34,819 bases of DNA, taken from an uncultured Bacteroidales bacterium (GTDB lineage: Bacteria > Bacteroidota > Bacteroidia > Bacteroidales > Paludibacteraceae). The stretch is taken from the NCBI GenBank assembly GCA_900319005.1, contig ONMV01000019.1, forward strand, positions 1 to 34,819, given 5' to 3'. Below the pieces are notes generated by a model that worked only from the letters and a program-made list of their open reading frames with translations, did no database searches and was not told the origin of the DNA. The translations under genes were made by a program, and so were the position numbers. Below, in pieces: positions 1 to 34,819 of the stretch; position 1 is the first letter of the stretch, and each line of letters starts with the position of its first letter.

Positions 1-91
1 AGTGTTCTGCTACCAGCGGACCGATAGCAATCATCAGAAGCATGAGTCCGAACGGAATCAGCGACCATGCCGAATGTACAAATTGTTCCAT
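1..91 (-). CDS. Sodium:proton antiporter-like membrane protein (N-terminal part only)
   Basis: Only the first 30 codons are inside the window, read leftward from the ATG at 89-91. The peptide opens MEQFVHSAWSLIPFGLML and runs into a hydrophobic segment ending IAIGPLVAEH. This resembles the N-terminus of Bacteroidetes antiporters of the NhaD/citrate-transporter (ArsB/CitM) superfamily, which start with a first membrane helix followed by a Pro-Leu turn. A good Bacteroidetes promoter lies directly upstream at 133-163, supporting the start. The family call rests on a short peptide and could be wrong; another ion or dicarboxylate transporter is possible. Confidence 0.5.
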   Translation of the reverse strand, partial: MEQFVHSAWSLIPFGLMLLMIAIGPLVAEH

Positions 92-132
92 AGTACTTTA
101 TTTAATTAATTTAAACTCGCTAAAAGCGAGTG

Positions 133-163
133 CAAAGGTACTGCTTTTTTTTGATATTTGCAA
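133..163 (-). promoter_or_regulatory. Promoter of the antiporter-like gene
   Basis: On the minus strand a TTGC box (160-163) and a TACCTTTG box (133-140) are separated by 19 bp, matching the Bacteroidetes sigma factor consensus. The spacer, ATATCAAAAAAAAGCAG at its core, is nearly identical to that of the glyS promoter at 21382-21412. Confidence 0.8.
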
Positions 164-212
164 GAGGAAGGAGATTTTTCTACCATTATCGGCAATTTGT
201 GTCCCTTTCTCC

Positions 213-1409
213 TTATGAAATAACATGCCCTGGCAGTCGGCGGAGATTATATTGGGACGCCATGGTCTCGCCGTACGCGCCGGCACTGCGCATGACGAGA
301 AGGTCTCCTCGTTGTACGGCGGCTATGTGATAGTTCTCCACAAATACATCGCTTGATTCGCAGACAGGCCCGACGATATCGTATAACTGTTCTTCTTTAT
401 CCGGATGGGAGATGTTTTCCACACGGTGGAAAGCCCCGTACATTGCCGGACGAATCAGATCGTTCATGCCTGCATCAACGATAGCAAACTGTTTGTTCTC
501 TCCTTTCTTGACATAAAGCACGCGAGTAACGAGGTTACCGCATTGCGCCACGATCGAACGTCCCAACTCGCAATGCGCTTGTTGGTCTGCCCGAAGCTGT
601 AGATGGGTTCGCCAAGTATCGAAATAAGATTGAAAGTCCGGTATCGGGAAATGGTTCGGGTGCTCATACAGAATACCTAAACCTCCGCCTATGTTAATAT
701 GTCGTACGACTGGGTGTACCGCTTTGCCCTCATGGTCGGTGCATGTCATTTGCTCCACTTGGGCTACCAGTTCGTTAATTCGATGCGCCAGATGTATAAA
801 AGGCACCATGTCGGTAATCTGCGAGCCGATATGAAAATGGAGGCCAAGGAAATCAATCTCGGGCAAACGATAGCATAGTTCCACCGCCTGATTCAGAAAT
901 CGCATCGGAATACCGAATTTATTCTCGCTAAGTCCTGTAGTGATCTTATCATGCGTGTGTGCGTTTATATTAGGATTTATGCGCAGGCATACGCGCGCAC
1001 GAACCCCCATCTCTGATGCCAGCGCTGAGATAACCTCCAACTCTTCCATCGATTCTACATTGAAGCAGAAAATACCTTGCTCCAAGGCATAACGTATCTC
1101 CTTATCGCTCTTGGCTACTCCCGCAAAGACAATTTTTTCAGCCGCGAAACCGGCCTCGATGGCTGCTTTTACCTCCCCTCCGCTTACGCAATCTGCTCCT
1201 AAGCCGGCTTGGGCAATCATTTGCAAGACTGCCGGAGTAGAGCATGCTTTGATGGCGTAATGGACGTTAAAAGGTGCGTTAGAACACTTAACGGCAGACC
1301 GCTCTGTATTAACAGCACGGAGGGTATCTGACAGCACTTCCATGTCGTAATAATAAAATGGTGTCTCAAGTGCCTCGAAGCGTGCTATGGGAAAATGTCC
1401 GGTAATCAT
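213..1409 (-). CDS. lysA: Diaminopimelate decarboxylase
   Basis: Converts meso-diaminopimelate to L-lysine with pyridoxal phosphate, the last step of lysine synthesis, in the cytoplasm. The 398-residue protein has the family's usual layout. An N-terminal alanine-racemase-type barrel carries the PLP lysine in HYAIKAC (about residue 54), followed by HFHIGSQI and the phosphate-binding GGGLGI loop. The C-terminal beta domain carries CESSDVF and SAGAYGETMASQYN. The usual EPGR motif reads ELGRS here. The ATG at 1407-1409 overlaps the lysC stop by four bases (ATGA), so translation is likely coupled. It is the last gene of the lepA-lysC-lysA unit; no clear hairpin terminator is seen after it, so read-through toward the next gene is possible. 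Confidence 0.95.
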   Translation of the reverse strand: MITGHFPIARFEALETPFYYYDMEVLSDTLRAVNTERSAVKCSNAPFNVHYAIKACSTPAVLQMIAQAGLGADCVSGGEVKAAIEAGFAAEKIVFAGVAKSDKEIRYALEQGIFCFNVESMEELEVISALASEMGVRARVCLRINPNINAHTHDKITTGLSENKFGIPMRFLNQAVELCYRLPEIDFLGLHFHIGSQITDMVPFIHLAHRINELVAQVEQMTCTDHEGKAVHPVVRHINIGGGLGILYEHPNHFPIPDFQSYFDTWRTHLQLRADQQAHCELGRSIVAQCGNLVTRVLYVKKGENKQFAIVDAGMNDLIRPAMYGAFHRVENISHPDKEEQLYDIVGPVCESSDVFVENYHIAAVQRGDLLVMRSAGAYGETMASQYNLRRLPGHVIS

Positions 1410-2698
1410 TGGAAAAGAGCTTTGCTAAGGGATTGTAAAGCAGGTATTTTATAATCGGAGTGAATCAGAAGGGAGATGTTATGGTCGGAACCTCCGTAAC
1501 TGATCATACGGATCGGAATCTCCTTGAGTGCCTGTACAACGACGGATTCGATACCGCGGTTATCGGCACGAAGGTCACCCACAACGGAAATGATCGTCAT
1601 CCCTTCCTCCACAGAGACCGTTCCTAATGTGCGCAGTTCGGCTACGATGGCATCAAGTTGGCTGTTGTTGTCCACCGACATGGAAACAGCCACCTCGGAG
1701 GTGGTGATCAGGTCAATGGATGTGCGGTATTTCTCAAAAACGGAGAACACACGGCTGAGGAATCCATAAGCCATGAGCATTCGGTCGGACTGAACTCGAA
1801 CGGCGTAGATACCATCTTTCGCTGCTACTGCTTTGACCGGTTGGGCTGAGGTCTGGTTATTGATGAGCGTCCCCGGTGCTTCCGGACACATGGTGTTCAG
1901 CAAACGGACTGGCACATTGTGCATCTTGGCGGGCAAAATACAAGTCGGGTGGAGTATCTTTGCGCCGAAATAAGCGAGCTCTGCTGCTTCATCGAAACTG
2001 ATATGCCGCACTGGTTGGGTGCCTTCCACGAACCGCGGGTCGTTATTATGCATGCCGTCTATATCGGTCCAAATCTGAATCTCTTGTGCCTCTATTAGTG
2101 CGCCCACAACAGACGCCGTATAATCGCTCCCTCCGCGTTTGAGGTTATCTATCTGACCTTCAGCGTTGCGGCAGATGAAGCCTTGGGTGATGATATAACG
2201 ATGCGTACCGTATGTCTCCAATTGTGTTTGGAGCAACTGCTCCGTAACCATCAGATCCGGTTCGCCCTCCGCGTTGATACGCATATAATCAAGCGCAGGC
2301 ATCAACACAACGTCCTCGCCTTGCTGAGACATATACGTAGTCATCATCGTGGTAGAGATCAACTCGCCGAATGAGACTACATCCTTATCGGTTTGCGGAG
2401 TATAGGGCTTGAGGCATATCTTACGCAGAGCGGAAAAAAGCGGTTGTAGAACCGCATAATCAATAGCCAGACCTTCACACTCTTTGCGATATTTCGCCTC
2501 AAGGGCATCGAGCATGTCGGTAGCGCCGGAAGCATTGCCCAAACGGATATATTCGGTAGTTTGGAGGAGATGGTTGGTGGTTCCGGACATGGCGGAAAGA
2601 ACAACGATCTTCTGTTCGCCGTCAGCAATCAGTTCAGCCACGGATTTCATCCGCTGCGCTGAACCCACACTAGTTCCTCCGAATTTTTGAACTAACAT
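1406..2698 (-). CDS. lysC: Aspartate kinase (monofunctional)
   Basis: Phosphorylates aspartate, the first step toward lysine, threonine, methionine and diaminopimelate. The 430-residue protein starts with KFGGTSVG (residues 5-12), the amino-acid kinase signature, and has RGGSDYTA and WTDIDGM further in. From about residue 310 it carries tandem ACT-type regulatory domains, including the TSIDLITTSEVAVS block seen in lysine-sensitive enzymes, so feedback by lysine is likely. There is no homoserine dehydrogenase domain. The start lies 14 bp after the lepA stop and the end overlaps lysA, placing the first and last lysine enzymes side by side. Confidence 0.95.
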   Translation of the reverse strand: MLVQKFGGTSVGSAQRMKSVAELIADGEQKIVVLSAMSGTTNHLLQTTEYIRLGNASGATDMLDALEAKYRKECEGLAIDYAVLQPLFSALRKICLKPYTPQTDKDVVSFGELISTTMMTTYMSQQGEDVVLMPALDYMRINAEGEPDLMVTEQLLQTQLETYGTHRYIITQGFICRNAEGQIDNLKRGGSDYTASVVGALIEAQEIQIWTDIDGMHNNDPRFVEGTQPVRHISFDEAAELAYFGAKILHPTCILPAKMHNVPVRLLNTMCPEAPGTLINNQTSAQPVKAVAAKDGIYAVRVQSDRMLMAYGFLSRVFSVFEKYRTSIDLITTSEVAVSMSVDNNSQLDAIVAELRTLGTVSVEEGMTIISVVGDLRADNRGIESVVVQALKEIPIRMISYGGSDHNISLLIHSDYKIPALQSLSKALFQ

Positions 2699-2712
2699 GA
2701 TTAAGTGGGATT

Positions 2713-4524
2713 TTAGTCTAACTTGAGCACTGCTAAGAACGCTTTCTGCGGCACTTCGACGTTGCCGATCTGTTTCATACGTTTCTTACCGCGTTTCTGT
2801 TTCTCTAACAGTTTGCGCTTACGGCTCACGTCACCGCCGTAACATTTGGCAAGCACATCTTTGCGGACCTGCTTGACGGTCTCGCGGGCGATGATCTTCG
2901 CGCCTATCGCAGCCTGGATAGCGATATCAAACTGCTGACGAGGTAAGAGCTCTTTCAGTTTCTCACACATCCGGCGACCGAAATCCACGGCATTGTCCCG
3001 ATGGGTGAGGGTAGAGAGTGCATCCACCTGTTCGCCGTTCAGCAGAATATCCAACTTCACGAGGTTAGATGGCCGGAAACCGTTCATATGCCAATCGAAA
3101 GAGGCGTAGCCTTTGGAGATGGACTTCAACTTGTCGTAGAAATCGATGACGATCTCGCCGAGCGGCATGTCGAACAGCAACTCCATTCGGTTGCCGGAGA
3201 TGTACTCCTGCTTGACCAGTTCGCCTCGTTTGCCCAGACAGAGTGTCATAATCGGACCGATATAATCGGCTGTGGTGATCACAGACGCACGGATATACGG
3301 CTCCTCAATACGGTCTATCTCCGTCAGATCCGGCATGCCGGCAGGGTTATGCACCTCGACCATGCCGCCGTCTTTGGTATAGACGTTGTACGAAACGTTC
3401 GGAACGGTGGTGATCACATCCATGTCGAACTCGCGATCCAGACGCTCTTGGATGATCTCCATGTGCAGCAGACCTAAGAATCCGCAGCGGAAACCGAATC
3501 CCAACGCCATCGAAGACTCGGGTTGAAAGGTCAGAGACGCATCGTTCAATTGCAGTTTCTCCAACGAAGCGCGCAGATCCTCATAGTCCTCACTCTCAAT
3601 AGGATATACACCCGCGAAGACCATCGGCTTGGCTTCCTCGAAACCGTCAATCGCTTTGTCGCAAGGACGCGCTACGTGTGTGATGGTATCGCCCACTTTC
3701 ACTTCCGTCGAAGTCTTGATACCGGAGATGATGTAACCCACATTGCCCGCAGAAATCTCTTTGCGCGGACACATGTCCAGTTTGAGAATACCTATCTCGT
3801 CAGCGTCGTACTCTTTGCCGGTGTTTACAAATCGCACTTGGTCGCCGGTTTTCATTGTACCATTGACCACCTTGAAATAGGCGATGATGCCACGGAAGGA
3901 ATTGAATACACTATCAAAAACAAGACATTGTAACGGTGCGTCTGGGTCGCCCTTCGGAGCCGGAATACGCTCTATGATGGCGTCTAAGATCTCGGGGACG
4001 CCTTCTCCTGTCTTGGCGGAGCAGCGTAAGATCTCCTCGCGTTTGCAACCCAACAGATCCACAATCTCGTCCTCCACACGTTCGGGCATCGCATTGTCCA
4101 TGTCGCATTTGTTGAGGACAGGAATGATCTCCAGATCATGCTCGATTGCCATGTATAGGTTCGAGATGGTCTGTGCTTGTACGCCCTGCGTAGCGTCCAC
4201 GACGAGCACGGCGCCTTCGCAAGCCGCAATACTACGGCTTACCTCATAACTGAAGTCCACGTGACCCGGAGTGTCGATAAGGTTGAGGGTGAAAGGAGTG
4301 TCCCTTGGTACTTGGTCCTTTGTCCCTTGGTACTTATAGTTCATCTGGATAGCGTGTGATTTGATAGTGATACCGCGCTCTTTCTCCAGATCCATGTCGT
4401 CCAACACCTGATTCTCCATCTGGCGGACATCGACCGTCTGTGTGATCTCTAACATTCGATCCGCAAGGGTCGATTTGCCGTGATCGATGTGTGCAATGAT
4501 GCAAAAATTACGTATTTTATCCAT
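2713..4524 (-). CDS. lepA: Elongation factor 4 (LepA), with an in-frame repeat insertion
   Basis: Ribosome-associated GTPase that can back-translocate stalled ribosomes. The 603-residue protein has the GTPase motifs AHIDHGKST (near residue 10), DTPGH and NKCD, then the EF-G-like domains and the LepA-specific C-terminal domain ([15 protein letters not shown]). Between the strand QMNYKYQG and NLIDTPGH there is an extra segment, [10 protein letters not shown], that LepA proteins I know do not have. It is encoded by a period-7 repeat at 4300-4336. The rest looks intact, so the protein is probably functional. It is the first gene of the lepA-lysC-lysA transcription unit, with its own promoter at 4595-4625. 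Confidence 0.95.
4300..4336 (-). repeat. Period-7 array inside lepA
   Basis: Plus-strand units are TCCCTTG, GTACTTG, GTCCTTT, GTCCCTTG and GTACTTA. Four are seven bases long and one is eight. The array keeps the lepA frame open and adds about ten residues just before the DTPGH motif. It is the same class of array as those found between genes in this window. Confidence 0.85.
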
Positions 4525-4594
4525 TATTCTAATTCGCTTTTAGCCAGACGTGGTCTTCTTTTGACCTTTTAGGTTGATATTTATAAATTCGGTG

Positions 4595-4625
4595 CAAAGG
4601 TACAATTTTTTTTTCATATACGCAA
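4595..4625 (-). promoter_or_regulatory. Promoter of lepA-lysC-lysA
   Basis: On the minus strand TTGC (4622-4625) and TACCTTTG (4595-4602) are 19 bp apart, with a GTATAT block after TTGC and an A-tract spacer. The transcript would start roughly 65 bp before the lepA ATG. Confidence 0.8.
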
Positions 4626-4692
4626 GCGCGCACGTTCTTTTTTATATTATTTTCGATTTTCGTATCACTTTTTAAGATTTTTATATCCTTCC

Positions 4693-4756
4693 CCTTTCCT
4701 TCTTTCATTCTTTCACTCTTTCACTCTTTCCCTCTTTCCATCTTTCCCTCTTCCCC
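4693..4756. repeat. Period-8 pyrimidine array (about 8 units)
   Basis: Eight consecutive 8-mers in exact register: CCTTTCCT, then TCTTTCAT, TCTTTCAC twice, TCTTTCCC, TCTTTCCA, TCTTTCCC and TCTTCCCC. All bases are pyrimidine except one A in some units, so one strand is almost purely C/T. Confidence 0.9.
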
Positions 4757-4800
4757 TAAAATTCCCATTTGGAAAAACGAAACATTTTGCCTATCAAAAA

Positions 4801-4826
4801 GCCACCATCCATCTTCAAATGGTGGC
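4801..4826 (-). terminator. Hairpin, terminator-like on the minus strand
   Basis: Perfect 8-bp stem GCCACCAT (4801-4808) / ATGGTGGC (4819-4826) with a 10-base loop. Read leftward it is followed by TTTTTGATAG, as in an intrinsic terminator. No minus-strand gene upstream of it is recognised, so its target is unclear. Confidence 0.5.
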
Positions 4827-4909
4827 TTCCATCTATTTATCTTTCCTCTCCTACTTTCTATCATACACCATCTTTTCACCGCAAAAAACGTGTTAAATAG
4901 CATATTAGA

Positions 4910-4953
4910 GTGGGTGATTAGTGGGTGATTAGTGGGTTGTTAGTGTGTTGTTC
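4910..4953. repeat. Period-11 array (4 units)
   Basis: Four 11-bp units in register: GTGGGTGATTA, GTGGGTGATTA, GTGGGTTGTTA and GTGTGTTGTTC. The units drift from left to right. Confidence 0.85.
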
Positions 4954-5076
4954 GGCTAACGTGAAGCTTGGAATAAAATGGGAATAGCCTCTGGCAGACT
5001 GCCAATTCGGCATGAGAAATATACATAATTTTATACCACAAAAATTATGCCAAATTAAATTTTTCTTGACTTTTTA

Positions 5077-5108
5077 TTTGCATATATGCAAAATATTTCG
5101 TACCTTTG
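5077..5108 (+). promoter_or_regulatory. Promoter of the nitroreductase-pdxA-alaS operon
   Basis: TTGC (5078-5081), 19 bp, then TACCTTTG (5101-5108). The -33 box sits inside a perfect 16-bp palindrome, TTTGCATATATGCAAA (5077-5092), which could also bind a dimeric regulator. Confidence 0.85.
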
Positions 5109-5126
5109 CACGCAATTTGGATTATT

Positions 5127-5642
5127 ATGGAGAATTTTGAAGAATTATGTCAAAAAAGACGCTCGATTCGTAAGTTTACCAGCCAACCGGTCGAGCAGGA
5201 GAAAATAGACTACATGTTGCGATGCGCGCTGATGAGTCCGAGTGCTAAAAGAACCTGCCCTTGGGAGTTTGTTGTCACGCATGACGAAGCAAAACTGCGT
5301 CCGCTCACGGCGTGCCGCACGTATGGTAGCCAGATGTTTTCTACAGCAACGGCGGCAATCATCATTGCCCTTGACCCGACCTTGTGCGACAACACTTGGA
5401 TGGCGGATGGAGCCATCGCTGCGGAGCATATACTCCTTGCCGCTGCGGAGCAGGGAGTCGGAGCGTGCTGGTGTCATGTGTACGAACGAGAAGGGGCACC
5501 CGAACTCACGCATAGGCTGTTTGGTATTCCTGACCATCTGGTGGTCCTCTGTGCTATAGCACTCGGCTATCCCGATGAGGAGAAGAACGATTATGACCTT
5601 GCACGCCTCAAATACGAAAAAGTCCACAAGGAGCACTTTTGA
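5127..5642 (+). CDS. Nitroreductase family FMN oxidoreductase
   Basis: A 171-residue flavoprotein of the nitroreductase superfamily, which transfers electrons from NAD(P)H to nitro compounds, quinones or flavins. The FMN-phosphate motif RRSIRKF is near residue 11, followed by MSPSAKRTCPWEFVV and GVGACWCHVYERE, both typical of the fold. I chose the ATG at 5127 because a longer TTG start at 5106 would lie within the promoter -7 box. It is the first gene after the promoter at 5078-5108; the physiological substrate cannot be read from the sequence. A period-7 array begins in its stop codon. Confidence 0.85.
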   Translation: MENFEELCQKRRSIRKFTSQPVEQEKIDYMLRCALMSPSAKRTCPWEFVVTHDEAKLRPLTACRTYGSQMFSTATAAIIIALDPTLCDNTWMADGAIAAEHILLAAAEQGVGACWCHVYEREGAPELTHRLFGIPDHLVVLCAIALGYPDEEKNDYDLARLKYEKVHKEHF

Positions 5643-5676
5643 TTTTGAATTTTTAATTTTGAATTTTTAATTTATC
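5642..5676. repeat. Period-7 array (5 units)
   Basis: Units ATTTTGA, ATTTTTA, ATTTTGA, ATTTTTA and ATTTATC in exact register. It begins in the nitroreductase stop codon and fills the gap to the pdxA GTG at 5681. Confidence 0.9.
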
Positions 5677-5680
5677 TATC

Positions 5681-6820
5681 GTGAAACCAATTATAGCAAT
5701 AACTGCCGGTGATACGAACGGCGTGGGATATGAAGTGATTATCAAGGCGCTTCTAAACGGGTATATGTTTGAGATCATGCGCCCGGTGGTCTATGGTAAC
5801 GCAGCGGTGGCCAAACATCACCTCCAGACTTTGGATGAGGACCATCGGAATGTCACTTGGAACATGATTGACTCGCCTGAACAGGCGAAGGATAGCCGTC
5901 TCAACCTCATCACCTGCTATACCGATAACTTACCGGTGGAGTTCGGAAAGAACACCCCGGATTCTAACAAGGCCGCTAAGGCTTCGCTCGATCGTGCCTG
6001 CGCGGACCTCAAAGCCGGCAAAGTGCAAGCTATTGTAACTGCCCCCATTAACAAAGAGGCACTCAACGGTGGACATACCGAATACCTCGAATCCCTGTTT
6101 GAACCCATTGACCCCAAACTGGCAACCAACGGCTCGTTGATGATGCTCTGCAGCGGAAACCTCCGCGTAGCGCTCGTTTGCAACCATGTGCCTTTAGCGG
6201 ATATACCTGCGCAGATAACCGAAGAGCGGATTCTCACCAAAATGACCTTGCTCAATAACGCCCTCAAACGCGATTTTGGCATGGATAAACCCCGTATAGC
6301 TGTCTTGGCGCTCAACCCACACGCAGGTGATGCAGGATTGTTGGGAAAAGAGGAACAGGAGATCATCCTGCCGGCTATTAACAAAGCAAAAGAGCAGGGT
6401 ATATGGGCGTTTGGACCGTACGCCGCAGATGGTTTCTTCGGCTCCGAGCACTATCGACATTTCGATGCGGTTCTCGCTATGTATCATGACCAAGGGCTCA
6501 TTCCTTTCAAGACTCTTGACATGAGCGGCGTGAACTTCACAGCCGGATTGAAGATCATTCGCACCTCGCCTGATCATGGAACAGGATACGACATCGCCGG
6601 TAAGAACATGGCGGATGAGTCCTCCATGCGCAATGCGCTCTTCATGGCGGTGGATGTGCTCCGTCAACGTGAGCTGTACGATGATCTCACTGCGAATCCG
6701 CTGCCTTTCATTGAGCGTGCTGATGGAGAAGGAAAACCACGCCGTGAGTTCATAGACTTCAAAACAACAACCGGAGGTAACCGGTTTGAGCGTCCCGCTG
6801 AACCGAAAGAAAATGAATAA
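5681..6820 (+). CDS. pdxA: 4-hydroxythreonine-4-phosphate dehydrogenase
   Basis: Oxidises 4-phosphohydroxy-L-threonine in the DXP-dependent route to pyridoxal phosphate; a cytoplasmic metal- and NAD-dependent enzyme. The 379-residue protein has the family N-terminus (KPIIAITAGDTNGVGYEV, a Bacteroidetes variant of the usual GDPAGIGPE), TAPINKEAL, and the metal-site block YHDQGLIPFK. The substrate region reads RTSPDHGTGYDIAGK. The start is GTG at 5681, since no in-frame ATG precedes the conserved N-terminus. The last codons (ENE and stop) are made by the period-8 array at 6809-6848. PLP is the cofactor of the operon's aminotransferase, a possible link. Confidence 0.93.
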   Translation: MKPIIAITAGDTNGVGYEVIIKALLNGYMFEIMRPVVYGNAAVAKHHLQTLDEDHRNVTWNMIDSPEQAKDSRLNLITCYTDNLPVEFGKNTPDSNKAAKASLDRACADLKAGKVQAIVTAPINKEALNGGHTEYLESLFEPIDPKLATNGSLMMLCSGNLRVALVCNHVPLADIPAQITEERILTKMTLLNNALKRDFGMDKPRIAVLALNPHAGDAGLLGKEEQEIILPAINKAKEQGIWAFGPYAADGFFGSEHYRHFDAVLAMYHDQGLIPFKTLDMSGVNFTAGLKIIRTSPDHGTGYDIAGKNMADESSMRNALFMAVDVLRQRELYDDLTANPLPFIERADGEGKPRREFIDFKTTTGGNRFERPAEPKENE

Positions 6821-6848
6821 ATGAGAAAATGTGAAAATGAATAAATAA
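6809..6848. repeat. Period-8 array (5 units) overlapping the pdxA stop
   Basis: Units GAAAATGA, ATAAATGA, GAAAATGT, GAAAATGA and ATAAATAA in exact register. The first unit and a half encode the end of PdxA, including its TAA. The array ends four bases before the alaS ATG. Confidence 0.9.
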
Positions 6849-6852
6849 TTAT

Positions 6853-9459
6853 ATGTTGACAAGTAAAGAGATTAGACAGTCCTTCTTGGACTTTATGGCA
6901 TCGAAGGGACACCAGGTCGTTCCCTCGGCGCCGATGGTCATCAAAGATGACCCCACCTTGATGTTCACCAACGCCGGTATGAATCCCTGGAAGGGTATCA
7001 TCCTCGGTAATGACCCCATCAAGTATCCCCGCGTAGCCGATTCGCAGAAGTGTCTGCGCGTAAGCGGTAAGCACAATGACCTGGAGGAAGTAGGTCACGA
7101 TACCTACCATCACACCATGTTCGAGATGCTGGGTAACTGGTCCTTCGGCGACTATTTTAAGAAAGAGGCGATCGATTTTGCGTGGGAGTATATCGTCGAT
7201 GTGCTCAAGATTGATCCCGCTAACCTGTACGCGACCGTCTTTGAGGGTTCGCCCGAGGAGGGCCTGGCACGTGACGACGAAGCGGCTTCGATATGGGCCA
7301 AGCACCTTCCTGCCGATCATATCCTGAACGGTAACAAGCACGATAACTTCTGGGAGATGGGCGATACGGGTCCCTGCGGTCCGTGCTCGGAGATCCACGT
7401 GGACAGCCGTTCGGCGGAAGAGCGTGCGAAAGTGCCCGGTCGCGAACTGGTGAACAAAGATCATCCGCAGGTCATCGAGATATGGAACATCGTCTTCATG
7501 CAGTATAACCGCAAAGCAGACGGTTCTCTCGAACCCCTGGCCAAGAAAGTGATCGATACCGGTATGGGCTTTGAGCGCCTCGTACGTACGATCCAAGGCA
7601 AGACCTCGAACTACGACACCGACGTCTTCCAACCGATGCTCAATAAGATCGGTGCTATCTGCGGTTGTACCTATGGTAAGGACGAGAAGACCGACATCGC
7701 GATGCGCGTCATCGCCGATCATATCCGTACCATCGCTTTCGCTATCACGGACGGTCAACTGCCCTCGAACGAGAAAGCAGGTTACGTCATCCGTCGTATC
7801 CTTCGTCGCGCCGTGCGGTACGGATATACCTTCCTCAACATGCGTAGCGCGTTCCTCTATCAGTTGGTTCCGCAACTCATCGAAGACCTCGGTGAGGCTT
7901 ATCCGGAACTCAAAGCGCAGGAGGCACAGATCACCCCGGTCATCAAGTCCGAGGAAGAGGCGTTCCTCCGTACGCTGGACAAGGGTATCGGTCTGCTCGA
8001 TAAACTGATGGGTGAGGCGAAGAAAGCCGGTAAGACCGAGATCAGCGGCGTGGACGTCTTCACGCTCAAAGATACGTACGGTTTTCCGCTCGACCTGACC
8101 GAACTCATCTTGCGTGAGAACGGCTTTACCACCAACGAGGACGAGTATAACAAAGCGCTCGAGCACCAGAAATCGATGGGACGTGAGGCAAACAAACAAG
8201 ACCTGGGCGATTGGACCGTACTCGCTGAAGGCGATACAGAGTTTATCGGCTATGATGAGCTCACCTGTGAGACCCGAATCCTCCGTTACCGTCAGGTTAG
8301 CCAGAAAGGCAAATCCTTCTATCAGGTCGTTCTCTCGAAAACTCCTTTCTATGCAGAAATGGGTGGTGAAGTGGGCGATACGGGAACACTCGGAAACGTA
8401 CGCGTGCTGGATACAAAAAAGGAGAATAACCTGCCCGTTCATATCTTGGCGGAACTGCCCGCGGACATGGATGGCACGTTGACTGCTACCGTGGATTCAG
8501 AGCGTCGTCAGGCGATCGCTTGTAACCACTCCGCTACGCATATATTACACTACGCGTTGCGCGAAGTGCTCGGTAAACACGTAGAGCAAAAGGGTAGTTT
8601 GGTTACTCCGGACAGCTTGCGTTTCGACTTCTCTCACTTCCAGAAAGTGACGCCGGAAGAGTTGCGGCAAGTAGAGAAACTCGCAAACGCTCTTATTCGT
8701 CAGGATATTCACCTCGAGGAGAGCCGACACACCCCGATAGCTGAGGCTAAAGCAATGGGAGCGATGGCACTCTTTGGCGAGAAATACGGTGATGATGTAC
8801 GTGTTATCAAGTATGGTCCTTCGGTGGAGTTATGCGGTGGTTGTCACGTTTCAAGCACGGGACGTATCGGTAGTGTGCGTATCATTATGGAAACGAGTAT
8901 TGCTGCGGGTGTACGTCGTATTGAAGCCGTTACTGCTGCTAAAGCGGATGAACTCTATTATATGGCGCGAGACACGCTTAATGGTCTCAAAGCGCTCTTC
9001 AATAACGCACCTGACCTCGCTGGAGCTATCCATAAGTCGATTGATGAGAACGCAGGCTTGAAGAAGCAAATCGAGCAGTTCATGACGGAGAAAATTGAGC
9101 ATTTCCGTGATCAGATCATCGCGCAGGCTGAAGAACTCGGTGACATCAAATTAGTACGTCTTACGGGAGAACATGACCCGGAGTTGATTCGTGGTGTGAT
9201 GCCTCTCTTGCGCGGTAAGTTCACCAATGTTAAGTTCGCTGTCGTTGCCGCTACTTCCTTTGCCGGCAAACCGACCATCGCTGTCTTCCTCTCACAACCG
9301 CTTGTCGAGGCTGGCAAAAACGCCGGTTTGATGATCAAATCGGCTGCCAAGAATATCCAAGGCGGGGGTGGTGGTCAACCTTGGATGGCTACTGCCGGAG
9401 GGCGTGACGTCAACGGACTTGATGCCGCTATGCAGGAACTGCTCGCCGCTTTGCAATAA
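6853..9459 (+). CDS. alaS: Alanine--tRNA ligase
   Basis: Charges tRNA-Ala and edits mischarged Ser/Gly. The 868-residue protein is full length. Class II catalytic motifs are present in the first 250 residues ([50 protein letters not shown]). The editing domain has HSATHIL and the zinc-type CGGCH motif near residue 660. The C-terminal C-Ala domain ends in the glycine-rich [17 protein letters not shown] at 6853 lies five bases after a period-8 array. It is in the long operon driven from 5078-5108; I see no internal promoter directly before it. Confidence 0.97.
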
Positions 9460-9471
9460 AAGAAAAGTGCT

Positions 9472-9912
9472 ATGAAATTGCCAACAACTTATCTCCCTCA
9501 AAACATCCGTAGTGCCGTCCGCTTTATGGTGGTCGGCTTTACGGGATCGTTTGTTCAGACTTGGTTCTTCATGGCGGCGATGCTCACTTTGGGAGAGCCG
9601 GAGAAAGGTGTAACTCTCTTCTATCTGGCGTTCGGTATCGGATTTGTTTGCGAGATGATTCCTAATTATTTCTTCTCGAATTGGTATACTTTCGGTACTC
9701 GTCCGAACTGGAAGAACGCGGGTGGCTTTCTGTTCGCGCGTGCAATAAATCTTGTCATACAATTTGCTTTGCTGCCTTTCATGGTGGCGCATTTCTCGAA
9801 TTGGAGGGATGATATCATCAGTCTGGTTGTAATATTCCTTGCTGGATGTATCAATTATCTGATTTGTCTGCTTTTCTTTAAAAAACCAAAGGATGAAAAT
9901 ATACAAGGCTAA
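9472..9912 (+). CDS. GtrA-like membrane protein
   Basis: A 146-residue protein with four likely membrane helices (about residues 16-38, 48-68, 85-103 and 112-133). It has the GtrA family pattern RFMVVGFTGSFVQ at the N-terminus and NYFFSNWYTF after helix two. GtrA-type proteins are thought to move polyprenyl-linked sugars across the inner membrane, but here there is no glycosyltransferase neighbour to support that. It starts 12 bp after alaS and its 3' end overlaps the guanine deaminase start by 20 bp, so the two are probably coupled. Confidence 0.8.
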   Translation: MKLPTTYLPQNIRSAVRFMVVGFTGSFVQTWFFMAAMLTLGEPEKGVTLFYLAFGIGFVCEMIPNYFFSNWYTFGTRPNWKNAGGFLFARAINLVIQFALLPFMVAHFSNWRDDIISLVVIFLAGCINYLICLLFFKKPKDENIQG

Positions 9913-11173
9913 CATCGTTTATACTCCCACGCCGGAGAAGTTCGAAATTATTCCGCATGGATATATAGTGGTCAAGTCCAACGGACTCGTAGAAGGAATC
10001 TATCGCGAGTTGCCCGAGAATATGGATTGGCGTCGGCAGGTGATGGATTTCGGAGATAAACTGCTTATCCCCGCTTTCAATGACCTCCATGTTCATGCGC
10101 CGCAGTACAGGAATATGGGCCTCGCGCTCGATCTGGAGTTGCTCCCCTGGCTCAATACCTATACTTTCCCGGAGGAAACCAAGTACGCCGATCCGGAGTA
10201 CGCAAGGCGTTTATACCGTCGTTTTGTACACGAGTTGTGGATGCAGGGCACAATGCGTTCTGCCGTCTTCGGTACAATCCATCCCGAGGCTACGCGTATT
10301 TTGGCAGACCTGTTCATTCAGGCGGGAATGGGAGCATATGTCGGACTCGTGGGTATGAACCGTAATAGCCCGGAAACGCTGCAAAACACAACGGCTGAAC
10401 TGATGGAAGGAATGAAAATGCTCAAAGCCCATCTGGATGAGCATAGCGCGAACGGATTGGTTAAACCGATCATCACACCGCGTTTCGTACCTTCTTGTTC
10501 GGATAAGATGTTAACCGCCTTAGGGCAGTATGCCGCAGAAACAGGCATGCCTGTTCAATCCCATCTCTCGGAGAACCGCTCGGAGATTATGTGGGTCAAA
10601 GAACTCGAACCGGACACCACCTGTTATGGTGGAGCGTACGAGAAATACGGCCTGTTCGGTCAGACGCCAACACTCATGGCTCATTGCTGCTACACCGACG
10701 GAGAAGAGATGGAGTTGATGCGCAAGAATGGCGTCTATGTCGTGCATTGCCCCACTTCTAATAGTAATCTTTCGTCAGGCATGGCACCTATTCGTAAGTT
10801 CCTCGATGCAGGAATAAACGTGGCATTGGGAACAGACGTCTCTGCCGGACATCATCTCTCCATGCTTCGTGTCATGCAGTATGCTATTCAGGTCTCCAAA
10901 CTGAATTATGCGCAGACCAAAGGAGAGATGTCTTTCCTCAGTCTTTCCGAAGTCTTCTATTTGGCTACCAAGGCGGGAGGTTCATTCTTCGGCAAAGTGG
11001 GATCCTTTGAACCCGGATATGAGTTTGACGCCCTGCTGATTGATGATAGATATCTGAACTTTGATAACTACACCATTCCGCAACGTCTGGAGAGATATAT
11101 TTACTTAGGCGATGACCGTGACATCAAACGTCGTTTCTGCCGTGGAGTGGAGCTGACCGAACCGGTGATGTAA
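9893..11173 (+). CDS. Guanine deaminase-like amidohydrolase
   Basis: Predicted to hydrolyse guanine to xanthine and ammonia, a purine salvage or breakdown step. The 426-residue protein fits the metal-dependent amidohydrolase fold. It has HVHAPQY (metal ligands), LLPWLNTYTFPEE, GTIHPEAT, ITPRFVPSCSD, QSHLSEN, MAHCCYTD, CPTSNSNLSSG and LGTDVSAGH. The set NTYTFPEE, RFVPSCSD and SHLSEN is characteristic of guanine deaminase rather than of chlorohydrolases, so the call is fairly specific. The start at 9893 overlaps the end of the GtrA-like gene. Confidence 0.9.
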   Translation: MKIYKANIVYTPTPEKFEIIPHGYIVVKSNGLVEGIYRELPENMDWRRQVMDFGDKLLIPAFNDLHVHAPQYRNMGLALDLELLPWLNTYTFPEETKYADPEYARRLYRRFVHELWMQGTMRSAVFGTIHPEATRILADLFIQAGMGAYVGLVGMNRNSPETLQNTTAELMEGMKMLKAHLDEHSANGLVKPIITPRFVPSCSDKMLTALGQYAAETGMPVQSHLSENRSEIMWVKELEPDTTCYGGAYEKYGLFGQTPTLMAHCCYTDGEEMELMRKNGVYVVHCPTSNSNLSSGMAPIRKFLDAGINVALGTDVSAGHHLSMLRVMQYAIQVSKLNYAQTKGEMSFLSLSEVFYLATKAGGSFFGKVGSFEPGYEFDALLIDDRYLNFDNYTIPQRLERYIYLGDDRDIKRRFCRGVELTEPVM

Positions 11174-11198
11174 CCCTCTAATCCACTAATCCCGCAAA

Positions 11199-11822
11199 AT
11201 GAAACTCATTAAGGTCACAGAAGGTCTCTCCCTCGAAAACTATCTTGAGCTGGAAACCCGGATGGTGAAGACCGTGCAGGAGCCCACGCTCTTCACATGG
11301 ATCGTTCGCCCCACGGTTATTTACGGTCGGCATCAAAGTGCAGAGGTCGAGGTCAATGAAGACTACTGCGTCTCGCACGGCATCGAAGTAGTGCAGCGAA
11401 AGAGTGGGGGAGGATGTGTTTATGCCGATGAAGGCAACCTGATGATTTCTTTTATAACGCCCTCGAAACATAGCGAACAGGTGTTCGCAGAAACACTACT
11501 CCTTATTCGCAATGCGCTTGCGTCCAAAGGAATACCTGCTGTGACGACGGCGCATAATGACATTTTGGTGGGAGAAAAGAAAGTTTCCGGATGGGCATGT
11601 TATACCACCCCGACGGGCACAATCGTGCATGGTACTATGCTTTATGATGTGAATCTGGAGGCACTGCAACAGGCTATTACGCCCACCCGGGAAAAGCTGA
11701 ATAAACATGGTGTAGCATCTGTACGGCAGCGGGTGGTCAACTTGCGGGAGATACGCGATTTCGGCGATATACAGGCTTTTCGCGCTGAATTGGAAAAAGC
11801 TCTGAAAGACACAAATGAATAA
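11199..11822 (+). CDS. Lipoate--protein ligase A family protein (short form)
   Basis: Attaches lipoate, or a related group, to lipoyl domains of dehydrogenase complexes. The 207-residue protein carries the catalytic-domain motifs QRKSGGGCVYADEGN (about residues 66-80) and NDILVGEKKVSG, whose lysine binds the carboxylate in this family. It ends soon after the catalytic domain and lacks the C-terminal accessory domain of E. coli LplA, so it may need a partner protein or may be an octanoyl- or amidotransferase; the sequence does not decide. The 3' end (codons for TNE and the stop) lies inside the period-8 array at 11811-11850. Confidence 0.8.
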   Translation: MKLIKVTEGLSLENYLELETRMVKTVQEPTLFTWIVRPTVIYGRHQSAEVEVNEDYCVSHGIEVVQRKSGGGCVYADEGNLMISFITPSKHSEQVFAETLLLIRNALASKGIPAVTTAHNDILVGEKKVSGWACYTTPTGTIVHGTMLYDVNLEALQQAITPTREKLNKHGVASVRQRVVNLREIRDFGDIQAFRAELEKALKDTNE

Positions 11823-11850
11823 ATGTGTAAATGACTAAATTGTAAATATC
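11811..11850. repeat. Period-8 array (5 units) overlapping the lipoate ligase stop
   Basis: Units ACAAATGA, ATAAATGT, GTAAATGA, CTAAATTG and TAAATATC in exact register. It shares the AAATGA word and the ATGAATAA stop junction with the array at the end of pdxA in the same operon. It ends three bases before the next ATG at 11854. Confidence 0.88.
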
Positions 11851-11853
11851 TTT

Positions 11854-13074
11854 ATGGAAATTAGTTTACGGGCGCAATCAATGCCTGAAAGTCCTATCCG
11901 TAAATTGGCTAAATATGCCGATGCAGCGAAACTGGCTGGGGTGCATGTGTACCATCTGAATATCGGTCAGCCGGATATAAAAACACCACCCCAAGCGCTT
12001 GAAGCGGTGAAGAATTTCAACCCCGAGATCTTGGAGTATTCACCCTCTCAGGGACTCAAATCGCTGCGCACGAAAATGGTAAGTTATTATGCCGATTACG
12101 GTATAGACCTCTCGCCGGATGAGATCATCATCACTTCTGGTGGCTCGGAGGCAATCATGTTCGCGTATATGTCATGCCTCAATCCAGGAGATGAAATCAT
12201 CGTTACCGATCCTTCTTATGCCAACTACATGGCGTTCGCTATCTCTTGCGGAGCGGTGGTCAAATCCGTCAAAACGGATATAAAGAATGGATTCAAACTG
12301 CCGCCCGTAGAGGAGTTTGAAAAACAAATCACTCCTAAAACGCGCGCGATCCTTATTTGTAATCCTAACAATCCCACGGGCTATTTGTACACCAAGAAAG
12401 AGATGCGCCAGATACGCGATCTCGTGCAGAAATACAATCTCTATCTCATCTCGGATGAAGTGTACCGCGAGTTCATCTATACCAAGTCGCCGTATATTTC
12501 TGCGTGTCACTTGGAGGGCATTGAGCAGAACGTCATTCTCGTGGATTCTGTCTCAAAGCGTTACTCCGAATGCGGTATTCGTATCGGTGCGCTCATTACG
12601 AAGAATAAGACCGTCCGTGAAGCGGTGATGAAGTTCTGCCAGGCACGCTTGTCGCCCCCTCTCTTCGGACAAGTCGTTGCCGAAGCTTCGCTCTCTACCC
12701 CCGAGGAATATATGCAGGAGGTTTATGACGAGTATCTTTCCCGCCGTAATTTCCTCATTGACCAACTCAACCAGATTCCGGGAGTCTTTGCTCCTGCTCC
12801 GACAGGTGCTTTCTATGTGATGGTGGAACTGCCGGTGGATGACGTCGAGAAATTCTGCAAATGGTGTCTGACGGACTTCGTTTATGCCTTTGAAAACGAA
12901 CAAGGAGAACGCGAGCGTGAGCTTGCAACCATTATGATGGCGCCCGGAACAGGTTTCTACACCGATCCCGAAGAAGGACGTCATCAGGTCCGCATGGCGT
13001 ATGTCCTCAATAAAGAAGATTTGACGAAAGCCATGATTGTGCTCCGTAAGGCTCTTGAAACATATAACGCATAA
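11854..13074 (+). CDS. Pyridoxal phosphate-dependent aminotransferase (class I)
   Basis: A 406-residue fold-type I aminotransferase, probably acting on aspartate or aromatic amino acids. It has the N-terminal LNIGQPDIKTPPQAL, EYSPSQGLKSLR, CNPNNPTGY (PLP-binding Asn) and SDEVYREF. The Schiff-base lysine is in SVSKRYSECGIRIG (around residue 235), and the arginine that binds the substrate carboxylate is in the C-terminal HQVRMAYV. An insertion near residue 340-360, rich in Glu and Arg, is slightly unusual. It ends within the start region of the pectate lyase-like gene, so the two are translationally linked. Confidence 0.88.
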   Translation: MEISLRAQSMPESPIRKLAKYADAAKLAGVHVYHLNIGQPDIKTPPQALEAVKNFNPEILEYSPSQGLKSLRTKMVSYYADYGIDLSPDEIIITSGGSEAIMFAYMSCLNPGDEIIVTDPSYANYMAFAISCGAVVKSVKTDIKNGFKLPPVEEFEKQITPKTRAILICNPNNPTGYLYTKKEMRQIRDLVQKYNLYLISDEVYREFIYTKSPYISACHLEGIEQNVILVDSVSKRYSECGIRIGALITKNKTVREAVMKFCQARLSPPLFGQVVAEASLSTPEEYMQEVYDEYLSRRNFLIDQLNQIPGVFAPAPTGAFYVMVELPVDDVEKFCKWCLTDFVYAFENEQGERERELATIMMAPGTGFYTDPEEGRHQVRMAYVLNKEDLTKAMIVLRKALETYNA

Positions 13075-14005
13075 TATTATTCTCCTCTCTCTGTTGTTGC
13101 TTTCGCCTTGTGCGCAGGCAATAACTATCCTCTCTAACGGAGCAGAGATGTCGGATAGCCTTTTATCCGCTATCCGGACGCACGATACGATCGTCTTGGA
13201 CGGATCGGCAGGGGAGTTTGTCATCGGTCATACCATCGTCCTGATGTATCTGGACCGCAAAACGATAATTGGTACGCATGGCGCTTGTCTGCGTACCCGT
13301 TTTAGGCTGACAGAGGACATACATGCCATGTTGGACTCCGCAGGAGTAATGGATCTCTCAACGGCGGGGGAGGGAGGCTTTTTGTCTAATGGGCAGTTAG
13401 TGCGTGAGCAGCGCGAACAAAAGACCCGCCAACTGCTCATTGATCGTTTCGATGATTTTAACGAGTCTTTCCGTGCTTCCGGATGTATGCAACTCTCGCA
13501 TTGCACCTATATAACCGTTCGTGGCTTGCGTTTTCAAGGACCCGGAGCGGTGGATGTCAGCGGTAATGACCTCCTTGGCATGGACCATTCCATGTATGTC
13601 TCGGTCGATAGTTGTGTCTTTATGGATGGCATGGATGGCAATCTGGATATCACTTCGCAATCCGATTCCATCACAATCACCCGTTGTTACTTCGGCTATT
13701 CCGCTTTGAGTTATGACCACATGAATTCCAACTTGGTTGGGGCGGCAGATAGGGTCGTGGCGGATAGAGGCAAACTGCATGTCACATATGCTTATTGTAC
13801 TTGGGGAGAGGGTTGTCGGCAGAGGATGCCGATGGTTCGTTTCGGTACCATCCTCTTGGATCACTGCCGTTGGGAATGTGTTACGGAGCATCCTGTTGTG
13901 GATGCGCGAAGAGAATCTACGGTCCTCATCACATCCCCTTTCTTCGCCAACAGCGTCAAAATTCCTTACCGCACTGCTCCCGATGCAAAATGTATCGTAC
14001 ATTAA
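13055..14005 (+). CDS. Secreted pectate lyase-like (PL1 family) protein
   Basis: Predicted secreted right-handed beta-helix polysaccharide lyase, acting by beta-elimination on polygalacturonate-type chains. After a signal peptide (ILLSLLLLSPCAQA) the protein shows the PL1 core: MDGMDGNLDIT (calcium-binding Asp region), SITITRCYFG (a beta-helix rung) and RMPMVRFG, the block that holds the catalytic arginine. I start it at TTG 13055, inside the aminotransferase 3' end, because that gives an ideal signal peptide; TTG 13037 is an alternative, and the first ATG (13148) would lose the signal. At about 316 residues it is short for a PL1 enzyme with no extra module. The operon's strong terminator follows. 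Confidence 0.75.
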   Translation: MKHITHNIILLSLLLLSPCAQAITILSNGAEMSDSLLSAIRTHDTIVLDGSAGEFVIGHTIVLMYLDRKTIIGTHGACLRTRFRLTEDIHAMLDSAGVMDLSTAGEGGFLSNGQLVREQREQKTRQLLIDRFDDFNESFRASGCMQLSHCTYITVRGLRFQGPGAVDVSGNDLLGMDHSMYVSVDSCVFMDGMDGNLDITSQSDSITITRCYFGYSALSYDHMNSNLVGAADRVVADRGKLHVTYAYCTWGEGCRQRMPMVRFGTILLDHCRWECVTEHPVVDARRESTVLITSPFFANSVKIPYRTAPDAKCIVH

Positions 14006-14051
14006 AATATAAAGAAATTTCTCTATAAAATCACTAAAGCTGGAAAAATAC

Positions 14052-14089
14052 AAAAAAATGACACTTTTATTTGCAAGTGTCATTTTTTT
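14052..14089 (+). terminator. Strong intrinsic terminator after the pectate lyase-like gene
   Basis: Perfect 15-bp stem, 14052-14066 with 14075-14089 (core TGACACTT / AAGTGTCA), 8-base loop, ending in a T-tract. The A-tract and T-tract ends could make it work in both directions. Its loop contains the -33 box of the next promoter. Confidence 0.9.
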
Positions 14090-14101
14090 TGTGTAATTTT
14101 G
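14071..14101 (+). promoter_or_regulatory. Promoter of the DUF4160/DUF2442 unit, inside the terminator
   Basis: TTGC (14071-14074) lies in the terminator loop; 19 bp later TAATTTTG (14094-14101) follows. Predicted transcripts start about 20 bp before the DUF4160 ATG. A tiny start-stop (ATGTAA) at 14111 precedes it. Confidence 0.75.
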
Positions 14102-14127
14102 CAGCGCAAAATGTAATAACCAATACT

Positions 14128-14430
14128 ATGCCAAAGATTTTTGAATACTTCGGATTTGTCTTTTTCTTCTATTCGAATGAACATGAGCCTATTCATGTGC
14201 ATGTCACCCATAAAGGATGTCAAAGTATTTTTGAACTTATTATGGATAATGGTGTTTTGGTAGAGATCCGAGTTCGCGAGAAGGCAGGGGAAGAACCGTT
14301 GTCATCCAAGGATCAAAAGACAGCCGAGGAATTTATTCGGAAATATAGCAAGAATATCATTACAAAATGGATTAAATTCTTTGTATTGAGGCAAGCAGTA
14401 AAAAGTACAACCATTAAAACCAAATTATAA
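14128..14430 (+). CDS. DUF4160 domain protein
   Basis: A 100-residue protein of the DUF4160 family, recognised from the N-terminal PKIFEYFGFVFFFYSNEHEP and IHVHVTHKG. The C-terminal half is lysine-rich and helical (EEFIRKYSKNIITKWIKFF). The biochemical role is not established; DUF4160 genes are very often followed by DUF2442 genes and the pair has been suggested to be toxin-antitoxin-like. The start is the ATG at 14128; a longer reading from TTG 14071 would begin inside the promoter. It lies two bases before the DUF2442 gene. Confidence 0.85.
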   Translation: MPKIFEYFGFVFFFYSNEHEPIHVHVTHKGCQSIFELIMDNGVLVEIRVREKAGEEPLSSKDQKTAEEFIRKYSKNIITKWIKFFVLRQAVKSTTIKTKL

Positions 14431-14432
14431 CT

Positions 14433-14687
14433 ATGAGCAGACTTTGTATAATAGGGGCAAAAGATGTGGGTAACTTCACTGTAGATTTGCAGTTTAGCGA
14501 CCAAACTACCCGCCGAGTGGATATAGGTGACTTCATCCGTCGTCACCCTCATCCGCAGTATAATAAGTATCTTGACCCTCGTAATTTTCGCCGTTTTGAG
14601 ATAGAAGACGGAAATATAGTGTGGGGCAAGAGTTGGGATTTGGTATTCCCGGTAGAACAGTTACACGCAGGTGTAATTGAAGGTTAG
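14433..14687 (+). CDS. DUF2442 domain protein
   Basis: An 84-residue protein matching DUF2442: FTVDLQFSDQTTRRVDIGDF, FRRFEIEDGNIVWG and WDLVFPVEQLHAG reproduce the family pattern of a small beta domain ending in a Trp-Asp-(hydrophobic)-Pro motif. The gap to DUF4160 is two bases, so they are co-translated. The pair may form a complex; a regulatory or antitoxin-like role for this partner is inference. The stop at 14685-14687 is followed at once by the strongly base-paired element at 14690-14866. Confidence 0.85.
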   Translation: MSRLCIIGAKDVGNFTVDLQFSDQTTRRVDIGDFIRRHPHPQYNKYLDPRNFRRFEIEDGNIVWGKSWDLVFPVEQLHAGVIEG

Positions 14688-14689
14688 TG

Positions 14690-14866
14690 CTACTGCTGGC
14701 ACCGACAGCGTTAAAAAGCGGTGACATATTGATATTCATGCAGTAGAGAAATCGCCAAATTCAAAGCAGTTTGAATATAAGAAACACAGAGAAACCCGAT
14801 TAGTGGTTTGCTTGTGTGTTTCTTGGGCGTTTGGCGATGCCCTCTACTGCGACAAGTGAACCACTA
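14690..14866 (+). ncRNA. Candidate structured RNA: three-way junction with crossing helix
   Basis: Helices seen by complementarity: P1a 14740-14748 with 14842-14850 (9 bp), P1b 14751-14759 with 14830-14838 (9 bp), P2 14760-14765 with 14770-14775 (6 bp), and P3 14779-14788 with 14815-14824 (10 bp, with an inner AAACC/GGTTT stem). A further helix, 14801-14815 with 14852-14866, is 15 bp with two G-U pairs and crosses P1; the last base of its 5' strand is shared with P3. The 5' segment CTACTGC (14690-14696) repeats the 3' strand of P1a (14844-14850) and could displace it. A small hairpin CACCG/CGGTG spans 14700-14723. The element ends 50 bp before an ATG. It could be a riboswitch-like leader, a free RNA, or a palindromic mobile element; strand is assumed from the flanking genes. 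Confidence 0.6.
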
Positions 14867-14916
14867 TTTTAATAAAACGGAGAATGCCGAAAATCCGATA
14901 AATCAACAATAAGAAC

Positions 14917-15219
14917 ATGATGAGTACAGCCGTGGAAAATATGTTGCAGAATCTAGTTAATAATCAGGTAGATCAAACTTACCATGGGCTCTCTTTTGTA
15001 TTCGAAGGAATTGCTGGGCAAATACACGATGATTCTATTTGGGGTATTCAAAACGACATAGATGATATAGCAGACTTTCTTGAAGATGCTTATGACGCAA
15101 GATTTCCGATTAATAACACAGCAAATAATGGAATGCAGATGCATGTACAACCTTTAGTCGTGAATGCTATAAGGTTGATAAGAAAGTATTGTCGGCTTAG
15201 ATATGGCATGAGATTGTAA
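14917..15219 (+). CDS. Hypothetical protein, 100 residues
   Basis: I do not recognise this family. The sequence is acidic in the middle (GIQNDIDDIADFLEDAYDAR) and basic at the end (IRLIRKYCRLRYGMRL), with no signal peptide or membrane helix, so it is probably a small cytoplasmic helical protein. ATG at 14917 and ATG at 14920 are both possible starts. It follows the structured element by 50 bp and would be the first gene under its control if the element is regulatory. Only about 28-35% of the bases around it are G or C. Confidence 0.6.
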   Translation: MMSTAVENMLQNLVNNQVDQTYHGLSFVFEGIAGQIHDDSIWGIQNDIDDIADFLEDAYDARFPINNTANNGMQMHVQPLVVNAIRLIRKYCRLRYGMRL

Positions 15220-15274
15220 AAGAAAAATATTAAAAAAAATGAATCGCACTACAAAATAATAAATCTAAAACATT

Positions 15275-15754
15275 ATGTTGAAATTATCATTTGAAGTCAG
15301 ATTTCAGACACCATATTCTGACTATTTTATTACAAAATTTTGGGATGAAGTGATTAATCCTTATTTAAGATTAAGTCCTAATTTGAGATTAGGTCTTCGG
15401 CTAAGAGAAGAATCGCTTGATTTTCTCTATGCCATGATTGATAACTCTGACATTCCTCCCACAAAAACAAACGACTATGGGATGTTTGGAATTACATTAT
15501 TAGGATGCTTAAATGTAGAAGATGTATTCCCTGCCGCTCAGTATGCATTTGCACTATTGAAAGGTGAGTTGAATAAAATCTCATCAAAATATAATTTAAT
15601 TATTGACTATGATTTTGAAATGGATAACTATACTGGCGGAAAAACTGACTTAATATGTTCTACTTTACAAAAGGATAATAAGGGTAATATTGATAAACCC
15701 ATCCAAAATTTTGACATAAAAAAAAGTCTGGAAGAACTCAAATTGCATTTATAA
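15275..15754 (+). CDS. Hypothetical protein, 159 residues
   Basis: Not recognised. A soluble protein with a hydrophobic-aromatic N-terminal part (LKLSFEVRFQTPYSDYF), a helical middle and a polar C-terminus; no signal peptide. A 60-base line within it contains about 28% G+C, against about 55% in a sampled line of alaS, which points to acquired DNA. The stop codon is inside a hairpin (15751-15792). It is probably co-transcribed with the genes on either side. Confidence 0.6.
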   Translation: MLKLSFEVRFQTPYSDYFITKFWDEVINPYLRLSPNLRLGLRLREESLDFLYAMIDNSDIPPTKTNDYGMFGITLLGCLNVEDVFPAAQYAFALLKGELNKISSKYNLIIDYDFEMDNYTGGKTDLICSTLQKDNKGNIDKPIQNFDIKKSLEELKLHL

Positions 15755-15792
15755 GGCATCAATTACAACAAATTATTACAATTGAGCCTTAT
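15751..15792 (+). other. Hairpin over the stop codon of the 159-residue gene
   Basis: ATAAGGC (15751-15757) pairs with GCCTTAT (15786-15792), and CAATT (15760-15764) with AATTG (15780-15784). It is not followed by a T-tract, so it is more likely an mRNA end or processing structure than a terminator. Confidence 0.5.
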
Positions 15793-15840
15793 CCAAAACG
15801 TTCATATTATATCTTCCAAAATAATCTTGTGTGAAAAAAA

Positions 15841-16119
15841 ATGGCAACAATTCATATTTCATTTCGATTGTTACAAGATGACAAACCACGTGTTATTCAT
15901 CCGGTCAGAACATATCCACCACTCTTCAGTACTGAGATTGATGAGCATCAATACACCCTATCGAATGAGATATGGGATATGATAGCAACCGAATTAAAAA
16001 GCGAAAGACTTTCAAATAGAAGAGTTGATAAGAATTCTATTACGGTAGTAATTGATACCGATGACAACCAAACTATAAATGTTCCAAGAGAAGTCATATT
16101 GTGTTGTTTTAATTCATAG
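15841..16119 (+). CDS. Hypothetical protein, 92 residues
   Basis: Not recognised. Begins MATIHISFRLLQDDKPRVIH and ends TVVIDTDDNQTINVPREVI, suggesting a small beta-rich fold; no signal peptide. AT-rich like its left neighbour. It ends eight bases before the LRR gene, so the two are probably translated from one mRNA. Confidence 0.6.
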   Translation: MATIHISFRLLQDDKPRVIHPVRTYPPLFSTEIDEHQYTLSNEIWDMIATELKSERLSNRRVDKNSITVVIDTDDNQTINVPREVILCCFNS

Positions 16120-16127
16120 AAACCACC

Positions 16128-17198
16128 ATGGCATACATTGACAAATATGGAGTAGAATTCTCCGATGACCGCAATATATTAGTGAAATGCCCTGAAAATT
16201 TTCAGGGAGAATATATTATTCCCGAAGGTGTTAAATGTATTGGAGATGGGGCTTTCTATGAATGTAAAAAACTCTTGTCGGTATCTATCCCCAATAGCGT
16301 GGTCTGTTTTGGAAATAATTCTTTCTCCTTTTGCACAGGATTGACTAAAGTTGCTATTCCCGAATGTGTAACAGACATTGGAATAGCCGCTTTTATGTGG
16401 TGTTCTAACCTATCTTCGATAACGATTAGCAACAGCGTCACTAGTATAGGAGATTATGCTTTTTTAGCTTGTTTAGGTCTGAATAGTATTGAAATTCCAG
16501 ATAGTGTTTCAAACATTGGAGAGAGGGTTTTTCAGGGATGTAATAATATCAAAGAAGTTCGTGTTCCAAAAGGACAAAAAGAACGTTTTGAGCAAATGGA
16601 AGGATTAAAAGACGTCAAGGATAAGATTGTTGAATTATCGTCTGAAAATCAAAAGTCAAGAACATGGGAAGAAGTTAATGCCGAATATCGAGCATATTTT
16701 GAGAAGAGACAAAAGGAGAACCCAAATATCCAAAATAAAAATGGTGGAACACCTTTGGAATTCCCTCCGTTTGGCATAGAACTGTCTATTCAAGAGTATT
16801 CTCAATTCAAAAAAGAGGGGCGCACTATCCACTCATGGATGTTTTGGTGTAAGAGCGGCAATGAAATACATGAGTTGGCACGTTTATATGGCCCGATAGG
16901 TGGGATAGGTCTGTCTACACCGAGACAGGGGTATTATAAAGTCGTTGAAATAGAAGGCGAAGGAAATGATACGATGTTAGTATGCTATTATAATCTTTTT
17001 TCGTCGGATGAGTTCCTTGAGGAGGAAGAAGATGAGAAAGTGCGCGTTAAGCAGAAACCGTTATTCAACAAACATTCCAGTTGTGCAGGACCAATTGATG
17101 TTGAAGATATTATTCATGTCAAATCTACCGAGTTAGTAGAAGACATTTATAATGGAAGAACATACCAGGCATACAAAATCAAATGGGAGTTTGTTTAA
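16128..17198 (+). CDS. BspA-type leucine-rich repeat (LRR_5) protein with unknown C-terminal domain
   Basis: A 356-residue protein. Residues about 28-150 are roughly five 23-residue BspA/LRR_5 repeats with the pattern IPNSV..FGNNSFSFCTGLT and IPDSVSNIGERVFQGC. Residues about 150-200 are charged and helical. The rest is a domain I do not recognise, including FGIELSIQEYSQFKKEG, GPIGGIGLSTPRQGYY and a C-terminal YKIKWEFV. There is no signal peptide or T9SS tail, unlike secreted BspA proteins, so it is probably cytoplasmic. LRR_5 repeats usually bind other proteins. The acidic stretch EFLEEEEDEKV interrupts the C-terminal domain. Its neighbours give no clear function. Confidence 0.75.
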   Translation: MAYIDKYGVEFSDDRNILVKCPENFQGEYIIPEGVKCIGDGAFYECKKLLSVSIPNSVVCFGNNSFSFCTGLTKVAIPECVTDIGIAAFMWCSNLSSITISNSVTSIGDYAFLACLGLNSIEIPDSVSNIGERVFQGCNNIKEVRVPKGQKERFEQMEGLKDVKDKIVELSSENQKSRTWEEVNAEYRAYFEKRQKENPNIQNKNGGTPLEFPPFGIELSIQEYSQFKKEGRTIHSWMFWCKSGNEIHELARLYGPIGGIGLSTPRQGYYKVVEIEGEGNDTMLVCYYNLFSSDEFLEEEEDEKVRVKQKPLFNKHSSCAGPIDVEDIIHVKSTELVEDIYNGRTYQAYKIKWEFV

Positions 17199-17238
17199 AC
17201 TGACATATATGACTTATTCGTAAAAACACCTTTTGATT

Positions 17239-18141
17239 ATGAAAAAAAATAACCACTATCTTACACTCTTATTGTCTGTTCTAATCCTTTGTTGCGCTTC
17301 ATGCGGCAAACCGAAGTTAGAAAGTAATCCCGATGAGGCAGATAGTATTGCGATAGTAACTGAAAAAGAGGCAAAAAGCAGCTCTGAAAAATCTGCGTTC
17401 CCGCAAATAACAGCGTTCACAGATTATGTCTATAATGATTTTCATGTCTTTACATTCTCGGATACGATTGGGATTCTGCAACAGTTAGATATAGAGTTCC
17501 CGACAGGCATGAAGGATAAAAAAGTACTGGAAAAGATTCAGGAACAACTGATAGATACCATACTACACACGCACTATCAGACTACGCAATTGGATGAAGC
17601 GATGGCAAAATACTGGCGTATCGAGCCGAATGATATTGAACTCAAGTCGGTATATCCGCTAATTGTTCCCAATGATTCGGATGAGTATTTTAATTACGGC
17701 GGAGTACAGAGTAGGCAATTTGAGCATCTTTGTGGCAGAACATCGTACAATCAAAATGGCTTGTACATAATGCGACACCACTACACTTGGTATGGCGGCG
17801 GTTTTCATCATTTTCCGAACACACAATACTTCGCCTTCGATACCCGAACTGGTGAGATGGTACATTTCATGGATATATTTAGTGAAGATTACGAAGATAC
17901 CGAAAGGCAGATGATCTACGACATCTCCTATTACGTCCGCAGAGCACTTTTGGACAAATACCCTAAAATCTCATTAGATAATTGGATTCAGGCATCGTTT
18001 ACCATCACATCTACCTCACTTGTATTGCATTATACCCATTATACTTTAGGTTGTTGGGCGGAAGGCGAGCAAGAGGTTGAGATTCCTCTTGAGACAGCCA
18101 AGTTATTCCTTAACGCAAAATGGAAACATCTGATTCAATAA
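17239..18141 (+). CDS. RsiV-like (DUF3298) lipoprotein
   Basis: A 300-residue lipoprotein: MKKNNHYLTLLLSVLILC then CASC, with the likely lipidated cysteine at residue 22. The C-terminal half matches the DUF3298/RsiV pattern: YTWYGGGFHHFPNTQYFAFD, GEMVHFMDIF, and near the end LGCWAEGEQEVEIPLETAK. In Bacillus subtilis RsiV this domain binds lysozyme; most Bacteroidetes homologues have unknown ligands. The start is ATG 17239; the in-frame TTG two codons earlier is not needed. It is followed after 17 bp by the transpeptidase-like gene, which suggests a joint envelope role. Confidence 0.75.
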   Translation: MKKNNHYLTLLLSVLILCCASCGKPKLESNPDEADSIAIVTEKEAKSSSEKSAFPQITAFTDYVYNDFHVFTFSDTIGILQQLDIEFPTGMKDKKVLEKIQEQLIDTILHTHYQTTQLDEAMAKYWRIEPNDIELKSVYPLIVPNDSDEYFNYGGVQSRQFEHLCGRTSYNQNGLYIMRHHYTWYGGGFHHFPNTQYFAFDTRTGEMVHFMDIFSEDYEDTERQMIYDISYYVRRALLDKYPKISLDNWIQASFTITSTSLVLHYTHYTLGCWAEGEQEVEIPLETAKLFLNAKWKHLIQ

Positions 18142-18158
18142 TAAAACAACAAACTAAT

Positions 18159-19106
18159 ATGAAACACCTAATTCTTTCATTTTTACTACTCTGCGGCACT
18201 ATGAGTTTTGCCGCTACTCCGCAACAATACGAGGTTGCGATTGATGATTCTTTACAGCATATTGTATCGTGGGAAATGCAGTATAGCCTAAGACATCTTT
18301 CTCCGAAATGGGGATGCGCGATTCTCATGAATAAACAGCATCAAGTCGTGGCGCTCTATGACACAGATTCTCTAGGCAGGAATGCTTATCAACCTATTGA
18401 GATTGGCTCAATCATCGAACCTTTCAGCGTGATGGCTGCGTTGCGAACCGGTCGTGTTTCCGAACATAATCAGTTCCCGCTCTCCAAAGCCGGATATCGT
18501 GACCATGCCGGTTATATGTGGCACGACCGTCATCCCATCGACACAGTCCTTGACGTTCCTTCCGTCATTGCCGTTTCTAGTCGAAGTGGTATCTGCCAAA
18601 TCATGGAAAAAGCATTTGCTGACAATCCGATGCTTTTTGCGCAGTATATGAGCGAACTGGGTCTCTCTTTGGACATTGATTCTTTGGAAGACGTACTCCG
18701 CATGGCCAATGGCTTAGGTGTCAATATCTCCCCAATATACCTTACTTACCTCTACTCGCAGCTGGTTCAAAAGCAATTTCCGGAAGAAGTATGGGGCTCA
18801 ACACAACCCATTCTGCATGCATTGCACGAAGTGGTGTGGAATAATATTGGCACAGCAAGTAAGGTTATGTGGACCAAAGGCGCACAATCAGAAATTGTAT
18901 CTATAATCGGCAAAACAGGCGATCTTAAGGAGGAAGGCGAACATCAACCTCATACCGTTTCTTTCATTGGCGCGTTCCCTGAGCAAAACCCGGAATACAC
19001 ACTTCTTGTTCTTTTAAAAAAGGTTCCATATCCTTCTTCTGCAAAAATCCAATGTGCAGAGCCTATGCGATACATAGCAGAACGGATATATTATAATTAT
19101 AAATAA
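18159..19106 (+). CDS. Secreted penicillin-binding-protein-like pseudoenzyme
   Basis: A 315-residue protein with a signal peptide (KHLILSFLLLCGTMSFA) and a transpeptidase-like domain resembling the C-terminal domain of Bacteroidetes FtsI/PBP2. WGCAILMNKQHQVVALYD and DNPMLFAQYMSELGL align with that family. The catalytic SxxK is SVMA (residues 90-93), so the lysine is lost; the SxN motif reads SSR (140-142); KTG is kept (252-254). There is no membrane anchor or N-terminal pedestal domain. It is therefore unlikely to be an active transpeptidase and may bind or sense peptidoglycan. I chose ATG 18159; the in-frame ATG at 18120 overlaps the lipoprotein gene and would put 13 polar residues before the signal peptide. 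Confidence 0.7.
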   Translation: MKHLILSFLLLCGTMSFAATPQQYEVAIDDSLQHIVSWEMQYSLRHLSPKWGCAILMNKQHQVVALYDTDSLGRNAYQPIEIGSIIEPFSVMAALRTGRVSEHNQFPLSKAGYRDHAGYMWHDRHPIDTVLDVPSVIAVSSRSGICQIMEKAFADNPMLFAQYMSELGLSLDIDSLEDVLRMANGLGVNISPIYLTYLYSQLVQKQFPEEVWGSTQPILHALHEVVWNNIGTASKVMWTKGAQSEIVSIIGKTGDLKEEGEHQPHTVSFIGAFPEQNPEYTLLVLLKKVPYPSSAKIQCAEPMRYIAERIYYNYK

Positions 19107-19175
19107 ATTGCAGCCATCCCATCGTGCCTTCTTCGCATGCAGGTGTTTTGAGATTTATTTTGTAATTTTATATAT

Positions 19176-19238
19176 GCTCAAATCCTCATCCTCCGCGGGG
19201 ACAAGATTTACACCCTCACAGGCCAAGAAGTAAAATAA
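19176..19238 (+). pseudogene. Remnant of a secreted protein's C-terminal tail (T9SS-type)
   Basis: One frame, ending in TAA at 19236-19238, encodes LILRGDKIYTLTGQEVK. This looks like the last residues of Bacteroidales type IX-secreted proteins, which often end in a RDGK-Y-TLTG-type tail. Upstream the frame is open only to a TGA at 19149 and has no start codon. The remainder of the gene is missing, so this is a decayed 3' end or a transferred tail. Confidence 0.5.
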
Positions 19239-19272
19239 CGTATGTCAATTGTCAGGGATTATATCCCGTCCC

Positions 19273-19309
19273 AACCGCCATGCATTACCGCGTGGCGGTT
19301 TTTCTCTCT
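19273..19309 (+). terminator. Intrinsic terminator 1 after the transpeptidase-like gene
   Basis: AACCGCCA (19273-19280) pairs with TGGCGGTT (19293-19300), loop of 12, then TTTCTCTCTT. Confidence 0.85.
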
Positions 19310-19319
19310 TCGTCCCGTT

Positions 19320-19349
19320 CGCGGTACTTTAGTGCCGCGTTTTCTTTTT
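19320..19349 (+). terminator. Intrinsic terminator 2, tandem
   Basis: CGCGGTACT (19320-19328) pairs with AGTGCCGCG (19331-19339) with one G-U pair and a two-base gap, then TTTTCTTTTT. Confidence 0.85.
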
Positions 19350-19398
19350 ACGTCCTCCATTCCCCGACATGCCATGCCGCTTGTATAAAAATTTGCAC

Positions 19399-19446
19399 TG
19401 AGACTTTGAGATTATGAGACTTTAAAGTCCCAAAGTCCCATAGTCT
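19399..19446. repeat. Palindromic period-8 array (6 units)
   Basis: Units TGAGACTT, TGAGATTA, TGAGACTT, TAAAGTCC, CAAAGTCC and CATAGTCT. The right half is close to the reverse complement of the left half (20 of 25 positions across 19399-19448), so the array can fold on itself. Confidence 0.85.
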
Positions 19447-19460
19447 CACGTACATTTTTT

Positions 19461-19530
19461 GTTCTGACCGTTCTGACCGTTTTGACCGTTTCTCCCCAAA
19501 AACGGTCAATATGGTCAATATGGTCATGTC
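19461..19530. repeat. Palindromic period-9 array
   Basis: GTTCTGACC twice, then GTTTTGACC; after a spacer, GGTCAATAT twice, then GGTCATGTC. The two halves are inverted, with a perfect 10-bp stem TTGACCGTTT (19482-19491) / AAACGGTCAA (19500-19509). Confidence 0.88.
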
Positions 19531-19640
19531 ATTTTTTTATCTTTGCGACCCATTTGCCGTAATAATTGTGCCCCTGTGGCTAAGAACGCGATCGTTAGTG
19601 GTTCTTATATATTCTTAGTCATCCGTTAACCATTACCGAG

Positions 19641-19684
19641 GGTATGTCGATGGCATGTCGATGGCATATCAAGGGTATGTCAAG
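19641..19684. repeat. Period-11 array (4 units)
   Basis: Units GGTATGTCGAT, GGCATGTCGAT, GGCATATCAAG and GGTATGTCAAG in exact register, directly before the glyS terminator. Confidence 0.88.
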
Positions 19685-19693
19685 GTACAAAAC

Positions 19694-19721
19694 AAACAAG
19701 CGCCGGGTAGGGCGCTTGTTT
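19694..19721 (-). terminator. Intrinsic terminator of glyS
   Basis: Perfect 11-bp stem AAACAAGCGCC / GGCGCTTGTTT with a 6-base loop. Both sides carry T-rich runs on their outgoing strand, so it may also stop rightward transcripts. Confidence 0.9.
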
Positions 19722-19742
19722 TGTATAGCAGCAATACTGCGA

Positions 19743-21320
19743 TTATTCTTCGGTATCCTCCATGGAGTCGCCGACGATCTTGCGGTAGAGCTCCTTCGGA
19801 TCGGTAGCCTTGCGGATGAGTTCGTGCAGATCCTCGATCTTCACACGGTCCTGGGTCATGGTGTCGCGGTAACGTACGGTCACACAACCATCATTGAGCG
19901 TGTCATGATCAACCGTGATACAGAACGGCGTACCCACTGCATCCTGGCGGCGGTAACGCTTACCGATAGAGTCTTTCTCATCGTACGCTACCTTGAAATC
20001 GAACTTCAGTTCGTTCATGATCTCGCGTGCTTTCTCAGGCAGACCGTCTTTCTTGACGAGCGGCATGATGCACGCTTTCACCGGTGCGAGGACAGCCGGC
20101 AAGTGGAGTACCACACGGGTCTCGCCGCCTTCCAATTGCTGCTCCTCGTAGCTCGAACACATCACGCTCAGGAACATACGATCGACGCCGATGGAAGTCT
20201 CAATGACGTACGGCGTGTAGCTCTGATTGAGTTCCGGATCGAAGTACTCGATCTTCTTTCCGCTGTACTTGGCGTGCTGCGAGAGGTCAAAATTCGTACG
20301 GCTGTGAATACCCTCTACCTCCTTGAATCCGAACGGCATGAGGAACTCGATATCCGTAGCTGCGTTGGCATAGTGAGCCAACTTGTCGTGGTCGTGGAAA
20401 CGGTATTTCTCGTCACCCAGACCGAGGGCTTTATGCCATTTGAGACGGAATTGTTTCCAATGCTCGAACCATTTGAGTTCCGATCCCGGGCGAACGAAGA
20501 ACTGCATCTCCATCTGCTCGAACTCCCTCATACGGAACACGAACTGACGAGCTACGATCTCGTTACGGAACGCCTTACCGATCTGCGCAATACCGAACGG
20601 CACTTTCATGCGACCGGTTTTCTGTACGTTCAGGAAGTTGACGAAGATTCCCTGTGCGGTCTCCGGACGAAGATAAATCTTCATCGCGCCGTCTGCCGTC
20701 GAACCCATCTCTGTTTGGAACATGAGGTTGAACTGACGCACGTCGGTCCAGTTGCGCGTACCGCTGATCGGACAAACGATCTCCTCGTCGAGAATGATCT
20801 GTTTGAGTTCATCGAGGTTATTGTCGTTCATCGCTTTGGCAAAACGCTCATGGAGCGCCTCGCGTTTGGCAATGTGCTCTTTCACACGCTCGTTGGTAGC
20901 TTTGAACATCTCCTCGTCAAAACTCTCGCCGAAACGTTTGCGGGCTTTCTCTACCTCTTTGGCGATTTTGTCATCGTATTTGGCAATCTGATCTTCGATC
21001 AGTACGTCCGCACGGTAACGCTTCTTGGAATCGCGGTTATCAATCAGCGGATCATTGAACGCATCTACGTGACCGGAGGCTTTCCAAGTCGTCGGGTGCA
21101 TAAAAATAGCCGCGTCGATACCGACGATGTTCTCGTGCAAAAGCGTCATCGAATCCCACCAATAACGCTTGATATTGTTCTTCAACTCCACGCCGTTCTG
21201 ACCGTAGTCATATACGGCGCCCAGACCATCGTAGATCTCGCTGGACGGAAATACAAATCCGTATTCCTTGCAATGCGCTACGATTTTCTTGAATGTTTCT
21301 TCTTGTGTTTGTTGTGCCAT
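19743..21320 (-). CDS. glyS: Glycine--tRNA ligase (single-chain dimeric type)
   Basis: Charges tRNA-Gly. The 525-residue protein is the single-chain homodimeric type found in Bacteroidetes, not the alpha2-beta2 enzyme. It shows the class II N-terminal KEYGFVFPSSEIYDGLGAV, the motif 2 region FRNEIVARQFVFRMREFEQM, PETAQGIFVNF, and the C-terminal anticodon-binding domain (KACIMPLVKK to the end). The residue range from about 90 to 170 is the charged insertion of this type. Its promoter is at 21382-21412 and its terminator at 19694-19721, so it forms a single-gene unit. Confidence 0.95.
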   Translation of the reverse strand: MAQQTQEETFKKIVAHCKEYGFVFPSSEIYDGLGAVYDYGQNGVELKNNIKRYWWDSMTLLHENIVGIDAAIFMHPTTWKASGHVDAFNDPLIDNRDSKKRYRADVLIEDQIAKYDDKIAKEVEKARKRFGESFDEEMFKATNERVKEHIAKREALHERFAKAMNDNNLDELKQIILDEEIVCPISGTRNWTDVRQFNLMFQTEMGSTADGAMKIYLRPETAQGIFVNFLNVQKTGRMKVPFGIAQIGKAFRNEIVARQFVFRMREFEQMEMQFFVRPGSELKWFEHWKQFRLKWHKALGLGDEKYRFHDHDKLAHYANAATDIEFLMPFGFKEVEGIHSRTNFDLSQHAKYSGKKIEYFDPELNQSYTPYVIETSIGVDRMFLSVMCSSYEEQQLEGGETRVVLHLPAVLAPVKACIMPLVKKDGLPEKAREIMNELKFDFKVAYDEKDSIGKRYRRQDAVGTPFCITVDHDTLNDGCVTVRYRDTMTQDRVKIEDLHELIRKATDPKELYRKIVGDSMEDTEE

Positions 21321-21381
21321 AAAGCTATTTACGATTTAATCATTTACAATGTACGAATTATTATTTTGGTCAAATTGCCTG

Positions 21382-21412
21382 CAAAATTACTGCTTTTTTT
21401 TGATATATGCAA
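21382..21412 (-). promoter_or_regulatory. Promoter of glyS
   Basis: On the minus strand TTGC (21409-21412), 19 bp, TAATTTTG (21382-21389). The spacer matches the antiporter promoter spacer at 18 of 19 positions. Confidence 0.85.
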
Positions 21413-21460
21413 ATAAATGGTAAAAAATTCCTAAAAATTAAAAAATAAACGCGCGCGTGC

Positions 21461-21491
21461 TTGCATATATGCAAAAATTTTTGTACTTTTG
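21461..21491 (+). promoter_or_regulatory. Promoter of the DUF2130-ser operon
   Basis: TTGC (21461-21464), 19 bp, TACTTTTG (21484-21491). The -33 box is part of the palindrome TTGCATATATGCAA (21461-21474), as in the nitroreductase promoter. Confidence 0.85.
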
Positions 21492-21512
21492 CACCCGCAA
21501 AGGTTTGAGAAC

Positions 21513-22694
21513 ATGATGAAAGAATTGAAATGTCCCAAATGTGGCAGTACGTTTACAGTTGATGAGGCAGACTACGCAATGCTGCTTAATCAGGTCAAGA
21601 ACAGTGAGTTCGAGACCGAGTTGTCTCGTCGAATCCATGAGTTGGAGCAGACTCAGCGGGCTCGTATGGCTGCGGAGAAACAGGCGGAGCAGGCTCGTCT
21701 TCAGACGGAGCAGTTGCAACGCGATCAGGCGTTCAAAGAGCAGTTGTTGCTCAAAGATCAGGCTCTCCAATCCGCGCAGGCTCAACTACAACAGGCTGAG
21801 CAACAAAAGCAATTAGCTGTAGCCCAGGTCCGCCAACGTGCTACGGAGGAATATATGAAGAAGGATCAGGAACTCGCTACTCTGCGTGCTCAGGCTGCTG
21901 AACAGATGAAAGCGCTGCAAGATCAGGTGGCTTACTACAAGGACATGAAGCTTCGTCTATCCACGAAAATGGTGGGGGAGACTTTGGAGCAACATTGCGC
22001 CACTGAGTTTGCACGTATCCGACCTTTGTTCCCGAATGCCTATTTTGAGAAGGACAATGATGTGGTAGAAGGTACGAAAGGCGATTTCGTCTTTCGGGAT
22101 AGTTCGGAGGATGGAGTGGAGTATATCTCTATCATGTTCGAAATGAAAAACGAGAATGACGAGACCGCGACCAAGCATAAGAACGAAGATTTTATCGCTA
22201 AACTGGACGCGGACCGCAAGAAGAAAAACTGCGAGTACGCGGTGCTGGTTTCTATGCTCGAGCCGGAAAGCGAATTATACAACGGCGGAATAGTGGATAT
22301 GAGTCATCGGTTCGAGAAGATGTACGTCATCCGTCCGCAGTTTTTTGTGCCGCTTATCACGCTGTTGTGTCAGACCAGCCGGAAGAGCTTGGAGGCGAAG
22401 CGCGAATTGGCGTTGGTAAAAGCCCAACAGATAGACGTGACGAATTTTGAGGATAAACTCGTGGCATTCAAAGAGGGTTTCGGACGCAATGTGCGCCTTG
22501 CCAATGAACGCTTTCAGGATGCCATCGATGAGATAGACAAGACCATCGCTCATCTGACCAAAGTGCGCGAGAACCTCATCAAGTCCGGCGATAACCTCAA
22601 TGCGGCGGATAAGAAACTGCAAGAGGTAACGGTCAAACGCCTCACTTACGGCAATCCGACCATGAAAGCTAAATTTGACGAATTAACTAAATAA
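21513..22694 (+). CDS. DUF2130 domain protein with zinc ribbon and coiled coil
   Basis: About 393 residues. An N-terminal CPKCGSTF zinc-ribbon start is followed by a long glutamine- and glutamate-rich coiled coil (residues about 25-150), then the DUF2130 domain. The latter includes GETLEQHCATEF, KGDFVFRD, MFEMKNENDETATKHKNEDF and FVPLITLLCQTSR. The MKNE block resembles a nuclease-fold core (compare RmuC-like proteins), so a DNA-associated role is possible but unproven. The start is ATG 21513 or 21516; a TTG at 21489 lies in the -7 box and is rejected. It is three bases from the next gene. Confidence 0.85.
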   Translation: MMKELKCPKCGSTFTVDEADYAMLLNQVKNSEFETELSRRIHELEQTQRARMAAEKQAEQARLQTEQLQRDQAFKEQLLLKDQALQSAQAQLQQAEQQKQLAVAQVRQRATEEYMKKDQELATLRAQAAEQMKALQDQVAYYKDMKLRLSTKMVGETLEQHCATEFARIRPLFPNAYFEKDNDVVEGTKGDFVFRDSSEDGVEYISIMFEMKNENDETATKHKNEDFIAKLDADRKKKNCEYAVLVSMLEPESELYNGGIVDMSHRFEKMYVIRPQFFVPLITLLCQTSRKSLEAKRELALVKAQQIDVTNFEDKLVAFKEGFGRNVRLANERFQDAIDEIDKTIAHLTKVRENLIKSGDNLNAADKKLQEVTVKRLTYGNPTMKAKFDELTK

Positions 22695-22697
22695 TAT

Positions 22698-24374
22698 ATG
22701 AGTAAAAAAGAAATCCAATTCTCCCTTGTCTATCGTGACATGTGGCAGAGTAGTGGCAAATACGTGCCGCGTAAAGACCAATTGGCGAAGATAGCGCCGG
22801 TGATCATTGATATGGGCTGTTTCGACCGTGTGGAGACCAACGGCGGCGCGAGTGAGCAAGTGAACCTGTTGTACGGCGAGAACCCGAACTTGGCGGTTCG
22901 TACGTTCTGCAAACCGTTCAACGAGGCAGGAATCAAGACACATATGTTGGACCGCGGTCTGAACGCGTTGCGTATGAATCCGGTTCCGGCAGATGTGCGG
23001 CAGTTGATGTACAAAGTGAAACACGCGCAGGGAACGGATATCACGCGTATCTTCTGCGGCCTGAACGACCCGCGTAACATTATTCCGTCCATCAAATGGG
23101 CGAAAGAGGCAGGTATGACTGCGCAGGCAACGATGTGTATTACGTATTCGAAAGTACACACCGCGGAGTATTACATCAATCTCGCAGAACAACTGATCGA
23201 AGGTGGCGCGCAGGAGATCTGCTTGAAGGATATGGCGGGTATCGGTCGTCCTGTTATGCTCGGAACGATCGTAGCGGCTATCAAAGAGAAACACCCCGAT
23301 ATCATCATCCAATACCACGGACATACGGGACCGGGCTTTAGTGTCGCTTCGATGCTGGAGGTAGCGAAAGCCGGCGGCGATGTACTGGACGTGGCGATGG
23401 AGCCGCTTTCGTGGGGAAAAGTACACCCGGATGTGATCACTATTCAGGCGATGCTCAAAGATGCAGGTTTCCTCGTAAAAGACATCAATATGAAAGCCTA
23501 TATGGAGGCGCGCAGCTTGACGCAATCGTTCATCGATGATTTCCTTGGTTATTGGATTGACCCGAAGAACGCGTTGATGACTTCTCTGCTCGTGGGTTGC
23601 GGTCTGCCTGGCGGCATGATGGGTTCGCTGATGGCGGATCTCAAAGGAATGCACGCGGCTATCAACGCGAACCTCAAGAAGAAAGGCGAACACGAACTCT
23701 CAGAGGACGAATTGCTGGTTCAGCTGTTCGACGAGGTACAACGTATATGGCCGATGTTAGGTACACCGTGTCTGGTGACACCGTTCAGTCAGTACGTGAA
23801 GAACGCGGCGCTGATGAACCTCTTCAGCCGCTCGATGGGAGAGAAAGACTTCACGCGCATGGATCCCGCGATGTGGGGTATGATCCTCGGTAAGTCCGGT
23901 AAACTGCCCGGTGAGTTGGCTCCGGAGATCATCGAACTTGCCAAAGAGAAAGGATTTGAGTTCTATACCGATGATCCGCAGAAACTCTATCCGAACGTCC
24001 TGCCGCAGTACATCAAAGAGATGGAAGAACTCGGCTGGGATCGCGGTCAGGATGATGAAGAACTCTTTGAGTTCGCTATGCATGACAAGCAATACCGCGA
24101 GTACAAGTCCGGTATCGCCAAAGAGCAGTTCAACAAAGACCTCGCTGAGCGAATGCAGAAGGCCGGCAAAGAAGTGCCGGAGAATTTGCGTCAATACTTG
24201 CCGCAGGCTCAAATGGCAAATGACAAACCACAAATGACAAATGCTGCTGATGAAATGGCAGCCGTAGCGATGGCGTTGCATCTGGCGCAAGGCAAGCAGC
24301 ATAAAGAGGGTATTATCGAGCTGCCCCTCGTACATTCTACTGCTTGGAATCATAAGTATTATACGTTGAAATAG
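22698..24374 (+). CDS. Carboxyltransferase subunit of a decarboxylase (OadA/pyruvate carboxylase B-like), no biotin domain
   Basis: A 558-residue protein whose first 470 residues match the carboxyltransferase domain of oxaloacetate decarboxylase alpha / pyruvate carboxylase subunit B: DMWQSSGKYVPRKDQL, VETNGGASEQVNLLYGENP, ICLKDMAGIGRP and YHGHTGPGF. It lacks a C-terminal biotinyl domain, so it would need a separate biotin carrier. After a linker made by a period-7 repeat (24210-24244), the last 42 residues (DEMAAVAMALHLAQGKQH, then STAWNHKYYTLK) resemble the C-terminal segment of the OadG gamma subunit. Whether homologues share this tail cannot be checked here. The enzyme would link oxaloacetate or pyruvate metabolism to the serine genes downstream. 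Confidence 0.85.
   Translation: MSKKEIQFSLVYRDMWQSSGKYVPRKDQLAKIAPVIIDMGCFDRVETNGGASEQVNLLYGENPNLAVRTFCKPFNEAGIKTHMLDRGLNALRMNPVPADVRQLMYKVKHAQGTDITRIFCGLNDPRNIIPSIKWAKEAGMTAQATMCITYSKVHTAEYYINLAEQLIEGGAQEICLKDMAGIGRPVMLGTIVAAIKEKHPDIIIQYHGHTGPGFSVASMLEVAKAGGDVLDVAMEPLSWGKVHPDVITIQAMLKDAGFLVKDINMKAYMEARSLTQSFIDDFLGYWIDPKNALMTSLLVGCGLPGGMMGSLMADLKGMHAAINANLKKKGEHELSEDELLVQLFDEVQRIWPMLGTPCLVTPFSQYVKNAALMNLFSRSMGEKDFTRMDPAMWGMILGKSGKLPGELAPEIIELAKEKGFEFYTDDPQKLYPNVLPQYIKEMEELGWDRGQDDEELFEFAMHDKQYREYKSGIAKEQFNKDLAERMQKAGKEVPENLRQYLPQAQMANDKPQMTNAADEMAAVAMALHLAQGKQHKEGIIELPLVHSTAWNHKYYTLK
24210..24244. repeat. Period-7 array inside the carboxyltransferase gene
   Basis: Units CAAATGG, CAAATGA, CAAACCA, CAAATGA and CAAATGC in exact register, encoding part of the linker QMANDKPQMTN. 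The word CAAAT recurs in the array at 27891-27928 in the same operon. Confidence 0.9.
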
Positions 24375-24467
24375 AACGCTGCGCTCAAAGTAGAAAGAAC
24401 GCAGCGGAGCTGCTCAAAGACGAAAGCAAAATGTGTAATCTATTAAAATCAAAATATTAATAACGGG

Positions 24468-24529
24468 AAGTAGAAGGCTTTAAGTAGCTTTTGCTACGGT
24501 CTTTCTACTTTCTACTTTTTACTATTCAA
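24468..24529 (+). other. Hairpin plus short period-7 array before serC
   Basis: AAGTAGAA (24468-24475) pairs with TTCTACTT (24503-24510), with an inner GTAGC/GCTAC stem around a TTTT loop (24484-24497). It is followed by TTTCTAC, TTTCTAC, TTTTTAC and TATTCAA (24502-24529). It could attenuate or terminate before serC; no promoter is recognised here. Confidence 0.6.
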
Positions 24530-24531
24530 TC

Positions 24532-25611
24532 ATGAAAAAATATAATTTTAACGCAGGACCGAGTATCCTGCCTCAAGAAGTAATCAAACAAACGGCAGAA
24601 GCCGTTATGGATTTTCAGGGTGAAGGACTTTCCATTCTGGAGATTTCGCACCGTGCTAAGTATTTCCAACCTGTTATGGATGAAGCAGAAGCCCTGATGA
24701 AAGAGCTTCTCAATATTCCTGAAGGTTATCGCGTGCTCTTCTTGGGTGGCGGTGCGAGCCTGCAGTTCTGCATGGTTCCGTTTAACCTGCTGGAGAAGAA
24801 AGCGGCTTATCTGAACACCGGTGTTTGGTCGAAGAAAGCGCTCAAAGAGGCAAAAGGTTTCGGTGAGGCAATCGAAGTAGCTGCTTCGACGGATTCCATT
24901 CCGACGGATTATGAGATCCCGCAGGACGCAGATTATTTCCATATCACCACCAACAACACCATCTTCGGAACCGAGATCAACGATGAGAAACTCGCTGAGA
25001 TCTACAAGAAAAAAGGTAATGTGTCTTTGGTAGCCGATATGAGTTCGGATATCCTCAGCCGTCCTATTGACGTCAGCCAATACGACATCATCTATGGTGG
25101 CGCGCAGAAGAACCTCGCTCCTGCCGGTGTGACTTTCGTCATCATCAAGGAATCGTGTCTTGGCAAGGTAAGCCGTTACATCCCGACGATGCTGAACTAC
25201 CAGACCCATATCGAAGGCGGCTCGATGTTCAACACGCCTCCTGTGCTTCCGGTTTATACGGCTGTTCTCACCCTTCGTTGGCTTAAGGCAAACGGCGGAG
25301 TGAAATGGATTCAGGCGCGTAACAAAGCAAAAGCAGACTTGCTTTACAAGTGTCTTGATGAGTCGAAACTGTTCATGCCGACCATCTCCAAGAAAGAGGA
25401 TCGCAGTTGCATGAATATCTGCTTCGTCTTCAAGCCGGGCTATGAGGATCTCCAAGACGATTTCTTCAAGTTCGCTACCGCAAAAGGCATGGTGGGTATC
25501 AAGGGACACCGTCTGGTAGGCGGTTTCCGTGCTTCCTGCTACAACGCGATGGACCTCGAAGGCGTTCAAGCACTTGTTGATTGCATCAAAGAATACGAAA
25601 AATTGCATTAA
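24532..25611 (+). CDS. serC: Phosphoserine aminotransferase
   Basis: Converts 3-phosphohydroxypyruvate and glutamate to phosphoserine; it can also act in pyridoxal phosphate synthesis. The 359-residue protein opens [16 protein letters not shown], has [37 protein letters not shown] and the PLP lysine in [11 protein letters not shown], and ends with [16 protein letters not shown]. It is full length for the family. The ATG at 24532 directly follows a hairpin and period-7 units. It lies upstream of serA, so the first two serine-pathway enzymes are made together; serB is not in the window. Confidence 0.95.
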
Positions 25612-25629
25612 TTATGAAGGTTCGTGCTA

Positions 25630-25698
25630 GTCGAGTGTAAGCTCGCTTACACTACTCGACGACGCCGAAGCTCCAAAATTTAAAACTCGTTTTAAATT
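25630..25698 (+). promoter_or_regulatory. Two hairpins between serC and serA
   Basis: Hairpin A: GTCGAG + TGTAAGC (25630-25642) pairs with GCTTACA + CTCGAC (25645-25660), with a three-base bulge on the right. Hairpin B: AATTTAAAAC (25677-25686) pairs with GTTTTAAATT (25689-25698) and abuts the serA ATG at 25699. Hairpin B would cover the translation start region. No T-tract follows A, so attenuation of translation is more likely than termination. Confidence 0.6.
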
Positions 25699-26619
25699 AT
25701 GAAAGTTTTAGTAGCAACAGAGAAACCTTTTGCGAAAGTGGCCGTGGACGGTATTCGCGAAGTGGTAGAGAGCGCAGGATATGAACTCGCGCTCTTGGAG
25801 AAATATACAGATAAACAAGCTTTGTTGGACGCTGTGGCTGATGCCGACGCGCTCATCATCCGTTCGGATGTGGTGGACGCTGCGGTCTTGGATGCCGCAA
25901 AGCAACTGAAAATCGTGGTTCGTGCCGGAGCCGGTTACGATAACATCGACCTCGATGCCGCAACTTCACACAAAGTAGTAGCGATGAATACGCCGGGTCA
26001 GAACAGCAATGCCGTAGCAGAGCTGGCTCTCGGTCTCATGGTCTATGCCGTTCGTAACCTCTATAACGGCACGTCCGGAACCGAACTCAAAGGCAAGAAA
26101 CTCGGTATTCATGCCTTCGGAAACGTGGGACGTAATGTAGCGCGTATCGCACAGGGCTTCGGAATGGAGGTCTATGCGTACGATGCTTATTGTCCGGATG
26201 AGGCAATGGTAGCAGCTAACGTAAAGCCGGTTCACTCTGCCGAGGAGTTGTACAAGACCTGCGACATCGTTTCGCTCCATATCCCCGCTACGGCGGAGAC
26301 CAAAAACTCCATCAATCATGACCTCGTTAACCTCATGCCGAAAGGCGGTGTACTCGTTAACACGGCGCGTAAAGAGGTCATTGACGAAGAAGGGCTGATT
26401 GCGCTCATGCAGGAGCGTACTGACCTCAAATACATGACAGATATTATGCCGGTTGCCGACGCGAAGTTCCGTACACTCTTTGAGGGACGTTACTTCGCTA
26501 CGCCGAAGAAGATGGGCGCGCAGACCGCTGAGGCAAATATCAATGCCGGCATCGCTGCTGCAAAACAAATCGTGGACTTCATTCAAGACGGCAACACCCG
26601 TTTCCAAGTGAATAAATGA
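25699..26619 (+). CDS. serA: D-3-phosphoglycerate dehydrogenase (short form)
   Basis: Oxidises 3-phosphoglycerate with NAD, the first step of serine synthesis. The 306-residue form lacks the ACT and ASB regulatory domains of longer SerA. The nucleotide-binding fold shows GIHAFGNVGRNVARIAQG, and NTARKEVID holds the conserved arginine. Where most 2-hydroxyacid dehydrogenases have a catalytic histidine before a Gly-containing turn, this one reads ATPKKMGAQT, with lysine. Bacteroidetes SerA proteins commonly have this form. Allosteric control by serine through ACT domains is therefore absent. It overlaps the T9SS protein gene by four bases (ATGA). Confidence 0.92.
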   Translation: MKVLVATEKPFAKVAVDGIREVVESAGYELALLEKYTDKQALLDAVADADALIIRSDVVDAAVLDAAKQLKIVVRAGAGYDNIDLDAATSHKVVAMNTPGQNSNAVAELALGLMVYAVRNLYNGTSGTELKGKKLGIHAFGNVGRNVARIAQGFGMEVYAYDAYCPDEAMVAANVKPVHSAEELYKTCDIVSLHIPATAETKNSINHDLVNLMPKGGVLVNTARKEVIDEEGLIALMQERTDLKYMTDIMPVADAKFRTLFEGRYFATPKKMGAQTAEANINAGIAAAKQIVDFIQDGNTRFQVNK

Positions 26620-27890
26620 GAAAAGGATTCATAACATTTCTAATGATATTTCTTGTAGCAGCAGCTTATGCTCTCCCCATCGAGAGCATAAGCTCTGCTT
26701 GCGAGTTGCATAATGGTAAGGATACTTTGCTGATTTTTGATGGCGACATTGATCTGCGTTCAAATATAGGAGAGGTGCTTTGGTATTCTATCGAAACTGG
26801 TGAACCATTGGAGACGCAGCCTTCGGAAGAGCAATATCGCTTGGATGACGGTGGTTACTACGTGGTGAAGAACGGGGTGGAGTCCTCGCCGTTCTATGTG
26901 TTCCGTTATACCGAACCGGGGACATTGACTTTGACGCTGACACCCGATTGTGGAGCGACGCCGCTGACCGTGCAGGGAGATACCAAACCTTATACCTATA
27001 AACGCAAAAACGGCACTACTGCCACCTTTCCGCGCGCGTGTGCATTATATTATAATGAGTTGACATGGACAGGTGAACAATGGGAGGACTCGGCTGTCGT
27101 TCTTGAACCGAAAGAGGGACTTCAACCATATTATAATTTGCCGGCATTGTATGGTCCGACGGTTGTACGTCTATGCGTGGAGAGCGATTTGCGCGCGCAG
27201 TTGGGAAGAACCGACTCGGCTTGTTATATGACCGAACTGCGTTTGGAGGACATTAAGGCAGTAAAGCAGCAACTCATAGCGTCCGCTACGCCACATGACG
27301 CCAAGAATGAATTGGAGAAACTGACGGAAACAAAGTACACCAAGCAGATTGAGGGAAATACATACAGCGGACCTTTGGAGTTCACTTTCCGTTCAAACCC
27401 CACACCGGGTGTGCAGTTCTATCAATGGACGGTTTATAAAGCCTCTGAGGTACTTTTTACCCGCAAGGATAAAGATATTCATTATACTTTCTATGAACCC
27501 GGGGCTTACCGCGTAGAGTGTAGCGTCAATAACGCTACCTGCTCCACTGAACCCGATGATATAAAGGTCAATATCTCCGAATCCTATCTGCGCGTGCCGA
27601 ATGTGTTTACGCCGGACGGAAATGGTCAGAATGATGAATTCCGCGTGTCCTATCGTTCAATCAAATCTTTCCACTGCGAGGTGTATAACCGCTGGGGCAA
27701 GAAAGTGTTCCAATGGGATGACCCTGCCAAGGGGTGGGATGGTACGATTAACGGAAGAGCTGCCGCTGAGGGTGCATATTACTATGTAATTCGGGCGCTC
27801 GGAACAGATGCTGGGCTCAGCACAGACGGTGCTAAACTCGGTATTTATAACCTCTCCGGCGATATTAACTTACTGCGAGGTAAAAAATAA
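26616..27890 (+). CDS. T9SS type B secreted protein (gliding-motility-type C-terminal domain)
   Basis: A 424-residue secreted protein. It has an N-terminal signal peptide (RKGFITFLMIFLVAAAYA) and a central part with no recognised enzyme domain but a PKD-like region near residues 260-315 (YQWTVYKASEVLF, YTFYEPGAYRVECSV). The C-terminal type B sorting domain (CHU_C family) has VPNVFTPDGNGQNDEFRV, YNRWGKKVFQW and GWDGTINGR. Such proteins cross the outer membrane by the type IX system and are surface-displayed or released. Its start overlaps the serA stop (ATGA), an unexpected partner for a biosynthetic operon. Confidence 0.85.
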   Translation: MRKGFITFLMIFLVAAAYALPIESISSACELHNGKDTLLIFDGDIDLRSNIGEVLWYSIETGEPLETQPSEEQYRLDDGGYYVVKNGVESSPFYVFRYTEPGTLTLTLTPDCGATPLTVQGDTKPYTYKRKNGTTATFPRACALYYNELTWTGEQWEDSAVVLEPKEGLQPYYNLPALYGPTVVRLCVESDLRAQLGRTDSACYMTELRLEDIKAVKQQLIASATPHDAKNELEKLTETKYTKQIEGNTYSGPLEFTFRSNPTPGVQFYQWTVYKASEVLFTRKDKDIHYTFYEPGAYRVECSVNNATCSTEPDDIKVNISESYLRVPNVFTPDGNGQNDEFRVSYRSIKSFHCEVYNRWGKKVFQWDDPAKGWDGTINGRAAAEGAYYYVIRALGTDAGLSTDGAKLGIYNLSGDINLLRGKK

Positions 27891-27928
27891 TATCAAATAA
27901 CAAATAGCAAATGGCAAATCACAAATTA
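27891..27928. repeat. Period-7 array providing the M3 peptidase start codon
   Basis: Units CAAATAA, CAAATAG, CAAATGG, CAAATCA and CAAATTA occupy 27894-27928. The ATG at 27911 and the first residues ANHK of the next gene are made by the third to fifth units. Confidence 0.88.
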
Positions 27929-30064
27929 TTTTTATCTATGGCTTTAGCCACAACTGTCATGGCAGCAACAGCTGCTACCAACCCGTTCTTTGAATATAAG
28001 AACTGGAAGACACCGCATGGCACCTATCCTTTCAATGAGATTCATGCGGAGCACTATATGCCGGCCTTCGAAGAAGCATTTAAACGAGGTCTGCAGGACA
28101 TTGATAAAATCGTTAATAACCCGGCCGCTCCTACTTTTGCTAACACCATCGAGGCGTACGAGGCGTCGGGAGAGATGCTCACTATTGTTGCCGGCTGTTT
28201 TTATAACCTCACCTCTGCTGAGACCAACGACACGTTGCAACAGATCTCAATGGAACTGAGTCCGAAAATGTCGGAGTATTCCGCTAATATCCGTTTGAAC
28301 GAAGGTCTCTTCCAGCGAATCAAAGCGGTGTATGAACAACGTGATAAACTCAAACTCAATAAAGCGCAGCACAAACTGTTGGAAGATATCTATGAGTCTT
28401 TCGCCAATAACGGAGCAAACTTATCTCCCGAGGACAAACAGACGTACCGCGAGCTTTCCGCTAAACTTAGCCAACTGACCCTCCAATTCGGTCAGAACGT
28501 GCTCAAGGCGACGAATGCTTGGTCGATGCTCATCAATGATGAAACACTTCTGGCTGGGCTCAATGAGGACACCAAGGCAATGCTGCGTGCTAACGCGGAG
28601 AAGAAGGGACTGGAAGGATGGCTCCTCAATCTCAAACCGACGACTACCATTCCTGTAATGCAGGACCTTGATAATCGTGACATCCGTCGTGAGCTATACA
28701 TGGCGAACGCCGGGAAGTGTGTTGGAGGCGAGTTCGATAACACCGGACTCATTGTGGAGATTGTGAATACCCGTCTGGCACTCGCTAACCTCTTCGGAAA
28801 GAAGACATACGCGGAGAAATCGCTCTATAAGACCATGGCAGAGACGCCCGAGAACGTCTATAAACTGCTGGATCAGCTCCGTGACGCATATATGCCTGCT
28901 GCACGCGAGGAAGTGAAAGAACTCGAAGACTACGCACATGCGCATGGTCTCTATGCGGCGCATCTTCAACCCTGGGATTTCAGTTATTACTCCAAGAAAC
29001 TCAAGCAAGAGAAATATGCCATCTCCGATGATGATCTTCGTCCGTATTTCGAACTGGAGAATGTGAAAAAAGGTGTCTTCGGTCTCGCTGAACGCCTCTA
29101 TGGTCTGAAATTCAAAGAGAATAAGAAGATACAGGTCTATAACCCCGAAGTAACGGCATATGAGGTATTCGACGAGAAGGGCAAATTCCTTGCCGTTTAT
29201 TACGCAGACTTCCATCCGCGGGATGGTAAGCGTGGAGGCGCTTGGATGAATGATTTCCAACCGCAGTACATGGTGGGTAAGAAAGATCACCGCCCGCATA
29301 TTGTCAATGTGATGAACTTCACCCGTCCAACGGCAGAGAAACCGGCACTCTTTACATATGACGAGGTGCGTACGTTCCTCCATGAGTTCGGTCATGGTCT
29401 GCATGGTATGCTCACCCGCTGCCAGTATTCCGCACAGAGCGGAACCAACGTGCCGCGTGACTTTGTGGAACTGCCAAGTCAGTTCAACGAGAACTTCATC
29501 GATGAGAAGGAGTTCCTTGATACCTTTGCTAAACATTACAAGACCGGCGAGTCCCTGCCGCAAGAACTGCTTGATAAGATGCACGCTTCGCAGACTTATC
29601 ATGCTGCTTATTCCTGCGTACGTCAGCTCAGCTTCGGATATCTCGATATGGCTTGGCACACCTTGGATAAACCTTTCGAAGTGAATGAGACCATCGGTAC
29701 CTTGGAGTCTGTTTGCCGTTTCAGCGATGAAGCGATGGCACAGGTACAAGTTGTTCCGACCGTTCCGGGTACTCAGATGGCTACTGCTTTCACTCATATT
29801 TTCTCCGGTGGTTATGCAGCAGGCTATTATAGCTATAAGTGGTCCGAACTCCTCGACGCTGACGCGTTCTCTGTATTCAAAGAGGCACAGAAGAAGAACG
29901 GCTCTATCTTCGATAAGAAAGCTGCGAAACGTTTCCGCGAGAATGTGTTGGAGAAGGGTGGTACCGAGCGCGCGATGGACTTGTATGTCCGTTTCCGCCA
30001 AGGAGAACCCACTATCAACGCCCTCCTCGAGCGGGATGGTATTAAAGCACGCGAACTCAAGTAA
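27911..30064 (+). CDS. dcp: M3 family metallopeptidase (peptidyl-dipeptidase Dcp-like), exported
   Basis: Zinc peptidase that trims dipeptides from oligopeptides. The 717-residue protein has an N-terminal signal sequence (LFLSMALATTVMAATA), the M3 alpha-helical body and the zinc motif FLHEFGHGLHGML (HEFGH at about residue 490). The C-terminal SGGYAAGYYSYKWSELLDAD region helps form the active site. The signal suggests a periplasmic location. The ATG at 27911 lies in a period-7 array; a second ATG at 27941 would shorten the signal sequence. It is the last gene before the terminator at 30080-30112. Confidence 0.9.
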   Translation: MANHKLFLSMALATTVMAATAATNPFFEYKNWKTPHGTYPFNEIHAEHYMPAFEEAFKRGLQDIDKIVNNPAAPTFANTIEAYEASGEMLTIVAGCFYNLTSAETNDTLQQISMELSPKMSEYSANIRLNEGLFQRIKAVYEQRDKLKLNKAQHKLLEDIYESFANNGANLSPEDKQTYRELSAKLSQLTLQFGQNVLKATNAWSMLINDETLLAGLNEDTKAMLRANAEKKGLEGWLLNLKPTTTIPVMQDLDNRDIRRELYMANAGKCVGGEFDNTGLIVEIVNTRLALANLFGKKTYAEKSLYKTMAETPENVYKLLDQLRDAYMPAAREEVKELEDYAHAHGLYAAHLQPWDFSYYSKKLKQEKYAISDDDLRPYFELENVKKGVFGLAERLYGLKFKENKKIQVYNPEVTAYEVFDEKGKFLAVYYADFHPRDGKRGGAWMNDFQPQYMVGKKDHRPHIVNVMNFTRPTAEKPALFTYDEVRTFLHEFGHGLHGMLTRCQYSAQSGTNVPRDFVELPSQFNENFIDEKEFLDTFAKHYKTGESLPQELLDKMHASQTYHAAYSCVRQLSFGYLDMAWHTLDKPFEVNETIGTLESVCRFSDEAMAQVQVVPTVPGTQMATAFTHIFSGGYAAGYYSYKWSELLDADAFSVFKEAQKKNGSIFDKKAAKRFRENVLEKGGTERAMDLYVRFRQGEPTINALLERDGIKARELK

Positions 30065-30079
30065 TCTTATTACTACAAC

Positions 30080-30112
30080 AAAAAAATCTGCACAATAAAT
30101 GCAGATTTTTTT
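30080..30112 (+). terminator. Intrinsic terminator after the M3 peptidase
   Basis: Perfect 13-bp stem (core ATCTGCA / TGCAGAT), 7-base loop, ending in a seven-T run; probably bidirectional. The T-run overlaps the -33 box of the next promoter. Confidence 0.92.
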
Positions 30113-30141
30113 GTGTATATCACTTTTTTATACTACCTTTG
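30111..30141 (+). promoter_or_regulatory. Promoter of the pseudouridine synthase gene
   Basis: TTGT (30111-30114), 19 bp, TACCTTTG (30134-30141). The first bases of the -33 box are the terminator's last Ts. Confidence 0.75.
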
Positions 30142-30161
30142 CACCGCAAAATAATTAAGCT

Positions 30162-31448
30162 ATGCAACCCTCTATTCAAACTGCCGCTGAGGACATTATT
30201 AATAAGGTACATGCGTACATGCGCGAGCACCCGGAATCGGAATTGCACCGTTGCGGGAAAATGTTCGGCGTGCTGATAGTGGAAGATGGTTATTTGGCGG
30301 CGTTTTCAGCGAAGTTAGACGGAATGTATAACCACGAAGGATTTGTCCCTCCCGTATGTGAAATAAACGAACCGCCCGTCGGCACAAGCAAAGAGGAATC
30401 AAAACGCTTGCAAAGACTGCTTTTTGCGAATTATAACTTCATTAACGGGAGAGGAGAGCATAAGAACCTTCTGGATATTTTTGCCAATGAGAAACCCATT
30501 GTTCCGCCTGATGAATGGTTCGCTGATCAAAGGCTAAGATTAAAGGCTGATGATGAAAAGCTGCCTCCGGCGGGAGCAGGGGAGTGTTGCGCTCCGAAAC
30601 TGCTGCAATATGCGCTCACGCATGGCCTGAAACCGATCTCCCTCGCGGAGTTCTGGATAGGAGCCTCGCCGAAGAATGAGATCCGCAGGGAAGGCGTTTT
30701 CTATCCACCTTGTTCGGGGCGTTGTGTCCCTATTTTGAGGCATATGATGCAAAATCTGAAATGTACGATTTACGATGGACAAGAAACGAAAAATGCGGTA
30801 GTGAATACGGAAATCGAAAAATTGTATGAGGATGATTATCTGATAGTTATCAATAAACCATCGGGGCTTTTATCCGTTCCTGGAAAGGGAGATGAACCCT
30901 CTGCACAAACGCTTCTCCATGCCAAACCCGTACATCGCTTGGATCAAGACACGAGTGGTCTGTTAGTCCTTGCTAAAACGCCTGAAGTATATTCGACGTT
31001 GCAGTCCTATTTCCAGCGACGCGATATCCTCAAACGCTATGAGGCGGTGCTAAAACCCTTGAACGCAGAAACAGCCGATGCGGCGCTAAAGGCGAGAGAA
31101 GGGCTTATTGCCCTTCCTTTATTACCCAACCCTTATGACAGACCGAGGCAGATGGTGGACTTTGAACACGGCAAACCTGCTGTCACACGCTATACCATTC
31201 GCTCCAAACGGCCCGATGGTACCCTCTTTGTGGATTTCTATCCATTAACTGGTCGAACCCACCAACTCCGTATTCATGCCGCGCACCCCGATGGACTAAA
31301 TGCGCCTATTGTGGGAGACCGTTTATACGGACAAATAACGATGGAAAATAGGCAAAGTGAGCGGTTGATGCTCCTTGCGGCAGAAATAACTTTCCTGCAT
31401 CCTGTTACGAAAAAGGAGATGCATTTCTGCCTCTCTCCGCTATCATAA
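30162..31448 (+). CDS. RluA-family pseudouridine synthase with N-terminal extension
   Basis: Isomerises uridine to pseudouridine in rRNA or tRNA. The C-terminal 220 residues carry the family motifs EDDYLIVINKPSGLLSVPG, HRLDQDTSGLLVLA (catalytic Asp near residue 260), and PLTGRTHQLRIHAAH. The first 200 residues are a separate, poorly described domain, with GRGEHKNLLDIF and CAPKLLQYALTHGLKP, commonly fused to RluA-type enzymes in Bacteroidetes. Target uridines cannot be assigned. It is transcribed alone, between the terminators at 30080-30112 and 31493-31527. Confidence 0.88.
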   Translation: MQPSIQTAAEDIINKVHAYMREHPESELHRCGKMFGVLIVEDGYLAAFSAKLDGMYNHEGFVPPVCEINEPPVGTSKEESKRLQRLLFANYNFINGRGEHKNLLDIFANEKPIVPPDEWFADQRLRLKADDEKLPPAGAGECCAPKLLQYALTHGLKPISLAEFWIGASPKNEIRREGVFYPPCSGRCVPILRHMMQNLKCTIYDGQETKNAVVNTEIEKLYEDDYLIVINKPSGLLSVPGKGDEPSAQTLLHAKPVHRLDQDTSGLLVLAKTPEVYSTLQSYFQRRDILKRYEAVLKPLNAETADAALKAREGLIALPLLPNPYDRPRQMVDFEHGKPAVTRYTIRSKRPDGTLFVDFYPLTGRTHQLRIHAAHPDGLNAPIVGDRLYGQITMENRQSERLMLLAAEITFLHPVTKKEMHFCLSPLS

Positions 31449-31492
31449 GAAGGATGATAAGATTGCTTGTTGCGGTAAAAAAACAAAAAAAG

Positions 31493-31527
31493 TGGCATAA
31501 ACATTTGTTTATGTCATTTATTTTTTG
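31493..31527 (+). terminator. Terminator after the pseudouridine synthase gene
   Basis: TGGCATAAAC (31493-31502) pairs with GTTTATGTCA (31507-31516) with one G-U pair, four-base loop, then TTTATTTTTTG. The loop contains the -33 box of the ATP synthase promoter. Confidence 0.85.
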
Positions 31528-31535
31528 TAACTTTG
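31505..31535 (+). promoter_or_regulatory. Promoter of the A/V-type ATP synthase operon
   Basis: TTGT (31505-31508), 19 bp, TAACTTTG (31528-31535). Followed at once by a perfect 16-bp palindrome. Confidence 0.75.
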
Positions 31536-31550
31536 CGCCAAATTTGGCGC
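31535..31550. promoter_or_regulatory. Perfect palindrome at the ATP synthase transcription start
   Basis: GCGCCAAATTTGGCGC, beginning in the last base of the -7 box. It would form a 5'-end hairpin in the mRNA or serve as an operator for a dimeric regulator. Confidence 0.7.
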
Positions 31551-31623
31551 GAGAGATGAAATAAATATCAAAATCGCTCAATAAATGTCTGGAAATAGGA
31601 ACTATATAAATATTTAATATACT

Positions 31624-32208
31624 ATGAATCTTTCTGAATTAACCGACAAAATCTACGCAGAAGGCGTAGAAAAAGGCAACGCCGAAGCGCAACAGATTGT
31701 GGAGAAAGCGAACGCGAAGGCGGCCGACATCGTTGCAGAGGCTGAGAAAAAAGCAGCTGCTATTCTTGCTGATGCTGAGAGCAAAGCTGCTGACCTCGAC
31801 AAGAAAACACGTGCCGAACTCAAGCTCTATGCCGAGCAATCCGTTAACGCGGTAAAAACTGAAATCACCAACATCCTTTCCGACCAAATCGCTGCCGACA
31901 GCGTCAAAGCAGCTACGGCTGACGCGAAATTCATGCAATCGATCATTGCCAAACTCGCAGAGCAGATGGCAAAAGAAGGAGAAGTGCTCATTGAGGCGAA
32001 AGATGCAGAGGCACTGAAGAAATACTTCTCAGCTAACGCAAAAGCGCTCCTCGAGAAAGGTGTGAAGATTGCAGAAGTGAAAGGTATCAAAACGGACTTC
32101 ACCATTCAGCCGGCTAAGGGCGGTTACAAACTCGCCTTCGGAGACGCTGAGTTCATCGCATATTTCAAGGAAATGCTTCGTCCCCAATTGGTTGAGGAAC
32201 TCTTCTAA
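31624..32208 (+). CDS. atpE: A/V-type ATP synthase subunit E
   Basis: Peripheral-stalk subunit of the membrane ATP synthase/ATPase. The 194-residue protein has an alanine-, lysine- and glutamate-rich N-terminal helix (residues about 15-90, AQQIVEKANAKAADIVAEAE) that forms a coiled coil with its partner stalk subunit. A compact C-terminal domain ends FKEMLRPQLVEELF. It is the first gene after the promoter at 31505-31535, with an 88-base leader. A period-7 array links it to the DUF2764 gene. Confidence 0.88.
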   Translation: MNLSELTDKIYAEGVEKGNAEAQQIVEKANAKAADIVAEAEKKAAAILADAESKAADLDKKTRAELKLYAEQSVNAVKTEITNILSDQIAADSVKAATADAKFMQSIIAKLAEQMAKEGEVLIEAKDAEALKKYFSANAKALLEKGVKIAEVKGIKTDFTIQPAKGGYKLAFGDAEFIAYFKEMLRPQLVEELF

Positions 32209-32242
32209 ATCGTACATCGTACATTTGTAAATCGTACATCTT
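32207..32242. repeat. Period-7 array between atpE and the DUF2764 gene
   Basis: From 32209: ATCGTAC twice, ATTTGTAA, ATCGTAC and ATCTT, running from the atpE stop to the base before the next ATG. The same words make the array before atpB. Confidence 0.88.
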
Positions 32243-32857
32243 ATGACTTACGAATATTTACTTGCCGGACTTCCGGAACTCAAAGCGGGTTCTGATGCAC
32301 CTATTTCTCTCGAAAAACTCGATGAGTTGTTCGACGAGCAGTTACGTGCGTCCGACAAGGCTTTGCTGGACTTGCTTCGCGCGCCGATGAATGAAGAGAC
32401 GCTCGCACAAGGCCTTAAAGCCAAGAACCGCTTTATTCGCGATTGGTTCGGTTTTAATCAAGACATGAACAATGTGCTCGTGGCGCAAATATGCCGCAAG
32501 CACGGCTTCGATGTCAAGACCCAGATTGTCGGAGAAGGCGAAGTGGCGGAGCAACTGCGCACGCACACCTCTCAAAAGGACTTCGGCCTGAACGAACTGC
32601 CGGGCGACTACCAGCCGATCCTTGCTCTCGCGCAGATTGACGATCTCATGCAGCGTGAGAAAGCCCAGGACGCGATCCGTTTTGAGTGGTTACAAGACCG
32701 CACGGAGTTCGATTTCTTCTCCCCAGAAATGGTCTTTGCATATTACCTCGAAGCCCTCATGCTCCATCGCTGGTCTATCCTCACCATCGAAGAAGGCGAA
32801 AAAATCTTCCGTGATCTTGTGAAGGATATGAAAAGGGGCGTGAAACTTGACGCGTAA
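32243..32857 (+). CDS. DUF2764 protein of the ATP synthase operon
   Basis: A 204-residue soluble protein of the DUF2764 family, starting TYEYLLAGLPELKAG and containing KNRFIRDWFGFNQDMNNVL and EDLVKDMKRG-like C-terminal helices. DUF2764 genes are found between subunits E and A in Bacteroidetes and some other V-type operons. It may replace the C/d subunit as the link between rotor and stalk, but that is inference. It is helix-rich, with no signal or membrane segment. Confidence 0.8.
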   Translation: MTYEYLLAGLPELKAGSDAPISLEKLDELFDEQLRASDKALLDLLRAPMNEETLAQGLKAKNRFIRDWFGFNQDMNNVLVAQICRKHGFDVKTQIVGEGEVAEQLRTHTSQKDFGLNELPGDYQPILALAQIDDLMQREKAQDAIRFEWLQDRTEFDFFSPEMVFAYYLEALMLHRWSILTIEEGEKIFRDLVKDMKRGVKLDA

Positions 32858-32863
32858 CGGAAT

Positions 32864-32898
32864 ATTCATTATTCATTGTTAATTATTCATTATTCTAT
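32864..32898. repeat. Period-7 array (5 units) abutting the atpA start
   Basis: ATTCATT twice, GTTAATT, ATTCATT and ATTCTAT; exactly 35 bp, ending on the base before the atpA ATG at 32899. Confidence 0.9.
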
Positions 32899-34557
32899 AT
32901 GACACAAGGAAAAGTTAAAGGAATTATTGCCAACTTGGTAACCGTCGCTGTCGATGGTCCGGTTGCGCAAAACGAAATTTGCTACATCTACGTCGGCGAG
33001 ACTAAACTGATGGCGGAGGTCATCAAGGTCATTGGCGCTAACGTATATGCGCAGGTGTTCGAATCCACACGTGGCCTCAAAGTGGGCAATAAAGTGGAGT
33101 TCACGGGACACATGCTCGAGGTGACGCTCGGCCCGGGTCTGCTCAGCCGTAACTATGACGGTCTGCAGAACGACTTGGACAAGCTCACCGGCGTGTTCCT
33201 CAAACGTGGTGAGTACAACTTCCCGCTCGATGAGCAGAAGAAATGGTCCTTCACCCCTATCGCCAAAGTGGGCGATAAGGTAGAAGCCGCTGCTTGGCTC
33301 GGAGAAGTGGATGAAAACCATCAGCCGCACAAGATCATGGTGCCTTTCGTCTTCGAAGGCACTTACACCGTGAAGTCCATCGCAAAAGCCGGTGAGTACA
33401 CTATCAACGAAGTGATGGCGGTTTTGACCGACGCAGATGGTGTGGACCACGAAGTAACTATGGTTCAGAAATGGCCGGTGAAGAAAGCGATCCTCGCTTA
33501 TCGCGAGAAACCGCGTCCCTTCAAACTCCTCGAAACAGGTGTGCGTACTATCGATACGGCGAACCCGCTTTGTGAAGGTGGAACAGGCTTCATCCCTGGT
33601 CCTTTCGGAACCGGTAAGACCGTCCTCCAGCACGCTATCTCCAAACAAGCCGAAGCGGATATCGTAATCATCGCTGCCTGCGGTGAGCGTGCCAACGAGG
33701 TCGTAGAGACCTTTACCGAGTTCCCCGAACTCGATGACCCGCACACAGGACGCAAGCTCATGGAGCGTACCATCATCATCGCCAACACATCCAACATGCC
33801 GGTGGCATCCCGTGAGGCGTCTGTTTATACGTCCATGACCATCGCCGAGTACTATCGTTCGATGGGTCTGCGCGTCCTCCTCATGGCGGACATCATCGGC
33901 GCGTTCTATGCACGAGCAGGTTACGTGTACCTTAATAACGGAGCTACAGGTTCTGTTACCTTCCTCGGTACCGTTTCGCCTGCCGGTGGTAACCTCAAAG
34001 AGCCGGTTACCGAAGGAACGAAGAAAGTGGCACGTTGTTTCTACGCTTTGGAACAAGCTCGTGCCGACCGCAAACGTTACCCGGCAGTGAACCCCATCGA
34101 TTCGTACTCCAAATATGTGGAATACCCTGAGTTTGAGGAATATATCTCCGGCTTGATTGACAAAAACTGGTTGCCGATGGTGAACGACATGAAGACCTAT
34201 CTGCAGCGCGGTAAAGAGATCCAAGAGCAGATCAACATCCTCGGTGACGACGGTGTGCCTGTGGACTACCACGAGGCGTTCTGGAAATCCGAAGTGATTG
34301 ACTTCGTCATCCTCCAGCAGGATGCCTTCGATAAGATTGACGCTGTTTGTCCGCTCGAGCGCCAGCAGTACATGCTTCGCCTCGTCATGGACATCTGCAA
34401 ACACGACTACGATTTCGATAACTTCCTCGATGTCATCGATTACTTTAAACGCGTCATCAACCTCTGCAAGCAGATGAACTATTGTGAGTTCCACTCCGCA
34501 GAGTTTGAAGACTACCGCAAGAAACTCGATGCCCTCTTGGCAGAGAAACAGTTGTAA
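32899..34557 (+). CDS. atpA: A/V-type ATP synthase catalytic subunit A
   Basis: Catalytic nucleotide-binding subunit of the V1/A1 head. The 552-residue protein opens with the beta barrel TQGKVKGIIANLVTVAVDGP and has the bulge domain typical of subunit A. The P-loop GPFGTGKTVLQHAISKQ is near residue 233, followed by ACGERANEVVE and NTSNMPVASREASVYT. The usual family P-loop is GPFGSGKT; Thr replaces Ser here. It is slightly shorter than many homologues (about 580-590). It could work as a sodium or proton pump or as a synthase; the ion is decided by subunits outside the window. Confidence 0.95.
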   Translation: MTQGKVKGIIANLVTVAVDGPVAQNEICYIYVGETKLMAEVIKVIGANVYAQVFESTRGLKVGNKVEFTGHMLEVTLGPGLLSRNYDGLQNDLDKLTGVFLKRGEYNFPLDEQKKWSFTPIAKVGDKVEAAAWLGEVDENHQPHKIMVPFVFEGTYTVKSIAKAGEYTINEVMAVLTDADGVDHEVTMVQKWPVKKAILAYREKPRPFKLLETGVRTIDTANPLCEGGTGFIPGPFGTGKTVLQHAISKQAEADIVIIAACGERANEVVETFTEFPELDDPHTGRKLMERTIIIANTSNMPVASREASVYTSMTIAEYYRSMGLRVLLMADIIGAFYARAGYVYLNNGATGSVTFLGTVSPAGGNLKEPVTEGTKKVARCFYALEQARADRKRYPAVNPIDSYSKYVEYPEFEEYISGLIDKNWLPMVNDMKTYLQRGKEIQEQINILGDDGVPVDYHEAFWKSEVIDFVILQQDAFDKIDAVCPLERQQYMLRLVMDICKHDYDFDNFLDVIDYFKRVINLCKQMNYCEFHSAEFEDYRKKLDALLAEKQL

Positions 34558-34591
34558 TGCATAGCACTCAATTAGCATTCAAAAACGACAG

Positions 34592-34636
34592 TCGAACGAC
34601 GGTCAAACGACGGTGAAGGCTAAGATGAGGCTAAGG
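34592..34636. repeat. Period-11 array (4 units)
   Basis: Units TCGAACGACGG, TCAAACGACGG, TGAAGGCTAAGA and TGAGGCTAAGG; three of 11 bp and one of 12. It lies in the 165-bp gap between atpA and atpB. Confidence 0.8.
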
Positions 34637-34660
34637 TTAGTACAACAAAAGTTGAAAAAA

Positions 34661-34722
34661 ATCGTAAATTTGTACAATCGTAAATAAATCGTACATCGTA
34701 AATCGTTAAATCGTAAATTATT
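34661..34722. repeat. Period-7/8 array abutting the atpB start
   Basis: ATCGTAA, ATTTGTAC, AATCGTAA, ATAA, ATCGTAC, ATCGTAA, ATCGTTAA, ATCGTAA and ATTATT, ending on the base before ATG 34723. It shares its words with the array at 32207-32242. Confidence 0.88.
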
Positions 34723-34819
34723 ATGGCTAAAGCATTTCAAAAAATATATACCCAGATTACGGCGATCACCAAAGCGACCTGTTCGCTGAAAGCCGAAGGA
34801 GTGGGTAACGATGAACTCG
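34723..34819 (+). CDS. atpB: A/V-type ATP synthase subunit B (5' part only)
   Basis: The first 32 codons, AKAFQKIYTQITAITKATC then SLKAEGVGNDEL, match the N-terminus of Bacteroidetes V-type subunit B, the non-catalytic nucleotide-binding subunit. The gene continues past the window end. Position after subunit A is as expected. Confidence 0.9.
   Translation, partial: MAKAFQKIYTQITAITKATCSLKAEGVGNDEL

Follow-up and report, generated by a model that had tools for sequence, protein, structure and literature searches.

To our knowledge, Bacteroidota have yielded few riboswitch-like systems relative to Firmicutes and Proteobacteria. Among described systems, GEMM-type second-messenger riboswitches occur in several copies per genome, upstream of diverse and often surface-related genes, and the put-like and EAR-like antitermination elements are RNAs bound by a protein or by RNA polymerase. 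The RNA family reported here resembles the GEMM-type riboswitches in its regulon only, its fold being different. With transcription-attenuating riboswitches it shares the character of a covarying structured RNA lying before genes, as well as a strand common to the fold and to a terminator-like stem. Unlike most riboswitch regulons, however, its genes show no common pathway among the Pfam families considered, and since the switched strand lies in the apical hairpin, the terminator helix would cross the closing helices instead of simply opening the helix P1. The DUF805b RNA (Rfam RF02914) is often found in the same leaders in the genus, between the element and the start codon, but it is a separate motif with a 35-position model, the core considered here being another RNA. 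Finally, motifs such as HMP2_1032 and HMP2_4205, presented in PMC8040213 (Fremin and Bhatt 2021) as palindromic Bacteroidetes candidates near TonB or TPR genes with predicted terminators, can be likened to the family in a comparison made between descriptions rather than between sequences. No paper was recognised as describing this RNA in the literature covered, which consisted mostly of titles and abstract openings together with parts of PMC2864571, PMC8040213 and PMC13370916. It is a real, phylum-wide leader RNA, apparently uncatalogued as judged from Rfam 15 and this literature search, and it is most likely a conditional terminator, a reading drawn from sequence comparison.

The window, that is, the whole stretch of DNA that was analysed, comprises 34,819 nucleotides of contig ONMV01000019.1 from an uncultured Bacteroidales bacterium of the Paludibacteraceae. 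The features on which the argument depends are the following.

14690..14723, + strand: PK-A, an H-type pseudoknot module, with S1 formed by GCTG (14695-14698) and CAGC (14706-14709), S2 by CACCG (14700-14704) and CGGTG (14719-14723), and an A-rich linker
14740..14748, + strand: P1 5' strand (GCAGTAGAG), pairing over 9 bp with 14842-14850, supported by covariation
14741..14881, + strand: region matched by covariance model R3 with 38.9 bits (E 2.1e-5, 210,798 bases searched), the model having been built without window-type copies
14749-14750, + strand: conserved AA between P1 and P2, present in every row printed of one of the family alignments
14751..14759, + strand: P2 5' strand (ATCGCCAAA), pairing over 9 bp with 14830-14838, supported by covariation
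14760-14765 and 14770-14775, + strand: 6-bp hairpin TTCAAA/TTTGAA, seen in window-type copies
14779-14788 (5') and 14815-14824 (3'), + strand: P3, the stem of the 10-bp hairpin, assigned from sequence pairing
14801..14815, + strand: 5' strand of the crossing (T) helix, situated apically within the arm
14826..14828, + strand: pseudoknot 5' strand GGC, pairing with GCC at 14839-14841 and bracketing the P2 3' strand
14830..14838, + strand: P2 3' strand, supported by covariation
14839..14841, + strand: pseudoknot 3' strand GCC, part of the conserved GGN/NCC pairing
14842..14850, + strand: P1 3' strand, supported by covariation
14852..14866, + strand: 3' strand of the crossing (T) helix, 15 bp with some G-U pairs, followed by a weak U run (ATTTTAATAAAA)
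14878..14902, + strand: degenerate copy of the known cis-regulatory DUF805b RNA (Rfam RF02914), scoring 21.9 bits (E 6e-4) where the gathering score is 35.6
14917..15219, + strand: first downstream ORF (100 aa), without a Pfam match, the gene that the window copy would control

A preliminary description, made from the letters of the window, had proposed two 9-bp helices (P1 and P2), a 6-bp hairpin and a 10-bp hairpin arranged around a three-way junction, with a 15-bp helix crossing P1. All these helices are present in the window copy (14740-14866, + strand), and the three-way junction is there as well, since P2 encloses a junction with both hairpins. The GGC/GCC pseudoknot (14826-14828 with 14839-14841) is a pairing absent from that description, and GGTTT at 14805-14809, within the 5' strand of the crossing helix, also complements AAACC at 14792-14796. 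Folded as RNA, positions 14680-14880 reach -66.1 kcal/mol against a mean of -46.5 for shuffled sequences (z -4.70), none of the 200 shuffles being as stable; this value and the two-sided covariation among homologues bear out the proposal of a structured RNA. As had also been stated, the core matches no RNA class that can be named: known Rfam families, riboswitches included, do not reach threshold on it in the window, in 20 genus loci or in 20 wider loci. Rfam 15 gave no match at curated thresholds in the whole window, permissive thresholds applied to 14600-15000 returned, besides the DUF805b match, just one on the core, to a snoRNA and at chance level (14.8 bits against 45), and neither tRNA nor tmRNA was detected in the window.

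A 20-nt P1-P2 pattern recovered 11 stretches; the named genome records that contain them are all metagenome assemblies, of Bacteroidia, Bacteroidales or Paludibacteraceae. DNA similarity at E up to 1 extended to 59 of 61 genomes, and was strong in some of them only. The short DNA similarity had pointed to a repeat element with two conserved ends, an interpretation that was rejected because the ends are separate leader modules, PK-A and DUF805b, with different cores between them; 27-nt matches in Vibrio phages were taken as chance. The leaders are modular, being composed of an H-type pseudoknot (PK-A), a sequence-variable middle RNA and often a DUF805b RNA, followed by the start codon, and the middle RNA is the RNA family reported here. 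It is laid out as P1, a joint of AA or AAN, P2, an arm, GGN, 0-3 nt, P2', NCC, P1' and then a tail ending in a U run, with GGN and NCC covarying as GGC/GCC, GGT/ACC and GGG/CCC. A descriptor scan yielded 66 candidates (P1, a joint starting with A, P2 and NCC), 59 of them with a complementary GGN; the scan required an A after P1 and CC after P2' and selects on pairing, so this count is no test. Constant nucleotides are few in the alignments (AA between P1 and P2, TT after P2, GG and CC), their constancy being partly a selection rule in the building of the candidate sets, and conservation is stronger in shape than in sequence.

Three covariance models were built. R1, with 65 columns and the apical part represented as N, missed many long elements and, in the genome search, the window copy; R2 reached other families and in the genome search also missed the window copy. 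R3, which replaced both, was built from 22 sequences, of which 15 belong to other genera and none is of the window type, and its pairs are those of P1, P2, P4 and P5 only, the pseudoknot and tail-helix pairs not being built into the fit. Rows of the models were picked for visible pairing, so that pairing counts on those alignments are partly circular. In one alignment 12 of 13 rows were used (L031 was omitted, and L003 is without coordinates), and in another 6 of 34 rows were dropped as lacking P3 and 20 of the remaining 28 were used. The support for P3 is weaker, its counterpart having been tallied solely in rows selected for pairing. The window copy is a divergent member of this Bacteroidota RNA family.

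The common fold was tested on 28 sequences that do not belong to the order, 27 coming from the same class and one from another; none of them is in R3, although R3 found and aligned them. In these distant sequences 96.5% of 895 cells were paired, 23 of the 32 pairs changed on both sides and 123 cells were two-sided; none of 500 shuffles was as good, and when the partner was slid by 1-3 columns only 32-44% of cells remained paired. The GGN/NCC pseudoknot was paired in 100% of cells, its third pair being U-A, C-G or U-G. Moreover, one P5 pair was U-G in 23 of the 28 sequences, and the keeping of this wobble fits RNA rather than DNA. Conserved structure with compensatory changes, as looked for in riboswitches, is found in the family. 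The preliminary description had named homologues lacking covariation as evidence that would tell against it, and the covariance-model check that it recommended did recover such changes; its interpretation of the locus as a putative structured, switch-like RNA is supported.

The distribution of the family is wide. At E up to 0.01, R3 recovered it in at least 158 of 393 Bacteroidales genomes, representing at least 97 of 206 genera, and it was found in at least 58 of 395 genomes sampled across Bacteroidota, single-contig genomes of other orders included; 7 candidates per genome were scored, and these genome counts are therefore lower bounds. The window's own genome (2.2 Mb) holds 15 places at E up to 0.0122 among 18 listed, and 12 copies in this genome display the family layout by eye. 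The window copy was itself passed over by the first step of the genome search, though R3 finds it when given the sequence, which means that true copy numbers are higher. A leader so frequent, both among the genera of Bacteroidales and within this one genome, would rank among the commoner regulatory RNAs of the phylum. Plasmid copies are carried by two named organisms, Rhizosphaericola mali and Chryseobacterium shandongense, in which the family could be tested. As the nearest available control, viral loci chosen by a 16-nt seed (131 found, 124 of them listed and 100 tested) gave R3 matches at E below 1e-6 in 4 of the 100, and the loci L242, L243, L248 and L249, which bear family elements, lie on IMG/VR contigs.

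The crossing helix of the window copy is supported by other genomes across the family, in which the tail pairs with the arm. Over 92 distinct elements the best tail-arm complement scores 22.0 on average, compared with 13.5 when the arm is shuffled, and a score of at least 20 is reached by 61 of the 92 elements against 81 of 1840 shuffles. In 85 of these elements the 5' strand of the tail helix begins 0.50-0.80 of the way along the arm (in 71 with a score of at least 18), a position that corresponds, by eye, to the 3' arm of the apical hairpin. Of the tail-helix cells in the 22-row alignment 94.3% are paired, and 25 changes are two-sided; among the 28 distant sequences all cells (100%) are paired, the changes being mostly one-sided G-U and just 2 two-sided. 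A U run follows the tail in 28 of these 28 sequences, and terminator-like hairpins located past 57 cores of the first set have a mean score of 17.8 against 9.7 when shuffled. Some subfamilies could in addition form a second, local stem that overlaps P1'. Together, the conserved tail pairing and the U run suggest a conditional terminator in a 5' leader, and pairing exclusive with a terminator platform, another riboswitch trait, is seen at the pairing level only.

The mutually exclusive pairings that had been taken as typical of switches must be divided in two. The crossing helix is kept as an alternative to the apical hairpin, whereas the second proposed competitor, a 5' copy of CTACTGC, is private to the window copy: positions 14690-14696, within PK-A, do complement P1 at 14740-14746, but the motif occurs in 0 of 10 testable sisters, near-identical copies for which 70 nt upstream were inspected (the eleventh, L048, has just 29 nt). 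With regard to energetics, the apical fold beats a forced tail helix in 72 of 73 elements under nested folding, by a median of 13.7 kcal/mol, and the tail helix by itself contributes about -12.9 kcal/mol (median). As nested energies favour the apical fold, the tail helix would have to arise kinetically or sit alongside the inner helices in a pseudoknot, an arrangement unscorable by nested folding; for example, the tail could displace just the apical hairpin's 5' arm and leave the inner helices in place, the outcome being a pseudoknot.

The reading that we prefer, to which a probability of roughly 0.6 is given, is that of a cis-acting leader RNA with a conditional terminator. The sequence comparison shows, upstream of genes, an RNA made of P1, P2, the arm with its apical hairpin and the short pseudoknot bracketing the P2 3' strand, and a tail preceding the U run that can pair with the 3' arm of the apical hairpin, making the apical hairpin and the tail helix mutually exclusive; the two pairings are conserved throughout Bacteroidota. 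As to function, RNA polymerase would read through, with expression of the gene, as long as the apical hairpin persists; once the tail has captured the 3' arm, a stem would form against the U run and transcription would stop. A signal bound by the pseudoknotted core, whether a small molecule or a protein, would set the balance between the two states, and the genes under such control would be accessory ones of many kinds, often coding for exported proteins in Bacteroidales. This terminator design, with a competing helix that crosses the closing helices, is testable.

With a crude rule for export signals, 58 of 86 genes standing first after an element of the pooled first set were positive against 95 of 306 other ORFs, and so were 13 of 15 in the part of the first set lying outside the genus, all of it Bacteroidales. 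The R3-only sets gave 17 of 24 first genes against 9 of 31 other ORFs in Bacteroidales, and no export lean outside this order (8 of 23 against 11 of 36), so that on present evidence the enrichment is a Bacteroidales trait; within the order it would offer a handle on surface control. Downstream, Pfam assigned TonB receptor plugs to 6 of 54 proteins and BspA-type leucine-rich repeats to 6 of 64, besides lipocalins and CsgG, and also AbiH, NERD, HsdR and PvuRts1I-type proteins. No common pathway was apparent among the 54 and 64 downstream proteins, as judged from the best 25 of 57 and the best 25 of 50 Pfam families. In the window, 16128-17198 codes for a BspA-type leucine-rich repeat protein, a surface family found downstream of this RNA elsewhere, and window-type or related elements stand before defence-like genes at L039, L045, L032 and L033 (AbiH, NERD and HsdR N-terminal domain, by Pfam).

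A fuller version of the preferred reading, less likely than not, can be put forward tentatively, namely that the family may be a phylum-wide riboswitch class responding to a general signal, such as a second messenger or the state of the envelope, and governing accessory genes (in Bacteroidales mainly exported ones) by a strand exchange that produces a pseudoknotted terminator, the tail of the transcript displacing one arm of the apical hairpin and the pseudoknotted scaffold remaining folded. The unrelatedness of the genes, the small number of constant nucleotides and the keeping of shape over sequence would suit, on the other hand, an RNA that binds a protein or RNA polymerase itself, in the manner of the put-like and EAR-like elements and with no small molecule. 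Yet the strand preceding the U run takes part in an alternative pairing that is more suggestive of a switch than of a fixed antiterminator, and this account is considered rather unlikely.

A distinct question is the condition of the window copy, for a functional family may include a decaying remnant. The window-type subfamily has 11 other copies, found by pattern search and adjoining various genes, and 3 of the 11 have a common internal deletion that takes out half of the fold (L041, L043 and L046, where it lies between AACC repeats and occurs in at least two gene contexts). The window copy has its U run reduced to ATTTTAATAAAA, a degenerate DUF805b and no promoter-like motif within 160 nt upstream; its PK-A module starts 3 nt past the stop codon of the preceding ORF. 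With a long tail helix of 15 bp and a weak U run, this copy may rely less on termination, or it may be in decay. Against decay, the window copy retains intact versions of P1, P2, P3, the pseudoknot and the 15-bp tail helix, and the tail strand is kept in 8 of the 11 sisters, which leaves the remnant a possible but doubtful description of this copy.

In favour of the conditional-terminator reading of the family, a gene usually follows the element. A same-strand gene start lies within 300 nt in 78 of 91 cases in the first set, and in 22 of 25 and 19 of 29 in the R3-only sets, while convergent gene ends number 11 of 91, 0 of 25 and 2 of 29 in the same three sets; the first set (92 elements) was found partly through leader modules and is biased to leader positions. 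Location in a 5' leader, also expected of riboswitches, is thus seen by position only. This preponderance of same-strand over convergent genes is hard to reconcile with a free-standing small RNA that would always end at the tail, the downstream gene being its neighbour and not its target. Such an RNA would agree with the U run in 28 of 28 distant sequences and with the promoter-like TAnnTTTG found within 130 nt upstream of 37 of 76 elements, against 19 of 225 control windows that were downstream and largely coding; this motif equally favours a leader position. A constitutive small RNA, however, needs no apical hairpin competing with the terminator strand, and this explanation is held to be improbable.

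The weakest proposal, that the element acts at the DNA level as a palindromic mobile element or as an attC-like single-strand-folding recombination site travelling with accessory genes, would account for near-identical window-type copies adjoining different genes in different genomes, for structure kept over sequence and for copies on two plasmids and on viral contigs, but it is very hard to credit given the strand and position bias upstream of genes, the conserved U-G wobble and the U run, which point to RNA. Target duplications flanking the copies had been named in the preliminary description as a sign of a palindromic mobile element, and no flank repeat beyond chance was found at 11 window-type copies, that of the window among them, at least 23 of 200 shuffles reaching the longest shared flank word in each; element ends are uncertain in this test, and it detects repeats from about 6 bp upwards. 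A palindromic mobile element (MITE) was rejected on this lack of target-site duplication and on insertion that respects gene orientation.

As for the neighbouring modules, PK-A-like sequence is scattered through the genus, and the motif lies upstream of 43 of 76 genus-set elements, many of which were fetched for resembling it; the DUF805b core follows 24 of the same 76. Pairing of the PK-A pseudoknot was present at 49 of 78 sites against 534 of 1560 swapped controls, and support for this predicted pseudoknot is modest. PK-A occurs in many sequence variants, arranged in tandem in L003, L019 and L025. Type III antitoxins are tandem pseudoknots, and an identity of PK-A with such an antitoxin was considered because some copies are in tandem. 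PK-A is also found without the core in L010, L011 and L014, with a small gene on one side and a further gene or a tRNA-like sequence on the other, and in these three loci it is preceded by a gene end like that of the second of two small ORFs lying upstream of the element in the window (14130-14687). These two ORFs, for which Pfam returned nothing over 14433-14684, presumably resemble a DUF4160/DUF2442-type pair. The DUF805b RNA exceeds the gathering score at L005, L029 and L032 and falls just under it at L020, L024 and L026, where it lies between the core and the start codon. A further short motif, approximately GATG..CGATGGGATATAACCGCC, was seen by eye in L002, L005, L006 and L015, just 5' of start codons and downstream of the core or of DUF805b.
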